Below are positions 1 to 64,000 of a DNA stretch of 64,000 nt, piece by piece. This DNA is from Scardovia inopinata JCM 12537. Its GTDB lineage: Bacteria; Actinomycetota; Actinomycetes; Actinomycetales; Bifidobacteriaceae. Position 1 is the first letter of the stretch; every line of letters starts with the position of its first letter. A program made the position numbers and the translations under genes. The notes beneath the pieces were generated by a model. It worked only from the letters and a program-made list of their open reading frames with translations. It was not told the origin of the DNA and searched no databases. Location of the stretch: the NCBI RefSeq assembly GCF_001042695.1, contig NZ_AP012334.1, positions 868,001 to 932,000 on the forward strand, given 5' to 3'.

Positions 1-1
1 C

Positions 2-982
2 AAAGTCAGCTTCACCGCGCCCGTGCCACGTGCCCTGCTACAGGATGCCGACTGGCACGTGATCGCCAGCCGCAATATCCCCGTCATCATCGAACCTGCC
101 CGCATCAATGCCAAGGCTTCGGAGATCGCGGATCCGTTGAGGGATCTGCATGACACCATTGACGAGGCCAAACAGATGATTGCCGAGGCGAGCATCGATA
201 TCGGCACCGTTTCCACTCTTGCGCCATCCAAGAAAGCGACCGGAGCGTTGACCGGTACCGGTGTGAAGCGCAAGCTCAACCTCGGCATCCCGCGCGGATC
301 CAAGATCAGCAGCGTGACCGTCACGGCGCTCGACACCGCCACCCCGACCGTGAGCACCGGCACCGACTCGAATGGAGACACCACCATCACACTCGGATTG
401 CCGCGCGGAAAGCAAGGCGAGAAGGGCGAGAAGGGAGACCCTGGCGATGCCGGCGGTCTTGCAACGGCTGATAAGGCAGGCATCGTCAGGCCGGGGCCTG
501 ATTTCAGCATATATTCCGATGGCGTTTTGTATTTGAAGGATAACGCCCGTTCGTACTCGCAGATGGGGCTTTACGCATCGCCGTTCGATGTCGGCACGTT
601 GATTGTTTACAGAGGTATGGGCATCTTCTATGATCCGATAATCACGCTCTCGCCCAATCCGGGATATCGGAGTGCGACTAGTATTGAGGGGCCGGTGGAG
701 ATTCAAGTGCTGCCGGACACCTTTGAGTTCTCACCTATAGACACCCGTGTCGTCAGATTCGTCACAATGATGTTGGTTTCCTCTCGGGGACTTACGGATG
801 GTGTTTCTCGGGTTGGTGTCAAGGCCACACCTGTCAAAGGTACCGGCAACGTCTCTCTTGAGTTCTTCGACAGTCTGGAAGCGGCGACCCCCTACACCTT
901 GTATGTGGATACGGGTTCTAGCGGTCCCAACGTCTGCTCTCCGTCATTCACGTTCCGTGTCGAGGGCGCAGCAAGGAAATGA
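2..982 (+). CDS. Phage tail/baseplate fibre protein with short collagen-like segment (5' partial)
   Basis: The frame is open to the left edge and upstream codons read naturally (KVSFTAPVPRALLQ), so the true start lies outside the window; GTG at 23 is probably internal. The N-terminal half has an alpha-helical stretch (DPLRDLHDTIDEAKQMI). The middle has repeated LGIPRG/LGLPRG units leading into a collagen-like Gly-X-Y run (GKQGEKGEKGDPGDAGG). The C-terminal half looks beta-rich. This arrangement is usual in receptor-binding or upper-baseplate proteins of phages of Gram-positive bacteria. The stop overlaps the next gene's start (ATGA), so the two are translationally coupled. Exact structural role is inferred from architecture and position before the lysis genes. 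Confidence 0.7.
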   Translation, partial: KVSFTAPVPRALLQDADWHVIASRNIPVIIEPARINAKASEIADPLRDLHDTIDEAKQMIAEASIDIGTVSTLAPSKKATGALTGTGVKRKLNLGIPRGSKISSVTVTALDTATPTVSTGTDSNGDTTITLGLPRGKQGEKGEKGDPGDAGGLATADKAGIVRPGPDFSIYSDGVLYLKDNARSYSQMGLYASPFDVGTLIVYRGMGIFYDPIITLSPNPGYRSATSIEGPVEIQVLPDTFEFSPIDTRVVRFVTMMLVSSRGLTDGVSRVGVKATPVKGTGNVSLEFFDSLEAATPYTLYVDTGSSGPNVCSPSFTFRVEGAARK

Positions 983-1335
983 ATCTTTCAACTACGCATC
1001 CGCTGATTCTCATCCTGTGCACGGTCATCGGCAGCTGCGTCGTCACCAGCATCGTCTCGTGGCTGCTACGCCGCATCGACCAACGCAGGAACCTCGAACA
1101 GGCCATCGCCGAATCCGCGACCATCCGCCGGCTCGAACTGGAGATCTACCGGCAAAGCCTGTTCCTACCCACCACGAGCCGCATGCAGCACGAACACCAG
1201 CTCGAAGCCGGCAAGGCGTACGCGGAACGCGGCGGCAACGGACCCGGCCACGTGCGCTGCCAGCAACTCGAAGACGACTACCGGCACCGGCTCGACACCG
1301 ACGACTGGAACTACCAGCCACACACCCATAACTGA
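979..1335 (+). CDS. Small phage membrane protein with one N-terminal TM segment
   Basis: This 118-residue protein has a hydrophobic segment at about residues 8-30 (LILILCTVIGSCVVTSIVSW). A charged, Arg/Glu-rich, probably helical tail follows. It overlaps the tail gene by four bases and is followed by a strong hairpin terminator, so it is the last gene of the tail operon and sits just before the endolysin. I do not recognise a family. A role in lysis (accessory holin or spanin-like) is possible from position, but nothing in the sequence proves it. Codon use is G+C-rich like its phage neighbours. Confidence 0.6.
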   Translation: MNLSTTHPLILILCTVIGSCVVTSIVSWLLRRIDQRRNLEQAIAESATIRRLELEIYRQSLFLPTTSRMQHEHQLEAGKAYAERGGNGPGHVRCQQLEDDYRHRLDTDDWNYQPHTHN

Positions 1336-1367
1336 AGAACAACAGAACAGACCGATCAGTCACAACC

Positions 1368-1406
1368 GGAAAGCCCCATGCGACGCCACTCGCAATGGGG
1401 CTTTCC
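1368..1406 (+). terminator. Hairpin terminator after the tail operon
   Basis: A 12-bp perfect stem (GGAAAGCCCCAT / ATGGGGCTTTCC) spans 1368-1406, right after the small membrane protein gene. It is only weakly followed by T. It separates the tail operon from the endolysin gene. Confidence 0.6.
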
Positions 1407-1426
1407 TCATAAGAGAGGACAAAGGC

Positions 1427-2179
1427 ATGTCCAGAATCAGACACCGACTACTCGCGGCCACGACACTGCTACTCGCCATGCTCACCGTCACGCCCAGCGC
1501 TATGGCCGACATGCATGGAATCGACGTGAGCGGCTGGCAGTCTCCGACCGTCACCTGCACCGCCGACTACGACTTCGCCGTGGTCAAGGCCACGCAAGGC
1601 ACCGGCTTCACCAACGGGTACATGACCAGCCAGGACAACTGCGTGCGACAACGAGGCAAGAGCCTCGGCTTCTACCACTACGCCGGCGGCGGCAACGTGA
1701 CCGCCGAAGCCGACTACTTCGTCAACACCGTGCGCCCCTACATCGGCCGAGCGGTCCTCGTGCTCGATTGGGAGGGCTACCAGAACGCCGCATGGGGCAA
1801 CTCCAACTGGGTGCGCGCCTTCGTCAACCACGTCCACGCGAGGACCGACGTATGTCCGCTCGTCTACACGTCCGCCGCCTACCTGTACCAGATCCCGGCC
1901 GACGTGCGCAGCCACTGCGGCCTATGGGTCGCGCAGTACGCCAACAACAACGCGACCGGGTACCAGACGAGACCGTGGAACTATGGGCGCTACGGCGAGG
2001 CCATGCGCCAGTACACCAGCAACGGCCGCATCCCTGGATACGCCGGCCCATTGGATCTGAACTACTTCCGCGGTACCACCGCACAGTGGAACAAGAACGC
2101 CAACCCCGGCAACACCACCGTCACGCCCACGCCGGCACCGACGCCGCAGCCTCAGCTCGCACCGGACTATGGCCCGTGA
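1427..2179 (+). CDS. GH25-family endolysin (lysozyme) with signal peptide
   Basis: The N-terminus is a typical signal peptide (Arg-rich start, LLAATTLLLAMLTV core, PSAMA cleavage region), so export may use the host Sec system. The mature part is a glycoside hydrolase family 25 muramidase: HGIDVSGWQ carries the first catalytic Asp, FAVVKATQG and FYHYAGGG follow, and VLDWEGY carries the catalytic Asp/Glu pair. It ends in a Pro/Thr linker (TPTPAPTPQPQ) as if a cell-wall-binding module should follow. That module, a LysM domain, lies only 11 bases downstream but in another frame. The product should cut peptidoglycan during phage release. Either this is a shortened endolysin or a frameshift has split a GH25-LysM protein. 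Confidence 0.85.
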   Translation: MSRIRHRLLAATTLLLAMLTVTPSAMADMHGIDVSGWQSPTVTCTADYDFAVVKATQGTGFTNGYMTSQDNCVRQRGKSLGFYHYAGGGNVTAEADYFVNTVRPYIGRAVLVLDWEGYQNAAWGNSNWVRAFVNHVHARTDVCPLVYTSAAYLYQIPADVRSHCGLWVAQYANNNATGYQTRPWNYGRYGEAMRQYTSNGRIPGYAGPLDLNYFRGTTAQWNKNANPGNTTVTPTPAPTPQPQLAPDYGP

Positions 2180-2190
2180 CCGCATGAAGC

Positions 2191-2388
2191 GTGCCATCCG
2201 GCGATATCAACCGTATCTGGCCCGGCCAGACCGTCACCTACCGAGGAGGCGGCACGCGGATCCACGTCGTCAGGAGCGGTGAGACGCTGAGCGGCATCTT
2301 CGGCGCGTCCGGCTGGCAGCGCGTCGCCCAACTCAACGGGCTGAGGAACCCGAACCTCATCTATCCCGGACAGCAACTGCGCTACTAG
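2191..2388 (+). CDS. LysM cell-wall-binding module, detached from the endolysin
   Basis: Sixty-five codons encode a short lead (PSGDINRIWPGQTV) and a single LysM repeat with the usual landmarks: HVVRSGETLSGIF, WQRVAQLNGL and NPNLIYPGQQL. LysM binds GlcNAc-containing glycans of peptidoglycan. The frame is -1 relative to the GH25 gene ending at 2179, and a TGA at 2185-2187 closes this frame upstream. The GTG at 2191 has no convincing ribosome-binding site. It may therefore be the broken 3' end of a GH25-LysM endolysin rather than an independent gene. A translated stand-alone binding subunit is the alternative. Confidence 0.55.
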   Translation: MPSGDINRIWPGQTVTYRGGGTRIHVVRSGETLSGIFGASGWQRVAQLNGLRNPNLIYPGQQLRY

Positions 2389-2408
2389 ACGGCCGCTGAA
2401 CCGTCCCT

Positions 2409-2437
2409 GCGGCCTTCGGCATACCGCCGAAGGCCGC
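2409..2437 (+). terminator. Hairpin after the LysM frame
   Basis: Perfect 12-bp stem GCGGCCTTCGGC / GCCGAAGGCCGC with loop ATACC, directly after the LysM stop. The T-tract is poor, but the stem is very stable. It separates the endolysin from the holin gene. Confidence 0.6.
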
Positions 2438-2477
2438 GCTTCCCATATCTGAAACTAACCAACCAAGGAGAACATTT

Positions 2478-2765
2478 ATGGATATTTCCGCAACAACCAC
2501 CCTCGCAGCCGGTATCGTCGCTCTCGTTGCGCCCGCGCTCGTACAGGCGTTCAAGAAGTACATCCCCGCCGACTACGTGGGCCTGACGTCCCTCGGCGTG
2601 AGTATCCTGCTCGGCGTTCTCGCCATCGCCGCCACCAACGGCTTCCACGGCTACGGATGGGGCATCGTCCTCACCGGCGTCATCGGCGTCGCACAGGCCG
2701 TCTACACGCTTGTCAACCAAGCGTTCAGCGGCAAGCTGAGCAAAGATGCCAAAACCAACGAATGA
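2478..2765 (+). CDS. Phage holin
   Basis: This 95-residue protein has hydrophobic segments near residues 7-25 and 36-56, and probably a third near 63-80. A short hydrophilic tail ends in KLSKDAKTNE. It has a strong AAGGAG ribosome-binding site seven bases before ATG 2478. Size, topology and position right after the endolysin fit a phage holin, which would open the membrane at the end of infection. The family-level assignment comes from these features; no specific holin subfamily is claimed. Confidence 0.75.
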   Translation: MDISATTTLAAGIVALVAPALVQAFKKYIPADYVGLTSLGVSILLGVLAIAATNGFHGYGWGIVLTGVIGVAQAVYTLVNQAFSGKLSKDAKTNE

Positions 2766-2975
2766 TGTCGAGGTAGGAGTGTATTCGCGGGCGTGCGCGC
2801 ATGCTCATATGTACGTACGGGCATAACGCACGTACGCCTGTGGGTGCGCGCGATTTACCACTGATTCCAACGTTTCGCACCTTTGCCAAAAGTTGCGAAG
2901 TGGGTATAGCCTGCAAGCGAAGCTTCGACAAACCGATCGGGAAAGGCATCAACAATCAATAGCGAAAGGACGACT
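2766..2975. other. Intergenic stretch rich in short palindromes
   Basis: No gene is visible. The stretch contains alternating purine/pyrimidine runs and small palindromes (GTACGTAC, GCATGC, CGTACG, GCGCGC) around 2,780-2,850, followed by more A+T-rich sequence and a purine-rich GAAAGGA ribosome-binding site before the next ATG. It could hold the promoter of the small gene at 2976. Confidence 0.3.
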
Positions 2976-3224
2976 ATGAACGAGACGTTTCGTCTTAATG
3001 TTCTTCTTCCCTCAGGCGAGGAAATCGACACTGGAGGTGGACTGTTGGAATTGAGCGGGGTGCTGCCGCCGATTGGAGCGGGATTCTATTGGCGCGACAA
3101 GTTCTACCGCGTGAAGGACGTGTTCTTCAATTCGGACAACAGTCCCGATCTGGGCTGGTGGATCGCTCTTGAGGATTCATCGGACGACCCGCGCAAGGCC
3201 ATCAACTCGACTTACTACCGCTGA
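2976..3224 (+). CDS. Small phage protein of unknown function
   Basis: Eighty-two residues, soluble by composition, with a good ribosome-binding site (GAAAGGACGACT) before ATG 2976. The sequence reads like a compact beta-rich domain (FYWRDKFYRVKDVFF, LGWWIALED). It is not recognised. It stands alone between an intergenic region and a terminator, just before the restriction-modification-like operon, so it is a single-gene transcription unit late in the prophage. A control protein of the neighbouring R-M genes seems unlikely because no helix-turn-helix is visible. Confidence 0.55.
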   Translation: MNETFRLNVLLPSGEEIDTGGGLLELSGVLPPIGAGFYWRDKFYRVKDVFFNSDNSPDLGWWIALEDSSDDPRKAINSTYYR

Positions 3225-3265
3225 CGGTGTTCGGGCGCCTGATCCAGTAAGAGCGTAATCGCTTA

Positions 3266-3306
3266 CGGCACTCGTCGCCTTTATGGGCGTCGGGTGCCGG
3301 CTTTTT
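3266..3306 (+). terminator. Rho-independent terminator before the R-M-like operon
   Basis: Hairpin CGGCAC-T-CG-T-CGCC / GGCG-T-CG-G-GTGCCG with a TTTAT-type loop, followed by GCTTTTTCT. It separates the small gene at 2976 from the methyltransferase genes. Confidence 0.75.
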
Positions 3307-3365
3307 CTGTATTTCCCGGAAACATCCCGTTCGGCTCGTAGTATGGAACTTCAAGGAGGTTTCCA

Positions 3366-4022
3366 GTGGCAGCACAGGTCAAGTCGAAACAGCGCGTCGG
3401 AGAGCACGGTGAGGTCTTTACCAACGAGCGCGAGGTCAACGCCATGCTCGACATGGTCAAACAGGAGACCGAACGCATCGACAGCCGTTTCCTCGAACCG
3501 GCGTGCGGCGACGGCAACTTCCTGTCCGAAGTCCTGCGCCGCAAACTCGCCGTGGTCGGCGAACGCTACGGCAAGAGCCAGCTGGAGTACGAGCGATACA
3601 CATTCGTGGCGGTGTCGTCCATCTACGGCGTGGACATCATGGCGGACAACGTGGAGGAATGCCGCGAGCGACTGTTCGGCATCGTCAAGGACGAGTACGA
3701 GCAGCACTTCAGGAATGGCTGCCGCCCCGAGGTGTTGGATTCGATCCGCTACCTGCTGTCGAAGAACATCCTGTGCGGCGACGCGCTGACCCTGACCGAC
3801 AGCGAAGGCGAGCCGATCGTGTTCCCGGAGTGGTCGCTGGTGATGGGCAGCAAGGTTAAGCGCCGCGACTTCACGTTCGCCGCGTTGCTGAACGTTTCGA
3901 CACAGGAGCCGACGTTCGACATGTTGGACGAGATCGACGAGGACGAGATGGGCAAGGTCATCCCGAAACCGATCAGGGAATACCCGTTGACGAGTTTCCT
4001 GGAGGTAGCCAAATATGAGTAG
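3366..4022 (+). CDS. Small N6-adenine-MTase-like subunit with SAM motif I only
   Basis: GTG start at 3366 follows an AAGGAGG ribosome-binding site. Residues 42-53 (FLEPACGDGNFL) are a textbook amino-methyltransferase motif I, which binds S-adenosylmethionine; EVFTNEREVNAML before it is the usual lead of type I/IIG N6-MTases. No (N/D)PP(Y/F) catalytic motif occurs in its 218 residues, and the C-terminal part (KVKRRDFTFAALL onward) resembles no MTase core I know. It overlaps the next gene by eight bases. The next protein has NPPY but a damaged motif I, so the two may form one active enzyme. R-M membership is inferred from the operon. Confidence 0.7.
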   Translation: MAAQVKSKQRVGEHGEVFTNEREVNAMLDMVKQETERIDSRFLEPACGDGNFLSEVLRRKLAVVGERYGKSQLEYERYTFVAVSSIYGVDIMADNVEECRERLFGIVKDEYEQHFRNGCRPEVLDSIRYLLSKNILCGDALTLTDSEGEPIVFPEWSLVMGSKVKRRDFTFAALLNVSTQEPTFDMLDEIDEDEMGKVIPKPIREYPLTSFLEVAKYE

Positions 4023-5596
4023 CCGACTGGATCTCGGCAACAAGTCCTATAACCCGGACGTGCTGTCGTGTCTGGCGAACCTGTCCAACGACGAGGTGTT
4101 CACCTCGCCGCAGCTTGCCAACAAGGTGCTGGATCTGTTGCCTGAGGAGATCTGGACGGACAGTTCGATCACGTTCCTTGACCCGTTCACCAAGACCGGC
4201 GTGTTCCTGCGTGAGATCACCAAGCGTCTGCTGATCGGCTTGGAGCCGGAGTTCCCGGATCTTCAGGACCGCATCAACCACATCCTGAACTATCAGGTGT
4301 GGGGCATCGCCATCACCGAGCTGACTGCGCTGCTGTCACGCCGCACGCTGTACTGCTCGAAGAAGGCCAACAGCAAGTACTCCATTGACTCACTGTTCGA
4401 CAATCCAGACGGGCACATCCATTACAAGGCTATCGAGCATCTCTGGGACGGCAAGAATTGTGTCTACTGCGGCGCCAGTAAGCAACAGTATGACCGCAGC
4501 AGCACCCTGGAAAGCTACACGTACGAATTCATCCACACCTTCCACCCGGAAAGGATCCTCAAGAACATGCAGTTCGATGTCATCGTCGGCAATCCTCCGT
4601 ACCAGCTCAGTGATGGTGGCGCCGGAGCAAGCGCCGTTCCTATCTACCAAAAATTTGTCGAGCAGGCAAAAAAGATGAATCCCCGATTCCTCTCGATGAT
4701 TATCCCATCCCGATGGTTCGGCGGAGGGCGGGGATTGGATCTCTTCCGTCACGATATGCTTCATGACGATCAAATTCGGATACTGCACGATTTCTCTGAC
4801 GCAAGTCAGTGTTTCCCCGGTCAGGAGATTAAGGGTGGTGTCTGTTATTTCCTTTGGGAGAGGGACACTCATGGCGACTGCAAGATCTATTCGCATATTG
4901 GGGATGATGTAATTCGCAGCACGCGTCCTTTGCTGGAAAAGGGAATGGAGACATTCATCCGAGACTCACGCGCTATAGCAATCTTGGACAAAGTGAAGGC
5001 CATGAATGAGAGCCCAATGTCGGCATCTTTGAATGCAGGCCGTTACTTTGGATTCCATACAAGAGTTAAATGGGATAAGGATGGCCGTTTCGGAACGTTG
5101 CAAACGGCAGATGGTAAGGGTGAGTACTCCATCTCGAAAATCAAAGACGCAGGGCATCCCATTAAGGTTTATATCGCTCACGGCGAGTGCTGGATCGCAG
5201 AAAAGTACGTAACCCGCAACACATCCGACATTCGCAGGTATAAAGTACTGATTCCGAGATCTGGGAATCCTGGTAGCACCATTATCGGCAAGCCGAAGAT
5301 TAGTGAGCCGGGCAGCTGTAGTTCAAACACTTATGTCGTTTTCTTCCCGGCCTCCGATTCGGAATCTGCTGCGGTTAATGCAGCAGATTATCTTCGTACG
5401 AAGTTTGTGCGGTACCTGATTTCACTAAGGACATCTACTCAGGACATGGCACCTCGTGCATATGAGTTTGTGCCAACGCCCGATGTATCACGACATTGGT
5501 CAGATGCCGAACTGTTTGACAAGTATGGCTTGACCGATGAAGAGAGGAAACTAATCGACGAATCCATTCCGTCGATGCAGATGGAGGATGACGGCA

Positions 5597-5604
<8 letters not shown>
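4015..5604 (+). CDS. Eco57I-like DNA adenine methyltransferase subunit with NPPY motif
   Basis: This 529-residue protein has VIVGNPPYQL at about residues 189-198, the catalytic motif IV of N6-adenine MTases. Its motif I equivalent (FLDPFTKTGVFL, residues 54-65) keeps the DP and the FL but lacks the Gly-x-Gly loop. A C-x2-C pair (CVYCGAS) lies near residue 149. IPSRWFGGGRG follows the catalytic core. The C-terminal 250 residues would hold target recognition. The second half is more A+T-rich in codon use than the first, suggesting recombination of the specificity region, a usual event in R-M systems. The stop overlaps the helicase gene. Confidence 0.8.
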
Positions 5605-8119
<2,515 letters not shown>

Positions 8120-8123
8120 ACGG

Positions 8124-8699
8124 GTGGGCTTGATTATTGCAGATCTGAACTTGTTGTTTTCGCAAAGCTGGTGGTCCGGTGTGAGCGTGCTTCTCGGCGC
8201 GCTGCTTGGCGCTTGCGCTTCCGTTATCGTCAGCCTTGCACAAGGTCATCGGGAGAAAAAGCGAATCCGACATGAATACTATGTCAATCAGAACGATAAG
8301 CTGATTATGGATTTCGCTGCTTTCATTCGTCTGTGCTTGGCCCATAATGATGCTGTGCGTGAGGCAATTGCTGCAAAGAGTCGATATGAAGACAACAAAC
8401 GCATGTATGATGACCGCTTGGTAAATCAGGATGTTCGCATCGCATTTGAGAATCGAGAACGGGAGGCCGACGCCATGCTGCTTGACTTGCAGGAGAGCTA
8501 TTCACGTTTGATTATGCGCTTTCCTGAACTCAAAGATGATGCTTGGGCATTATTGACGAATCTTCCTGATAGAAGTGACGAATCAATGGAAGAATGGAGA
8601 AAGTGTCTGTCTGCTTTTCGTACGAATGTGACTCGATTGTATGCGAGGAATGAGAAGAAAAGTTTGCTTACTTGGTTTCAGAAGATCAAAAGGGGATGA
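8124..8699 (+). CDS. One-TM membrane protein, probable partner of the next gene
   Basis: The frame starts four bases after the helicase stop; GTG 8124 (GAGGAG upstream) or TTG 8130 are the possible starts. Residues about 16-39 form one membrane segment (WWSGVSVLLGALLGACASV), followed by a basic stop-transfer stretch (GHREKKRIRHEYY) and a long, charged, helical cytoplasmic part of about 150 residues. No catalytic motif is seen. Its stop lies three bases before the next start, so the two are co-transcribed and probably coupled. Codon use is much more A+T-rich than the R-M genes. Membrane anchors paired with NAD- or nucleotide-attacking effectors occur in phage-defence modules; that role here is inference. 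Confidence 0.6.
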   Translation: MGLIIADLNLLFSQSWWSGVSVLLGALLGACASVIVSLAQGHREKKRIRHEYYVNQNDKLIMDFAAFIRLCLAHNDAVREAIAAKSRYEDNKRMYDDRLVNQDVRIAFENREREADAMLLDLQESYSRLIMRFPELKDDAWALLTNLPDRSDESMEEWRKCLSAFRTNVTRLYARNEKKSLLTWFQKIKRG

Positions 8700-8702
8700 A
8701 CC

Positions 8703-9872
8703 ATGGCATCTAGCAGTACGCTTTCGTGGATGGAGAAGGACCCATTCATTAAGTTGTTTAACCGTGGCGGATATGTCTTGGACTTCAATGATTTTCGCTT
8801 TGATGCTTTTACGCAGGAAAGTGTCGGAGTTCCCTTATTGACAAGATACGGCCTTTCCAAGGGCAAGTCTTTGGAAAAATTTGCGAATGAGGCGCCTCGT
8901 AATGTTGTAATGAAGTTGTTTTCTGACTTGATGGATTATTACGAGTATGATTTCATCCAACAAGATGACAATGACGCCGATTACCAAAGGCTATATAAGC
9001 GCTGCAAAAAGATACTTTCATCGACAGCAGTACAGGGCGGCAGCAAGGAGGCGGGCATGTTCTTTAACGTTATTATCCGACTAGACGAATCTCAGGCAAT
9101 GCCTTCCGATCGTATGTTTGAGGGAACAGATCCGCGAATCGCTGCAAGATTTAGAAACTACGACGGTTCTCCCAACTTTGATCTCCTGCGCACGCTTCCC
9201 ACTATTGCGGTACGCGAGTTTTATCAAGATGAAAGCGCCGTCGCCAGATTGGGGTATCTCGGTTCGGATCCAGCACACCAGTTAAGTGAGATTATCGAGA
9301 CATTTCCGGCGGCAAAATTAAACGATATTCTTCCTAGGAGTGGCTGGCTGGGATCTCGTACTCGTTGGATGGTGTTTGCCGGCGACCCTTATCGTCTGAT
9401 AGGAAATATGCAGGAAAACTATCAGGCTATTCAGAACCCGGCAGTAGTCCAGTTCCCACAAGTTTCTATTGAAGACAAGCAAATTGCGGTTATGATGCCT
9501 TTCAATAGCAGCTATATGACGCCAGATGACGACCCCGTATACAGGGCAATCAAGGCGGCCGGGGAGCAGTTGGGCTACTCATGCGTTAGGGCTGATGAAA
9601 TTCACACCCCGACTGACATCAAGGATGATATTTTCAAGTTGATTGAAGGCTCGAAGATTATTATCGCAGATTTAAGCGGCGGAAATCGTAATGTCTACTA
9701 TGAAATGGGACTGGCCCACGCTCGCGGTCGAATTGTCATCCCAATATCCAGTGACAGCGGAACCCTCCCTTTCGATATAGGGCATATTCGGACGGTGCTT
9801 TTCCATAGAAGCACTCATGGCATGGAAGGCCTCACTCACGATCTTGTGCAATCCTTGAAAGCTATCGGCTGA
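8703..9872 (+). CDS. Protein with C-terminal nucleoside-deoxyribosyltransferase/TIR-like domain (candidate defence effector)
   Basis: In this 389-residue protein, residues from about 259 to the end match the nucleoside 2-deoxyribosyltransferase-like fold: IAVMMPFNSSY, DDIFKLIEGSKIIIADLSG and NVYYEMGLAHARGR, the last with the Glu expected to be catalytic. The roughly 250-residue N-terminal part (YVLDFNDFRFDAFTQESVGV, YGLSKGKSL) is not identified and may be the sensor. Related domains act as toxins in retron and other anti-phage systems by destroying nucleotides or NAD. The partner upstream is a membrane protein. A house-cleaning nucleotide hydrolase is the alternative. Start ATG 8703 follows AAAGGGG. 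Confidence 0.6.
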   Translation: MASSSTLSWMEKDPFIKLFNRGGYVLDFNDFRFDAFTQESVGVPLLTRYGLSKGKSLEKFANEAPRNVVMKLFSDLMDYYEYDFIQQDDNDADYQRLYKRCKKILSSTAVQGGSKEAGMFFNVIIRLDESQAMPSDRMFEGTDPRIAARFRNYDGSPNFDLLRTLPTIAVREFYQDESAVARLGYLGSDPAHQLSEIIETFPAAKLNDILPRSGWLGSRTRWMVFAGDPYRLIGNMQENYQAIQNPAVVQFPQVSIEDKQIAVMMPFNSSYMTPDDDPVYRAIKAAGEQLGYSCVRADEIHTPTDIKDDIFKLIEGSKIIIADLSGGNRNVYYEMGLAHARGRIVIPISSDSGTLPFDIGHIRTVLFHRSTHGMEGLTHDLVQSLKAIG

Positions 9873-9951
9873 GCCAACGGTCAATAATAGAGAACTCTCA
9901 CATCGTGAATGATTAGATCCCAGTAATCCTTGTTAAAGAAGGGGATTCCTA

Positions 9952-10578
9952 ATGCAGCCGAAGCAAGGTTCTGAACGATTTGTCCTCAATAAGGACAGTA
10001 GCAGTGGTATGGCTATTGTCCATAGAATTGATTGTGGTGCCATTCGGCACCAAGTTGAGCAAGATGTGCGAGAAGAGCTTCCCCGTCAGGACTTTATCGA
10101 AATTGGTCAGGATTCCACTGGTGTATCGCTGTATCGTGAATCCACTCGATGGGACACTTTCCGGTATGAGGCCTCATATGTCACACGAGACGAACTGGCA
10201 CAGACCGGTCTGAGATATCGTCCCTGTAAGATATGCAATCCTGACCTTCCGTCACGTAGCCAAGTGAAGTCGATAAGCATTCATGCTGTGGATCTTAAGT
10301 CTCACCACTTGGGGAAGTTCTTCTTCGGATGGGGTATCTTGGAGCGCTTTGTCATCACTTGTCAGTTGGACAAGGATGAACGGCCGGAAGTGTTCATAGA
10401 CGCATACTTCGATAAAGAGACTTCGCATCGGTTCCAGCCAGACGATGTGCTTGAATATCCGAGACAAATCAGGACAAAAACTAATGAAGAACCTGTTCCT
10501 CAGTCATCCGACCATCCGGCCGTTGGAGAAGCGTGTCTGAATCGTGTCTGTGGCTCAGACACGATTCAGACACAATGA
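9952..10578 (+). CDS. Orphan accessory protein with HxxxC...CxxC zinc-site-like motif
   Basis: This 208-residue protein starts at ATG 9952 after AAGGGG. His24-x3-Cys28 (VHRIDC) and Cys92-x2-Cys95 (RPCKIC) give a zinc-site-like pattern of the HRxxC...RPCxxC kind seen in small bacterial DNA- or nuclease-associated domains. The middle (FFFGWGILERFVITCQLD) looks like a beta-strand-rich domain. The last 15 codons are made of a perfect palindrome (10533-10573), so the natural C-terminus may have been replaced. Family and function are unknown. It is the last gene before the attachment junction and shares the A+T-richer codon use of the two preceding genes, but it is 79 bases away and may have its own promoter. 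Confidence 0.5.
   Translation: MQPKQGSERFVLNKDSSSGMAIVHRIDCGAIRHQVEQDVREELPRQDFIEIGQDSTGVSLYRESTRWDTFRYEASYVTRDELAQTGLRYRPCKICNPDLPSRSQVKSISIHAVDLKSHHLGKFFFGWGILERFVITCQLDKDERPEVFIDAYFDKETSHRFQPDDVLEYPRQIRTKTNEEPVPQSSDHPAVGEACLNRVCGSDTIQTQ
10533..10573. repeat. Perfect 18-bp inverted repeat made of nested GTGTCTG units
   Basis: Arms GTGTCTGAATCGTGTCTG and CAGACACGATTCAGACAC are exact reverse complements around the loop TGGCT. Each arm itself contains GTGTCTG twice, four bases apart. It lies within the last codons of the upstream gene and lacks a T-tract, so it is not a standard terminator. It might act as an end signal of the element, a protein site, or a bidirectional transcription block. 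Confidence 0.85.
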
Positions 10579-10603
10579 CCCTTGAGAACGGCGAAATCAG
10601 CGG

Positions 10604-10673
10604 CAATTGACGAATCTCACGAAGATGATAGAATTGGCGTCATTGTAGCGGAAACGCAACTGACGAAGCTCAC
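10604..10673 (+). repeat. Two imperfect 17-bp direct repeats next to the attachment site
   Basis: CAATTGACGAATCTCAC (10604-10620) and CAACTGACGAAGCTCAC (10657-10673) match at 15 of 17 bases, 53 bases apart. A third partial copy (TCGACGAAG) lies at 10679-10687. Repeats of this kind beside a tRNA-type core are what integrase arm-binding sites look like; the assignment is inferred. Confidence 0.4.
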
Positions 10674-10707
10674 AGGAATCGACGAAGCGGCCTTTCAAAA
10701 GGTCAAG

Positions 10708-10737
10708 GGGTCGCGGGTTCAAATCTCGCTGGCCCGA
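10708..10737 (+). other. Partial tRNA 3' end: probable attachment-site (att) core at the prophage end
   Basis: GCGGG-TTCAAAT-CTCGC forms a complete T-arm (10713-10729, one G-T pair), followed by TGGCCCG and A as the 3' acceptor strand and discriminator base. No matching 5' acceptor (CGGGCCA), D-arm or usable anticodon arm is present at the right distance upstream, so only the 3' part of a tRNA gene exists here. Tyrosine integrases that use tRNA genes leave exactly such a 3' copy at one end of the element. The intact tRNA should lie at the other end, left of this window. Confidence 0.65.
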
Positions 10738-10793
10738 CTAGGATATCCTCGCATTACGAAAACATAGGATGCGACATGGGGGTCGTACCAATT

Positions 10794-10822
10794 TTGCCTA
10801 TCTTCCTATTTTCCGTTAAGAT
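10794..10822 (+). promoter_or_regulatory. Sigma-A-type promoter of the UTP-glucose-1-phosphate uridylyltransferase gene
   Basis: TTGCCT (10794-10799) and TAAGAT (10817-10822) are 17 bases apart, giving a leader of about 25 bases before ATG 10854. This is the first host-type promoter right of the prophage junction. Confidence 0.55.
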
Positions 10823-10853
10823 TGTGGTGACTTGTTCCTTATGAAAGGCAACT

Positions 10854-12281
10854 ATGACTGAAAAATCCTTGGAAGCCTGCATCGAGAAAATGCGCAGTTT
10901 CGATATGGGCGAATCTGCCATTGGCCAATTTACTCGTTTGTACCAGTCCTGGCAGACGGATGAATCCGAGTGGATCCGTGAATCTGATGTGGAGCCGCTC
11001 CAAGGGATTAAACATATTGGTGATATTCATGAAACTATCAATCATCGGGTAGCCAGCAGGGCCCTGTCCAAAACAGCTATGCTCAAGCTCAATGGCGGGT
11101 TGGGAACGTCCATGGGTTTGCAGGGGCCAAAATCTCTTCTCCCTGTGCGCCGTCATAAAGCCCGGCAGATGAACTTTCTTGATATCATTCTGGGTCAGGT
11201 AACTACTGTTCGCCAGCAACAGGGAGTCAAGCTTCCCCTCACCTTCATGAATTCGTATCGGACTTCCAAGGATTCCATTACCAGAATCAGACGCAACAGG
11301 AACTTCCATCAGGATGAGATTCCCCTGGAAATTCTTCAAAACCGGGAGCCCAAGATAGAAATGTCAACAGGACTGCCGGTGTCATATCCCAGTAACCCGG
11401 ATCTGGAGTGGTGTCCTCCGGGTCATGGTGATGTTTTTACCGCCCTGTGGGAATCTGGACTCTTGGATATTCTGCAGGCAGAAGGAATGGAATATCTTTT
11501 CATTTCCAACTCCGATAATTTGGGCGCCAGGCCTTCTAGCACGGTGTCAGGGGCCTTTGCCCAATCAGGTGCGACCTTTATGGTGGAAGTAGCCCGCAAG
11601 ACTGACGCCGACCGGAAGGGAGGACAGATTGTCCGCAACAAGAAAACCGGTTGCCTCATGTTGAGGGAAATGACTCAGGTTCACCCTGATGACAAAGATC
11701 AAGCTACCGATGTGAAGGTACATCCTTATTTCAATACCAACAACATATGGGTTCGAATCAGTGCTTTGAAGAAGATGCTAAAAAAGCGCAAGGGAGTTCT
11801 CCCTCTTCCTGTGATTCGCAATATGAAAACCGTCAACCCCACAGATTCATCCACAAAAAGTGTGATCCAGCTGGAAACTGCCATGGGGGCCGCTATTTCC
11901 CTCTTTGAGGATGCAGTCTGTGTGGAAGTCAGCAGATCTCGTTTCCTACCGGTCAAGACCACGAATGATTTGCTGATTCTGCGCTCTGACCGCTTCCATT
12001 TGACTGATGCTTTTGAGATGGAAGATGGGAATTATATTTTCCCTGATGTTAACCTCGATACCCGTTTTTACAAGAATATCGAAGATTTTGATGAGCGCTT
12101 CCCCTATTCAGTACCTTCGCTGGCAGCAGCCAATTCGCTGACCATTGAAGGAGACTGGACATTCGGCAAAGATGTCCATTGCTTCGCCGATGCTCACCTG
12201 TCTGATATGGGACGGCCCTCCTACGTTCCCAACGGGAGTTTTGTAGGCAGCCAGGGAATTGAACCTGACTCCTGGCAATAA
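10854..12281 (+). CDS. UTP--glucose-1-phosphate uridylyltransferase (UDPGP family)
   Basis: The enzyme makes UDP-glucose from glucose-1-phosphate and UTP, feeding galactose/Leloir metabolism and cell-surface polysaccharide. The 475-residue length and the nucleotide-binding signature LKLNGGLGTSMG followed by GPKSLLPVR identify the eukaryote-like UDPGP type 1 family used by bifidobacteria, not the bacterial GalU type. Further conserved pieces are EWCPPGHGD and FISNSDNLGA. The start is ATG 10854, preceded by AAAGG. It is the first complete core gene after the prophage; a separate promoter lies just upstream and about 146 bases separate it from the next gene. Confidence 0.93.
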   Translation: MTEKSLEACIEKMRSFDMGESAIGQFTRLYQSWQTDESEWIRESDVEPLQGIKHIGDIHETINHRVASRALSKTAMLKLNGGLGTSMGLQGPKSLLPVRRHKARQMNFLDIILGQVTTVRQQQGVKLPLTFMNSYRTSKDSITRIRRNRNFHQDEIPLEILQNREPKIEMSTGLPVSYPSNPDLEWCPPGHGDVFTALWESGLLDILQAEGMEYLFISNSDNLGARPSSTVSGAFAQSGATFMVEVARKTDADRKGGQIVRNKKTGCLMLREMTQVHPDDKDQATDVKVHPYFNTNNIWVRISALKKMLKKRKGVLPLPVIRNMKTVNPTDSSTKSVIQLETAMGAAISLFEDAVCVEVSRSRFLPVKTTNDLLILRSDRFHLTDAFEMEDGNYIFPDVNLDTRFYKNIEDFDERFPYSVPSLAAANSLTIEGDWTFGKDVHCFADAHLSDMGRPSYVPNGSFVGSQGIEPDSWQ

Positions 12282-12427
12282 AACTAAGCTGAGAGGGAAT
12301 TTTCATTAAATGTGTGTTTTGTGAAAAAACATACTAAACTAGAGTAGGTATGCCACAAGCAAGGCTGACAGGTATACCTAGGCAGTAACAAGTTAAGAAC
12401 GAACAGAAAGAAACAACACGAGGACTT

Positions 12428-14398
12428 ATGGCTGAAGGATCAACGAACGGCAGGCGTCGATTTTCCGATAAATGGGGAAAGCATGAATTGGACGTGCTAG
12501 CCGTATTATCGTCGGCTTTTCCCCAGTGGCTCACCTCACGCCAGATTGCACAGCGCGTCAAGGCGTACGCCGATTCATACGGTGAGCTGGCAGATCAGGC
12601 AGCCAAGGCAGCTTTTGCCAAGCAATTTCAGCGGGATCGGGCTAAACTGACAGCCATGGGCATTGCTATTGAATCTCGTCAGCCCGAATACTCATCTAAA
12701 TCAGAAGGTCAGGATTTTGCCTCCTACCGCCTCCAGCTTGGTGATGAACCCCGTATCATGACTCAGTTCAAGCCAGAGGATATGCCCCTGCTGGCTGCAG
12801 CAAATTATCTGGCCAGATCTGTATCTGCAAACGAACAGGAAAACATGCTCAGGGCTAAGGAAAGCCAGCATAAATCCCGCAGCACCCCTCGTTTGGCTCA
12901 GACTCCTACACCAGGTTTGGGCTTGGACTCCATTGCTCCCGGTCTGGGAACCCAGAAAATTCCTGAAGTGCTGACTAATATTGTTGATTCCCGCCGTTTT
13001 GCTGCAACAGTAGAATTTGAGGGCGAGAACATTAATGTCGCCTATACTGATTCTGACGATTTAGCCTCCTATATGCTGGATCATCCCGGCTCTCTGATCA
13101 TTGAACCTATAGAAGCCCGTGAGGCATACAAGAGGCGGTTGAATGCCGCAAAAGCATTTGAACCGGCTGATCTGACGATGACGGATGCAGCCATTCCCGC
13201 CTCTCAAGTTGAAGTCATTCCCACTACAGAGCTCCTGAAAGATGATGATGAGCTGCCCAAGAAACAGCCAACAGTACAGACCGGGACTGAAGTAGACCGC
13301 CGTCTGCATCTCATGCTTTTCCTATCTGCCCATCTGGGGGAGGAGTATTCTTTATCTGAACTGGCGGAGCGCTTTATTGGTCATCCCAAGTCACCTGAGG
13401 AAGAGCGCCGCTATATCAATACCATTCGCAAAGATATAGGCACCCTAACCACAGTGTCTGACGACGGGGAAGTGGCAGGAAGTCAGTTCTTTGAAATTGA
13501 TTGGCCGCTTTTAGAAGATGAAGGCATTGTCAGCGCCACAAATTCTTTGGGGCTGGAACGTCTGGCCGGAGTTTCTCCTCAGTACATGAGTATGCTGACT
13601 GCTTCAGTAAGCTACCTGGCTCACTCTCCTTTGATGCCTGATATTGACAGGAAGCAGGCTATTGATCTTTATAATCGACTGCATAACTATTCCAAGCCTG
13701 GTCAGACTCCCTGGCTGAGTCTGACTGGCTTTGAGCTCGCTCCGGCTAGTTTCCCCGTGGTCAAACATGCCATTGAGCATGATCAGCTCCTAGATATGGA
13801 ATATACGGATGGATCTGGCCGCACCCGCCGTCGTTTGGTAGCTCCTGCCAAAGTTTTTGTAGATGAGGGTGTTTATTATCTGGCTGCCTGGACCGATGTG
13901 AGTGATAAAGACCGGAAGGAACCACCAACTAATCCTGTACCTCAGGAAGAAAATCCGGAACCACCCCATAAGCGGCGCAATTCTCAATCTTTCCACTGGC
14001 AGACCCTCCGTCTATCCCGAATCGGAAATGTGCAGGCTGTTGAGCCCAGCCACCATATTGCTATCCCTGAAGTTCCCCTGTCGGAGCTCAGGGAATGGAA
14101 TTTTGAGAATGGTACTGAAGCTGTTTTCATTACCAACCAAAAAGGTATGCCTTTTATAAAGAATCTTCCCGGGGCAACTGTTGATGATTACGAAGACGGG
14201 CAGAAGGTCCACCTTATCATCTCGTCTGATTCCTGGTTCGTAGCCTTCTGCATTGCCCATGCCCGCCACATCACATCGGTTGGGCCCGAAACCCTGAGGT
14301 CTATGATCGTGGCAAGAGCAGACAGGGAACTGACCCATATTGAGCAGCAAGAAGAAGCGGATGCTAAGCGCAGCGAGCATCGTAGAAGGAGGCGCTGA
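12428..14398 (+). CDS. Fused PafB/PafC-like WYL-domain transcription regulator
   Basis: At 656 residues this is twice the size of a single PafB or PafC. The first half has a helix-turn-helix lead (QWLTSRQIAQRVKAY) and a C-terminal WCX-like part (GSLIIEPIEAREAYKRRL). The second half repeats the plan: a second helix-turn-helix region (YSLSELAERF), a WYL domain (LLDMEYTDGSGRTRRR, VYYLAAWTD) and a second C-terminal extension. Mycobacterial PafBC activates DNA-damage genes outside the LexA/RecA route. The gene overlaps the next by one base, and helY follows, as in other actinobacteria. The first WYL core appears degenerate, so only one ligand site may remain. ATG 12428 follows GAGG. Confidence 0.8.
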   Translation: MAEGSTNGRRRFSDKWGKHELDVLAVLSSAFPQWLTSRQIAQRVKAYADSYGELADQAAKAAFAKQFQRDRAKLTAMGIAIESRQPEYSSKSEGQDFASYRLQLGDEPRIMTQFKPEDMPLLAAANYLARSVSANEQENMLRAKESQHKSRSTPRLAQTPTPGLGLDSIAPGLGTQKIPEVLTNIVDSRRFAATVEFEGENINVAYTDSDDLASYMLDHPGSLIIEPIEAREAYKRRLNAAKAFEPADLTMTDAAIPASQVEVIPTTELLKDDDELPKKQPTVQTGTEVDRRLHLMLFLSAHLGEEYSLSELAERFIGHPKSPEEERRYINTIRKDIGTLTTVSDDGEVAGSQFFEIDWPLLEDEGIVSATNSLGLERLAGVSPQYMSMLTASVSYLAHSPLMPDIDRKQAIDLYNRLHNYSKPGQTPWLSLTGFELAPASFPVVKHAIEHDQLLDMEYTDGSGRTRRRLVAPAKVFVDEGVYYLAAWTDVSDKDRKEPPTNPVPQEENPEPPHKRRNSQSFHWQTLRLSRIGNVQAVEPSHHIAIPEVPLSELREWNFENGTEAVFITNQKGMPFIKNLPGATVDDYEDGQKVHLIISSDSWFVAFCIAHARHITSVGPETLRSMIVARADRELTHIEQQEEADAKRSEHRRRRR

Positions 14399-14769
14399 TG
14401 CCAGGTTGGGGTTGGGTAATTCTCGTTCTTGCCGCTGTAATCATTTTTATTCTGGGACTAGTTTTTGCCCTTCTTCATTTCAAGAAAGCCATGACCACTG
14501 TCTCGGGAACGGCATCTGCCATCAGCAAGAGAATTTCTGCCATGCAAGAGGACAGCAGAGACCTGGCTCAGCGCGATATGACCCCTTCGTTTACCAAGCC
14601 CATAGGACAGACTGCTCAGGCATATTCACGAGCTCACAGTGACATTATTGCCCGTCGGGACAGGCGTCGCAGCAGACATCACGAGACCTGGAAAGCTTGG
14701 GCACAGACCGATCAGAAGCATATTGATCAGCTGGCAGAACAACTTAATATTACTGAGGATGAGGATTAA
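14398..14769 (+). CDS. Single-pass membrane protein at the tatA position
   Basis: This 123-residue protein has an N-terminal membrane segment (VILVLAAVIIFILGLVFALL) and a long charged helix after it. It starts within the stop of the PafBC-like gene (TGATG) with its own AAGGAGG site. In mycobacteria the genes between pafBC and helY are tatA and tatC. This protein has TatA-like topology but lacks the FGxxKLP hinge motif, and no tatC follows. I therefore do not call it TatA. It may be an unrelated membrane protein, or a strongly diverged relic. Confidence 0.6.
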   Translation: MPGWGWVILVLAAVIIFILGLVFALLHFKKAMTTVSGTASAISKRISAMQEDSRDLAQRDMTPSFTKPIGQTAQAYSRAHSDIIARRDRRRSRHHETWKAWAQTDQKHIDQLAEQLNITEDED

Positions 14770-14835
14770 ACCTGTAGGAGACCTAAGCAGAGTGTAGATC
14801 TGGTTTTTCTCTCCACCCGCTTATAAGGAGGTCTC

Positions 14836-17514
14836 ATGGCCCGCCATTGGCGCCACAAGAAGGCTCATAAGGCTAATAATAAAGCCAATCATCAGTTTGA
14901 ATCAGAAAAGAAAGAAGATAGGGGGGAGGACGATCCTGTCGATATGAGCATAGATAGGGAAAATCTGTCTCCCGCCCAGCGGTACAGGGCTTTCCAGAAA
15001 AGTCAAGAGGAAAGAAAAAGTTTGGCTGGACGCTTCCAGGAGTCCCTCCCGTTTGAACTGGATAAATTCCAGAAACGGGCATTAAGAGAGCTGGAAGAAG
15101 GCAAAAACCTATTGGTTGCTGCTCCAACTGGTGCTGGGAAAACTGTGATAGCAGACTTCGCTATTTTCCTAGCTCAGTTTCACAATGTCAAAGCGTTTTA
15201 CACAACCCCTATTAAAGCCTTAAGCAATCAAAAATACCATGATCTGGTGAAGGTATATGGATCTGATAGGGTAGGGCTCTTAACCGGAGATATGTCCATC
15301 AATTCTCAGGCAGATATTATTGTTATGACAACGGAAGTCCTGAGAAACATGCTGTATGAAGGATCTTCCAGCCTTCGTGCCCTGAAGTATGTCGTTCTGG
15401 ATGAAATCCACTATCTATCGGACAGAATGAGGGGAGGGGTCTGGGAAGAAGTTATTATTCATCTGCCAGCTTCTGTCAAGGTTGTGGGTCTATCGGCCAC
15501 AGTGTCCAATGTGGAAGATTTTGCCGACTGGATTGAGTCCGTCAGAGGAAAGACCTCCTTAATAGTATCAGAAAATCGTCCTGTTCCTCTTCTTCAGGAG
15601 GTGATGGTGCAGCAATCCGCCAGGAAAGAGCCCCGGCTCTTTGATCTCTATCTGGATGAGGGCAGGAAAACCATCAATCCTGCCTTGATTTCCTTCCTTG
15701 ATTCTATGGATAAGGATGCCCTTCGCCGTCAGAGAATGGATAGGAACAGTCGATTGTTCCCCAGTACATCCCGCCGCCGAGGAGGCACAGGAAGATCAGG
15801 GCCAGGCCGACACAGATCTCATCAAGCGGAAGTTTCTCACTATACTCCCAACCGGTGGGCCCTGGTTGATGAGATGGATTTTCTGGGCCTTCTGCCTGCT
15901 ATTTATTTTATTTTCTCCCGTAACGGTTGCGATCGGGCAGTTCAGCAATGCATGCAGGCAGGTCTGAGACTGACCACACAGGATGAAGCGGCTCGAATCT
16001 GCAGGATTGTTGATTCCATGGTGTATAGCCAGCTGGATCCCGATGATGCCCGAGCTTTGGGCTTTGCCTCTTTCAGGGCTGCTTTGGAACAGGGGATAGG
16101 GGCCCATCATGCTGGGATGATTACCCTTTACCGACAGATCGTGGAGCATCTATTCGAGCTGGGCCTGCTCAAGGTGGTTTTTGCTACGGAAACCTTGGCT
16201 TTGGGGATCAATATGCCTGCCAGGAGCGTGGTGGTAGAAAAGCTAGAGAAATTTAATGGTATCTCTCATGAGCCCTTGTCTCCTGGAGAATTCACCCAAC
16301 TGACCGGTCGGGCAGGCAGGCGGGGGATTGATACCGTTGGCTACGCTGTGGTTGCCGATCATCGGGGCTTTAGTCCCCATACCTTGGTGGCCCTGGCTTC
16401 CAAGCGGGTCTATCCCCTCCATTCCAGCTTTTCTCCCAGCTTCAATATGGCAGTCAACCTGCTCAACTCAGCTGATGTGGAGACGGTCAGAGTGACCCTG
16501 GATCATTCTTTTGCCCAGTGGGAGGCAGCTGAATCTGCTCAAAGCCTGCGTACCCAGATAAGAGCGACAGCTGATAAGCTAAATTACTACCAACAGGCTT
16601 TTGCCTGCGATAAGGGAGATTTTGCCTCCTTTATGCGTCTGCGCATGGAATTAACGCAGGCGGAAAGACATGACCGAAAACAGCTGAAGCATGCTCTCTT
16701 TTCTTCGCCGAAGGAAAAAGCCAGGGCAGTCAAACAGCTGGATCAAAAGATTGCCGCTTTACGCCATGAGGAGAGGAATCATCCTTGCCGTTTCTGTCCG
16801 GATCTGCAGGCTCATCTAACCTGGGGACAAAAATGGGCACGTTTGACCGCTCACATGGACAGGCTTCAGGAACGGTATCATTCGCGGACAGGGAGCGTTT
16901 CCAGAAAGTTTGATCGAATTTGCTCCATCCTGGAAGTAATTGGTTATGTCAGAAAAGATCCAGACAGGGGATACAGGGTCACCGCACCGGGTCAACTTCT
17001 GCGACGAATTTATAGTGAAAGAGATATCCTCGTCGCTCAGGTTCTTCTATCGGGAATTACTGATAGGCTTAATCCCGAAGAGCTTGCCTGCATAGCTTCT
17101 GGTTTTGTTTATGAGCCTCGGTCCAGGGCAGATTCCAGTGGGCTTCCCAGGCATTTTCCCGGAGGCAGCAAGGGGAAAATTGCCCAGGCAGTCGGACATA
17201 TTATGGTCGCTCATACCAAAATTCAGGCTTTGTGTGAGGATTATGGCCTTGAGCCTCTGCCTGAACCAGATTTTGGTATGTGTCAGATTATTTATGACTG
17301 GGTCAGTGATAAGCCTTTAACCCAGGTTCTGGATGATACCGACATGACCGGGGGCGATTTCGTCAGAAACTGCAAACGGACCGTAGATATTTTGACCCAA
17401 ATATCGGCTTTGTCTGCCTATCTGCCGAACCCTGAAACTGCTCAGACAGCAGACAAGGCTCGGGCTCTCATCAACAAGGGTATTGTTTCTTATAGCGGAA
17501 TTGAGGACGAGTAA
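14836..17514 (+). CDS. helY: Ski2-like DEAD/DEAH-box helicase HelY
   Basis: The 892-residue protein has all motor motifs of the Ski2-like RNA helicases: APTGAGKT (Walker A), LDEIHYLSD (DEIH), LSATVSN, and QLTGRAGRRGID (motif VI). A basic insert rich in Arg and Gly (RRRGGTGRSGPGRHR) near residue 320 separates the two RecA domains. The C-terminal third is the helical region typical of HelY. The charged N-terminal 50 residues are variable. The start is ATG 14836 after AAGGAGG. Synteny with the PafBC-like gene supports the name. It probably acts on structured RNA in processing or decay; its exact substrate in actinobacteria is not settled. Confidence 0.9.
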   Translation: MARHWRHKKAHKANNKANHQFESEKKEDRGEDDPVDMSIDRENLSPAQRYRAFQKSQEERKSLAGRFQESLPFELDKFQKRALRELEEGKNLLVAAPTGAGKTVIADFAIFLAQFHNVKAFYTTPIKALSNQKYHDLVKVYGSDRVGLLTGDMSINSQADIIVMTTEVLRNMLYEGSSSLRALKYVVLDEIHYLSDRMRGGVWEEVIIHLPASVKVVGLSATVSNVEDFADWIESVRGKTSLIVSENRPVPLLQEVMVQQSARKEPRLFDLYLDEGRKTINPALISFLDSMDKDALRRQRMDRNSRLFPSTSRRRGGTGRSGPGRHRSHQAEVSHYTPNRWALVDEMDFLGLLPAIYFIFSRNGCDRAVQQCMQAGLRLTTQDEAARICRIVDSMVYSQLDPDDARALGFASFRAALEQGIGAHHAGMITLYRQIVEHLFELGLLKVVFATETLALGINMPARSVVVEKLEKFNGISHEPLSPGEFTQLTGRAGRRGIDTVGYAVVADHRGFSPHTLVALASKRVYPLHSSFSPSFNMAVNLLNSADVETVRVTLDHSFAQWEAAESAQSLRTQIRATADKLNYYQQAFACDKGDFASFMRLRMELTQAERHDRKQLKHALFSSPKEKARAVKQLDQKIAALRHEERNHPCRFCPDLQAHLTWGQKWARLTAHMDRLQERYHSRTGSVSRKFDRICSILEVIGYVRKDPDRGYRVTAPGQLLRRIYSERDILVAQVLLSGITDRLNPEELACIASGFVYEPRSRADSSGLPRHFPGGSKGKIAQAVGHIMVAHTKIQALCEDYGLEPLPEPDFGMCQIIYDWVSDKPLTQVLDDTDMTGGDFVRNCKRTVDILTQISALSAYLPNPETAQTADKARALINKGIVSYSGIEDE

Positions 17515-17582
17515 GGAATACGAACCGATCACATCTTTTTGGTATGGTACAGTAAGGCTAGATCTAGTAAGGAGTTGTAACA

Positions 17583-17933
17583 ATGGCTGAACGTTCTCTG
17601 CGCGGTATGAGTATTGGCGCAAAATCTTTGGAGTCAGACGATAACGTTGATTTTGCCGCACGACGCGATGTTACCTATGTATGTCCTCAGGGTCATAAAA
17701 CAATTCTTCCTTTGGCAGCTGACGTCGATGCTCCTGAAAGCTGGGAGTGCCGCTGCGGAAAGATTGCCCACCGGGAGGATACAGAAGAGCAAGAAGAGTC
17801 TGATGATTTAGCTAAACCGCAGCGTACCCACTGGGATATGCTCATGGAAAGGCGGACTACCCAGGAGTTGGCAGCTCTGTTGGAAAAACGGCTGGACATG
17901 CATAAAGAAGGATGGATTCCGGATTACGAATAA
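17583..17933 (+). CDS. rbpA: RNA polymerase-binding protein RbpA
   Basis: RbpA binds sigma factor and RNA polymerase and stabilises open promoters in actinobacteria. The 116 residues follow the family plan: a short N-terminal tail (MAERSLRGMSIGAKSLE), a zinc-binding core (VCPQGH ... CRCG), and the C-terminal sigma-interaction helix (TQELAALLEKRLDM). Length is normal. AAGGAG lies before ATG 17583. It is a separate short gene after helY and is followed by a bidirectional terminator facing the convergent ftsR-like gene. Confidence 0.95.
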   Translation: MAERSLRGMSIGAKSLESDDNVDFAARRDVTYVCPQGHKTILPLAADVDAPESWECRCGKIAHREDTEEQEESDDLAKPQRTHWDMLMERRTTQELAALLEKRLDMHKEGWIPDYE

Positions 17934-18098
17934 AGAATCAGTAAAAAGCCGATAATGTACGTTATGTCAGATTACATATATGACATATAAGCTCTGATAC
18001 CTACGGCTTGACGGCTTGCCTGTGTAAACCCTTTCATTCCCTAACCCTCTTCTTCCTTCCCCTTCCCTATACAAAATATAAAAACAAAGCATACATGT

Positions 18099-18131
18099 AA
18101 GGGGTGAATGTCTGTCAGACATCCACCCCTT
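18099..18131. terminator. Bidirectional terminator between rbpA and the ftsR-like gene
   Basis: AAGGGGTGAATGTCT / AGACATCCACCCCTT forms a 15-bp stem with a 3-base loop. The single A-C mismatch on the + strand becomes a G-U pair in the - strand RNA. T-rich sequence lies on both sides, fitting two convergent genes. The rest of 17934-18185 is A+T-rich and holds no gene that I can see. Confidence 0.75.
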
Positions 18132-18185
18132 ACTTTTATACTTTTTATACGTTCTACTGTTACAAGTTTTGTAACTGTGAAAACT

Positions 18186-18866
18186 CTAGAGACTCTCTGC
18201 CCGTGACACATCCTGTCTGGCTGCTCTCTGAGCATCAAGCTTTTTCCTTAGCCTAAGCTCGGCCAACTCATCTATGACCCGACTGCTGCCAGTTTTGACC
18301 TTAGTATGAGACAAATCAACGGATTCCTGATCCTGAAGGTCTGTTTCAACCTTATGCCAGATTGCTGTAACAGAAACACCAAAAACTGCTTGTCCCTTGG
18401 TCATGAGATCCATAATCTGTGTGCTGTCAGAGCAGTCTAGTACCTGATCTCCGTCACAGAGTATGGTCATTCTTTCCAGCTGGTCTGAACTATGTTTCAT
18501 CAGAAAAGAAATAGCCTTATTGACATTTTGCAGATTGACTCCTGCATCCAAGAGACGCTTGGACACAGCCAAAATAACCACATCACGGAACGAGTACAGT
18601 CTCCTGGACCCGGATCCGTGCGACTGGGTTATAGATGGAACCACGATCTGCTTGCGGGCCCAGTAATCAAGCTGTCTGTAAGTAATCCCAGCCACATGCG
18701 CTGCAGCTGGTCCCTTATAGCCTTTGGTAAAATCTTCTTCTCCGTCTAGGGCAAAAAGCTCTCCCTGAACCGCATCCTTACCCGACAAGTCGCTGCGGTC
18801 TTTCAGCTTGACATGCAGACTCAGTTGCGGCTTGGTCGGTCCGGTTTTACCACCTGGTTCAGCCAT
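18186..18866 (-). CDS. ftsR: MerR-family regulator, FtsR-like
   Basis: The protein has a MerR-type winged-helix domain (TYRQLDYWARKQIVVPS, SGSRRLYSFRDVVILAV) at about residues 45-105. A dimerisation region follows. ATG 18866 is chosen because GAGGGAATC precedes it; a longer frame to 18944 would run into garA. The gene sits next to an FHA-domain gene, as ftsR sits next to odhI in Corynebacterium and Rv1828 next to garA in Mycobacterium. In Corynebacterium the regulator activates ftsZ. That function is carried over from the family and synteny; the target here is not shown. Confidence 0.75.
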   Translation of the reverse strand: MAEPGGKTGPTKPQLSLHVKLKDRSDLSGKDAVQGELFALDGEEDFTKGYKGPAAAHVAGITYRQLDYWARKQIVVPSITQSHGSGSRRLYSFRDVVILAVSKRLLDAGVNLQNVNKAISFLMKHSSDQLERMTILCDGDQVLDCSDSTQIMDLMTKGQAVFGVSVTAIWHKVETDLQDQESVDLSHTKVKTGSSRVIDELAELRLRKKLDAQRAARQDVSRAESL

Positions 18867-18933
18867 GATTCCCTCATTTCTGTACAGAATCCTTAAACTA
18901 CCTATTTGTAGTTTAACCCTCTTATGTGAAGAA

Positions 18934-19383
18934 TTATTGGGCAACTACGGCAGACTTTGTGAAAAAGACGAAGCGATACTTCCCTATCATAATCTCATCC
19001 CCGTTGCGCAGGACTGTATCATCCACGCGTTCCCGGTTAACATAGGTTCCGTTCAGACTGCCCTGATCCACAATATGGTAGCGTCCGTCTACACGACGGA
19101 AAATAGCATGAGAGCGGGAAACTGTTCCATCGTCTAGCATGATGTCTTCATGAGGCTCTCTACCAACGGTCACGGTATCTTCATCAAGCAGATACCGAGA
19201 ACCGGATAAGGGACCCCTGGTAGAGATCAGAAGGCCACTGGTGGCATCAAGCTTAGAAATGGTCTCGATGTCTTCAGCGGTTAAGGGACGCTCGCCCGTG
19301 GTTGTTACCGGTATGTTGATAGCCGGCATTCCTATGCTTGTTGTTTCACCTGCGGATGGAATTGGATCAGTCATACTACTCAT
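18934..19383 (-). CDS. garA: GarA/OdhI-like FHA-domain regulator
   Basis: The 149-residue protein has a C-terminal FHA domain with the phosphothreonine-binding residues in VGREPHEDI, VSRSHAIF and LNGTYVNRE. Its N-terminus carries GETTSIG, matching the ETTS phosphorylation motif of GarA/OdhI that serine/threonine kinases PknB/PknG modify. In relatives, the unphosphorylated protein binds and inhibits 2-oxoglutarate dehydrogenase and regulates glutamate metabolism. Bifidobacteria have an incomplete TCA cycle, so the target here may differ. The start ATG 19383 overlaps the stop of the upstream DUF881 gene (ATGA). Confidence 0.88.
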   Translation of the reverse strand: MSSMTDPIPSAGETTSIGMPAINIPVTTTGERPLTAEDIETISKLDATSGLLISTRGPLSGSRYLLDEDTVTVGREPHEDIMLDDGTVSRSHAIFRRVDGRYHIVDQGSLNGTYVNRERVDDTVLRNGDEIMIGKYRFVFFTKSAVVAQ

Positions 19384-20231
19384 TCTACTGTCTTGGCGTA
19401 CTTATTAGTTTTCTTCTGTGCCTTGGAGGTAATAATAACCTTATCAGACTGCTTTACCTTCACGGTCGCTCCATACTGGACCCTGAGTTTGGACCCTACT
19501 CCCCCGGCAATGTCAACGGCGTTTTCCAGGGAACTGGGATTCCCTATAGCCTTGATTAGGAAGGGGGAACGGATCAGGATTCCATCGCATTCCAGCCCCT
19601 CTTCAGTATCGACAATATAAGAGGAGGTAACAATTCGAACCCCATCGAAGTCTATCACTTCTGCCCCGGCGTTTCGCAGTTCCTCGAGCAAACTGAAAAG
19701 GATGGCTGAAGTGATTCTGGTTTTACCCTGACGGATCGTTATAAGAATCCCCTTCCCTTCAGCCGGAAGGCGGCCGGATAGAATCCCGTTAGTCTCTTCG
19801 TTTTCTTTGGCAATCCGATTAATTTCGTCCTGTTTGTTCGCTGCTCGCTGAATGGCATTGAGCTGGGAAGTAAGGGTATTTCGCTGGGCTTCCAGCTTGC
19901 TGATCTGAGTATTAGTTTCATCCAAAAGACGAACCAGCTCATCTTCACTGAGATTTGAATAGCTGTTGGGGGTATTATGCCTTTGCCACATATAACCAAA
20001 ACCAAGTGCCAGGCAGAGAACAAAAATGAGAATAGATGCCAGGGCCTTATTCCTGGTAACGCCGGAAACATGAGGGATTCGCTTCCTCTTTTTTCTGGGA
20101 ATTACAGGAAAAGCCCCGGTTGTCTGCTCTTCCTCGTCAAAAGAAGATTCATCGGCGGAAGCAGTCTGACTGCTAGCTTTCTGCTGAGAAGCTGACGTCT
20201 TCTTGTTAGAGGATCTCTTATGGTCTGCCAC
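19380..20231 (-). CDS. DUF881 family membrane protein (second copy)
   Basis: GTG 20231 follows GGGGAGGTGACC. A Lys/Ser-rich cytoplasmic tail of about 60 residues leads to one membrane segment (ALASILIFVLCLALGFGYMW) and a coiled coil (LLDETNTQISKLEAQRNTLT). The outer domain then contains NAGAEVIDFDGVRI and VDTEEGLECDG, the DUF881 core. Mycobacterial homologues (Rv1823/Rv1825) lie in the same cluster, where DUF881 proteins flank the small basic protein gene. DUF881 proteins have been tied to the cell-division or envelope context, but no biochemical role is certain. It overlaps garA by four bases. Confidence 0.85.
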   Translation of the reverse strand: MADHKRSSNKKTSASQQKASSQTASADESSFDEEEQTTGAFPVIPRKKRKRIPHVSGVTRNKALASILIFVLCLALGFGYMWQRHNTPNSYSNLSEDELVRLLDETNTQISKLEAQRNTLTSQLNAIQRAANKQDEINRIAKENEETNGILSGRLPAEGKGILITIRQGKTRITSAILFSLLEELRNAGAEVIDFDGVRIVTSSYIVDTEEGLECDGILIRSPFLIKAIGNPSSLENAVDIAGGVGSKLRVQYGATVKVKQSDKVIITSKAQKKTNKYAKTVE

Positions 20232-20246
20232 ACTCGGTCACCTCCC

Positions 20247-20579
20247 CTATGCCCGGAAAATATAGCGGCGTATAGCCGACACATTGGAGAAAATACGGAT
20301 TCCCAGAACCACAATCACTGCTGTGGTCAGCTGAGATCCTACTCCAAGCTCGGACCCTAGAAAAACAAGGAGGGCTGCAGTTAAGACGTTGGCGATGAAG
20401 GAAATAATGAAGACCCTGTCGCTGAAATTTCGCTCAAAATAGGACCGGGCAGCTCCGAGAAGGGCATCCAAGGCAGCAACCACCATGATAGGAAGGTAAG
20501 GTTGGAGCCAGATAGGGATATCAGGCTGAAAGATTACACCCACAATAATTCCTGCTATAATTCCAAGAATTGCCGCCAT
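20247..20579 (-). CDS. sbp: Small basic protein Sbp (DUF1290)
   Basis: The 110-residue integral membrane protein has three hydrophobic segments (ILGIIAGIIVGVIF, YLPIMVVAALDALLGA, FIISFIANVLTAALLVFLG). The DUF1290 signature lies around YFERNFSDRVFI. It sits between the two DUF881 genes exactly as in Firmicutes and mycobacteria (Rv1824). It is linked to cell-division clusters in those genomes but the function is unresolved. The start ATG 20579 lies three bases after the upstream DUF881 stop. Confidence 0.9.
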   Translation of the reverse strand: MAAILGIIAGIIVGVIFQPDIPIWLQPYLPIMVVAALDALLGAARSYFERNFSDRVFIISFIANVLTAALLVFLGSELGVGSQLTTAVIVVLGIRIFSNVSAIRRYIFRA

Positions 20580-20582
20580 GTT

Positions 20583-21704
20583 TTATTTTTCCTTTGCATA
20601 ATCGACTTTCACTGCAGTTGATGCAGCCAAGGTCATATATCGTACATTAGTCAAACTAACCGTAATTCCATTGCTCTCCAGCATACTATTGAACTGTGGA
20701 TTATGCGCCTTATCTATAGCTGCTCGTAAGGTATTCACGTCGCCTATGGCTTCTATGGTATAGGGGCTGCTGATTGATGTGGTTCCAATAAGCAGTGTGG
20801 ATCCTGCAAGGCGAATGGAACTTTGCGGACCAAGCCGATTTCCGTTGATGCTGATAGCTTCCGCTTGATAGGCCCACAAGCGGGACACAATGATTTGCAA
20901 CTGTTCATCAGTCAAAGCCTGTTTGTTGCCTGACGTTTTGATTCGGTTATCCTTGGTCCCCGATCTGTTTCCATCGCCGGTGAAAGGATTGGTTATAACG
21001 ATTTTCAGCCCCCGTCCTGCGACCGCAGTTAAGGCATCAGAAAAATTATCCTGTCGCTGGTTACGGGAAAGTTCGAAATTGTTGACCTGGGCTGTTACCT
21101 TATTGAGTTTTTGTCTCAGGGAAGATACTTGTGAGCTTAGAGCCTTCTGTTGCGTATCAGCAGCTGTGATTTGGTTGCTCAAAGTAGTCCTGACCTTGGC
21201 TCTGGTATTATTTTGTAAAAGGCGGACAGCCTGAGTTCCTACAACCCCAACAACCAGGCAAAGAATAAAGCTGATAATTCTTAGCATCCAGCGCTGGGCA
21301 GGAGTTTGAAGCCTAGGCCCCAGTTGGGAATCTTCATACATCATATCCATAGGATGATTAATCACATCATCCAGAAGACGGGATGAGGCAGAGATCCGGT
21401 TCCTCCCGCTTATCGGTGCGGGATCATCTTTCCTCCTGGTCAGTGTTTCCTGGTGAAGAAGCTGGTCAACTCTGCCCGAGAACACTGAACGGGTACGAAT
21501 AATCTGTGCCTGAGGCAAAAAAGACTCAGGCTCTGAACTCTCGTTAAAATCCGGCAGATAAGGTGGCTGCTCACGATCATTATCGATAGGCACATAAAGG
21601 CTGGCATCTGCATCCCAAGGATCAGAAAAACGGGTATTTGCGGCCCTGCGCCTAAGGGCACGAGCCCTGTCCTGAGCTGTTTTTTTACCGGGAGACCGAG
21701 GCAT
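20583..21704 (-). CDS. DUF881 family membrane protein (first copy)
   Basis: A long Arg/Asp-rich cytoplasmic N-terminus of about 150 residues precedes one membrane segment (MLRIISFILCLVVGVVGTQA), a coiled coil (QQKALSSQVSSLRQKLNKV) and the DUF881 domain (AEAISINGNRLGPQSSIRLA). ATG 21704 (MPRSPGKK) overlaps the pgsA stop by 20 bases; an alternative ATG at 21746 would add 14 hydrophobic/basic residues and overlap further. The extended cytoplasmic tail is longer than in the second copy, so the two paralogues probably meet different partners. Confidence 0.82.
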   Translation of the reverse strand: MPRSPGKKTAQDRARALRRRAANTRFSDPWDADASLYVPIDNDREQPPYLPDFNESSEPESFLPQAQIIRTRSVFSGRVDQLLHQETLTRRKDDPAPISGRNRISASSRLLDDVINHPMDMMYEDSQLGPRLQTPAQRWMLRIISFILCLVVGVVGTQAVRLLQNNTRAKVRTTLSNQITAADTQQKALSSQVSSLRQKLNKVTAQVNNFELSRNQRQDNFSDALTAVAGRGLKIVITNPFTGDGNRSGTKDNRIKTSGNKQALTDEQLQIIVSRLWAYQAEAISINGNRLGPQSSIRLAGSTLLIGTTSISSPYTIEAIGDVNTLRAAIDKAHNPQFNSMLESNGITVSLTNVRYMTLAASTAVKVDYAKEK

Positions 21705-22359
21705 TCTGAACCTTTGCTTCTTTCTTGTGGGTATGAAGAATATCATGCCCCTGCTTCAGGTAGATAAAACCAGCTATCCAATAAAGCACCACTCCCCAGA
21801 TGGTGCAGGCGACAGCCAGAAGATGAAGGCCGGTAAAGAAATAGCCATCCCCCAGTTCTGCCACGATAAGAGCCGGTATTGCCATCATAAGCAGAGCCGT
21901 TCCCGTCTTGCCAACAAAGTGAACAGGCAGAGGACCATAATCGAACTGAGCAATAATCACAATTTCAATGAGCATAACCAGGTCTCGGGCTCCCACGACT
22001 ATCAGAAGCCACCAAGGCAGCATACCAGCCATGGCAAAAGCCAGAACTGAGCTTAAAATCAGGAGACGATCAGCAATAGGATCAAGAAGTTGTCCAATTT
22101 TACTAATCTGATGAAGTTTCCGAGCCAGATAGCCGTCAAGCCAGTCTGATAAAGCAGAAAAGGCAAGAATTATCATGGCTGTCCACATATGCTCAGTTGA
22201 GATCATATAAGCGATAGGAGGAATAGAAATCAGGCGAAGAAGACTGATAAAATTTGGAATAGTCAGGATGATGTTTCTAGGTTTCAGCAGGAGTTCGTCC
22301 TGCTCGCTCAAACCAGCATCCTGTTCTGGTGCAGCTGTTCTGTCTTCTTTTGCCGCCAT
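21685..22359 (-). CDS. pgsA: CDP-alcohol phosphatidyltransferase, PgsA-like
   Basis: The CDP-alcohol phosphotransferase signature DWLDGYLARKLHQ...G...DPIAD is complete at about residues 90-120, and the rest is membrane helices. The 224-residue length fits a phosphatidylglycerolphosphate synthase. Position next to DUF881/sbp/garA matches mycobacterial pgsA2 (Rv1822). It would join CDP-diacylglycerol, made by CdsA encoded nearby, to glycerol-3-phosphate or another alcohol such as inositol phosphate or cardiolipin precursors. Substrate cannot be fixed from motifs alone. Confidence 0.82.
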   Translation of the reverse strand: MAAKEDRTAAPEQDAGLSEQDELLLKPRNIILTIPNFISLLRLISIPPIAYMISTEHMWTAMIILAFSALSDWLDGYLARKLHQISKIGQLLDPIADRLLILSSVLAFAMAGMLPWWLLIVVGARDLVMLIEIVIIAQFDYGPLPVHFVGKTGTALLMMAIPALIVAELGDGYFFTGLHLLAVACTIWGVVLYWIAGFIYLKQGHDILHTHKKEAKVQNASVSR

Positions 22360-22389
22360 TCTGCTTCTGCCTTCCCTGCTATCCAGCTA

Positions 22390-23055
22390 TTAAGCCCGGA
22401 AAGCAGACTGGGCTTGCTCCCTGATAGCTGCAATGGCTTCTGCCGGATTATCAGCACCATAAACAGCAGAACCGGCCACCAGCACATCGGCTCCAGCCTT
22501 AGCTACTTGTGCAGCAGTGGCAGGGCTGACTCCCCCATCAACCTGGATATGGGTATCAAGGCCCTTTGCTGTAATCTGGTCGCGCAGCCGACGGACCTTA
22601 TCCATTTGATTGGACAGGAATTTTTGACCACCGAATCCCGGTTCTACAGTCATAATGAGGATCATGTCAAACTCATCGAGGATATCAAAAAGAGGCTCTA
22701 CTGGTTCAGCAGGCCGGACGGCAAAGCAGGCTTTTACACCCATATCATGAAGCTGACGGGCAAGTCTGATGGGAGCATGGGTAGCACCCATATGGAAAGT
22801 AACGGAGTCAGCCCCGCACCGGGCAAATTCAGGCGCCCACCGGTCAGGATCTTCGATCATGAGGTGAACGTCTACCGGAATAGGAGACACTTGACAGATA
22901 CGTTGAACAACAGGTTCCCCTAAAGTGAGATTAGGAACAAAATGATGATCCATCACGTCCACATGCACCAGGTCAGCTGTGCGGATGGTTTTAAGTTCAC
23001 TTTCCAAATTAACGAAATCAGCGGATAAAATACTGGGGGCAATCTGAATACTCAT
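22390..23055 (-). CDS. rpe: Ribulose-phosphate 3-epimerase
   Basis: Rpe interconverts ribulose-5-phosphate and xylulose-5-phosphate, which supplies the bifid shunt. The 221-residue TIM barrel begins with IAPSILSADF and includes HVDVMDHHFVPNLTLG, VDVHLMIEDP, MTVEPGFGGQ and IQVDGGVSP, the catalytic and metal-binding signatures of the family. The usual MDG is MDH here, a mild deviation. The start is ATG 23055. A strong hairpin separates it from lgt upstream. Confidence 0.95.
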   Translation of the reverse strand: MSIQIAPSILSADFVNLESELKTIRTADLVHVDVMDHHFVPNLTLGEPVVQRICQVSPIPVDVHLMIEDPDRWAPEFARCGADSVTFHMGATHAPIRLARQLHDMGVKACFAVRPAEPVEPLFDILDEFDMILIMTVEPGFGGQKFLSNQMDKVRRLRDQITAKGLDTHIQVDGGVSPATAAQVAKAGADVLVAGSAVYGADNPAEAIAAIREQAQSAFRA

Positions 23056-23085
23056 AGGCTTTATTTTAGGGAGATGAACAGACAG

Positions 23086-23132
23086 AGGATCTTTGCCCGT
23101 TCCGACCCAGGGCGGGAACGGGCAAAGATCCT
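23086..23132 (-). terminator. Long hairpin between lgt and rpe
   Basis: AGGATCTTTGCCCGTTCC and GGAACGGGCAAAGATCCT are exact reverse complements (18 bp) around an 11-base loop. It lies 11 bases after the lgt stop. There is no clear T-tract on the - strand, so it may terminate poorly or act as an RNA processing/stability element. Confidence 0.6.
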
Positions 23133-23142
23133 CAGTCAGGTC

Positions 23143-24330
23143 TTATTCCTCAGAAGAGTCAGAAGAGGATGAGGATGAGGTTGAAGGTGAGGGTAAGGAC
23201 GACGAAGAAGAGGACCTGCTGGCAGAGTCGGTGCTGGTGGTAAGGGAAGAATTATGAGATTTGTCCTCTTCTTCCATTCTTTTCCTGGCCAAAACTCTAG
23301 CCTTGGCTTCCTCATACTCGCGCCGATGCTCCCTCCTCTCCTTTTTCTTTAGATCACGGCTGGCCTGTGCCTGAGCCTGTTCATTTTTCCGTTCCTTCTT
23401 ATAGGTATCCTTGAGTTGCTGCGCAGTCATCGACCCGGCATCAACCTTTGCCTCCAGAGCTGTGACCGCCCGAAGACGATCGGACAAGATCTTAGTGAAG
23501 ACTGAATACCGCTGGAGAAGCACAAAAGCCACGGCAGCTGCCACGAAAACGCAGATGGATACCCAAACGTTGATACGCAAACCCAGAACTTTAACCGCAT
23601 AGTCAATTCGAAGGTTCTCAATCCAGACCCTGCCCAGGGTATACCACATAATATAGAGTGCAAACAGGGATCCGGCTTTGAAACGTTTGCGCACCTGCTG
23701 GGTAAGAACTATGAGAAGGACAGCGCCTATGAGGTTCCAGATCAGTTCATAGAGGAAAGTTGGGTGGAAAGGACCATCAACTCCGCAAGAACCAGCATTG
23801 TAATAGGAGCCAGACATGGCAACGGCTGCCGAGGAACTGTTCAATTTGAGCCCCCAGGGCAGGGTAGTGCAGCTTCCGTAGAGTTCCTGGTTGAACCAGT
23901 TACCTAAACGACCAATAGCCTGGGCGACGAGGAGGGCCGGGGCCAGGCAGTCAGCAAGCAGAGCCATAGGATAGCGTCTGTGCCGGCACCAGGCCCAGGC
24001 ACCCAGGCCTCCCAGAAGGACAGCTCCCCAAATGCCCAGTCCCCCATTCCAGATTTTGAACATATCCGTCCAGTTCCTGCCGGGACCGAAGTAGAGACTG
24101 GGGGTGGTAATGATGTGGTAGAGCCGAGCCCCAATGATTCCACAGGGAACAGCAACAATCGCTATGTCCAAAACCTGGTCGAAGGTTCCGCCGACTTTCT
24201 TCCATCTGATCGTCGTGATCCAGGTTGCAGCGACTATACCGATGAGGATCATAATCGCGTAAAAACGGATGGTTATAGGCCCCAGGGAAAAGCTGGAAAT
24301 ACTGGGAGATGGAATATATGCAGAAATCAT
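23143..24330 (-). CDS. lgt: Prolipoprotein diacylglyceryl transferase Lgt
   Basis: Lgt attaches diacylglycerol from phosphatidylglycerol to the lipobox cysteine of prelipoproteins. Seven or so membrane helices and the signature GRLGNWFNQELYG are clear. The core ends near residue 290. A cytoplasmic tail of about 100 residues follows, first Lys/Glu/Ala-rich and coiled-coil-like, then a run of Ser and Pro ending in SSSSSDSSEE. Such acidic/serine tails are variable in actinobacteria. The start ATG 24330 follows AGAGG. Substrates in this window include the lipoprotein at 35230. Confidence 0.93.
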   Translation of the reverse strand: MISAYIPSPSISSFSLGPITIRFYAIMILIGIVAATWITTIRWKKVGGTFDQVLDIAIVAVPCGIIGARLYHIITTPSLYFGPGRNWTDMFKIWNGGLGIWGAVLLGGLGAWAWCRHRRYPMALLADCLAPALLVAQAIGRLGNWFNQELYGSCTTLPWGLKLNSSSAAVAMSGSYYNAGSCGVDGPFHPTFLYELIWNLIGAVLLIVLTQQVRKRFKAGSLFALYIMWYTLGRVWIENLRIDYAVKVLGLRINVWVSICVFVAAAVAFVLLQRYSVFTKILSDRLRAVTALEAKVDAGSMTAQQLKDTYKKERKNEQAQAQASRDLKKKERREHRREYEEAKARVLARKRMEEEDKSHNSSLTTSTDSASRSSSSSSLPSPSTSSSSSSDSSEE

Positions 24331-24366
24331 TGTAACCTCTTTACTGATCTTCTTGCCTCTTATTGT

Positions 24367-25641
24367 TTAGTCTTTGGTCCAATTGGGGATGTCCTGCGGA
24401 GGATCACTTTCTGTCTGATCTTGACGAATAAGCTCCTTAGCAGCTAGTTGCCCGCAGGCTCCGTCAATATCAGATCCTCTGGTATCGCGCAGAGTTGCAG
24501 CAATCCCAGCCTGATGAAGAATATCCAGGAAACGTTTCTCATCTTCCGGTTTAGATGCCGTCCAGCGGGAACCTTCAATAGGATTGAGGGGAATCGGGTT
24601 CACATGAACCCAATCATCACCGTAGTGATTCAATCTCTTGGCCAAGAGCCTGGCATGTTGGGCCTGATCGTTAATTCCCTTCATTAAAGCATATTCTATG
24701 CTGACCCTACGCTTGGTCGCCACATAATAATCATGAGCCGCATCCAGAACCTGGCTGATAGCGAATCTTTTATTCATGGGAACAAGTTCATCGCGCAGAC
24801 TGTCGCTAGGGGCATGGAGAGAAACAGCCAGTCGCACTGGAATGCCTTCAGTCATCAGTCTGCGGATTCCTGGAACAATACCTACAGTAGAAACCGTTAT
24901 GTTACGGGCAGAAATGCCAAAACCGTCAGGTGGGAGGGCACTGATCTGCCTGATAGCTTTCATCATAGCCTTATAATTTCCCAGGGCTTCCCCCATCCCC
25001 ATAAAAACCACGTTACTTAAACGCGATGGCTGCCCCAGACGTCCGTCCCGAGCCTGTCGGGCGGCATACCGGACCTGTTCCAAAATTTCTCCCGCAGACA
25101 TGTTTCGGGTCAGGCCCAGCTTCCCAGTTGCGCAGAAAGGGCAGCCCATGCCGCAGCCCACCTGGCTGGAAATACAAAGGGTGGTTCTCGTAGGGTACTT
25201 CATAAGTACAGATTCAATCCTGGATCCATCAAACAGACCCCACAAGGTTTTCACTGTAGTTCCTTGATCTGCCTCCTGCTCTGCCAGGGGACGTATAAGG
25301 GAAGGGAAAAATGTATTTTCCACAACTTGTGCCTGCTGCTGCGGAAAGTCGCTATACGATGATACTTCCCTGTTATAATGAGCAAAATAGTGCTGGCCCA
25401 GCTGCTTAACCCGAAAGGAGGGATACCCCAGCTTAGCCATGGCAGCTGCCCTTTCTTCCTGATCCATATCGGTAAAATGAATAGGGGGTTTCCCTCGGTG
25501 GGCATGCCTGGGTGAGAGAACGTCCCGGAAGGCTCCGCTGGATCCTCCGGGGGTAATACCAGTTTCCGGCTCATCCCGTTTTAAGCGCGCATCTTTATCT
25601 ACGTTAGGAGTTCCTTCCCCTAAGGATAGGTCTACAGTCAC
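24367..25641 (-). CDS. rlmN: Dual-specificity RNA methyltransferase RlmN
   Basis: This radical-SAM enzyme methylates A2503 of 23S rRNA and A37 of some tRNAs. The CxxxCxxC cluster is in VGCGMGCPFCATG. Other family marks are NVVFMGMGEALGNY (usual form GEPLxN), VSLHAPSD and a C-terminal Cys in ACGQLA. GTG 25641 is chosen because AAAGGAAG precedes it and cdsA ends at 25662; earlier starts would overlap cdsA. About 50 N-terminal residues before the core (GGSSGAFRDVL) are an extension of unknown role. Confidence 0.92.
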   Translation of the reverse strand: MTVDLSLGEGTPNVDKDARLKRDEPETGITPGGSSGAFRDVLSPRHAHRGKPPIHFTDMDQEERAAAMAKLGYPSFRVKQLGQHYFAHYNREVSSYSDFPQQQAQVVENTFFPSLIRPLAEQEADQGTTVKTLWGLFDGSRIESVLMKYPTRTTLCISSQVGCGMGCPFCATGKLGLTRNMSAGEILEQVRYAARQARDGRLGQPSRLSNVVFMGMGEALGNYKAMMKAIRQISALPPDGFGISARNITVSTVGIVPGIRRLMTEGIPVRLAVSLHAPSDSLRDELVPMNKRFAISQVLDAAHDYYVATKRRVSIEYALMKGINDQAQHARLLAKRLNHYGDDWVHVNPIPLNPIEGSRWTASKPEDEKRFLDILHQAGIAATLRDTRGSDIDGACGQLAAKELIRQDQTESDPPQDIPNWTKD

Positions 25642-25661
25642 TGATTTCTTCCTTTCGGGCC

Positions 25662-26669
25662 TTATAATCCGCAGAAGTAGAGAACGATATAGATTACGGG
25701 GGCACACATAAGAATGGAGTCAGCTCGATCCAACACTCCCCCATGTCCTTTGAGCAAGTGACCCATATCTTTAATTCCCAAATCTCTCTTAAGCATGGAG
25801 GCAGATAGATCACCGAAGAGGCCTGTTACTCCAATAAGAATACCCAAGATGGCAAGGATCCACCAGTTGGAGGTCAGCTCCTGGATTGAGTACGTGCATA
25901 GGCCAACAAACAGGGTACCTACGAGGGTAAAAAGGACAGATCCTATTAACCCTTCAACCGATTTCTTGGGAGAAATTCGGGGAGAAAGCTTATGCTTGCC
26001 CAGCCAGGCCCCGAAAATGAGACCGCCCGTATCCCCTAGAGCAGGAACAAAAACCAAGAGAATCACATGGGCCAGGTAGTGTTTCATGGTTACAGGCAAA
26101 ACAATAAAAGTAGCCAGGAAAGGAACATAAAAAACGGCCAGAATTGTTGCCATAACGTTGCGAAAACGCCCGGGAGCAGGCACTTGCGGGGTCTGGGGCT
26201 GGGAAGGTTTAGCTGATGCTGACGGGTTTGCCGGGGTTGTGGTGGTGGTTTTGCCGGCTGCTGCCTTGAGTGCCGAAGCAGACTCCTTGATGTTAAAAGA
26301 GGCGCAGATAATAGCAATAACTAAGGTCAGCAGGATTCCGGCAACAGCAGCAGCTTGATGATAGCCGGCAGGGGCATAATAGGTGCATAGGAGCAGACAA
26401 GTTGAGCAGATCCACAGGGCTACTACCGGAATCCTCAATCCGGCTACAGCAAAATCTACCCGCAATTCCCAGAGGGCAATGCAGATAAAAACAAGAACCA
26501 GCCAGACAAAGGGCTGAGGGTTGAAAATGACACTGGCAAGAACCAGAAGGACTAATCCTGCCCCGGTAGCTATAGCTTGAGGCATGTTTCTGCCTGTCCT
26601 GCTGTTTATGCGGGACATAGCCTCTTCCAGCTCTTCCCCACCCTCATGCCTGTGATTATCATCCGTCAT
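25662..26669 (-). CDS. cdsA: Phosphatidate cytidylyltransferase CdsA
   Basis: CdsA makes CDP-diacylglycerol, the precursor of all phospholipids here. The family signature is at the C-terminus: DLSASMLKRDLGIKDMGH followed by HGGVLDRADS. Eight or so membrane helices are visible. A Pro/Ala/Thr-rich loop (about residues 115-160) is an insertion relative to shorter homologues. ATG 26669 follows GAGGTAGGG. The order frr-cdsA-rlmN is standard for actinobacteria. Confidence 0.92.
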   Translation of the reverse strand: MTDDNHRHEGGEELEEAMSRINSRTGRNMPQAIATGAGLVLLVLASVIFNPQPFVWLVLVFICIALWELRVDFAVAGLRIPVVALWICSTCLLLCTYYAPAGYHQAAAVAGILLTLVIAIICASFNIKESASALKAAAGKTTTTTPANPSASAKPSQPQTPQVPAPGRFRNVMATILAVFYVPFLATFIVLPVTMKHYLAHVILLVFVPALGDTGGLIFGAWLGKHKLSPRISPKKSVEGLIGSVLFTLVGTLFVGLCTYSIQELTSNWWILAILGILIGVTGLFGDLSASMLKRDLGIKDMGHLLKGHGGVLDRADSILMCAPVIYIVLYFCGL

Positions 26670-26755
26670 CTGCCCTACCTCGGAAGGAATAAATATGTAA
26701 TGAACGAAGTGATCAATTGTCTTTTTAGCAGAGGACCCAATCTGCACGTAACCTA

Positions 26756-27310
26756 TCAGACCGACAGAATTTCTTTTTCCTTGGTGTGCAGAAGGGTGTC
26801 GATTTCTTCAGTAGCTTTTTTGGTGGCCTTCTCCAGGTCTGCCTGCAGCCTTTTGCCCTCATCCTCACCATAGTCACCGTCTTTGGTGGCAGATTCAATG
26901 TCTTCCTTAGCCTTGCGGCGAATACTACGGACGGCAACCTTTCCTTTTTCGGCAAACTCATGAGCCAGTTTAACGTAATCTTTACGCCTTTCTTCAGTCA
27001 GTTCAGGCAGGGTAACATGAATAACATTCCCGTCCCTGCGAGGGTTAACGCCTAAATCCGAATCTCTGATTGCCTTTTCAATCGCCGCGCTTTGTGAGAC
27101 ATCAAAGGGGGTAACAGCCAGGGTACGGTTGTCGGTAACACCAATAGTGGCAAGTGCCTTCAAGGGGGTGGGAGCTCCGTAATAATCCACGGTCAAACCG
27201 TTGAAAAGAGCAGGATTGGCCCTGCCTGTGCGGATTCCCACAAAGTTCTCCTTAGTGGATTCAATGGTTTTATTCATCTGCTTTTGTGCATCATCAACAA
27301 CTGTGCTCAT
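26756..27310 (-). CDS. frr: Ribosome recycling factor
   Basis: Frr, with EF-G, splits ribosomes after termination. The 184-residue length and the motifs VGIRTGRANPAL, GAPTPLKALA and RNVIHVTLPELTEERRKD-like text (VIHVTLPELTEERRKDYV) fit the family exactly. ATG 27310 follows AAAGGCAG. It is downstream of pyrH by 47 bases and upstream of cdsA. Confidence 0.96.
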   Translation of the reverse strand: MSTVVDDAQKQMNKTIESTKENFVGIRTGRANPALFNGLTVDYYGAPTPLKALATIGVTDNRTLAVTPFDVSQSAAIEKAIRDSDLGVNPRRDGNVIHVTLPELTEERRKDYVKLAHEFAEKGKVAVRSIRRKAKEDIESATKDGDYGEDEGKRLQADLEKATKKATEEIDTLLHTKEKEILSV

Positions 27311-27357
27311 TATTATCTGCCTTTCTGATTGAAATTTTTTATTTGTTGCCCTGATTA

Positions 27358-28089
27358 TCAATCGTGATCCGTAACCAGGGTTCCCAGTGGTTCTCCTTTG
27401 ATAACCCTGGTAATATTTCCCGGTGTTTCCAAGCCAAAGACCCGAATAGGCATGTTATTGTCCCTGGCCATCGACAATGCTGATGCATCCATCACAGCCA
27501 GATTGTCAACCAAAGCCTTCTTATAGCTCAGGGCTTTATAGAGCGTAGCAGACGAATCCTTTCTGGGATCAGCAGAATAGACCCCATCTACTCCATTTTT
27601 TCCCATGAGAACCTCATCACAGCCAATTTCCAGCGCCCGCTGGATGGAAACAGTATCAGTGGAGAAGTAAGGCATTCCAGCACCTGCCCCAAAAATGACA
27701 ACCCTACCCTTTTCCAGGTGGCGGATAGCCCGAAGTGGAATATACGCTTCAGCAACCTGTCCCATAGCGATAGCCGTTTGGACACGGGTTGCCTGGCCAT
27801 CTTGTTCCAGAAAATCCTGCAGAGCCAGGCAGTTCATAACTGTACCCAACATACCCATGTAATCAGCTCGGGATCTCTCTAAACCAGCCTGGCTGAGCTC
27901 GGCCCCCCTAAAGAAGTTACCGCCACCAACCACAATAGCAATCTGGTTACCTGCCTGGCAGCCAGCCTTTACTTCGCTGGCGATCCGGCGTACTACCGAT
28001 GTATCAATTCCTACAGATCCACCTCCAAAAGCTTCTCCGGAAAGTTTCAGAAGAACCCTTCGTGAATGTGCTCCCTTGCTGTCTGTCAT
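27358..28089 (-). CDS. pyrH: UMP kinase PyrH
   Basis: PyrH phosphorylates UMP to UDP in pyrimidine synthesis. The amino-acid-kinase fold shows [36 protein letters not shown] and the Asp-rich [10 protein letters not shown] loop. The 243-residue length is normal. ATG 28089 follows GGAGGTAGGT. A strong terminator of the tsf transcript lies just upstream, so pyrH probably has its own promoter in the 28,090-28,176 stretch. Confidence 0.96.
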
Positions 28090-28176
28090 ACCTACCTCCA
28101 GGACTATATGCTTCTGCCATGGTATCGGAAATTCGCGACAGTGAAACACTGCGGGCAAAGACTGAAAAAGAAGAAG

Positions 28177-28206
28177 AAGGGCTGGAGTCCTAAGACTCCA
28201 GCCCTT
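28177..28206 (-). terminator. Rho-independent terminator of rpsB-tsf
   Basis: AAGGGCTGGAGTC / GACTCCAGCCCTT, 13-bp perfect stem with loop TTAG on the - strand, followed by CTTCTTCTTTTTC. It splits rpsB-tsf from pyrH-frr. Confidence 0.9.
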
Positions 28207-28275
28207 ACTTACCTATTGTATCAGCGAGTGGCCTTTACAGCAGTCAGAACAAGTACGCTCTTGTGGCTTTTTTGT

Positions 28276-29142
28276 CTAGTTTTCTGCTTCCTCATTTTTT
28301 GGTCCCTTGCCCACTTCAACTCGTGCGAAGGCAAGAGCTTTTCCGCCCACGCTCTTGAAGAGATCGGCAATAGAGCGGGAAGTATCCTTGACATAAGCCT
28401 GGTCCAGAAGGCAGACTTCTTTGTAGAAAGCATTTAAGCGGCCTTCAACAATCTTGGGGACAATCTTCTCCGGCTTGCCTTCTGCAAGGGATTTTTCAGT
28501 AGCAACACGACGCTCACGCTCAACAACGTCAGCAGGAACATCGTCGCGAGACAGCCACTGTGGACTCATAGCAGAAATCTGAAGAGCAACTTCGTGAGCA
28601 ACCTGTGCTCCTGCTTCATCAGTAGCGACCATAGCCACAATAGAAGGAGGGAGTTCAACAGACTTTCGATGAGCATAGACCTCAACATGCGGGCCTTCAA
28701 CCTTGGCTACCTGGCCAAGCTTGACATGCTCATGGAAGAGAGCTCCCGCCTCTTCAATAGTGTCCTTGATTGTACCTGCCTGTGACGGGGCGGCTAAAAC
28801 TTCCTCTTCATTGGAAGCCTGAGCCTTGACCACGTCGGCAATTACCTCATCGCCAAACTCTACAAACTGAGGGGTTTTGGCCACAAAATCAGTCTCAGAG
28901 TTGAGCTCAACAGCATAACCGGCTTCTCCCTCAGTACCTGGGGCAACCTGGGAAGCTACCAACCCTTCCTGAGCCTTACGGCCTTCACGGGCACCGGCAG
29001 CCTTGATGCCTCGGGCACGGATAATTTCCTTAGCCCGTTCCACATCGCCTTCAGCCTCAGTCAAAGCTTTCTTGACGTCCATCATGCCTGCGCCGGTGGC
29101 GTCACGCAGCTGCTTAATCAAAGCAGCGGTAATTTGTGCCAT
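28276..29142 (-). CDS. tsf: Elongation factor Ts
   Basis: EF-Ts recycles EF-Tu by GDP release. The N-terminal UBA-like signature LIKQLRDATGAGMMDVKKAL and the core motif AVELNSETDFVA are complete. The 288-residue length is normal. ATG 29142 follows AGAGGAG. It is 19 bases after rpsB and is closed by a strong terminator. Confidence 0.97.
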   Translation of the reverse strand: MAQITAALIKQLRDATGAGMMDVKKALTEAEGDVERAKEIIRARGIKAAGAREGRKAQEGLVASQVAPGTEGEAGYAVELNSETDFVAKTPQFVEFGDEVIADVVKAQASNEEEVLAAPSQAGTIKDTIEEAGALFHEHVKLGQVAKVEGPHVEVYAHRKSVELPPSIVAMVATDEAGAQVAHEVALQISAMSPQWLSRDDVPADVVERERRVATEKSLAEGKPEKIVPKIVEGRLNAFYKEVCLLDQAYVKDTSRSIADLFKSVGGKALAFARVEVGKGPKNEEAEN

Positions 29143-29161
29143 GATTTACTCCTCTTGCTTG

Positions 29162-30061
29162 TTACTCGTTCTTGTCAGCAGTTTCCTGCTTCTCATCCTG
29201 TGATTCCTGAGCAGAAGCCTCGGACTCCTTGTCGGGATCAGCCTTCTCAGTTTTATCTTCAGACTTATTTTCTTTATCTTCAGTCTTATCCTGAGTCAGC
29301 AGATCCTTTTCCCACTCAGCCATGGGTTGGGCGGAAGCGTCAGCACCAGTGTCATCCTTGCCTGCCTTGCCGGAACGAGCCAGCAGGCCTTCAGCAACTG
29401 CATCTGCCATCAGGGAGGTCAGGAGACGGACACCACGAATAGCGTCATCGTTTGCTGGAATAGCATAATCAACAGAATCGGGATCGCAGTTGGTATCAAC
29501 CAGGGCTACCACGGGAATATTCAGTTTGTGGGCCTCTTCAACTGCAAGTGCTTCCTTATTGATATCTACCACAAAGAGAGCAGAAGGAGTACGGTTCATA
29601 GTGCGAATACCGCCCAGCTGCTTCACCAGCTTGTCCTTTTCACGCTCAAGCAGGAGAAGCTCCTTCTTGGTCAGACCGCTGGAACGAACGTCAGAGAAAT
29701 CCATCTCTTCCAGTTCCTTCATACGGGCAACACGCTTGGAAACGGTCTGGAAATTGGTGAGCATACCACCCAGCCAGCGCTCAGACACATAGGGCATTCC
29801 CACCCTGGTTGCCTCAGCAGCAATAGCTTCGGAAGCCTGCTTCTTGGTTCCAACAAAAAGAACAGTACCATTGTGAGCTACTGTCTCCTTGATGAAGGTG
29901 TATGCGGCATCGATCATGTCCAAAGACTTGAACAGGTTAATGATATGGATGCCATTGCGTTCCATAAGAATGAACTGCTTCATCTTAGGATTCCAACGGC
30001 GGGTCTGATGACCAAAGTGAACGCCAGCATTGAGCATCTGGCTCATGGTAATTTGTGCCAT
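29162..30061 (-). CDS. rpsB: 30S ribosomal protein S2
   Basis: S2 signature sequences are present: [28 protein letters not shown] and [11 protein letters not shown]. The core ends near residue 245. The last about 50 residues form a highly charged Lys/Glu/Asp/Gln tail with repeated DK/ED units ([20 protein letters not shown]), a variable tail seen in many actinobacteria. ATG 30061 is chosen from the conserved S2 start ([10 protein letters not shown]). An unusually long leader lies upstream. Confidence 0.97.
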
Positions 30062-30322
30062 GATATACCTTTCCTTGTCGGTTCTTGCCTGGCTATGCGC
30101 ACCTGAGTACAACTTCCCTAGGAAAACCTCAGAAAGCCGACCGACACAGGGCGTCGCTTGCATAGCGCGAATTTACGTGCAGTAGACACCATAAATCAGA
30201 TTCTTTCCGCAGGCGACTGCAGAAAAAATCAAAAACACGCACAACTAATCGTATAGGACAGAGTAGATAAAACCACCAGAATCGGTTCCTTTCGACTCTG
30301 CCATACATATGTTAATTATATG
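30062..30322 (-). promoter_or_regulatory. Structured leader/promoter region of rpsB
   Basis: The 261 bases between def and rpsB hold no gene. Several short complementary pairs occur in the part next to rpsB: GCTATGC/GCATAGC, CTGAG/CTCAG and GTCGGTT/AGCCGAC. An autoregulatory S2-binding leader is possible, as ribosomal-protein operons often have one. No named RNA family is claimed. Confidence 0.35.
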
Positions 30323-30811
30323 TTAGTTCTTCTGCCGAGACCTCATGTATCTGAGAGCGGCTCGTCTTTCTTCTTTTTCCAGCCGATCGAGGTAAACGTG
30401 TCCGTCCAAATGATCACATTCATGCTGGAGCATCCTGCCCATCAACCCATGCCCTTCGAGGACTTTCTTATGACCGTTCAGATCAATCCCCTCTACCCGG
30501 GCATAGTCAGCCCGTCTGGTTTTGTACCACAGGCCTGGAACAGACAAGCAGCCTTCGTCTCCGTACTGTTCCCCTGATGTTTTAACCAGACGCGGATTCA
30601 GAATATAGTCCACTTTTCCTTCAATGTTGAAGGAAAAGGCCCTGAGTCCTACTCCAATTTGATTGGCCGATAGCCCAGCCCGGCCCGGATCATCAACTGT
30701 ATCTGTCAGATCCCGAACCAGGCTGCGAATTGCCGGCGTGATAGTAGTGATAGGGTCACAGACAGTGCGAAGAATAGGATCGGGCACACAACGGATTTCC
30801 CTAATAGACAC
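30323..30811 (-). CDS. def: Peptide deformylase
   Basis: Def removes the formyl group from new proteins. All three motifs are seen: [14 protein letters not shown] (motif 1), DEGCLSVPG (motif 2, with the metal-binding Cys) and QHECDHLDG (HExxH). GTG 30811 follows AAGGAG at seven bases. The 162-residue length is typical of the type 1 actinobacterial form. It is upstream of rpsB on the same strand, but 261 bases apart. Confidence 0.95.
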
Positions 30812-30912
30812 AATACTCCTTTATAGTGGTAGTGCATGTAGATACACCAAATAAATTCACAGCTAAGAGCTTACCTCAGACTGCTGTAAGTCGAATCAGC
30901 TCCTGTCTGGTT

Positions 30913-33108
30913 CTACGAAGCAGAAGAGCCTGCCTGAGAAGAGGCGGCTGAGTCTGATTCAGTCAAAATTTCTGCAGCAGCAGTATCTGCCGACTGCGCA
31001 TCAGTCTTATCCTGCTTACCCTTATCCTGCTTATCCTGGTCTTGGGAAGCAGGATCTTCTTTTGGCTCAGCTTCGTCTTTAGATATCCTGACATACTTGC
31101 CTACTGAATCATTAATGGCATCCTTCGCCTTGGTAAGCATGGGGTCAATCTTTTCCTGGGCCTTGTTGATCACAGGATCAATCTTTTTCTGTGCCTGTTT
31201 CAAAGACCTTTGAGTAGACTCAGAAACAGTGTCCGCAGCCTCCATAATTCTGACCGTAGGAGCCTTGGGCATAGTACTTGGTTTGGGTGCATACATATCA
31301 GTATTGATCAGGTTCTCATATTTTTTCAGGATAGCCTTTCTGACAACCTTCATAGAAGGGGTCATCGTCTTGTCCTTCTGCGAGAAATCATCAGGGATAA
31401 TAATAAATTTACGAACAGATTCCGCTCTGGAAACAGTTGCATTGGCCTGATCTACGTATTCCTGAACGAAGGACCTGACGGAATCGTCCTTGCACGCTTC
31501 TTCCATAGTTACAGAGCTGTCCCTGCCCTGTGACGAGAGCCATGCCGACAGCATATCTTTGTCAAGAGTAATAAGAGCAGAAATAAAGGGCCGGCCATCC
31601 CCTATCACTACAGCCTGGGAAACAATAGGACAGGTCTTGATAGTATCCTCCATCGGTGCCGGAGATACATTTTTCCCACCAGCCGTAATAATGATATCCT
31701 TCTTGCGGCCAATGATATAAATGAAACCGTCATCATCGATCTGAGCCAAATCTCCAGTTTTCACCCATAAATGGTCAGGACCGTCAAAAGCATCATCGGT
31801 TCTAGCAGGGTCGTTGTAATAACCAGAGAAAACGCTGGGACCTTTTATTTCCAACTCATCATCTGCGGCTAGGCGGACAGAAAAACCAGGTGCAGGCATT
31901 CCTGCCGATCCCACCCGGTTGTGGATCTCTGAATTGATTACACAGGGGGCTGCCGTTTCCGTCATTCCATAGCCTTGGATAAAGGTAATTCCGTCGATCC
32001 CGTGGAAGAAATGAGCCAGGTCAATATTCATAGGCGCCCCGCCGCAGGCGAGGAAATGCAAGTCTCCCCCCAGGGCAGAACGAATCGATTCTCCCACGCT
32101 GCGTTCAAAGAAAGCATGGGCGATTTTATCCTTCAGACTATGCCTCAAGCCTGCTTCCTCGTCCTTGGACCATTGGGTGAAATGCTTGACTGCTCTGGCA
32201 AAAATATGACCGGTTAAGCCAGCTCCTGCCTTCTGGGAAGCTGCATTGTAAACTTTCTCGAATACTCGAGGAACCCCCAAAAGATAAGAAGGCTTGAAGG
32301 ATCTCATATCAGTCAGCAGGTGCTTAGCATCGGCCTGATAAGCCACAACGCCTTTATCGCTATAGAAGGTGGAATACTGAATATAGCGGGCAAAGCAGTG
32401 GGCCAGGGGTAGGAAAAGAAGAAGACGAGTATTGTCTGCGTTTAGCATGGTAGGCAGAATATTGGGGCCGTTAATCACAATATGAGCGAAATTACTATTG
32501 CTTAAAACAGCTCCCTTAGGCCGACCGGTAGATCCTGATGTATAGACGATGGTTGCTGGATCATGGCTTCTCACCTGATCGATAGCAGCATTCAGACGAT
32601 CCTCAGAAACATTAGCTCCCCAGTCTTTCAGAGCTTCTAACCCGTCTTTTTCAAAATTAAAAACATATGTGACTGTGGTGGCAGAACTGGCTTTCAAGGT
32701 TTCCAAGATCTGCGCCCTCTTGTCTCCGGCTGTGAAGGCGATGGTCGGCTTCACTTCGCGGACAATATTGCTGACCTGCCCCGCAGAATCGGTATCATAA
32801 ATGGGGACAGAAATTGCTCCAATAGCTGCACAGGCGAAGTCTGCGATCCCCCATTGGTAAGAGGTGGGAGCATAGATAATAACCTTGTCGCCTTTTTTCA
32901 CACCTAACGCAAGCAGACCTCGGGCTGTTTGGAGCACACGCTGATTCATCTCTGTGGCACTGACGTAAGTCCAGGCTTTATGTGTCCCCTCTTTATATGC
33001 CGCCAAAGGACCGTCAGGATTGTTGGCGACTCGACGCCTGAGGAAGGAATAAATTGTATCAGCATCATTGATAACCGTTATGTTGGGATAGGTAAACTCA
33101 CGTAACAT
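30913..33108 (-). CDS. Long-chain acyl-CoA synthetase-like AMP-forming enzyme with C-terminal tail
   Basis: AMP-binding signature IVYTSGSTGRPKGAVLS, the gate motif GYGMTETAAP, and LWVKTGDLAQIDDDGFI with the usual GRKKDII follow in order. The enzyme would activate fatty acids to acyl-AMP and then acyl-CoA. The catalytic part ends near residue 600. A tail of about 130 residues follows, with amphipathic repeats (KKIDPVINKAQEKIDPMLTK) and an acidic/Gln/Ser-rich end. ATG 33108 is chosen because MLREFTYP matches the paralogue's MLKEYEHP start and GGAAGG precedes it. Confidence 0.85.
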   Translation of the reverse strand: MLREFTYPNITVINDADTIYSFLRRRVANNPDGPLAAYKEGTHKAWTYVSATEMNQRVLQTARGLLALGVKKGDKVIIYAPTSYQWGIADFACAAIGAISVPIYDTDSAGQVSNIVREVKPTIAFTAGDKRAQILETLKASSATTVTYVFNFEKDGLEALKDWGANVSEDRLNAAIDQVRSHDPATIVYTSGSTGRPKGAVLSNSNFAHIVINGPNILPTMLNADNTRLLLFLPLAHCFARYIQYSTFYSDKGVVAYQADAKHLLTDMRSFKPSYLLGVPRVFEKVYNAASQKAGAGLTGHIFARAVKHFTQWSKDEEAGLRHSLKDKIAHAFFERSVGESIRSALGGDLHFLACGGAPMNIDLAHFFHGIDGITFIQGYGMTETAAPCVINSEIHNRVGSAGMPAPGFSVRLAADDELEIKGPSVFSGYYNDPARTDDAFDGPDHLWVKTGDLAQIDDDGFIYIIGRKKDIIITAGGKNVSPAPMEDTIKTCPIVSQAVVIGDGRPFISALITLDKDMLSAWLSSQGRDSSVTMEEACKDDSVRSFVQEYVDQANATVSRAESVRKFIIIPDDFSQKDKTMTPSMKVVRKAILKKYENLINTDMYAPKPSTMPKAPTVRIMEAADTVSESTQRSLKQAQKKIDPVINKAQEKIDPMLTKAKDAINDSVGKYVRISKDEAEPKEDPASQDQDKQDKGKQDKTDAQSADTAAAEILTESDSAASSQAGSSAS

Positions 33109-33139
33109 GCCTTCCACTTTACCCCCAGGAGGGTATGAG

Positions 33140-33691
33140 TCAGCCAATATCGCACATGGTGCAAATCCATCGTTCATCAGTCTTGGCAATAACAATGTTC
33201 GCCCAGCATAAGCTGGCTCCTAGGGCCAATATGACAGTCACTTCGCAGGTATGGTCGTTGACTATCATTGTCTGAACAATACGGGGAATAACGGGAAGAT
33301 TATGGGTCTGCGGCGAATCGATAGGATCAAAATGATGGGGATCCGCAAATTTTTTCATAAATTCTTCTGTTACCAGCAGTCGTTCGACAACGCCTGGTGC
33401 CGTGATTCTGGAAAGCATCTTAGGACTCAGCCGTCCTCGCATAATATCTATCCCGGTACAGGCGATTTGACAAGAAATCATCGACAGACGAACAGCTTCT
33501 CTCCTCGATAAATCGCTGGGTACACAGCGAACAATATGAAAGAGAATTTTCTTCTGTTGAGTGACTCCAATAGTTCGTTCGAATTCGAAAACATGCGGTT
33601 CATCATCATCCGAGGGGGTTAATTCATTTCCCCCTGCCGAAGAAGAGCTGTCATGATCCTGGCCATGACTACTATCCGGAGTAATGCTCAT
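33140..33691 (-). CDS. Rv3235-like (DUF6459-type) small protein
   Basis: This 183-residue protein has a polar, Ser/Asp-rich N-terminus of about 40 residues and a compact domain with LSPKMLSRITAPGVVERL. That helix pair resembles the (R)P..QL.RW..P.V...L stretch of Rv3235-family proteins usually encoded beside secA. The end (LGASLCWANIVIAKTDERW) is the matching C-terminal strand pair. Function is unknown in the family. secA is not adjacent here. ATG 33691 follows AGAAAGG. The downstream acyl-CoA synthetase starts 31 bases on, so they form one transcript. Confidence 0.55.
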   Translation of the reverse strand: MSITPDSSHGQDHDSSSSAGGNELTPSDDDEPHVFEFERTIGVTQQKKILFHIVRCVPSDLSRREAVRLSMISCQIACTGIDIMRGRLSPKMLSRITAPGVVERLLVTEEFMKKFADPHHFDPIDSPQTHNLPVIPRIVQTMIVNDHTCEVTVILALGASLCWANIVIAKTDERWICTMCDIG

Positions 33692-33825
33692 TACAAGCCT
33701 TTCTTCCAACCAGCACAGATACATCGCCGTATCTGTTTTCTATTGACATATGGTGGGCTTTTATACCCGACTTACTAAGTACTCTTCCAGAAAGTACTCA
33801 TAAAGTCAAATCACAGAGAATACAG

Positions 33826-33861
33826 TGTGAATAACTCCATACTTATTCACACTTATCCACA
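33826..33861. promoter_or_regulatory. Cluster of three DnaA-box-like 9-mers
   Basis: TTATCCACA (33853-33861, exact consensus), TTATTCACA (33843-33851) and TGTGAATAA (33826-33834, the reverse complement of TTATTCACA) lie within 36 bases in the 269-base gap between the Rv3235-like gene and guaB3. The gap is A+T-rich and also has two AAGTACTC copies near 33,777-33,800. No dnaA, dnaN or rpmH is near, so it is not a usual oriC. Confidence 0.6.
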
Positions 33862-33960
33862 ATCATGCGGCATATAAGCGGCATACTCTCTCTTTTTCGG
33901 CTGGTCACGATAAGAAAGCTCTATAGCTCCATAGACCCTTCTTCTGTCTTCTCTTAATTT

Positions 33961-35085
33961 TTAATGAGTCTCGTAAGGAGCAGCTATCAGGGGGCACTTT
34001 TGGAATTCCCGCAGATTCACATATCCAACAGAGGCCATAGCCCTCTTCAGAGCCCCTATGTAGTTCATACTCCCATCGGCCACATGACTGGGGCCATACA
34101 GTATCTCCTTGAGATCGCCGACAGGGCTGAACTGGGTACGTCTGCCGCGGGGAAGGTCCTCGTGCGTGGCTTCATGCCCCCAATGAGACCCGTGGGCCGG
34201 GGCTTGACTGGCCCTGGCGAGGGGATCCCCCATCATAACGGCATCAGCCCCCAAGGCGAAAGTCTTGACAAAATTGCCTGAGTTACCCAAACCGCTGTCT
34301 GCTATAACCTGAACGTAGCGGCCATCGGACTCCTCCATATAGTCCTTCCGGGCAGCAGCAACATCAGCAATAGCTGTCGCCATGGGCACATGTATCCCAG
34401 TGATAGATCGGGAGGAAGAAACTGCTGTTCCACCAAGGCCAACCAGAACGCCGGCAGCCCCTGTTCTCATCAGGTGGATAGCAGCATGATAGGAACCAGC
34501 CCCGCCTACAATAACGGGAACATCAAGTTCATAAATAAATTTTTTCAAATTCAGCGGTTCGTGGCTGACTGATACATGCTCAGCTGACACGGCAGAGCCC
34601 CGGATAAAGAAGAGATCAACACCGGCATCAAGAACAGTGGAATAAAATTCCTGAATACGAGGCGGGGTCAAAGCCCCAGCGACAATGACTCCGGCATCAC
34701 GAATGTCATGAAGCCGCCGGGTAATGAGATCGGCCTTAATAGGCTCAGAATAAATCTGCTGAAGGTAGCGGGTAACCTGATTGTCAGGAATCTGAGGAAT
34801 TTTATTCAGTAAGTCAGAGGGATCCTCATACCTGGTCCACAGCCCCTCCAAATCCAGTACTCCTAAAGCACCCAACTTCCCCATCTCTATGACTGTCTGT
34901 GGACTCATAACTGAATCCATAGGAGCCCCAATCACCGGGATATCAAACTGATAAGCATCAACCTGCCAGCTGGTATGTACATCCTGAGGATCCCTTGTGC
35001 GGCGGGAAGGAACGATAGATACATCATCGAGGGAATAGCATAAACGGCCAGATTTACCCATGCCAATTTCAATTTCCTGAGTCAT
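33961..35085 (-). CDS. guaB3: IMP dehydrogenase/GMP reductase-family protein GuaB3
   Basis: The 374-residue TIM-barrel lacks the CBS pair of true GuaB. It starts EIEIGMGKSGRLCYSLDDV and includes VSIVPSRRTRDPQDV, GAPMDSVMSP and LGALGVLDLEGLWTRYEDP, the actinobacterial GuaB3 pattern. The usual IMPDH cysteine loop is replaced by a sequence around IRGSAVSAEHVS. Cyanobacterial GuaB3 has been reported to act as a GMP reductase; that role for this protein is inference. ATG 35085 follows TTAAGGG. Confidence 0.85.
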   Translation of the reverse strand: MTQEIEIGMGKSGRLCYSLDDVSIVPSRRTRDPQDVHTSWQVDAYQFDIPVIGAPMDSVMSPQTVIEMGKLGALGVLDLEGLWTRYEDPSDLLNKIPQIPDNQVTRYLQQIYSEPIKADLITRRLHDIRDAGVIVAGALTPPRIQEFYSTVLDAGVDLFFIRGSAVSAEHVSVSHEPLNLKKFIYELDVPVIVGGAGSYHAAIHLMRTGAAGVLVGLGGTAVSSSRSITGIHVPMATAIADVAAARKDYMEESDGRYVQVIADSGLGNSGNFVKTFALGADAVMMGDPLARASQAPAHGSHWGHEATHEDLPRGRRTQFSPVGDLKEILYGPSHVADGSMNYIGALKRAMASVGYVNLREFQKCPLIAAPYETH

Positions 35086-35229
35086 ACCCTTAAGGGTAGG
35101 CAAAGCTTGAGACGACGAATGCAGGAAGGACCAGATAGTGGAAAAGAAACAGAAAAAACGAAACAGGACTGACAGAGGCAATTTTACCAGCCGTCTATTA
35201 TCCTAGAAGAAGACAGGAAGGATACTATA

Positions 35230-36699
35230 GTGACGGAACGCCGAGGCCTAACCAGGATTCTAGCAAGCATTCTCTGTGTATGCTTCATACTGGTTTCTTG
35301 GGGATGCTCCAGTTCTGAGTCATCCTCCAATAATTCTGATACTTCCTTTGTTACTAATGTAGCTCTTTTTACCCCCACCGATCCCCTGGTCGTCACCATG
35401 GACAGAACAGTCAACAGCTGGAATGAATTTTATACCGACATGCAATCTGATTTGCTGGTCCAGGGTTTTACCAAAAGCCGGATTTCCCACACTCAGTCAA
35501 CCAGCTTAAGCAGACAGGCTGAGGCGATTTCTGATTATATGCAGACCCTGAAGCAATCAGAGAAATCAAGCTCAGCTGCTGACAGGGTCAAGCCCATTCT
35601 CCTCGTTGCCCCCATATCTGAGAACCGGAAGCTTTTCTCAGACTATGGTGCCTACCTGTCCGTCTCTCAAAGGTCCGAACCTGAGGGTGCCACACAGATG
35701 AGAGCCAGTCTGGAATCTGCCCGGGCTCAGGGGGCTACAATTATTATTCTTGGCCAAAAAATTGCAGGTTTTCAGCCTGACCTTTATGCACCCCTGGTGA
35801 CTGCCTATCGGATAGGACAGGTCCAGGCAGAGCAACTGGTAAGAAAACTCAAGCTTCGCCAGACAACTATTGATCATCCCCAGAGTATTGAAATTCTCCT
35901 TCCTCTTTTACGTAATACTGTTTTTACCCAGGAGCTTTTTCGCGGTATTTGGGACGTATTGGGACCCTATTTTAAAAAAGGAAAAGTTTATTCTCCTTCC
36001 GGTCTGTTGAATTCGTCCAGCTCAGCTGCTGACTGGAGAAATGTGACTGTCGATACAGACAGTAAAGGAAGCGTGGCCCAATCTCTTGAAACCCGTCTCA
36101 ACCCTGGGAATAAAAAGACTCACACACGAATTCGGGGGGTGCTGGCTGTCAACGATCGGATGGCGGAAGAAGTAATTTCAAGTCTGACCGACATGGGCTA
36201 CACCGGCACCAGTGCCACCATTAATCCGCAGATATCGGTCACCGGGGTGGTCAATAACCTGTCGGGAGGAACAACACTGAAACGAAAAAAGGTGCCGGAT
36301 CCGGATGAATCTTCCTCTGGAATCTCTCAGCAGCATTCCAGCTCAGATGGCAGTCGCTATCAGGCAGCTGACTACCCTCAATGGCCGATTATTACTGGTT
36401 TCGGTAGCCGGCTGTCAGAGCTGACTAATATTGTCAACGGAAAGCAATGGTCTACAGCTTTCGTTGATCGGCGTCTCTATTGCCGCGACCTGTCCCGAAT
36501 CAGCCTGCTGATAGCCCGTAAGAATTCTATGAAGACAATAGCAGAAACCACAAAAAGAGTATCCATTGATCGAAAAGCTTCTACGGCAAAGAATACTTAT
36601 GTGCTGCTTACGGAGCAACTGCAATCAGTGAGCGCTTCCAATATCAAATCCGTACTTATCGACAGCGGCCTTATTAAAGCAACAGATGCTGGCCTCTAA
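35230..36699 (+). CDS. Sugar-binding-type periplasmic-binding lipoprotein
   Basis: GTG 35230 follows AGGAAGG. A lipoprotein signal (ILASILCVCFILVSWGC) ends at a cysteine with an atypical lipobox (S-W-G-C). A Ser-rich linker precedes a type 1 periplasmic-binding domain (NVALFTPTDPLV, ARAQGATIIILGQ, TRIRGVLAVNDRMAEE). Two Ser/Lys-rich insertions (about 350-385) interrupt it. No permease or ATPase is beside it, so a sugar sensor or a stand-alone binding protein is as likely as a transporter subunit. It is divergent from guaB3. Confidence 0.65.
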   Translation: MTERRGLTRILASILCVCFILVSWGCSSSESSSNNSDTSFVTNVALFTPTDPLVVTMDRTVNSWNEFYTDMQSDLLVQGFTKSRISHTQSTSLSRQAEAISDYMQTLKQSEKSSSAADRVKPILLVAPISENRKLFSDYGAYLSVSQRSEPEGATQMRASLESARAQGATIIILGQKIAGFQPDLYAPLVTAYRIGQVQAEQLVRKLKLRQTTIDHPQSIEILLPLLRNTVFTQELFRGIWDVLGPYFKKGKVYSPSGLLNSSSSAADWRNVTVDTDSKGSVAQSLETRLNPGNKKTHTRIRGVLAVNDRMAEEVISSLTDMGYTGTSATINPQISVTGVVNNLSGGTTLKRKKVPDPDESSSGISQQHSSSDGSRYQAADYPQWPIITGFGSRLSELTNIVNGKQWSTAFVDRRLYCRDLSRISLLIARKNSMKTIAETTKRVSIDRKASTAKNTYVLLTEQLQSVSASNIKSVLIDSGLIKATDAGL

Positions 36700-36704
36700 T
36701 TTGT

Positions 36705-36736
36705 CTATCTAGTCGTTTCACTATCTAGTCGTTTCA
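36705..36736. repeat. Perfect tandem duplication, 16 bp x 2
   Basis: CTATCTAGTCGTTTCA occurs twice head-to-tail directly after the lipoprotein gene's stop, in the convergent gap to the second acyl-CoA synthetase gene. Short tandem duplications like this are probably replication slippage. Confidence 0.9.
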
Positions 36737-36769
36737 GTGGTGGCCGGTACCTGTTGCTTTCATCAGCAA

Positions 36770-38620
36770 TCAGCGCTTTGTCTTTTTCTTTCCCGTCCTG
36801 GGGCCATAGATTTCTGTATCAATCAGATGCTGATAATGATCGGTGATCGCCTTGCGGCGAATCTTCAAACTGGCTGTCAGCATCCCGTTTTCTTGGGAGA
36901 TAGTATCAGGAAGAATCAGATATTTACGGATTGACTCTGCCCGTGAAACTTGTGCATTGGCCTTATCGACCACCCGCTTGACCTCGGCTCGGATAATGGG
37001 ATTGGCTACAGCTTCTTCCAAGCTGGTTTCAGGAGCGGCTCCCTGCCCCTTCAACCACTGGTTAGCATCAACTAAGTTAAGGGTGATCAGAGCAGAAACA
37101 AAAGGCTTTTTATCTCCCACCAGAACACAATGATCAACCACTGGTGAAGACATAACGGCAGCTTCTAGGATTTCCGGAGATACATTCTTTCCTCCGGCGG
37201 TAATAATCATGTCCTTCTTGCGGCCGGTGATAGTAATAAATCCGTCATCGTCAACCTGACCTAGATCACCGGTATGCAGCCAGCCATCTATGATTTGCTG
37301 CTTTGTCAGTTCAGGATTATTGTGGTAGGCCCGGCAAATATTCGGTCCCTTCAGACAGATTTCACCTTCTTCGGTAATCCCAACATCGATTCCCTCCAGG
37401 GTCGGTCCAACCGTGCCAATCTTGTAGCCCTCAGTGGGGTTAACACTCACCGGCGCGCAGGTCTCAGTCATTCCGTAGCCCTCCAGAATAGGCATGCCGA
37501 TCCCATTGAAGAAATGGGTAATATCGGCGTCCAGAGGGGCTCCTCCTGACACAGCATTCCTTACCCGGCCACCGAATACTTCCAGAATCTGCTTGTAGAC
37601 CAGGTTGTTGTAAATAGAATACATGATTCGTTCAGGAAGAGGGAGTTTTTTCCCTTCCTGCTGCGCATAGGACCACTGGCGGGCAAGCTTGACAGAATTT
37701 CGGAAAACTTTCCCCTTGATTCCCCGTCCAGCTCGCTGAGAGGCAGCATTATAAACTTTTTCGAAGATGCGGGGAACAGAAAGAATAAAAGTTGGCTGGA
37801 AGTCCCTGAAATCAGTGATAACAGTCTTAAAATTATGAGACAGGCCGAGAGTCATTGGAGAGCAAAAACTGAAGAACTGCATGTACCTAGCAAATACATG
37901 AGTCAGTGGCAGGAAAAGCAAGAGTCTGGATCCTCCCGGGACATGACCAATATCAGGCATGGTTTGATCTCCGGACAAGGCAACGAAGACAAAGTTGGAA
38001 TGGGTCAGCTCAATTCCTTTAGGAACTCCGGTAGATCCAGATGTGTAAACAATGGAAGCCAGATCGCTACCACGGACAGCCTTTTCCGCTTCCCAAAAAT
38101 CAGCATCTGTTTTATTGTGACCAAATTCGTTGAAAATATCGATGACAGAATCCGATCCTCCGTCGGAATCCATGACAAAGGTCTCTTCCAGAGTAGGACA
38201 TTCATCGGCAATGGAATCAATCTTATGAAGCTGCTCATCATTCTCTGCAATGAGAAACTTCACAGCAGAGTCATTAACAATATGCTTAATTTGTGCTGGT
38301 GAATCTGTTTCATATATAGGAACCACCACAGCTCCAATGCTGAGAATGGCATTATCTAAGCAGGTCCATTCCCACCGGGTTCTTGCCAGGATGGCAATGG
38401 AGTCTCCCTTCTTTATCCCCTTTGCCAGTAATCCCTTAGCAATCATAATAACCATCGAACGGAACTGATCAGCCTTAAAATAGGCCCATTGCCCATCATC
38501 ACCCTTGTACCCTATCAGGTCATCATCTGGACGTTCAGTAGCTCTGGTATCCAAGAGAGAAAAGATATTTTTATCACTATCTATGGGTTTAGTCAGAGGG
38601 TGTTCGTACTCCTTCAGCAT
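36770..38620 (-). CDS. Long-chain acyl-CoA synthetase-like AMP-forming enzyme (second paralogue)
   Basis: Same order of motifs as the gene at 30913: IVYTSGSTGVPKGIELTHSN, EGYGMTETCAPV, LHTGDLGQVDDDGF and TGRKKDMIITAGGKN. It is a standard-length enzyme of 616 residues and ends in a basic KKKTKR tail, without the long tail of the other copy. ATG 38620 is preferred because GGAGAAACTC precedes it and MLKEYEHP matches the paralogue; a TTG at 38653 would give a longer form. Confidence 0.88.
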   Translation of the reverse strand: MLKEYEHPLTKPIDSDKNIFSLLDTRATERPDDDLIGYKGDDGQWAYFKADQFRSMVIMIAKGLLAKGIKKGDSIAILARTRWEWTCLDNAILSIGAVVVPIYETDSPAQIKHIVNDSAVKFLIAENDEQLHKIDSIADECPTLEETFVMDSDGGSDSVIDIFNEFGHNKTDADFWEAEKAVRGSDLASIVYTSGSTGVPKGIELTHSNFVFVALSGDQTMPDIGHVPGGSRLLLFLPLTHVFARYMQFFSFCSPMTLGLSHNFKTVITDFRDFQPTFILSVPRIFEKVYNAASQRAGRGIKGKVFRNSVKLARQWSYAQQEGKKLPLPERIMYSIYNNLVYKQILEVFGGRVRNAVSGGAPLDADITHFFNGIGMPILEGYGMTETCAPVSVNPTEGYKIGTVGPTLEGIDVGITEEGEICLKGPNICRAYHNNPELTKQQIIDGWLHTGDLGQVDDDGFITITGRKKDMIITAGGKNVSPEILEAAVMSSPVVDHCVLVGDKKPFVSALITLNLVDANQWLKGQGAAPETSLEEAVANPIIRAEVKRVVDKANAQVSRAESIRKYLILPDTISQENGMLTASLKIRRKAITDHYQHLIDTEIYGPRTGKKKTKR

Positions 38621-38695
38621 GAGTTTCTCCAATCTTGGATTTTTGGCCGACAAGCTTTGTGCAGACCACCATGTTTATTTTACACCTACATATGC

Positions 38696-38720
38696 AAAAA
38701 GCCGGAACAATTATTCCGGC
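38696..38720 (-). terminator. Terminator of the tRNA-Asn transcript
   Basis: GCCGGAA-TAATTG-TTCCGGC-TTTTT on the - strand, eight bases after the tRNA 3' end. A 7-bp stem and a T-run form a standard terminator. Confidence 0.9.
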
Positions 38721-38727
38721 CTGTGAG

Positions 38728-38800
38728 CTCCCGCAGCTGGGCTTGAACCAGCGACATTCTGATTAACAGTCAGACGCTCTGCCAACTGAGCTATGCGGGA
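38728..38800 (-). tRNA. tRNA-Asn (anticodon GTT)
   Basis: A full 73-base cloverleaf on the - strand: acceptor TCCCGCA / TGCGGGA, D-arm GCTC...GAGC, anticodon arm TCTGA-CTGTTAA-TCAGA with GTT, and T-arm GCTGG-TTCAAGC-CCAGC. The discriminator is G, as expected for tRNA-Asn. CCA is not encoded. Confidence 0.97.
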
Positions 38801-38832
38801 ATATGTCGTGCAAAGCACCGCACAAGACATAC

Positions 38833-38861
38833 AGTATATGAGGAGGCATGGAAAAAAGCAA
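38833..38861 (-). promoter_or_regulatory. Promoter of tRNA-Asn
   Basis: On the - strand TTGCTT and TATACT are 17 bases apart, with the -10 about 32 bases before the mature 5' end. Both hexamers are close to the sigma-A consensus. Confidence 0.7.
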
Positions 38862-38947
38862 GGGGCTTTTCGGCTGGCGTGTCCCACACTTATACACATT
38901 ATCAAAATAACTTTTCTTTTCAGTCTGTAATCCTCATACTGAAAAGT

Positions 38948-39844
38948 ATGAAACATACCACTGTGATGTCCCTGCTAAACAGCAGGAAGAAATCGAAGAT
39001 CAGAGCTTCCCTGCCGCATATGTCCCGTATACTGCATATGCGGAACCCGCTTTTCATTGCCCTCCTGGTCTGTATTTTCCCCTCGTGTTTCTACCTCTTC
39101 CTGCCTGCGGGACTGCACATCTGGCCCCAAGCCTGTGCTGAATCTGTCTGCCGGTCTGCCTATTCCTGGCCTCTTGCTCTTCAAGCAGGCCGGAAAGAAC
39201 CCACAATCCTTGCCCCCTTCAAAGCCCCACCTCAACCTTGGGCCTCCGGGCACAGAGGAATTGATTTGGCAGTATCTCAGAAGGAGGCGATCCTGGCTCC
39301 CATATCAGGAAAGCTTACCTTTGTGGGGAAAGTTGCCGGCAAGGATAGTATCAGTTTGACAGACGCCTCTAATCGGGTAAATACTTTTGAACCTGCTCGT
39401 TCTGACCTGACAGCAGGCACTGCTGTCAGTAAAGGGCAGCAGATAGGATTTGTCGACGGGGAAAGCGACCACTGTGGGAAGACTTGTCTTCACTGGGGAG
39501 TCCGCCTGAATAAACGGACATATCTAAATCCTCTTCATCTGGTCAAGCCGGTTCATATCGGGCTGAAACCAACGGAAGCTAACCTTTCCGGCAGTAAAAC
39601 AGAAAGAGTAGAAGAAAGAGTAGATATGCCTTATTTCAGAACCAGCTGGGGTTGTGATTTGCCTTCAACTGTGTTTTCATCCACAATCACCCGGCATACA
39701 TCAGTCCGATCCGGAATTCGAAACATCGTTTCCTGGAGAAGATTTTCCATGATGGACCGCAAACCGCGGGCTCCAGTCCCCCGGCTAAGAGATTTCTTAG
39801 CTATGGACCGTAAGGCCTCATCAGTGAAGGATAAGTCAACCTGA
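38948..39844 (+). CDS. Exported M23-family (LytM-like) peptidase-domain protein
   Basis: The start is uncertain: ATG 38948 is used, but 38966, 39020 or 39038 are possible. A hydrophobic segment (NPLFIALLVCIFPSCFYLFL) should direct export. The M23 domain shows GHRGIDLAV (His/Asp metal ligands), ILAPISGKLTFVGKVAGKD and CLHWGVRL. The first His of the usual HxH is Cys, as in many actinobacterial relatives (CLHWG), so activity is uncertain. The last 70 codons overlap clpX on the opposite strand by 214 bases, which is unusual. Confidence 0.6.
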   Translation: MKHTTVMSLLNSRKKSKIRASLPHMSRILHMRNPLFIALLVCIFPSCFYLFLPAGLHIWPQACAESVCRSAYSWPLALQAGRKEPTILAPFKAPPQPWASGHRGIDLAVSQKEAILAPISGKLTFVGKVAGKDSISLTDASNRVNTFEPARSDLTAGTAVSKGQQIGFVDGESDHCGKTCLHWGVRLNKRTYLNPLHLVKPVHIGLKPTEANLSGSKTERVEERVDMPYFRTSWGCDLPSTVFSSTITRHTSVRSGIRNIVSWRRFSMMDRKPRAPVPRLRDFLAMDRKASSVKDKST

Positions 39845-40911
39845 TCAACAGCGAACATTTTTTGAAACTGTTTGGTTAGAGCATTAACCGGAGTAGTCAA
39901 AATTGACACCAAATCGTCCACGGTCAGGGGACTGAGGGTGGATACTACAGGCATACGGCCAATGAATTCGGGTAACAGTCCGTATTCGGCCAAATCGTCA
40001 GGGGTGACCAGGGTGAGGATGTCTTCATCACTCGTATCCTGAAGGCTCCAGTCAGTTCCAAAGCCGGTTTCTCTCTTTCCCAGGCGCCTGCGTATAATGT
40101 CCTCCAGGCCTACAAAGGCACCGCCGCAGATGAAAAGAATATCTTTCGTGTTAATGCGGACTATTTCCTGATCTTCGTGCTTGCGGGTTCCTTTTACTGG
40201 AACTGTCGATACAGTCCCCTCGATGATCTTGAGCAGGGCCTGCTGAACTCCTTCACCCGAAACATCCCGGGTTATTGACGTATTCTCCCCTGATTTCCGG
40301 GCTATTTTATCAATTTCATCGATATAGATAATACCTCTTTGGGCCTGATTGATGTTGCCATCAGCGGCCTGGATAAGCCGCTGAAGAATTGTCTCGACAT
40401 CATCTCCAACATACCCGGCTTCCGTAAGAGTGGTAGCATCTGCAATAGTGAAGGGAACATCCATGATAGAAGCCAGTGTCTGAGCCAGGTAGGTCTTACC
40501 TGTTCCCGTTGGTCCTAAAAGGAGGACATTGGATTTAGCGACTACGACCTGATCCAAATCTGAATGTTCTGCTGACAGGCTGCGCTTGAGCTTTTCTGCC
40601 GAGTCTTCCAGCTCCATGTTGATCCGCTTGTAATGATTGTACACAGCAACGGCTAAGGCATGTTTTGCCTTCTTCTGCCCAACAACGTAACGGTCAAGAT
40701 AGCTGGAAATCCGTGCTGGAGTCATCAGGGTCAGAGAATTGCTCTGAGCATCTGCCTGACGTTCATCCGAGACAATCTCCACGCAGAGTTCAATACACTC
40801 ATCGCAAATAGCCACCCCGTCCCCAGTGACCAGCTTATTGACCTGGAGTTCAGTCTTCCCGCAGAAACTACAGCGAGGCACATCATCGTTGTAATCAATT
40901 ACCTGCCCCAT
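39631..40911 (-). CDS. clpX: ATP-dependent Clp protease ATP-binding subunit ClpX
   Basis: ClpX unfolds proteins for ClpP. It has the N-terminal zinc-binding domain (RCSFCGKTELQVNKL, CDECIELC), Walker A GPTGTGKTYLAQ, Walker B IIYIDEIDKIA and sensor region GTGARGLRSIMENLL. The 426-residue length is normal. ATG 40911 has AAGGTGT before it. clpP2 and clpP1 lie upstream on the same strand, 228 bases apart. Confidence 0.97.
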   Translation of the reverse strand: MGQVIDYNDDVPRCSFCGKTELQVNKLVTGDGVAICDECIELCVEIVSDERQADAQSNSLTLMTPARISSYLDRYVVGQKKAKHALAVAVYNHYKRINMELEDSAEKLKRSLSAEHSDLDQVVVAKSNVLLLGPTGTGKTYLAQTLASIMDVPFTIADATTLTEAGYVGDDVETILQRLIQAADGNINQAQRGIIYIDEIDKIARKSGENTSITRDVSGEGVQQALLKIIEGTVSTVPVKGTRKHEDQEIVRINTKDILFICGGAFVGLEDIIRRRLGKRETGFGTDWSLQDTSDEDILTLVTPDDLAEYGLLPEFIGRMPVVSTLSPLTVDDLVSILTTPVNALTKQFQKMFAVDQVDLSFTDEALRSIAKKSLSRGTGARGLRSIMENLLQETMFRIPDRTDVCRVIVDENTVEGKSQPQLVLK

Positions 40912-40990
40912 ACACCTTGTCCTTTACAGCCGTGCAATAAGTAGTGACCTTGTTGATTCTACCGTGACCACTAACAGAAAATAACAGAAA

Positions 40991-41038
40991 GGCTGCTGGG
41001 AAATACACTTCCTGCAGGATGTATACTCCCCGGCAGCC
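40991..41038 (-). terminator. Long imperfect hairpin between clpP2 and clpX
   Basis: On the - strand GGCTGC-GGG... and ...CCC-GCAGCC form a roughly 22-bp imperfect stem with G-U pairs, followed by TTTCTGTTATTTTC. It could terminate or attenuate transcription from clpP1P2 into clpX, letting the two levels differ. Confidence 0.5.
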
Positions 41039-41139
41039 AACCGAACTATACCGCATATAAGAGATGCTAAGAAAAATTCTTTTCCTATACTCCCCTGGGC
41101 AGCTTTGTCCGGAACACCTGAGGTTCTTTATTGAACCCT

Positions 41140-41787
41140 TTACTTGCGGTGCTCCAGGATGGCATCAACCATGCCATACTCCTTGGCCTGTTCAGCGGTC
41201 AGGATGGTATCTGTTTCAATGTCTTTACGGATTCTTTCTACATCCTGTCCGGTATGCTTTGCCAGAGTATTCTCCAGCCATTCACGCATACGCAGCAGTT
41301 CCTTAGCTTGAATCTCAATTTCTGTTGCTTTTCCAAAATCCTGTCCCATGGCAGGCTGATGGATGAGAACCCGGGCATTAGGCAACATCAGCCGCTTGCC
41401 CTTGGTCCCGGCTGCCAGGAGGATAGCAGCTGCAGAAGCAGCCTGCCCCAGGCAGACGGTTTGAACATCTGGCTTAATGTATTGCATGGTGTCATAAATC
41501 GCAGTCATAGCGGTCATGGACCCGCCAGGAGAATTGATGTAGAGAACAACATCCCGATCAGGATCCTGGCTCTCCAAGACCAGAAGCTGAGCCATAATGT
41601 CATCAGCCGACGCATCATCAACCTGAACACCCATGAAGATAATTCTGTCTTCGAAGAGTTTGGTATAAGGATCGGACCGTTTATAGCCGAATGATGTTTT
41701 CTCCTCAAACTGAGGCATTACATACCGAGCCTGAGGGCCAGCTAATTTTTCTGCCCGGGAAATAAACTGTGCTTCTTGAGAAATCAT
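41140..41787 (-). CDS. clpP2: Clp protease proteolytic subunit ClpP2
   Basis: Serine protease subunit with catalytic Ser in CLGQAASAAAILLAAG, His in VLIHQPAMG and Asp in RKDIETDTIL. ATG 41787 overlaps the TGA of clpP1 (TGATG), so the two are coupled. Actinobacterial ClpP1 and ClpP2 form a mixed ring; both copies are present. Confidence 0.95.
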   Translation of the reverse strand: MISQEAQFISRAEKLAGPQARYVMPQFEEKTSFGYKRSDPYTKLFEDRIIFMGVQVDDASADDIMAQLLVLESQDPDRDVVLYINSPGGSMTAMTAIYDTMQYIKPDVQTVCLGQAASAAAILLAAGTKGKRLMLPNARVLIHQPAMGQDFGKATEIEIQAKELLRMREWLENTLAKHTGQDVERIRKDIETDTILTAEQAKEYGMVDAILEHRK

Positions 41788-42419
41788 CACTCCCCCTGTC
41801 CTTCTGCCTGACCCTGGGTTGTCATGGAACCAGGAGTAGTGACAATCTTGTCAACAAATCCGTAGTCCAAAGCCTGCTGGGCAGTAAACCAGTGATCATA
41901 TTCATTATCCCTGTAAATTTCTTCCAGGGTATGCCCGGTCTGCTCCGCTGTCAGCTCAGAAAGGGTTTTCTTCATATCCATAATAAGTTCAGCATTAATT
42001 CTCACATCTGTAGCTGTTCCTCCAACGCCGCCCGACGGTTGATGCATAAGTACCCGGGCATGTGAGGTGATAAAACGCTTGCCCTTAGTTCCGCTAGACA
42101 AAAGGAACTGGCCCATGGAAGCGGCCATGCCTACAGCAACCGTTGCTACATCAGGTTCAATTAGCTGCATAGTGTCATAAATAGCCATACCAGCAGTAAT
42201 GGATCCGCCTGGTGAATTAATATAAAGCCAAATATCTTTTGTGGGATCCTCAGCAGCCAACATCAACATTTGCGCACAAATCACATTGGCATTTTCATCC
42301 TTGACTTCTGAACCCAGCCAAATGATCCGATCCTTGAGAAGACGATTAAAAATGGGGTCGGGTATTCCCATCCCCTGCCCCTCATCCATCCGAGGCGAAA
42401 TCGGCAGATTATCTGTCAC
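41787..42419 (-). CDS. clpP1: Clp protease proteolytic subunit ClpP1
   Basis: Catalytic residues are in [16 protein letters not shown] (Ser), VLMHQPSGG (His) and [11 protein letters not shown] (Asp). GTG 42419 follows AAGGAG. It is first in the clpP1-clpP2 operon. An inverted repeat lies about 110-130 bases upstream. Confidence 0.95.
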
Positions 42420-42530
42420 TTTGTCTCCTTTATAAGAGTTATTACGATTTTAGAATACAGCCGATAACCGACGGAGGGGCCTCTTTGAGCAATAAGCATA
42501 AAAATTGAGTCGATTCGTATCAACTTTTGT

Positions 42531-42551
42531 TTTTGCCTTCGTGATGCAAAA
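42531..42551 (-). promoter_or_regulatory. Inverted repeat upstream of clpP1
   Basis: TTTTGC-N9-GCAAAA (42531-42551) sits in the 166-base gap between clpP1 and clcA. ClgR, the actinobacterial clp regulator, prefers GC-rich CGC-N5-GCG sites, so this is not a clear ClgR site; another regulator is possible. Confidence 0.3.
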
Positions 42552-42585
42552 CGGTACTTTTATTTATTTTTACTTTACTTTTACG

Positions 42586-43911
42586 TTACTTTTCATGAAG
42601 CGACCATGATTCCATGCGTCGGGAGGTTAATACTGATAAAGAAACAGCCAATCCGACCGGAAGAAGAAAGCTAATACTGGCATGGGTTAATTCCAGCATG
42701 AAAGCAGTTGCCATCAGAGGAGCTCTTTGAGAGGTTGCCAAAAAAGCAGCAGACGCAACTAAGGCACAGGCCCCAATGGAAACTGTGGGAAAAACAGCTG
42801 TCCATCCAAACCCGCATATCGCCCCAAGACAAGCTCCCACAGCTACCGCAGGGGTCAACACTCCCCCGGAAGCGCCGGATCGAATGGTCATAACAGTAGC
42901 GCCAGTTTTCATCACCATCATAAAAGCCAGAAAAGGGAGAGAAGAGACAACTGTGGTGTTGAAAGCGGTCTGGGCCAAGGACCTCCCATTGCCCAAAATC
43001 TCGGGGAAATCAATGGCAATAAGACCAGTAGCCAGGCCCATAACAGGCAGGGCCCAAAGAATGTGGACGCTCCTCTCGCTGCGTTTTGTCGCCCAGCTGG
43101 TCAGAGACCGAAAAAGATAAGCCGCTAACCCTGCCAGCGGACCTGCCAGACAGGAAAAAAGAAGAAGCTGCCAGGAAAGATTGAGCCCGCGAACCATATA
43201 AAATCGATCAGTTCCATGAATGCTCGACCCTACAAAAGCTGAGATCAGACTAGTTCCCAAGGCAAGAACCACAGTCTGTCCTCCAACATCAGCAAGTAAA
43301 ATTTCTACAGCAAAGAACATGCCCGCCAGAGGAGCGTTATAGACCCCAGCAAATCCGGCTCCAGCTCCAACAGCAGTCACTAAAGCCATATCTTTTCTGC
43401 TGAGCTTCCACCAGGCAGACAGCTTCTGACCCACGAGAGCACCAATTTCCCTGGGGGCAGTCTCTCTACCAACTGAGGCTCCGGCACCAACAATAAAAAT
43501 CTGCAGGAGGGCATGAATCACAGTACCACCCACAGGCATTGTATCTCCCGCGACTCCAGCGGCAACCGAAGGTATTCTCTCCCGCCTGCGAATCCACCAC
43601 CAGACTACAGCTGCTATCGTACAGGCAATGGTTACACTGGCTACTCGTCTCCAATAGGGAACTTCAAAAGCAGTGGGATGTGTCAATGTTTCTACTGACC
43701 CCAGAAGATAGGTCTGGAATACGGTCAAGAGCCAGGACAAGGCCGCAGAGCAGAGCCCAATGACAAGGCCCAGGCCAAAAATGATGACCAGACTTGGGAT
43801 GAATCCACCCGGCTGTTGGAAGAAAGACAGTTCATCTTCCTCCTGCACATCCCCTTCTCCTCTTTTTCTTCCCATGATTGTTCGGAAGAAAGGAGAAATC
43901 AGATCCATCAT
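42586..43911 (-). CDS. ClC-family chloride channel/transporter
   Basis: Eleven or so membrane helices. The second ClC motif is clear as GASVGRETAPREIGALVG with the gating Glu, and the fourth as SGASGGVLTPAVAVGA. The first motif (GSGIP) is replaced by DTMPVGGTVIH, so anion selectivity may differ from the E. coli type. Its 441 residues give no CBS domain. It lies between tig and clpP1 on the same strand and may belong to neither transcript. Confidence 0.85.
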   Translation of the reverse strand: MMDLISPFFRTIMGRKRGEGDVQEEDELSFFQQPGGFIPSLVIIFGLGLVIGLCSAALSWLLTVFQTYLLGSVETLTHPTAFEVPYWRRVASVTIACTIAAVVWWWIRRRERIPSVAAGVAGDTMPVGGTVIHALLQIFIVGAGASVGRETAPREIGALVGQKLSAWWKLSRKDMALVTAVGAGAGFAGVYNAPLAGMFFAVEILLADVGGQTVVLALGTSLISAFVGSSIHGTDRFYMVRGLNLSWQLLLFSCLAGPLAGLAAYLFRSLTSWATKRSERSVHILWALPVMGLATGLIAIDFPEILGNGRSLAQTAFNTTVVSSLPFLAFMMVMKTGATVMTIRSGASGGVLTPAVAVGACLGAICGFGWTAVFPTVSIGACALVASAAFLATSQRAPLMATAFMLELTHASISFLLPVGLAVSLSVLTSRRMESWSLHEK

Positions 43912-43954
43912 CTCATACCGCCTCGCCTGCTACCTGCTTATTTATTTACTCATA

Positions 43955-44005
43955 CTATCGGTACCCCTATCGGTATTCTGCAATCGGTTCCCGCCTAGTG
44001 GAACC
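43955..44005 (-). promoter_or_regulatory. Repeats upstream of the ClC gene
   Basis: CTATCGGTA occurs twice (43955-43963 and 43967-43975), 12 bases apart, and GGTTCC-N8-GGAACC lies at 43986-44005. They are 44-94 bases before ATG 43911 in the clcA upstream stretch and could be operator sites. Confidence 0.3.
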
Positions 44006-44070
44006 TACCTAATGGAAACCACCATGGGAATACCAAACACACCGGCAGTGAGAAACAAAAATCCAGCACC

Positions 44071-44105
44071 AAAAAAAGCAGCAAGGCCCGCATAAAACGG
44101 GCCTT
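44071..44105 (-). terminator. Terminator of tig
   Basis: AAGGCCCG-TTTTATG-CGGGCCTT followed by GCTGCTTTTTTT on the - strand, 25 bases after the tig stop. Confidence 0.9.
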
Positions 44106-44129
44106 GTTTATTCTCTTGCGAATGAAAAT

Positions 44130-45503
44130 TTACTCTTCGGAAGCCTTGCTGATTTCATCGGCAACAGCTGCTGCATCAGAAGCTGCTGCAACGCTGTCAT
44201 CTTCAGACTCTTCTTCACCGGTACCCAGGAATTGTCCCAGGTCAACCGTCTTTCCATCAGGGTCAGTAAAAGTAACCTGCCTCATGGCCTCAATCATTCC
44301 CTTGGACCGGGCAACTTCCTGAACGGCAGAATTCAGCTGACCATTCTTAACAATGGAAGTAATGAAATTGCTGGGATCCATTCCATACTGCTGGGCAATG
44401 GAAGCAAGGAAGTTAGTCACATCGGTCTGGGTAACCTGAACGTTAAGAGCCTCAGCTAAAGTATCCAGAACAATCTGATCGCGCAGTTCTTTGATGGCGC
44501 TGTCCTCAGCTTCCTTTTTCTGCTCTTTAGTGGCCTTCTTGGGATCTTCCACTCCCATGGACCGCAGATGCTCCTTGGTGGTATTCTCCAGAATACCCTT
44601 GGGGACAGGGATCTCCTCGGCTTCTTCAATCTGAGTCATAAAGGCATCCCTGGCTTCTGTTGCCTGCCGAGCCTGGGCATCTACCTGACTCTGCTTGCGG
44701 ATGTCTTCCTTGAGTTCATCCAAGGTATCGAATTCAGAAGCGTCCTTGGCAAAATCGTCATCCAGATCAGGCAGCTGCTCTTCCTTAACAGAATTAAGTG
44801 TGACCTTAATTTGAGCCTTCTGACCTTCGTGCTCGCCCCCTTCCAGGGTGGACTCAAAGGTAGTTTCCTCTCCGGCTGACAGGCCATCGAGGGCCTCATC
44901 CATTCCGGCTAGCATGGTACCGGAACCAATCTCATAGCTGACTCCGTCCTGAGAATCAACACTCTTGCCATCAATCTGAGCGTCCAGGGAAACGTTAGCA
45001 AAATCGCCTTTTTTTGCGGGACGGTCAACAGAGGTCAAAGTGCCAAAACGTTGACGGAGAGCATCCAGACGCTGATTCACATCATCCTCGGTAACAGCCG
45101 GGGCAGGAATATCAACTGTCATGCTGGCGAAATCAGGAAGCTTCACCTCCGGACGAACCTCTACATCTGCTGTGAACTTCAGCTTCTTGCCGTCATCGCG
45201 GGATTCAGGGACATCTTTCATGTCGATCTTAGGCTGATCCATAGGGCGAAGTTTGCGCTCTTCAATAGCCTGATTATAGAACTCAGGAACGGCATCATTA
45301 ACAGCTTCACCAACTACAGCCCCATAACCGAAACGCTGCTCAATAAGCTTGCCGGGAACATGCCCCTTGCGGAATCCAGGGATGTTGACCTGGTTGGCGA
45401 TGTTCTTACGGGCCTTTTCCATATGCGGCTCGAGCTCGTTTTTGTCGACAGTAATGGTCAGAACCTTCCTTGTAGGCTCTACGTTCCTCACGGTTATTTT
45501 CAC
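44130..45503 (-). CDS. tig: Trigger factor
   Basis: Ribosome-bound chaperone and prolyl isomerase. The ribosome-binding signature is NIPGFRKGHVPGKLIEQRFG, followed by the FKBP-like domain (KKGDFANVSLDAQIDGK) and the long helical C-terminal chaperone part. GTG 45503 is chosen because GGAG lies eight bases before and VKITVRNVEPT is the usual start. The end is an acidic Asp/Glu/Ser/Ala tail. It is followed by a terminator. Confidence 0.95.
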   Translation of the reverse strand: MKITVRNVEPTRKVLTITVDKNELEPHMEKARKNIANQVNIPGFRKGHVPGKLIEQRFGYGAVVGEAVNDAVPEFYNQAIEERKLRPMDQPKIDMKDVPESRDDGKKLKFTADVEVRPEVKLPDFASMTVDIPAPAVTEDDVNQRLDALRQRFGTLTSVDRPAKKGDFANVSLDAQIDGKSVDSQDGVSYEIGSGTMLAGMDEALDGLSAGEETTFESTLEGGEHEGQKAQIKVTLNSVKEEQLPDLDDDFAKDASEFDTLDELKEDIRKQSQVDAQARQATEARDAFMTQIEEAEEIPVPKGILENTTKEHLRSMGVEDPKKATKEQKKEAEDSAIKELRDQIVLDTLAEALNVQVTQTDVTNFLASIAQQYGMDPSNFITSIVKNGQLNSAVQEVARSKGMIEAMRQVTFTDPDGKTVDLGQFLGTGEEESEDDSVAAASDAAAVADEISKASEE

Positions 45504-45584
45504 GCTAGGCTCCAATTCATCGTATTCTCATACACAGCTTCGCACAGTGCGCAGTCTTTTCCTACGACAACACGAAGACAACCT

Positions 45585-46922
45585 TTATATAATAACGCTA
45601 GTCAGAGACTCAGAAAGCAAGTCAGCCTGCCACCTACGGGCCCCCTGATCTATGAGAAAAGTGTGCACTGAGTCACTGCCCTCCCTCTCCCTATTCCTGA
45701 GAGGTAAGTCCTTGGAATGCCAGCAAAGATTCCGCAGAATTTGAGGTTTGAGCAGAATGTCTGCCGGGGTTTGCGTATCCTGACTAATCTGATTTATTCT
45801 TCTTTTCGCAGCTTCCAGGCAGGCATACCTATCAGGATGGTGGCTCTTCCACAGTTTCATCGATTTAGGAGCATTGGTCCCGGATTCATCAGATCTGACA
45901 TTCTTTCTGGATGGAAGCTGATTGTCAGGCAAATCAAGAGCCTGTCGGATGGCCTGTTTCCAGACAGCAGGCTTGACCCGGCGCTGAATGGGGGCATAGC
46001 GTTCAAACATCTTGTCGCGCTCATCCCCTTTTCTCATTCTCACCCTTTGATTGAGAGAGCGAATAGAAGCAAATTCTCTGGAATTATGCGGTTTTCGCTG
46101 GGCTGCTTCAATTATGGCACTGTCCTGGAGCAAAAGATTAGGAGCTATATCATACTGCTTGGCATAATAATCCCTGACCGTCCACAGCTGACGGGCAACT
46201 GCCAGCCCCCGCAGATCCCGATCCAGGGAATTTATTCGAGAAATATGACGCCAGGGTTCGATTCTTTCCGGCCGAGGCCGGGATCCTTTCTTCAAAAGGA
46301 AGGCGAAATCCTCCTGGGCCCACTCTTCTTTTCCGCTTCTTCTCAGTTCAGCAGAAAGAGTATTCCTCAGCTCAATCAGGACTTCCACATCAAGAGCAGC
46401 ATAGTTGCGCATATCCCTGTTAAGGGGACGGTAAGACCAGTCAGCAGCCGAATGCTCCTTGGCCAGAGTCAAACCCAAATACTTTTCGGTAACGGCAGCA
46501 AGACCAAAGTGAGCATTCCCCAGTAAACGAGCCGCTCTTTCCGTATCGAAAAGTCTGCTTGGTCTCATCCCCAGGGCATAATAACCAGGCAGATCCTGAA
46601 GACTGTCATGAATAATCCATTCAGTATCGCCCAGGGCTTGGTTAAAATCTTCCCACTGAGCCCCTTTCTCCGCAACTGCCACCGGATCAACCAGCGCTAT
46701 TCCTGCACCTTGGCGCTTAAACTGAACTAACCAATCCTGCTGTGAATACCGGTAGCCGGAAGCCCTTTCAGCATCTGCGGCCAAGGGGCCGGAAGCAGAA
46801 GCAAATCTCTCCACAAAATCATCAAAACCTTCACGGGTAGAAATAAGGTCGGGCACTCCCCCACTGGGCTCCGATAGAAGCCTCACATCATGCTCAGCAT
46901 TGTAGACAGCAGAATTACTCAT
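45585..46922 (-). CDS. rnd: Ribonuclease D-like 3'-5' exonuclease with HRDC region
   Basis: DEDDy exonuclease: LAADAERASG (first two acidic residues), WIIHDSLQDLPG (third) and YAALDVEVLIELR (Tyr and last Asp). A helical HRDC-type part (RGLAVARQLWTVRDYYAKQ) follows. The enzyme would trim RNA 3' ends. The 445-residue length fits the actinobacterial family. It has a weak ribosome-binding site. Confidence 0.88.
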   Translation of the reverse strand: MSNSAVYNAEHDVRLLSEPSGGVPDLISTREGFDDFVERFASASGPLAADAERASGYRYSQQDWLVQFKRQGAGIALVDPVAVAEKGAQWEDFNQALGDTEWIIHDSLQDLPGYYALGMRPSRLFDTERAARLLGNAHFGLAAVTEKYLGLTLAKEHSAADWSYRPLNRDMRNYAALDVEVLIELRNTLSAELRRSGKEEWAQEDFAFLLKKGSRPRPERIEPWRHISRINSLDRDLRGLAVARQLWTVRDYYAKQYDIAPNLLLQDSAIIEAAQRKPHNSREFASIRSLNQRVRMRKGDERDKMFERYAPIQRRVKPAVWKQAIRQALDLPDNQLPSRKNVRSDESGTNAPKSMKLWKSHHPDRYACLEAAKRRINQISQDTQTPADILLKPQILRNLCWHSKDLPLRNREREGSDSVHTFLIDQGARRWQADLLSESLTSVII

Positions 46923-47001
46923 AGCAGGTTTAGAATATCACTGCCCGGGCATAGCTGTACTATTCACAAATATTTCCACGGGAAATATCGTCATTAGAGA
47001 A

Positions 47002-47874
47002 TCAATAGACAACAAAGCCATGATTCCTAAACTGGCCCATAACCCTTTCCTTAAGAGCAGCGGAAGGCCCTTTAGTATCCTCCAAAGAATAAGGAATCCG
47101 CAGTTCGTGCCATTTAGGCCGACCCAACTGGTGGAAAGGCAGGACGTCAATATGTTCTACCGCATCGCCGAATTCCTGACAGATAGAGGCCACATTCTCA
47201 ACATTGTCCTCAGAATCAGTCAAACCCGGGACCAGAACAAAGCGAACCCAGATTTTAGTGCCCAGCCGGGAAAGGCGCTTACCAAAATCTATAGTCGGCT
47301 GAAGGGAACCCCCGGTTACCTTTCTATATGTTTCCTCATCGCCTGATTTAACATCCAGAAGGCAAAGATCAACGTCGCGAATGTCATCGTCAGAATAGTT
47401 TTCTCCAAGAAAACCAGAGGTATCTAAGCAGGTATGAACTCCCATCTCTTTTGCTGCCCTAAACACCCTGGTCACAAATTTGGGCTGCTGCATTGATTCT
47501 CCTCCAGAGAAGGTAATGCCACCTCCGGTTAGCTGGAAGAGATCCTTGTACCTCTCCACCTTGGCAACCATGGCATCCAGATAGACAGGCTGGCCATCCC
47601 TCATTTTCCAAGTATCAGGATTTTGACAGTATTGGCAGCGCAGAGGGCAGCCGCTCATAAAGACAGTCATCCGGGTACCGGGCCCATCGACCGAGGTGTT
47701 GATATCCCAGGAATGAACAAAACCTATGTCACCCGTTTTCAAGGCCTGGAGTCTGTCCCTTCTGTCCATTCCCACAGGAGACTCAAAACCAGATAACCCG
47801 CCCATGAGAGTCCTGCTTTCATATACTTTGGACTGGCGGAGCATGTGGGGCTTGGTTGTGCGGAAATCTGACAT
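47002..47874 (-). CDS. pflA: Pyruvate formate-lyase activating enzyme
   Basis: Radical-SAM activase with CPLRCQYCQNPDTW as the 4Fe-4S site. It makes the glycyl radical on PflB. An N-terminal extension of about 60 residues precedes the core (HSWDINTSVDGPGTRM). ATG 47874 follows AAAGGAG with good spacing; ATG 47877 is adjacent. It lies downstream of pflB after a terminator hairpin, so it is probably expressed from both read-through and its own promoter in the gap. Confidence 0.95.
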   Translation of the reverse strand: MSDFRTTKPHMLRQSKVYESRTLMGGLSGFESPVGMDRRDRLQALKTGDIGFVHSWDINTSVDGPGTRMTVFMSGCPLRCQYCQNPDTWKMRDGQPVYLDAMVAKVERYKDLFQLTGGGITFSGGESMQQPKFVTRVFRAAKEMGVHTCLDTSGFLGENYSDDDIRDVDLCLLDVKSGDEETYRKVTGGSLQPTIDFGKRLSRLGTKIWVRFVLVPGLTDSEDNVENVASICQEFGDAVEHIDVLPFHQLGRPKWHELRIPYSLEDTKGPSAALKERVMGQFRNHGFVVY

Positions 47875-47964
47875 CATCGTCTCCTTTAAATGAGTAAATG
47901 AGATATCTGAACAAACATGACCGGGCACCACTTTCTATCTTTATCCTACCGGGAAAAACATGTA

Positions 47965-47997
47965 AAGCGGAGAGGCTGTAGGACAGTCCCCCCGCTT
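47965..47997 (-). terminator. Terminator of pflB
   Basis: AAGCGG...ACTGT / ACAGCC...CCGCTT forms a 15-bp stem with G-U pairs on the - strand RNA, followed by TACATGTTTTT. It sits 90 bases after the pflB stop. Confidence 0.7.
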
Positions 47998-48087
47998 CAG
48001 GTTGTTTATTCAGATTGCTTAACTTATCTGATTAATTTAATTGCTATCATCAATGCTTTATAATCATCAGCACCTTTAAGCAGCAAA

Positions 48088-50445
48088 TTAATCAGTAACA
48101 GCCCCCTGGTGGAAGGTGCGGGAAATAACATCCAGTTGCTGTTCCTTAGTCAGCTTGACAAAGTTGACAGCATAGCCGGACACGCGCACGGTCAGGTGAG
48201 GATACTTCTCAGGATGCTCAACCGCATCCTCCAGCTGTTCCTTGCGAAGAACATTGATGTTGGCATGATAGAGACCATGACCATTGCCGGAATCGAGAAT
48301 ACCGACCAGGTTGGTAATGCGGTCTTCCTCATCACGGCCCAGGCCATCGGGTGTAATGGTATTGGTCAGGCTGATGCCGTCAAGAGCATCATCGTAATCA
48401 ATCTTTCCAACTGAATACATGGATGGAAGCATGCCATGAGTATCCATGCCGTTCTCCGGATTAGCACCGGGCGCAAAGGGGGTGCCTTTCTTATGACCAG
48501 ACGGGAAGGAACCTGTGTTCTTACCATACTCGACGTTAGAAGTAATAGTCAGAATAGACTGAGTTGGAACGGCATCACGGTATACAGGCAGGCGGCGAAC
48601 TTGACCCATAACCGTAGAAACAACCCACTTGGCCAAATCATCAGCACGGTCATCATCGTTACCATAGATGGGGAACTCACCTTCGGTCCTGAAGTTGACA
48701 ATCAGATCATCATCAGCACCCTCGACATATTCAGGAGTACCCTTGGCATCCTTGTTATAGATAGGATAGACCTTGGCATACTTAACTGCAGACAGGGAAT
48801 CAGCTGCGATAGACAGACCAGACATACCACAACCGAGGGTGCGGTACACTTCCTTGTCATGCAAGGCCATTTCAATGGATTCATAAGCATACTTATCATG
48901 CATATAATGAATAATGTTCAAGGCCTCAACATAGGTCTCAGACAGCCACTCCAGAGCCTTTTCATAATTCTTCTTAACGGAATCAAAATTCAAGGTACCA
49001 TCTTCGTTGAACTTCAGAGGCTCAAGCACGCCTTCATCAATGACCCGCAGACCGGTCATTTCATCACGGCCATCGTTAAGTGCGTAGAGGAAAGCCTTGG
49101 CAGTATTCACACGAGCGGCGAAGAACTGCATTTGCTTACCTACCCGCATAGGAGACACGCAGCAGGCAATGGCTGCATCGTCGCCCCAGTGGCTGCGGAT
49201 ATCTTTATCGGATTCGTACTGAATAGCAGAGGTGTCAATAGAGATCCTGGCGCAGAAACGCTTATAGCCCTCAGGCAGCTTAGGATCCCAGAAGATGGTG
49301 ATATTAGGCTCGGGCCCTGGTCCCAGATGATCGAGGGTCAAGGTATTGAGCAGGCGGAAGGAGGTCTTGGTAACCAGGGTACGGCCGTCATCTCCGAAAC
49401 CAGCATCAGACCAGGTGGCCCAGTAAGGATCACCGGAGAAGATATTGTCGTAGTCCTTGGTCCGCAAGAAACGAACAATACGGAGTTTCATCACGATATT
49501 GTCGATAATCTCCTGAGCATCAGTTTCGGTAATGAGGCCGGCCTTCAGATCACGCTCAAAATAGCAATCGAAGAAGGCGGACAGACGGCCAATAGACATG
49601 GCAGCGCCGTCCTGACTCTTGACGGATGCCAGATAGCCCATATAGGTCCACTGAACAGCTTCATGAGCATTCTGTGCAGGACGGGTCAGGTCCAATCCGT
49701 ACTCATTACCCAGAACAATCAGCTTCTTCAGAGCTTTGATTTGTTCATCATGTTCTTCGCGGAAGCGAATCCAATGCTCAATCTCAGGCTCGGTGAAATC
49801 ATTGCGGTAAGGGATGGAATCCTTATCGCGCTTCTTCAGCTCAATCAGCCTGTTGACACCATAAAGGGCAACACGGCGATAATCACCGATGATACGACCG
49901 CGGCCATAAGCATCAGGCAAACCTGTGAGAATCTTGTTGTGGCGTGCCCGCTTAATGCGTGCTGTATACACACCAAAAACGCCGTCATTATGAGTCTTGC
50001 GGTAACGGGTAAAAATCTTCTTGATTTCTGGGTCAGGCTCCTTACCAGCCTCACGGATAGCCTGCTCAACCATACGCCAACCGCCATTAGGCATCATAGC
50101 CCGCTTGCAGGGAACATCTGTCTGCAAACCTACAATAACATCATCCTGATCATCAATGTAACCAGCTGGGAATGCATCAATATCAGCAGGTGTATGGGTA
50201 TCAACATCGTAAACACGCTGCTTGCGCTCTACTGCCAGATACTCATCATCGAGCTTCTTCCACAGATGATGGGTCTTTTCAGTAGCCGGAGCAAGGAAAG
50301 ATTCGTCACCTTCATAAGGCGTGTAGTTCTTCTGGATGAAGTCACGCACATCGATTTCATTTTGCCAGTTGCCACCCTTGAAGTCCTTCCAGGCCTTTGC
50401 CTGAAGCTCCTGTGCAGAAGCAACTGCCTTTTCTGTTGCTGTCAT
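48088..50445 (-). CDS. pflB: Pyruvate formate-lyase (formate acetyltransferase)
   Basis: Converts pyruvate and CoA to acetyl-CoA and formate in anaerobic growth. The active-site Cys pair is in [11 protein letters not shown], and the glycyl-radical site is RVSGYAVNF near the C-terminus. The 785-residue length is typical. ATG 50445 follows AAGGAG. It precedes pflA on the same strand, so the two are expressed together in part. An upstream CRP-type site is described separately. Confidence 0.97.
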
Positions 50446-50530
50446 ACATACTCCTTACGTGTATAACTAACGATGCACCTATGCACCGAATACTTTTATT
50501 TTATTACTGGGAGTACTCACAAATCAAGTA

Positions 50531-50572
50531 ATTTTAGGCTTTGAGATAAGAAAATGCGTGACCTTGCTCACA
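50531..50572 (-). promoter_or_regulatory. CRP/FNR-type site and -10 element of pflB
   Basis: On the - strand TGTGA-GCAAGG-TCACG (50557-50572) is a near-perfect CRP-family inverted repeat. TAAAAT (50531-50536) lies downstream so that the repeat centre falls at about -41, the class II activator position. The -35 hexamer is poor, fitting an activator-dependent promoter. It is about 110 bases before ATG 50445. Confidence 0.6.
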
Positions 50573-50612
50573 CTGTTCGCTCGCACTGACCCTGCCCCGG
50601 CTACCCCAGCCA

Positions 50613-50984
50613 TCATTTGCTCTTTTTCCCAGCAGGATTATCGTCCTGCTCAGACTCTTCCTCCCCTATTCCCTTCCAGAGCTTATTTTCTGCCTCCCAT
50701 ACCTGATTGCGCTTAGCAGCAATCTCTACGGCTTTTTCAGCTTCTTCTCGACTCCCATAAGGGCCCATACGTTCACTGTAGGGAGAAATTTTCCCGTATT
50801 CGACTTTCTTGGTCCGGGAATTGTAATACCACTGCTTACGATCAGTCATATCCATCAGTCCCTGAGGATCAACCGAAGGAAGATCTTTCTTCAGCGCCTC
50901 TATATCAGCTTTGACCTTATTCTCTGATTCAGTCTTTTCCCTCTTCTCTGAAGAGTCGGAAAGATTTTGAAAAAATGTCATCAT
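50613..50984 (-). CDS. Small soluble protein, SPOR-like
   Basis: A 123-residue acidic, helical protein with WYYNSRTKKVEYGKISPYSE followed by RMGPYGSREEAEKAVEIAAK. The latter resembles the start of a SPOR-like peptidoglycan-binding repeat, common beside nadE in actinobacteria. No signal peptide or membrane segment is visible. Function is unknown. ATG pair at 50984/50981 after CCCAGG. Confidence 0.5.
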   Translation of the reverse strand: MMTFFQNLSDSSEKREKTESENKVKADIEALKKDLPSVDPQGLMDMTDRKQWYYNSRTKKVEYGKISPYSERMGPYGSREEAEKAVEIAAKRNQVWEAENKLWKGIGEEESEQDDNPAGKKSK

Positions 50985-51037
50985 ATTTACCTGGGATTTG
51001 GTGTATTCCGTATTTTGTTTCGTGATATCTGAAAGAT

Positions 51038-52720
51038 TTATTCTCTGAAAGCAGAGGTTACTGGCAGCCGACGATCACGGCCAAAAGCCAGAGCTGTTAC
51101 CTTGGGACCCAACGGGTATTGGCGACGCTTCCACTCTGCCTTATCGACCAAGCGCATAACAGTATCAACAGTTTTGGGGTCAAAACCATCGTTAAGCAGA
51201 TCCTGACGTCCATGTGCTTTTTCAATATAGGCGGCCAAAACCTGGTCGAGCACAGCATACTCGGGCAGGGAATCGGAATCTTTTTGCCCTGGTCGCAACT
51301 CAGCACTGGGAGCTTTGTTAATAGAATTCTCAGGAATGGGGGGAACTTCCCCTGCTTCTTGAGCTGCTCGGTTTCTCCATCTAGCCAACTGCCATACTCT
51401 CGTTTTAAGGAGGTCCTTAATGGGGGCAAAGCCTCCGACAGCGTCTCCGTAAATAGTTGAGTAACCGCAGGCCAATTCAGACTTATTCCCGGTTGCCAGG
51501 GCAAGTAGACCATGAGAATTGGAGTAAGCCATGACTATGACTCCCCTGATTCTAGCCTGAAGATTTTCTGCCGCAATCCCTTCCAAACTAAGCTCCTGCT
51601 GGAAAGACTGGAAAAGTGGTTCAATAGGCTGGATGTCATAGTGAGCCCCCAACCTACGAGCCAGGTCTGCGGCATCATCGCGGGAACCATCTGAAGAATA
51701 CCGGCTGGGCATGGATATTCCCCATACATTATCCCCTCCGCAGGCATCAGCAGCTATGGATGCAACCAGAGCAGAATCTATCCCACCTGACAAGCCTAAA
51801 ACCACTCCGGAAAAATGATTCTTCCTCATGTAATCACGCAAGCCAGCTACACAGGCTTGATAAACTTCTTCATCTGGATCCAAGGGAGAAACCAGATCAG
51901 TGGGGCTGGTGTTGCCCAGAGACCACAGAAGAAGACTTTCCTGGAATTTTCCGGCTTGGGCAAGAATCTGACCATCTGTTCCTACTACAAAGCTTCCCCC
52001 ATCGAAAACCAGATCATCCTGCCCCCCGACCTGATTAAGATAAATGACGGGAGCATGAACCTGTCCCGCCCTCTTCCGACATAAGTCGACCCGGGTATGA
52101 TATTTTCCCTCCTCATAGGGGGAACCATTGATAGTCGCCAGAACATCAATATGGTCCTGAGCCAGGGCCGCGACCGTTCCCCCCTCCTGCCATATATCCT
52201 CGCAGATGGCAAAACCTATCCGTTTCCCCTTAATGTCTAAGGTAAGAGTTTCCTGACCGGCAGAGAAAATACGAAATTCATCGAACACTCCGTAATTCGG
52301 TAGGAAATGCTTATCATACGAAGCTTCTACCCTGCCATTGTGAAGGATCAGCAGCCGGTTGCGGGGCAGACCATCCACGTCGGCCCCCACGGTGCCAATC
52401 ACAACGTAGAGAGATCCTAATCCCTGATCCTGGAGTTGAACAGCGACTTGATCAGCTGTGCGATAAGCGGCTTTGCGAAATGTTGCCCTAAAAGCGAGGT
52501 CTTCTATGGGATAGCCGGTTAAAGTCATTTCAGGAAAGAGAACAATATCAGCACCCTGCTGATGTGCCATGCGCGAGAAATCTATAATTTTCCTGGCATT
52601 TCCTTCTATATCTCCCACACAGGTATCAATTTGAGCAAGGGCAAAAACAAGATTCTGATTTTCCTTAGTCTGATTTTCCTTCATAAATCCATGATAATAC
52701 TGATAAGGGATTGTGATCAT
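51038..52720 (-). CDS. nadE: Glutamine-dependent NAD+ synthetase
   Basis: N-terminal nitrilase-like glutaminase (Glu in LFPEMTLTGYP, Lys in DKHFLPNYGVFDEF, Cys in FAICEDIWQ) supplies ammonia to the C-terminal synthetase (GLSGGIDSALVASIA), which amidates deamido-NAD. The 560-residue length is normal. ATG 52720 follows AACAGGAG. A downstream small gene lies 53 bases on. Confidence 0.95.
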   Translation of the reverse strand: MITIPYQYYHGFMKENQTKENQNLVFALAQIDTCVGDIEGNARKIIDFSRMAHQQGADIVLFPEMTLTGYPIEDLAFRATFRKAAYRTADQVAVQLQDQGLGSLYVVIGTVGADVDGLPRNRLLILHNGRVEASYDKHFLPNYGVFDEFRIFSAGQETLTLDIKGKRIGFAICEDIWQEGGTVAALAQDHIDVLATINGSPYEEGKYHTRVDLCRKRAGQVHAPVIYLNQVGGQDDLVFDGGSFVVGTDGQILAQAGKFQESLLLWSLGNTSPTDLVSPLDPDEEVYQACVAGLRDYMRKNHFSGVVLGLSGGIDSALVASIAADACGGDNVWGISMPSRYSSDGSRDDAADLARRLGAHYDIQPIEPLFQSFQQELSLEGIAAENLQARIRGVIVMAYSNSHGLLALATGNKSELACGYSTIYGDAVGGFAPIKDLLKTRVWQLARWRNRAAQEAGEVPPIPENSINKAPSAELRPGQKDSDSLPEYAVLDQVLAAYIEKAHGRQDLLNDGFDPKTVDTVMRLVDKAEWKRRQYPLGPKVTALAFGRDRRLPVTSAFRE

Positions 52721-52869
52721 TCTCCTGTTTCGTGGTTAATTTTAAGGTTTTTTCAGGAAAAATGCTTTCCTCCCTCAGGATTTTGGTGGTCTCATGTCAG
52801 TCGATCAGGAGTTTGTCTACAGACTGATCGGGTTGTATGAAGACTACCACTATCAACGAAAGGATGACA

Positions 52870-53511
52870 ATGAGTACCAATTATCCACAGCAACCAGAGG
52901 GGTCTGGGCAGCAGGGCCATACCCAGCCGCAAGAACAGACTCAGCAGCAGGAACAGGCTCAATCATTAGGAAATTATCAGAGAAATTATCAGACGGAAGC
53001 CGGCTATAGCGGTGGAAATCAGCCCTTTTATGGTCCTTCTGTGCAGGCAGGAACAGTTCAGAAGAAGAATGGGAATAAAACCACCAATAAAATCTTGCTC
53101 ATCGCCGCCAGTCTGGCTCTAGTCTGCGGACTGGCAGGCGGAGTTGGGGGCGGAGCTCTCTACTCGGCCATGTCCGGCAATTCCTCAGTATCTAACTCAC
53201 CTGCCGGTGGTTGGGCAGGACAAACCGGAGGAAACAATTCCAACGGATCAAACATGATGCCCGGCAATGGACCTCAGGGATCTGGACAAGGGTCTAATCA
53301 AGAATCTCAGCCCGGAGGACAGGCAGGCTCCTCAAATCCTGGCACTGATCAGGATAATTCCACTAATTCCAATAATTCGACGAAGTCAAAGGAATCGAAT
53401 GAGTCGGGAGAATCGAATAAATCAGACGATTCCTCGAGCTCATCCAGCTCATCTCAGTCGGAGAATTCCTCCGATCAGGTCAGCAACAGTTCTACATCTA
53501 TCTCAGTCTAA
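52870..53511 (+). CDS. Gln/Ser/Asn-rich single-TM surface protein
   Basis: The N-terminal cytoplasmic part is rich in Gln/Pro/Gly, one membrane segment lies near residues 74-100 (ILLIAASLALVCGLAGGVGG), and the outer part is low complexity (Asn/Ser/Gly, ending in long Ser/Asp/Glu runs). It looks like a small anchored surface or division protein. ATG 52870 is chosen because GAAAGG precedes it; the two upstream ATGs lack one. No family is recognised. A DnaA-box 9-mer (52881-52889) lies within it by chance or design. Confidence 0.5.
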   Translation: MSTNYPQQPEGSGQQGHTQPQEQTQQQEQAQSLGNYQRNYQTEAGYSGGNQPFYGPSVQAGTVQKKNGNKTTNKILLIAASLALVCGLAGGVGGGALYSAMSGNSSVSNSPAGGWAGQTGGNNSNGSNMMPGNGPQGSGQGSNQESQPGGQAGSSNPGTDQDNSTNSNNSTKSKESNESGESNKSDDSSSSSSSSQSENSSDQVSNSSTSISV

Positions 53512-53572
53512 GACCATAGATCCGGAATTATTCACAGAGGGTACTGTGGATTTTACTGCACCTCTGAATAGT

Positions 53573-55093
53573 TCACTCTGAGCCAGAACCTGATTCAGAT
53601 TCAGAGTCACTATGAGAATCGGGCTCTGCTGGGGTTCCGCCGGAAGAGTCCCTCTTCAAGGACTCCTTAGAGGGCTCCTCCTGACCATGCAGAATATTTC
53701 TGATAGTTTCCAGGCGGGGCCCCAGTTCCCTCTCATAGCCATTAGCCTTGGGATGGTAGTACTCACGCCCCTTCAATTCTTCAGGCATATATTCCTGACG
53801 GGCAATGTCATGGGGAGCATCGTGAGCATAAATATACCCATCGTGGTTGCCCCAATCCTTCATCAGTTTAGTAGGAGCATTCCGCAAGTGCAGGGGCACA
53901 TGTCCAATATTTCCTGCATCAACATCAGCCAAGGCTGCTGCTATAGCCTGGTAGCTGGCATTAGATTTGGGAGCAGTAGCGACGGCGATCACAGCCTGGG
54001 AGAGAATAATTCTGGCCTCCGGCATTCCAACCATAGCAACAGCCTGAGCCGCCGCAACGGTCAGTTCCAAGACCTGAGGGGCAGCCATTCCCACCTCCTC
54101 AGAGGCAGCAATCATAATTCGTCGGGCAATAAAACGTGGGTCTTCCCCAGCCCGGATCATTCTAGCCAAATAGTGCAGGGATGCATCTACGTCAGAGCCT
54201 CTCATGGATTTTATAAAAGCTGAAGCCACATCGTAATGCTCATCCCCCTGCCGGTCATAGGCCAGTTGGGCAACATCCATGACCTGAGAGATTACCTCAC
54301 TGGTTATGATGGGCTTTTTCTCCCCAGGGGCAGCCCTATCCATACCAGAAGCATCGGCCTTATCGGCAGTATCAGTTTTGTCACCTGAAACAGCACCGGC
54401 AGCTGCCTCCAGAATAGTCAGTGCTTTTCGTCCGTCCCCAGCAGACAGACGGATGATGTCTTCCAGGGCAGATTCCTGAAGGGTAACCTCTTTATTCAAA
54501 CCTTGCTCGCTGGCAAGAGCCCTCAGGAGGATGGCCTTGATATCGTCTGCAGACAAAGTTTCCAGTTTGACCACCACAGACCGGGAGAGCAAGGGAGAAA
54601 TAATGGAGAAACTAGGATTTTCTGTTGTGGCACCAATAAAGGTGATATCACGGTTTTCCACACTGGGCAGGAGGGCATCCTGCTGAGACTTGGAAAAGCG
54701 ATGGACTTCATCAATAAAAAGGACAGTCTCTTTACCCTGAGAAACCAGCCTCTCGTGAGCCCGCTGAAGAACCTGACGAAGATCTTTAACACCAGAAGTT
54801 ACAGCTGACAATTCTTCAAAAGCTCGGCCCGACTGCCTGGCTGCTATATAGGCCAGGGTAGTCTTGCCGACACCAGGAGGGCCGAAAAGAATGATAGAGG
54901 TAGGAGCTGTTCTGGAATGGGCCGGCGGCTGAGCTACTCGGCGCAGGGGTGAACCGGGCTGCAAAGCCTGCCCCTGACCAACCACATCCTCCACCCTGGT
55001 CGGCCGCATGCGGACAGCCAGGGGGCGAGTCACAGCATCATCGGAGACACCTGCTGCAGAAAACAAATCACTCGTCTTATCATCACCGGCCAT
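53573..55093 (-). CDS. rarA: Replication-associated recombination protein RarA (MgsA)
   Basis: AAA+ ATPase related to clamp loaders. The motifs are FGPPGVGKTTLAY (Walker A), LFIDEVHRFSK (Walker B), FIGATTENPSF (sensor 1) and the C-terminal MgsA tetramerisation domain with DVDAGNIGHVPLHLRNAPT. It helps restart stalled replication forks. The 506-residue form ends in a Ser/Asp/Glu tail. Beside carAB, as in many actinobacteria. Confidence 0.93.
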   Translation of the reverse strand: MAGDDKTSDLFSAAGVSDDAVTRPLAVRMRPTRVEDVVGQGQALQPGSPLRRVAQPPAHSRTAPTSIILFGPPGVGKTTLAYIAARQSGRAFEELSAVTSGVKDLRQVLQRAHERLVSQGKETVLFIDEVHRFSKSQQDALLPSVENRDITFIGATTENPSFSIISPLLSRSVVVKLETLSADDIKAILLRALASEQGLNKEVTLQESALEDIIRLSAGDGRKALTILEAAAGAVSGDKTDTADKADASGMDRAAPGEKKPIITSEVISQVMDVAQLAYDRQGDEHYDVASAFIKSMRGSDVDASLHYLARMIRAGEDPRFIARRIMIAASEEVGMAAPQVLELTVAAAQAVAMVGMPEARIILSQAVIAVATAPKSNASYQAIAAALADVDAGNIGHVPLHLRNAPTKLMKDWGNHDGYIYAHDAPHDIARQEYMPEELKGREYYHPKANGYERELGPRLETIRNILHGQEEPSKESLKRDSSGGTPAEPDSHSDSESESGSGSE

Positions 55094-55102
55094 AGAAACA
55101 GT

Positions 55103-58100
55103 TTATCTCATATCATTCATACCGACCAGGGAAAAAGTGCGTGATTCCAGCACTCCCAGCAGGGCCCAGGCTGTGTCGAAACTGGTCATACAGGGTATAG
55201 CATTTTCCGCTGATGTCCTGCGGATCAAAAAGCCGTCATTCTGCAGGTCCTTGTCAGAGCTGGAGATGGTATTGATCACAAAGTTCACCCTCCCCTGCTG
55301 GATCAAATCTGTCACTGTCTCATATTCAGGAGCTTGTTCGCTGACCTTAGCCGCCTGCTGAACATAGAGGGAAGGATCGTGGGACTGTAAATATGCGGCC
55401 GTTCCCTGGGTTGCATAAATTCCATAACCAATGGAGCTGAAGTGTTGAGCAAGCCGAAGGGCCTCAGCCTTGTCGCTGTCGGCAACGGTAATGAGTATAT
55501 TCCCTTGTTCAGGAATATGAACTCCACTGGCAACCAGAGCCTTGTAAAGGGCCTTGTCCAGGGTGGCATCAGAGCCCAGGGCCTCGCCAGTCGACTTCAT
55601 CTCAGGGCCCAACACCGTGTCCACACTAGTCAGCTTGGCAAAAGAGAAAACCGGAGCCTTCACAAACACAGCTCCCCTAGGTTCCTGCCGGTAGCCAGGA
55701 TGCAATCCTTGCTCTACCAGACTGTGGCTAAGCACTGCTTTGGTAGCAATATCACTCATAGGGACAGAGGTGATTTTGCTGAGAAAAGGAACAGTCCGTG
55801 AGCTGCGGGGGTTGACCTCCAGAACATAGACTTTATTATTTTTATCCACAATAAACTGAATATTGTAGAGGCCAATAAAGTGGAAGCCCCTGCCTATCCG
55901 TTCTGCATAATCGATGATTGTCTCTTTAACCTGATCAGAAATAATTTGAGTTGGATAAACAGAAATCGAGTCGCCTGAATGAATCCCGGCCCGTTCAATA
56001 TGCTCCATTACTCCAGGAATATAAACGTTTTCTCCATCGGCAATGGCATCAGTTTCCAGTTCTTTGCCCACCACATATCTATCCACCAAGATGGGGGCAT
56101 CATGGCTGATTTCCTTGACTGCTGTCGACATATAAACTTTGAGCTCATCATCGTTATGGACAATTTCCATGGCTCGGCCTCCCAAAACATAGCTGGGCCG
56201 AACCAAAACAGGGTATCCAATCTGATTGGCAATCACCAAGGCCTGGTCAACCGTAACAGCCGTGTCCCCCTGAGGCTGGGGAATACCCAACTCCTGTAAG
56301 GCAGTTTCAAATTCATGTCTGTCTTCAGCCTTATCGATATTTTTCAGGCTGGTTCCCAGAATTTTTACACCTCTCTCCTGCAGAGAAGCAGCAATATTGA
56401 TAGCTGTCTGTCCGCCGAACTGAACAATAACTCCCAGGGGATGCTCCAGGTTAATGACATTCATGACATCTTCTGTGGTTAAAGGCTCAAAGTAGAGCTT
56501 GTCGCTGATAGAAAAGTCAGTGGAGACCGTCTCCGGATTATTGTTAATGACGATGGCTTCGTACCCCTCTTTTTTCAGGGTTTCCACACAATGGACTGTG
56601 GCATAGTCAAACTCGACCCCCTGACCAATACGAATAGGGCCAGACCCCAAGACTACAATTTTTTTTCGATCGGAAGGCAGGGATTCATTTCCTCCATCAT
56701 AGGTTGAATAAAAATACGGAGTTGCGCTGGCAAATTCTCCTGCACAGGTATCAACCATCTTGTAAGCAGGCAGGATGCCGGAATCTGTCCGCAGCTGGGA
56801 CAGATCCTTCTCATTCATTCCCCAGACCCGAGCTATATAAGCATCGGAGAATCCCCAGCGCTTAGCGGCCCTGAGGGATTCCGGATCCGCCCGGTTAGCA
56901 GCCAGCCTCTTTTCCATGTCCACAATCCTGGCCATGTGATCCAGAAAGAAAGGATCAATTTTGGTAATTTTATACACGGTTTCCAGATCATAGCCGTGCC
57001 GGATCCATTCCATAACTGCGTAAATGCGCTGATCATCCCTATGGCGGATTTTTTCTTCCAGATCCTGCCTGTTTAGGGTGGCCAACTCAGGAATACAGGG
57101 ATGATCCAGTTTCATCTCCAGGGAACGAACCGCCTTCAGGAAACTCTCTTCGAAGGTACGGCCTATAGCCATTACCTCTCCTGTTGCCTTCATCTGGGTA
57201 CCCAGTTGCCGGTCTGCTCCAGGGAATTTATCGAAGGGGAAGCGGGGGAATTTAGTCACCACATAGTCCAGGGCAGGTTCGAAGCAGGCGAACGAGGTTT
57301 TGGTAATAGGATTGATAATCTCGTCCAGAGTCAAGCCAACAGCCAATTTGGCGCTGATTTTTGCAATAGGATAGCCTGTCGCCTTACTGGCCAGGGCCGA
57401 TGATCGGGAAACTCGGGGATTGACTTCAATCACATAATAAGAAAAACTCTGTGGATCCAAGGCCAGCTGAACATTGCAACCACCGCAGATCTTCAAAGCT
57501 CTGATAATGCGCAGGGAGGCATCCCTGAGCATCTGATTTTCCCGGTCAGTCAAAGTCTGAACAGGAGCAACGACAACGCTATCTCCCGTATGGATACCCA
57601 CCGGGTCTATATTTTCCATGGCACAGACTACAATGGCGTTGTCCGAGGCATCCCGCATAACCTCATATTCAATTTCTTTAAAGCCAGCGATAGAACGTTC
57701 AATAAGGCATTGATGAACAGGACTCATTTTGAGACCAGCATCAGCAATATGCCTGAGTTCTTTCTCATTATGGACAAAGCCGCCGCCCGTACCTCCCAGG
57801 GTATAAGCCGGGCGAACGACCAGGGGATAACCGAGCTGGGAGGCAAACTGAACTGCCGCCTCAACAGAATGCACAATGTCGCTTTCGGGAACTGGTTCTC
57901 CCAGATCATTCATCAAAGATCGGAAAAGCTCTCTATCCTCTGCCTTATTGATAGCTTCCAGATCGGTACCGAGAATTTCCACTCCCATAGAATCCAGAAT
58001 GCCGTTCTGATGAAGTTCGACCACCAGGTTTAAACCGGTCTGCCCTCCTAAAGTACCCAAAATGGCATCCGGTCTTTCCTTATAAATAACCCGTTTGGCA

Positions 58101-58318
58101 AAATCGACAGTCAAGGGCTCAATATAAACCCGGTCGGCAATGCTGGCGTCCGTCATAATAGTTGCCGGGTTTGAGTTGATAAGGACAACCTCATAGCCTT
58201 CTTCCCGCAGGGACTGGCAGGCCTGAGAGCCTGAATAATCAAACTCTGCTGCCTGGCCGATAATAATGGGGCCGGAACCAATAACAAGAATTTTGTGAAT
58301 ATCGGTGCGTTTAGGCAT
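55103..58318 (-). CDS. carB: Carbamoyl-phosphate synthase large subunit
   Basis: A 1071-residue enzyme with two ATP-grasp halves; [20 protein letters not shown] starts the first and [17 protein letters not shown] the second. It makes carbamoyl phosphate for pyrimidine and arginine synthesis. The start ATG 58318 follows AAGGAG and overlaps the end of carA by eight bases. Confidence 0.97.
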
Positions 58319-59438
58319 TCTGCTGCTCCTTGCCATAAATATTGAAAGACTTGTTTTCCATGCGTCTGCCACTGGTTTTATCCATAAGATCTATAAAATC
58401 GTCAAACAGATAGTTACTGTCATGCGGCCCACCGTTAGCTTCGGGGTGATATTGAACTGAAAAAACAGGCAGGCTCCTGTGCCTGACTCCCTCACAGGCA
58501 CCGTCGTTCAGGGACTGATGAGTCAATTCCAGGGGTGTGCCTTCCAAAGAAGCACTGTCCACAGCAAAACCATGATTCTGGGTGGTAATTTCCACCCTGC
58601 CTGTTGCCAGATTTTTTACCGGATGGTTGGCTCCCCTGTGCCCAAATTTCAGTTTGAACGTTGTAGCCCCACAGGCCAGACAAATCAACTGATGCCCCAG
58701 ACAAATACCAAAAAGAGCAGTTTTCCCCATGAGACCTTTAACTGTTTCCATAGCTTCCGGAATATCAGTTGGATCTCCAGGACCGTTGGAAAGCATGACT
58801 CCATCCGGGTGGTAGTCCAGGATCTGCTCAGCCTGAGTATTCCAGGGAACGACAATCAAATCACAATTTCTCCGGGAAAGTTCTCGAATAATTCCTAATT
58901 TTTCCCCGAAATCCATGAGAACTACCTTATGCCCCCTGTTGGGAACCGGGAATGGTTTGGAAGTAGATACGCGCCGAACCTGATCATGGAGAAAATCAGC
59001 CTGATGCAAATCGGCAATAATTTGATCAGTGTCAGCATCTGGATTCGCCATCACCGCTTTCATGGTTCCTCCCTGCCGGATCTTCAAAGTCAGCTGCCGG
59101 GTATCAATCCCGTAAATACCGGGGACAGAGTTTTTCTTCAAATACGAATCCAGACTTTCCTGGCTGCGCCAGTTGCTGGGTTGGTCACAATAGTCACGAA
59201 CAACCAGGCCAAAAAGGGCGGGGCTCAGACTCTCGTTATCATCAGAGTTAATCCCATAATTACCAATAAGGGGGTAAGTCATGGTAATAATCTGCCCACA
59301 GTAAGAATTATCGGTAATTATTTCCTGATACCCGGTCATGGAAGTGTTGAAGACCAGCTCCCCTATCTGAAAATTGGAGGATCCAAAAGCCCTGCCCCGG
59401 TATAGTGTTCCATCTTCGAGAACCAGCAGTCGTTCCAT
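58311..59438 (-). CDS. carA: Carbamoyl-phosphate synthase small subunit (glutaminase)
   Basis: Class I amidotransferase: nucleophile Cys in [11 protein letters not shown], and His/Glu in [13 protein letters not shown]. It feeds ammonia from glutamine to CarB. ATG 59438 is the likeliest start ([15 protein letters not shown] is the conserved beginning). The stop overlaps carB. Confidence 0.96.
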
Positions 59439-59588
59439 AGAAAAACAGCCTCTCCGCATGCTGCAGAGTGGCCACAACATGCTGATGTAAGTAGTGTTGC
59501 CTGTGTGAATTCTCTCTTATTTAAGCCTTATCACTCGACAGGACGAACCACCACATCTCAAAACACAAGGTTTCGCTATATGTCATCT

Positions 59589-62273
59589 TTATTCCAGATC
59601 TTGCCTGGCTAGGTCCTCCACTGTTCCCACGGCATAGGTGGAGAAAACCAGTTCCCCTTCTTCTTCAGTCCGCTTCAAATCCACGAAGGCCTCAATGGCC
59701 CAGTCGTTGTCTCCGTCGCTATCACAGATTATCTGGCGAACCCGCCAGGTAAGATGGGTCTTTTCCTGGCTGTCATCCAGAATGAAGTAGTCAGAAGACC
59801 GGGCCTGGGTGGTAGTCAGAATGTCATCGTGCTCATCGAAAAAGTCTTCGAGAATTTCTTCCCACTCATGCAAACCATAGCCATAGTCCCTATCCAGATC
59901 TGCAAGAGCCTGACTATTTTCTAGATCCATCAACTGAACCCTGTGGAACATGGCATTGCGAACAAGCAGGACCAGGGCCCGCCGATGAGCCCCTACCGTT
60001 TCCTCCAGGCTAGGGGGAGCGGCAGTTAAGGCTTGGCTGTTGGTGCTGTTTGCCTCCTCTTGCCCATAGGAATCCTCCCACTCATCGACCAAGGAAGAAT
60101 CGACCGTTCTGACAAGGTAACCCAGCCACTGAATAATATCAGCCACTTGGTCATTTACCTTATCAGGGGGAATTGTTCTGGACAAAGACCGATAGGCATC
60201 ACTCAAATACCTGAGCAGGGTACCCTCGGACCGAGAGATTCCATAATCTGCAATATATTGAGAAAAATCAGCTGCTTTCTCAATCATGTCTCTAAGAATA
60301 GATTTAGGCTCAATGCTGTAATCGGCTGCCCAGGGCACATCCTGCAGATACTGGTTGTAGGCGGGTAAAAGAATATCCTTCAGAGGCTGGGGGTACGTCA
60401 CCTCCTGGATTTTATCCATCCGCTGATCATAATCCAGACCCTCATCCTTCATTCTGATCATAACCTCGTCCCTAGCTCTTTTTTCCTGGATCCGCAGAAT
60501 CTGCCGGGGATTCTCCAAGGTTGCTTCCACCAAAGAGACCAGGTCAAGAGCATAGTCAGGACTGTCTGGGTTGAGCAGTTCCAAAGCGGCAATGAGAAAG
60601 GGAGACAAGGGCTGATCCATGGCAAGATCATCAGGCATATCAACAGCCAGGGAATAGTCAATTGACCCATCATCCAACTCCCATTTTTCAGCAATTCCTG
60701 AGTCCATGAAAGTCTGCATAATTCCTGCGGCAGATTCCAGGAGTTTCGCTTTCTCAGCATCTGACTGAGCACTGGAATCGATGAGCTGACGGATTCTCTT
60801 CCAAGCGTTTCCTGATTGAACTATCTCATTGAGGACCAGGGAATGAGTCATTTTCAAATGCGGTTTCAGGGTTTCAGGTTGTGATTCAATCAGTTTGGTA
60901 AAGGTATCCTGACTCCAGTTAACAAAGCCTTCAGGGGCCTTCTTCCTCTTGATTTTCTTGAGCTTTTTAGGATCGTCTCCTGCCTTTGACAGTGCCTGGG
61001 CATTAGCTATTTCATGCTCTGGGGCCAAAGCAAGAACCAAACCCTCGGTATCGAAACCAGATCGGCCTGCTCGACCTGCAATTTGATGGAATTCACGCGA
61101 GCGCAATCTCCGCTGGCGATGACCGTCATATTTGGTCAGTTGGGTAAGGACCACGGTGTGGATGGGGACATTGATTCCCACACCGAGGGTATCTGTACCG
61201 CAGATCACGGGCAGAAGACCTTCCTGCGCCAGCTGCTCCACAATCCGCCTATACCGGGGTAACATACCGGCATGGTGAACTCCCACCCCGTTAATGAGGA
61301 ATCGTTTGAGGGTTTTCCCGAATACGGTGCTGAACCGGGTATGCTCCAGTGCTTTCTTAATCCTGCCCCGTTCTTCCTTAGTAGAAACCCCCAAACTGGC
61401 AAGATTTTCTGCTGTATTGATAGCCTCATCTTGAGAAAAGTGAACTATGTAAATCGGTGTCTTTTCTGCGCTGATCAGTCTTTTTACCACAGCTTGCAAA
61501 GGTTCTGTTTTGTACTGATATTCCAGAGGCACCGGCCGTTCAGCATCGGCTATAATCTCGGTTTTTCTGCTGGTATGAGCATCCAGCAAAGCCTGAATAG
61601 AACTTACATCCCCCAAGGTAGCGCTCATCAGCAGAAACTGAGTGTCGGGCAGAGTGATGAGGGGAACTTGCCAGGCCCAACCTCGGTCTGGATCGCCATA
61701 GAAGTGGAATTCATCCATAGCAACGCAGGCTACAGGTGTCTTTCCTCCCTCCCGCAAAGCCTGATTGGCTAGAATTTCTGCTGTGCAGCAAATGATGGGG
61801 GCATCAGGATTAATCCGAGTATCTCCGGTAATCATGCCAACAAAAGATGGCCCAAAAATAGAAACCAGTTCAAAGAATTTCTCGCTGACTAAAGCCTTGA
61901 TAGGGGCTGTGTAATAGGATCTTTTCCCCTGGCATAAGGCCATATAATGCATGCCTATAGCAATGAGTGATTTGCCTGATCCTGTGGGGGTATTGACAAT
62001 CACGTGATCTCCAGACAGGAGGGCAAGGAAAGATTCGTCTTGATGGGGCCACATGGTCAGCCCCCGAACCTGGCTGACCCAGAGACTGAAACGAGTATAT
62101 ATATCATCGAGGCTCAGCCGACTGCCGTTTACTGTAAAAGAATCGCCAGGGACCGCATGCCCCAGGGCAGCAGGCTGGTTCACCCAGTCATCATTCCACC
62201 CCTGATCAGCAGAAGGCTCCCTGCTGTCAGTTTTCTTGTCACCTGCGCAAGAAGGTTCTTTCTTGTCTGTCAT
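59589..62273 (-). CDS. DUF3516-type Ski2-like DEFH-box helicase
   Basis: Motor motifs: NTPTGSGKSLIAIG (Walker A), AMDEFHFYGDP (DEFH), LMSATLGDVSS and HQIAGRAGRSGFD. The long C-terminal helical half (about residues 430-890) is the DUF3516 region typical of actinobacteria. It is a paralogue of HelY at 14836, the second such helicase in 50 kb. A polar N-terminus of about 45 residues precedes the core. RNA is the probable substrate; function is not established. Confidence 0.9.
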   Translation of the reverse strand: MTDKKEPSCAGDKKTDSREPSADQGWNDDWVNQPAALGHAVPGDSFTVNGSRLSLDDIYTRFSLWVSQVRGLTMWPHQDESFLALLSGDHVIVNTPTGSGKSLIAIGMHYMALCQGKRSYYTAPIKALVSEKFFELVSIFGPSFVGMITGDTRINPDAPIICCTAEILANQALREGGKTPVACVAMDEFHFYGDPDRGWAWQVPLITLPDTQFLLMSATLGDVSSIQALLDAHTSRKTEIIADAERPVPLEYQYKTEPLQAVVKRLISAEKTPIYIVHFSQDEAINTAENLASLGVSTKEERGRIKKALEHTRFSTVFGKTLKRFLINGVGVHHAGMLPRYRRIVEQLAQEGLLPVICGTDTLGVGINVPIHTVVLTQLTKYDGHRQRRLRSREFHQIAGRAGRSGFDTEGLVLALAPEHEIANAQALSKAGDDPKKLKKIKRKKAPEGFVNWSQDTFTKLIESQPETLKPHLKMTHSLVLNEIVQSGNAWKRIRQLIDSSAQSDAEKAKLLESAAGIMQTFMDSGIAEKWELDDGSIDYSLAVDMPDDLAMDQPLSPFLIAALELLNPDSPDYALDLVSLVEATLENPRQILRIQEKRARDEVMIRMKDEGLDYDQRMDKIQEVTYPQPLKDILLPAYNQYLQDVPWAADYSIEPKSILRDMIEKAADFSQYIADYGISRSEGTLLRYLSDAYRSLSRTIPPDKVNDQVADIIQWLGYLVRTVDSSLVDEWEDSYGQEEANSTNSQALTAAPPSLEETVGAHRRALVLLVRNAMFHRVQLMDLENSQALADLDRDYGYGLHEWEEILEDFFDEHDDILTTTQARSSDYFILDDSQEKTHLTWRVRQIICDSDGDNDWAIEAFVDLKRTEEEGELVFSTYAVGTVEDLARQDLE

Positions 62274-62503
62274 TGTCCCTGCCCATCTATCATGTTCACA
62301 TTCTATTCTGCTGACTTTACCTTAGTTGTAGATACCGATGGATACCGGCCGCCGGATGAAGAGATACCACTGACCGGTCATTCCCTGCCACTGAAAGATA
62401 CAGAAGAATCGGATTTATTTGGCATGGTAGAGTAGCGGATAGAACATAAAGATCACCAGAATTTACAGAAAATCATGACATCGTTACAGGAAGGTTCTTT
62501 CTT

Positions 62504-63412
62504 ATGGTTGAAGCAGTGACTATCACCCATCTGTCAAAAAGTTTTGCCGGGGTCAAAGCTGTTCAGGATTTATCCTTCACCGTTGGCAAAGGCAATCTCT
62601 TTGCCTTCCTGGGAGTCAATGGAGCAGGAAAAAGCACAACCATATCTATGATCTGCGGCAAGCTTCGACCCGATTCCGGCACTATTTCAGTCTTTGGTCA
62701 GGATATTTCAGAAAAAAGGAGGACAGTAGCCTCCTGGTTAGGGGTGGTATTCCAAAATTCTCTGCTTGATCAGGAGTTGACAGTAAAAGATAACCTCAAG
62801 TACCGGGCCGCCCTTTACGGGCTAAGAGGTTCAGGCTTTGCCGAGCGCTATCGGGCAGTTGCAAGCAGCCTGAGCTTGGACGAAATCGAACACAAACCAG
62901 TGAAAACCCTGTCCGGAGGGCAACGCCGAAGGGCAGATATAGCCAGAGCGATCATTCACAACCCGCGCCTACTTATTCTGGACGAGCCCACCACCGGGCT
63001 AGATCCTCAGACCAGGAAAAATTTGTGGACCATCATTCGACATCTGCGGCAGGATCAGGGGCTGACAGTTCTTCTGACAACTCATTATATGGAGGAAGCC
63101 AGTACGGCCGATCGTTGCCTAATTATCAATCAAGGCAAAAGCATCGCCCAAGGCACTCCCCTGGAGCTGAAAAATAAATATGCCCGAGACAGTCTCCACC
63201 TCTACGGTGTTTCTCAGGAAGAGGTTAAGCAGCTGGGTCTTCCTTATAAACCTGTACAAAACGGCTTTGTTCTAGAGCTGGATTCGCCCAGGCATGCAGT
63301 CGATCTGATCCGGCAGCAGCCTGAGCTTTTCACAGACTTTGAAATTATCAAAGGAAGTATGGACGATGTTTTTCTGAATGCTGTTCATACTTCCCAGCCG
63401 GTCCTGGATTAA
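62504..63412 (+). CDS. ABC exporter ATP-binding protein (DrrA-like)
   Basis: Walker A GVNGAGKSTTISM, signature LSGGQRRRADIARAI, Walker B LLILDEPTTGLDPQ and the switch His in LLTTHYMEEA. A C-terminal extension of about 80 residues follows, as in ATPases of drug exporters. AGGAAGG precedes ATG 62504. It precedes a permease gene by 17 bases. The 230-base gap to the divergent helicase probably holds both promoters. Confidence 0.9.
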   Translation: MVEAVTITHLSKSFAGVKAVQDLSFTVGKGNLFAFLGVNGAGKSTTISMICGKLRPDSGTISVFGQDISEKRRTVASWLGVVFQNSLLDQELTVKDNLKYRAALYGLRGSGFAERYRAVASSLSLDEIEHKPVKTLSGGQRRRADIARAIIHNPRLLILDEPTTGLDPQTRKNLWTIIRHLRQDQGLTVLLTTHYMEEASTADRCLIINQGKSIAQGTPLELKNKYARDSLHLYGVSQEEVKQLGLPYKPVQNGFVLELDSPRHAVDLIRQQPELFTDFEIIKGSMDDVFLNAVHTSQPVLD

Positions 63413-63429
63413 GAAAGGATAAGGAAGGT

Positions 63430-64000
63430 ATGTATACGTATTTTTCGCTTACCAAGCGCAATATAACCCTCTTTTTTAAAGATAAGGGAATGTTCTACAG
63501 CTCTCTTATTACTCCTGCAATACTTTTGGTTCTCTACGTCACCTTCCTGGGGAAAGTGTATCGAAGCAACTACAGCAGTGCGATTCCTCGGGGAATTACT
63601 ATCCCCTCAGCTGTTCTTGACACCTTGGTCTCCAGTCAGCTGTCCTCTTCTCTGCTTGCAGTTTCCTGTATAACAGTTGCTTTCGCTTCCAACATGCTGA
63701 TGGTTCAGGACAAGGCCAACAAAACTATTACTGATCTAACTGTCAGCCCTGTTAAAAGAACCACCTTAGGCATTGCCTACCTGTCTGCAACCTTCTTGTC
63801 AACCCTGATTGTCAATCTGACCGGCATGGTCATGTGCCTGTGTTATATGGTATGGACCGGCTGGGAGTTTAGCTTTCATAATCTGGCCTTAATAACAGGT
63901 GATGTTATTCTTCTGACCTTTTTTGGAACAGTCCTGTCCAGTATAATTAATTTTCCTCTGTCTACTCATGGCCAAATTTCCGCCGTCAGCTCCATTGTTT
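63430..64000 (+). CDS. ABC-2 type permease (3' partial)
   Basis: Membrane helices begin near residue 25 (YSSLITPAILLVLYVTFLG). The helix-rich region continues past the window's right edge, so the gene is incomplete. AAGGAAGG precedes ATG 63430. The spacing from the ATPase gene marks a drug/multidrug exporter operon. Confidence 0.85.
   Translation, partial: MYTYFSLTKRNITLFFKDKGMFYSSLITPAILLVLYVTFLGKVYRSNYSSAIPRGITIPSAVLDTLVSSQLSSSLLAVSCITVAFASNMLMVQDKANKTITDLTVSPVKRTTLGIAYLSATFLSTLIVNLTGMVMCLCYMVWTGWEFSFHNLALITGDVILLTFFGTVLSSIINFPLSTHGQISAVSSIV

Follow-up and report, generated by a model that had tools for sequence, protein, structure and literature searches.

The window, which is the whole stretch of 64,000 nucleotides analyzed here, harbors three overlapping genes on its plus strand. 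The first gene (3366-4022) has a GTG start and encodes M1, a small subunit of 218 aa that represents the SAM-binding half of an N6-adenine methyltransferase. The second gene (4015-5604) encodes the large subunit M2 of 529 aa, which consists of a degenerate SAM half, an NPPY half and a target recognition region and matched the Pfam family Eco57I (3.5e-34). The third gene (5597-8119) encodes R, a nuclease-helicase with Pfam matches to T5orf172, a GIY-YIG domain (1.4e-8), and to the ResIII helicase domain (3.6e-5). For M1 the Pfam match was weak and below the cut-off (MmeI_Mtase, 0.00065). Up to an E value of 1 no MT-A70 domain was listed by Pfam for the locus, which has Eco57I and NPPY instead of DPPW. 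The reading frame of R opens at 5588, and with the likely start at 5597 it overlaps M2 by 8 bases (ATGCCTGA). GGAGG is present upstream of each start. A sequence-only reading of this DNA had described a small protein that lacks NPPY but has a perfect SAM motif I, a large protein with NPPY and a motif I without the Gly loop, and a gene overlap of eight bases. The read-out of the open reading frames confirmed these points for M1 and for M2, which carries Lys in place of the first Gly, and the 8 bases shared by the two genes are ATGAGTAG. The R gene with its own overlap, the lost motif II acid of M2 and a conserved Cys/His cluster in M2 are additions to that reading.

Upstream of the restriction-modification (R-M) genes lie a tail-like gene (23-982), an endolysin gene (1427-2179) and a holin gene (2478-2765). 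A viral contig (L002) contains an identical stretch. Downstream, a 212 aa ORF (8061-8699) directly precedes a gene for a 389 aa protein (8703-9872), whose C-terminal part matched the PADLOC model of a TIR effector (8.5e-9) and, weakly, TIR_2. This TIR-like gene is a possible second defence unit. Within the region 23-10578, the R-M genes together with the TIR-like gene downstream of them resemble defence genes carried as cargo at a prophage end.

Distribution of M1 and M2

A scan of 84,980 species genomes yielded at least 580 relatives, and the loci of the best 80, which were kept, cover many bacterial phyla as judged by the record titles. From viral contigs, 79 loci were fetched by M2 and 79 loci by M1, and annotated records were added. 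In a tblastn search, 84 plasmid records contained M2 relatives, and in 37 of them one place covers at least 80% of M2. Within the phylum, 10 of 296 genomes, including that of the window, have M2 at E ≤ 1e-60. The gene content and the close locus L017 of Bifidobacterium subtile would place the genome of the window in the Bifidobacteriaceae. M1 overlaps M2 or is at most 50 bases away from it in 94 of the 104 pairs found within 3 kb.

M1 (residues 13-104) and M2 (residues 24-113) are paralogous by profile comparison (hhalign probability 97.7%, E 1.3e-12). A frameshift or split of one ordinary gene was rejected, since M2 has its own N-terminal half homologous to M1 and since 114 of the 171 scored loci have a separate M1 together with a full-length M2. 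That M1 is an unrelated small ORF was also rejected.

In the genome of the window, M2 had one match. M1 matched the locus, the paralogous stretch of M2 and one remnant (C1:421768-422094; L253 1477-1944). The latter is a second, truncated M1 in a 155 aa ORF, with only the C-terminal half present (profile 106-214, 67.6 bits). The adjoining ORF presumably resembles McrC. The truncated M1 may have been left behind by another DrdVI-like system.

The SAM-binding motifs are conserved in M1

Motif I of M1 (FLEPACGDGNFL, 3489-3524) spans residues 42-53 and includes Gly48 and Gly50. Motif II is YGVDI (3624-3638, residues 87-91) with the acid at residue 90, and a motif III-like Gly-Asp is found at residues 138-139 (3777-3782). 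In all 101 aligned M1 rows both glycines of motif I were constant and the motif II position was either D (71 rows) or E (30 rows). The motif III-like Gly was present in 100 of these rows, followed by D in 74 and N in 27 of the 101. Both motif I glycines were also found in all 130 distinct M1 hits of at least 60 bits from loci fetched through M2. Over all loci the count was 176 of 176, part of which had been fetched with a pattern that contained these glycines.

A divergent subclass of M1 scored below 60 bits and is outside these glycine counts. Eight of its sequences were read (L013, L014, L088, L127, L132, L133, L136, L151). Their motif I is EITCGEAPY or EISCGEAPY (CGEAP versus CGxGN), in which the first Gly is retained and Ala stands in the place of the second. 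An acid is still seen at motif II in the alignment, which comprised six of the eight sequences, and the N-terminus is longer than in the usual M1. In L013, L088 and L151 the divergent M1 stands with an M2 N-terminal half of the Lys type described below. No M1 was found for L145, which has the Lys type as well.

M2 carries the catalytic motif next to an altered SAM half

The N-terminal half of M2 (M2N, residues 1-183, 4015-4563) is the paralogue of the N-terminal part of M1 and has lost the SAM motifs. In the altered motif I (FLDPFTKTGVFL, 4174-4209) Lys60 replaces the first Gly, and at the motif II position (GIAIT, 4303-4317, residues 97-101) the acid is replaced by Ala99. A His/Cys cluster (4438-4536), consisting of H142, C149-x-x-C152 and H174, is located at the expected place of motif III. 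Then follow the catalytic motif IV NPPYQ (4591-4605, residues 193-197) and the C-terminal region (5035-5601, residues 341-529), which is a probable target recognition domain (TRD). We refer to the C-terminal half of M2 as M2C. When the window was compared to locus L003, M1, R and M2N were 94%, 92% and 91% identical, respectively, and the TRD only 28%, which places the specificity in the C-terminal part of M2.

Lys60 and NPPY were present in all 108 aligned full-length M2 rows. The motif II position was A in 86, G in 18, S in 3 and P in 1 of these rows and an acid in none. H142, C149 and C152 were found in 108 of 108 rows and H174 in 107, and this cluster is a possible zinc site. Many of the 108 rows stem from the genome scan, whose pattern held the Lys, and row L002 repeats the window. 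The viral scan for M2, which used patterns off motif I, therefore gives the fair count for Lys60: 29 of 30 distinct full-length M2 proteins have it, the exception being an M1-M2 fusion with Gly (L130). The conservation of Lys60 also led us to reject the idea that M2 is a normal, complete methylase whose motif I was misread in sequencing.

Over 165 M2N-like stretches, the residue at the Lys60 place was Lys in 135, Gly in 26, Ala in 3 and Thr in 1. The 30 stretches without Lys include the fusion L130, the R-fused L212 (Thr) and L233 (Ala), the 1721 aa protein of L169 and the single-chain L138 and L143. They further comprise small M1-like proteins that also matched the profile (L153, L155, L157, L158, L159, L162) and phage methyltransferase-like genes beside an M1-like gene (L155-L159, L162, L171, L232, L245, L249).

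In gamma-class methyltransferases, which have a Rossmann fold, motif I precedes NPPY and the TRD is C-terminal. M2 showed this order and, as described below, this predicted fold, and the canonical motif I was found in M1 only. Instead of the intact motif I and the motif II acid expected in the catalytic chain, M2 has Lys60 and Ala99. M2 has lost the first Gly of motif I and the motif II acid, and M1 lacks the catalytic motif; we regard these as complementary losses of a conserved pair.

Natural fusions of M1 with the NPPY half

In two loci (L130, 520 aa; L131, 523 aa) a single ORF leads from M1 directly into M2 from MQFDVIIGNPPYQ on, and M2N is absent. No R was found on either strand of the DNA fetched for these two loci. 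L137 and L140 have M1 and a short M2 that begins at the MQFDVIIGNPPYQ point. These natural joined forms indicate that M1 and M2C can make up one methyltransferase. The identity of L131 to an intact pair from a Sphingopyxis plasmid is 64%; L131 may for this reason be a recent deletion product, which weakens its weight for a composite active site. The sequence-only reading had proposed a heterodimer with one composite active site, or a small subunit that feeds SAM to the large one. The conserved pair with its complementary losses and the joining of M1 to the NPPY half in L130 and L131 partly support this proposal, for which either a composite site or SAM feeding would fit.

Other arrangements were also seen. 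R, M2N and M2C form one chain in L009, L013 and L145. L138, L143, L147 and L148 encode single-chain relatives that have no M1 beside them and retain the Gly loop, in line with a composite site in the split pair; no motif I was recognized in the single chains of L149 and L150. L250 (5071-6507) encodes a permuted single chain with NPPF at residue 8 and an M1-like SAM domain at residues 310-440.

M2N occurs together with R

We scored 153 loci, each with an M2C match of at least 100 bits, for the presence of M2N and R, using the ORFs of the plus strand and, for 13 loci initially without R, of both strands. M2N and R were both present in 124 loci, M2N without R in one, M2C with R and without M2N in seven, and neither M2N nor R in 12; nine loci were not scorable. 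Among the scorable loci, R thus accompanied M2N in 124 of 125 and was present in 7 of the 19 without detected M2N; these loci share descent, so the counts are not independent. In the only locus with M2N and without R (L008), M2 is overlapped at its end by a gene for a Tn3 transposase. Six of the seven R loci without M2N encode R-M2C proteins of one chain, which may conceal a diverged M2N, and L135 has such a gene adjoining. The 12 loci with neither comprise six single-chain methyltransferases (L138, L143, L147-L150), L129 with another kind of helicase, L128 with a 31-bit fragment of R, and the clean cases L014, L130, L131 and L140. In six loci, among them phage loci (L212, L214, L216, L217, L230, L151), R carries M2N as a C-terminal fusion, with M2C encoded by a gene of its own; L214, L216, L217 and L230 are close relatives of each other. 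The association suggests that M2N serves restriction. No published description of it was found in the literature searched.

These observations allow for another reading, in which one C-terminal half has two N-terminal halves: M1, which is live, would serve methylation, and M2N, which is dead, would serve restriction as the link between R and the recognition subunit. The near-constant company of M2N and R, the R-M2N fusions apart from M2C and the joining of M1 to M2C without M2N in two phage contigs lacking R all favor it. Its weight is reduced by the kinship of the loci and by the composition of the R-free group, in which six single-chain enzymes, another helicase and an R fragment occur, while 7 of the 19 loci do have R. 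Structure prediction, moreover, paired M2N with M2C and gave no confident docking of M1 (see below). We consider this reading rather unlikely. Unlikely as well is its extension to M2C as a module with exchangeable N-terminal halves, which would become a methyltransferase with M1 and the recognition arm of R with M2N, marked by its Lys motif I and Cys/His cluster. If true, one and the same recognition module would protect DNA or attack it, depending on which half-domain is swapped in.

Structure prediction and covariation

AlphaFold2 predicted a complete gamma-class methyltransferase fold for the M2 of the window alone, with M2N paired with M2C (73 rows, pLDDT 85.7, pTM 0.85). M1 is therefore not needed for completing the fold. 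The best Foldseek matches of the model were BrxX and CamA. VIA-align superposed model residues 15-506 on CamA (7rfk_A) with Z 22.9 and rmsd 4.6 over 410 aligned residues; for BrxX (9ewz_C) the values were Z 20.1, rmsd 6.2 and 458 aligned. The residues of the SAM loop in the predicted pocket are altered and are not those of a SAM site. A complete SAM pocket predicted for the large subunit alone had been named as an outcome that would speak against the heterodimer, and it was found by half: the fold is complete, but the pocket residues are not of the SAM-site type.

We also folded M1 and M2 of L083 as one joined chain with the stops read through (52 rows), using an alignment that was checked row by row; alignments with M1 or M2 rows placed on the paralogous half were not used. 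This chain reached pLDDT 77.3 and pTM 0.62. M1 itself was folded in it, with ten-residue pLDDT means of 83-98 over residues 41 to 180. As judged from the pTM and the ranges of the fold matches, M1 was not docked confidently, and CamA aligned to residues 313-795, which again represents the pairing of M2N with M2C. In 113 pairs (effective 90) the covariation between M1 and M2N among the top 1000 was 1.1 times the expectation. Against M2C, the same pairs gave 0.18 of expectation for M1 and 0.23 for M2N, and no contact signal between M1 and M2C was detected. We read the covariation as reflecting the shared history of M1 and M2N with exchange of M2C, not contacts. The complete fold of M2 alone, the undocked M1 and the low M1-M2C value count against a composite site, as do the CGEAP motif of the divergent M1 subclass and the lack of a detected M1 in L145.

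The complete fold would fit an M2 that methylates alone. M2 would then bind SAM within its own fold with the participation of Lys60, and M1 would be an accessory for stability, specificity or regulation. Such a role of M1 is also favored by the missing second Gly in the divergent subclass and by phages, in which M1-like proteins are encoded beside methyltransferases or methyltransferase-like proteins with Gly at the Lys60 place (L155, L156, L158, L159, L165, L171, L232, L245, L249). Rescue of a dead SAM site is thus not the general role of the M1-like proteins in these distant phages, and this speaks against the composite reading, too. However, the first Gly and the motif II acid are gone in every aligned M2 row, and both glycines and the acid are kept in every aligned M1 row. 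An accessory protein would have no need of an intact SAM site, so the conserved site of M1 argues against catalysis by M2 alone, which we regard as quite unlikely.

Some phage loci have a composition of their own. L171 (3311-10349), L155 (4648-8728) and L159 (4760-7581) contain two to five tandem methyltransferase-like genes for proteins of 378-411 aa with DPAxGGGQF and NPPY or NPPF, plus one small M1-like gene; possibly one small subunit is shared among several specificity subunits. For 12 further phage M1-like proteins (L207, L209, L210, L213, L215, L218, L223, L225, L227, L229, L240, L246), no [NDS]PP[YFW] was present in any ORF of at least 100 aa on either strand of the fetched stretch. 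They are possibly lone SAM-binding halves. In Klebsiella phage vB_KpnM_KpV477 (L259, 975-2926) three small genes lie in a row, encoding an NPPY half, a tail and a SAM half. The first has a GIY-YIG-like start, as seen by eye, and NPPY, the second matched the C-terminal end of M2 weakly (23 bits), and the third is M1-like with EPSAGDGN. This arrangement may be a compact T4-like phage version of the system.

A pseudo-dimer like METTL3-METTL14, in which M1 as a paralogue would bind SAM or another ligand for structure or sensing and take no part in catalysis, is improbable: M1 and M2N are indeed paralogues that share more history with each other than either does with M2C, but here the SAM site and the catalytic motif are on different chains, whereas in METTL3-METTL14 one partner has both, and the fusions of M1 with the NPPY half suggest that the M1 pocket is used.

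Proposed function of the three genes

We propose that the locus encodes a three-gene R-M system of the DrdVI type, in which methylation needs both M1 and M2, with the cofactor pocket of M1 completing the active site of M2. We assign this reading a probability of about 70%. M1 would hold SAM, and M2, whose own SAM half seems to have lost the capacity for SAM binding, would read the site, flip the adenine and supply NPPY. Together they would produce m6A at a short asymmetric site. R, a GIY-YIG nuclease/helicase, would translocate on and cut unmethylated DNA. Two geometries are conceivable for the pair: M1 may displace M2N on M2C, or it may dock on the complete M2 fold. Gene order, the motif losses with their conservation, kinship to DrdVI and the natural fusions were observed directly here. 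Methylation by the M1-M2 pair is expected by analogy to two relatives described in papers, DrdVI and MaeIV. That this strain most likely requires M1 as well as M2, and that R acts as described, we infer; the composite active site itself is plausible, although unproven.

If methylation indeed needs both subunits, cloning of M2 alone, the gene annotated as the methylase, would leave DNA unprotected against this system. Settling which half pairs with which would reveal how a single recognition subunit can be used for methylation as well as for restriction.

Comparison with known systems

The tblastn search of plasmids led to pDrdVI of Deinococcus wulumuqiensis 479, which has the same three genes in the same order. 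Identity to the DrdVI proteins was 41% for M1 (residues 5-216), 45% for M2 (residues 2-526) and 59% for R, and the homology of M1 and M2 extends over their full length. Like DrdVI, the locus has one gene for a fused translocase and GIY-YIG nuclease. M1 of DrdVI has EPACGSGNF and M2 has DPCTKSGVF and NPPYQ, which are alike in kind to the motifs of the window. The target recognition region is just 32% identical, so the target of DrdVI is not transferable to the window. Unlike the plasmid genes, those of the window adjoin prophage lysis genes.

M1-2.DrdVI is an m6A methylase for GCAGCC, and its methylase genes were cloned in E. coli ER2796 (PMC6430315). Its authors list DrdVI as IIG (PMC6430315); a strict Type IIG enzyme, with nuclease and methyltransferase in one polypeptide and a single TRD, differs from the locus, in which M1, M2 and R are three separate ORFs. 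'Split methylase/RM genes' are already in print, as the available part of PMC10113651 states, and M1-M2.MaeIV from Methanococcus aeolicus methylates GCACY to m6A according to the same part. There it is described as 'split methylase/RM' similar to DrdVI, with the two M genes cloned together (PMC10113651). MaeIV is archaeal, unlike the window, and is likened to it by this published description. The accessible text of PMC4996451 describes one gene whose two ends resemble M1.DrdVI and M2.DrdVI, respectively, and calls DrdVI a fused translocase and REase. In Bibersteinia trehalosi, Btr188ORF1790/1760 is fused, frameshifted or in several ORFs and, as far as the published description at hand goes, inactive; it is likened to the window by that description. 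The DrdVI-type family is thus already named in print, and the locus is not new in kind.

No account of the mechanism of the DrdVI-type split was found in the literature searched, and the available parts of the papers searched contained no assay of one DrdVI-type subunit by itself. Split DNA methyltransferases may be partly active with one subunit, for which the available part of PMC4335053 cites fragments of M.HhaI, and this speaks against a strict composite site. As far as their available text goes, PMC3936762, PMC3526280, PMC4752239 and PMC12707154 deal with other enzymes, frameshifted genes or other multi-gene IIG-like systems.

The gamma-class adenine methyltransferases CamA and BrxX/PglX share the fold of M2, including the TRD, and CamA structure entries with SAH or sinefungin were among the Foldseek matches. 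Unlike these enzymes, M2 has Lys in motif I and lacks the motif II acid. CamA and BrxX/PglX combine SAM binding and catalysis within a single chain. To our knowledge, it is rare among adenine methyltransferases that one chain carries the cofactor site and another the catalytic motif, while in each chain the counterpart site has decayed. The family described here shows this arrangement in bacteria of many phyla, as judged by the record titles.
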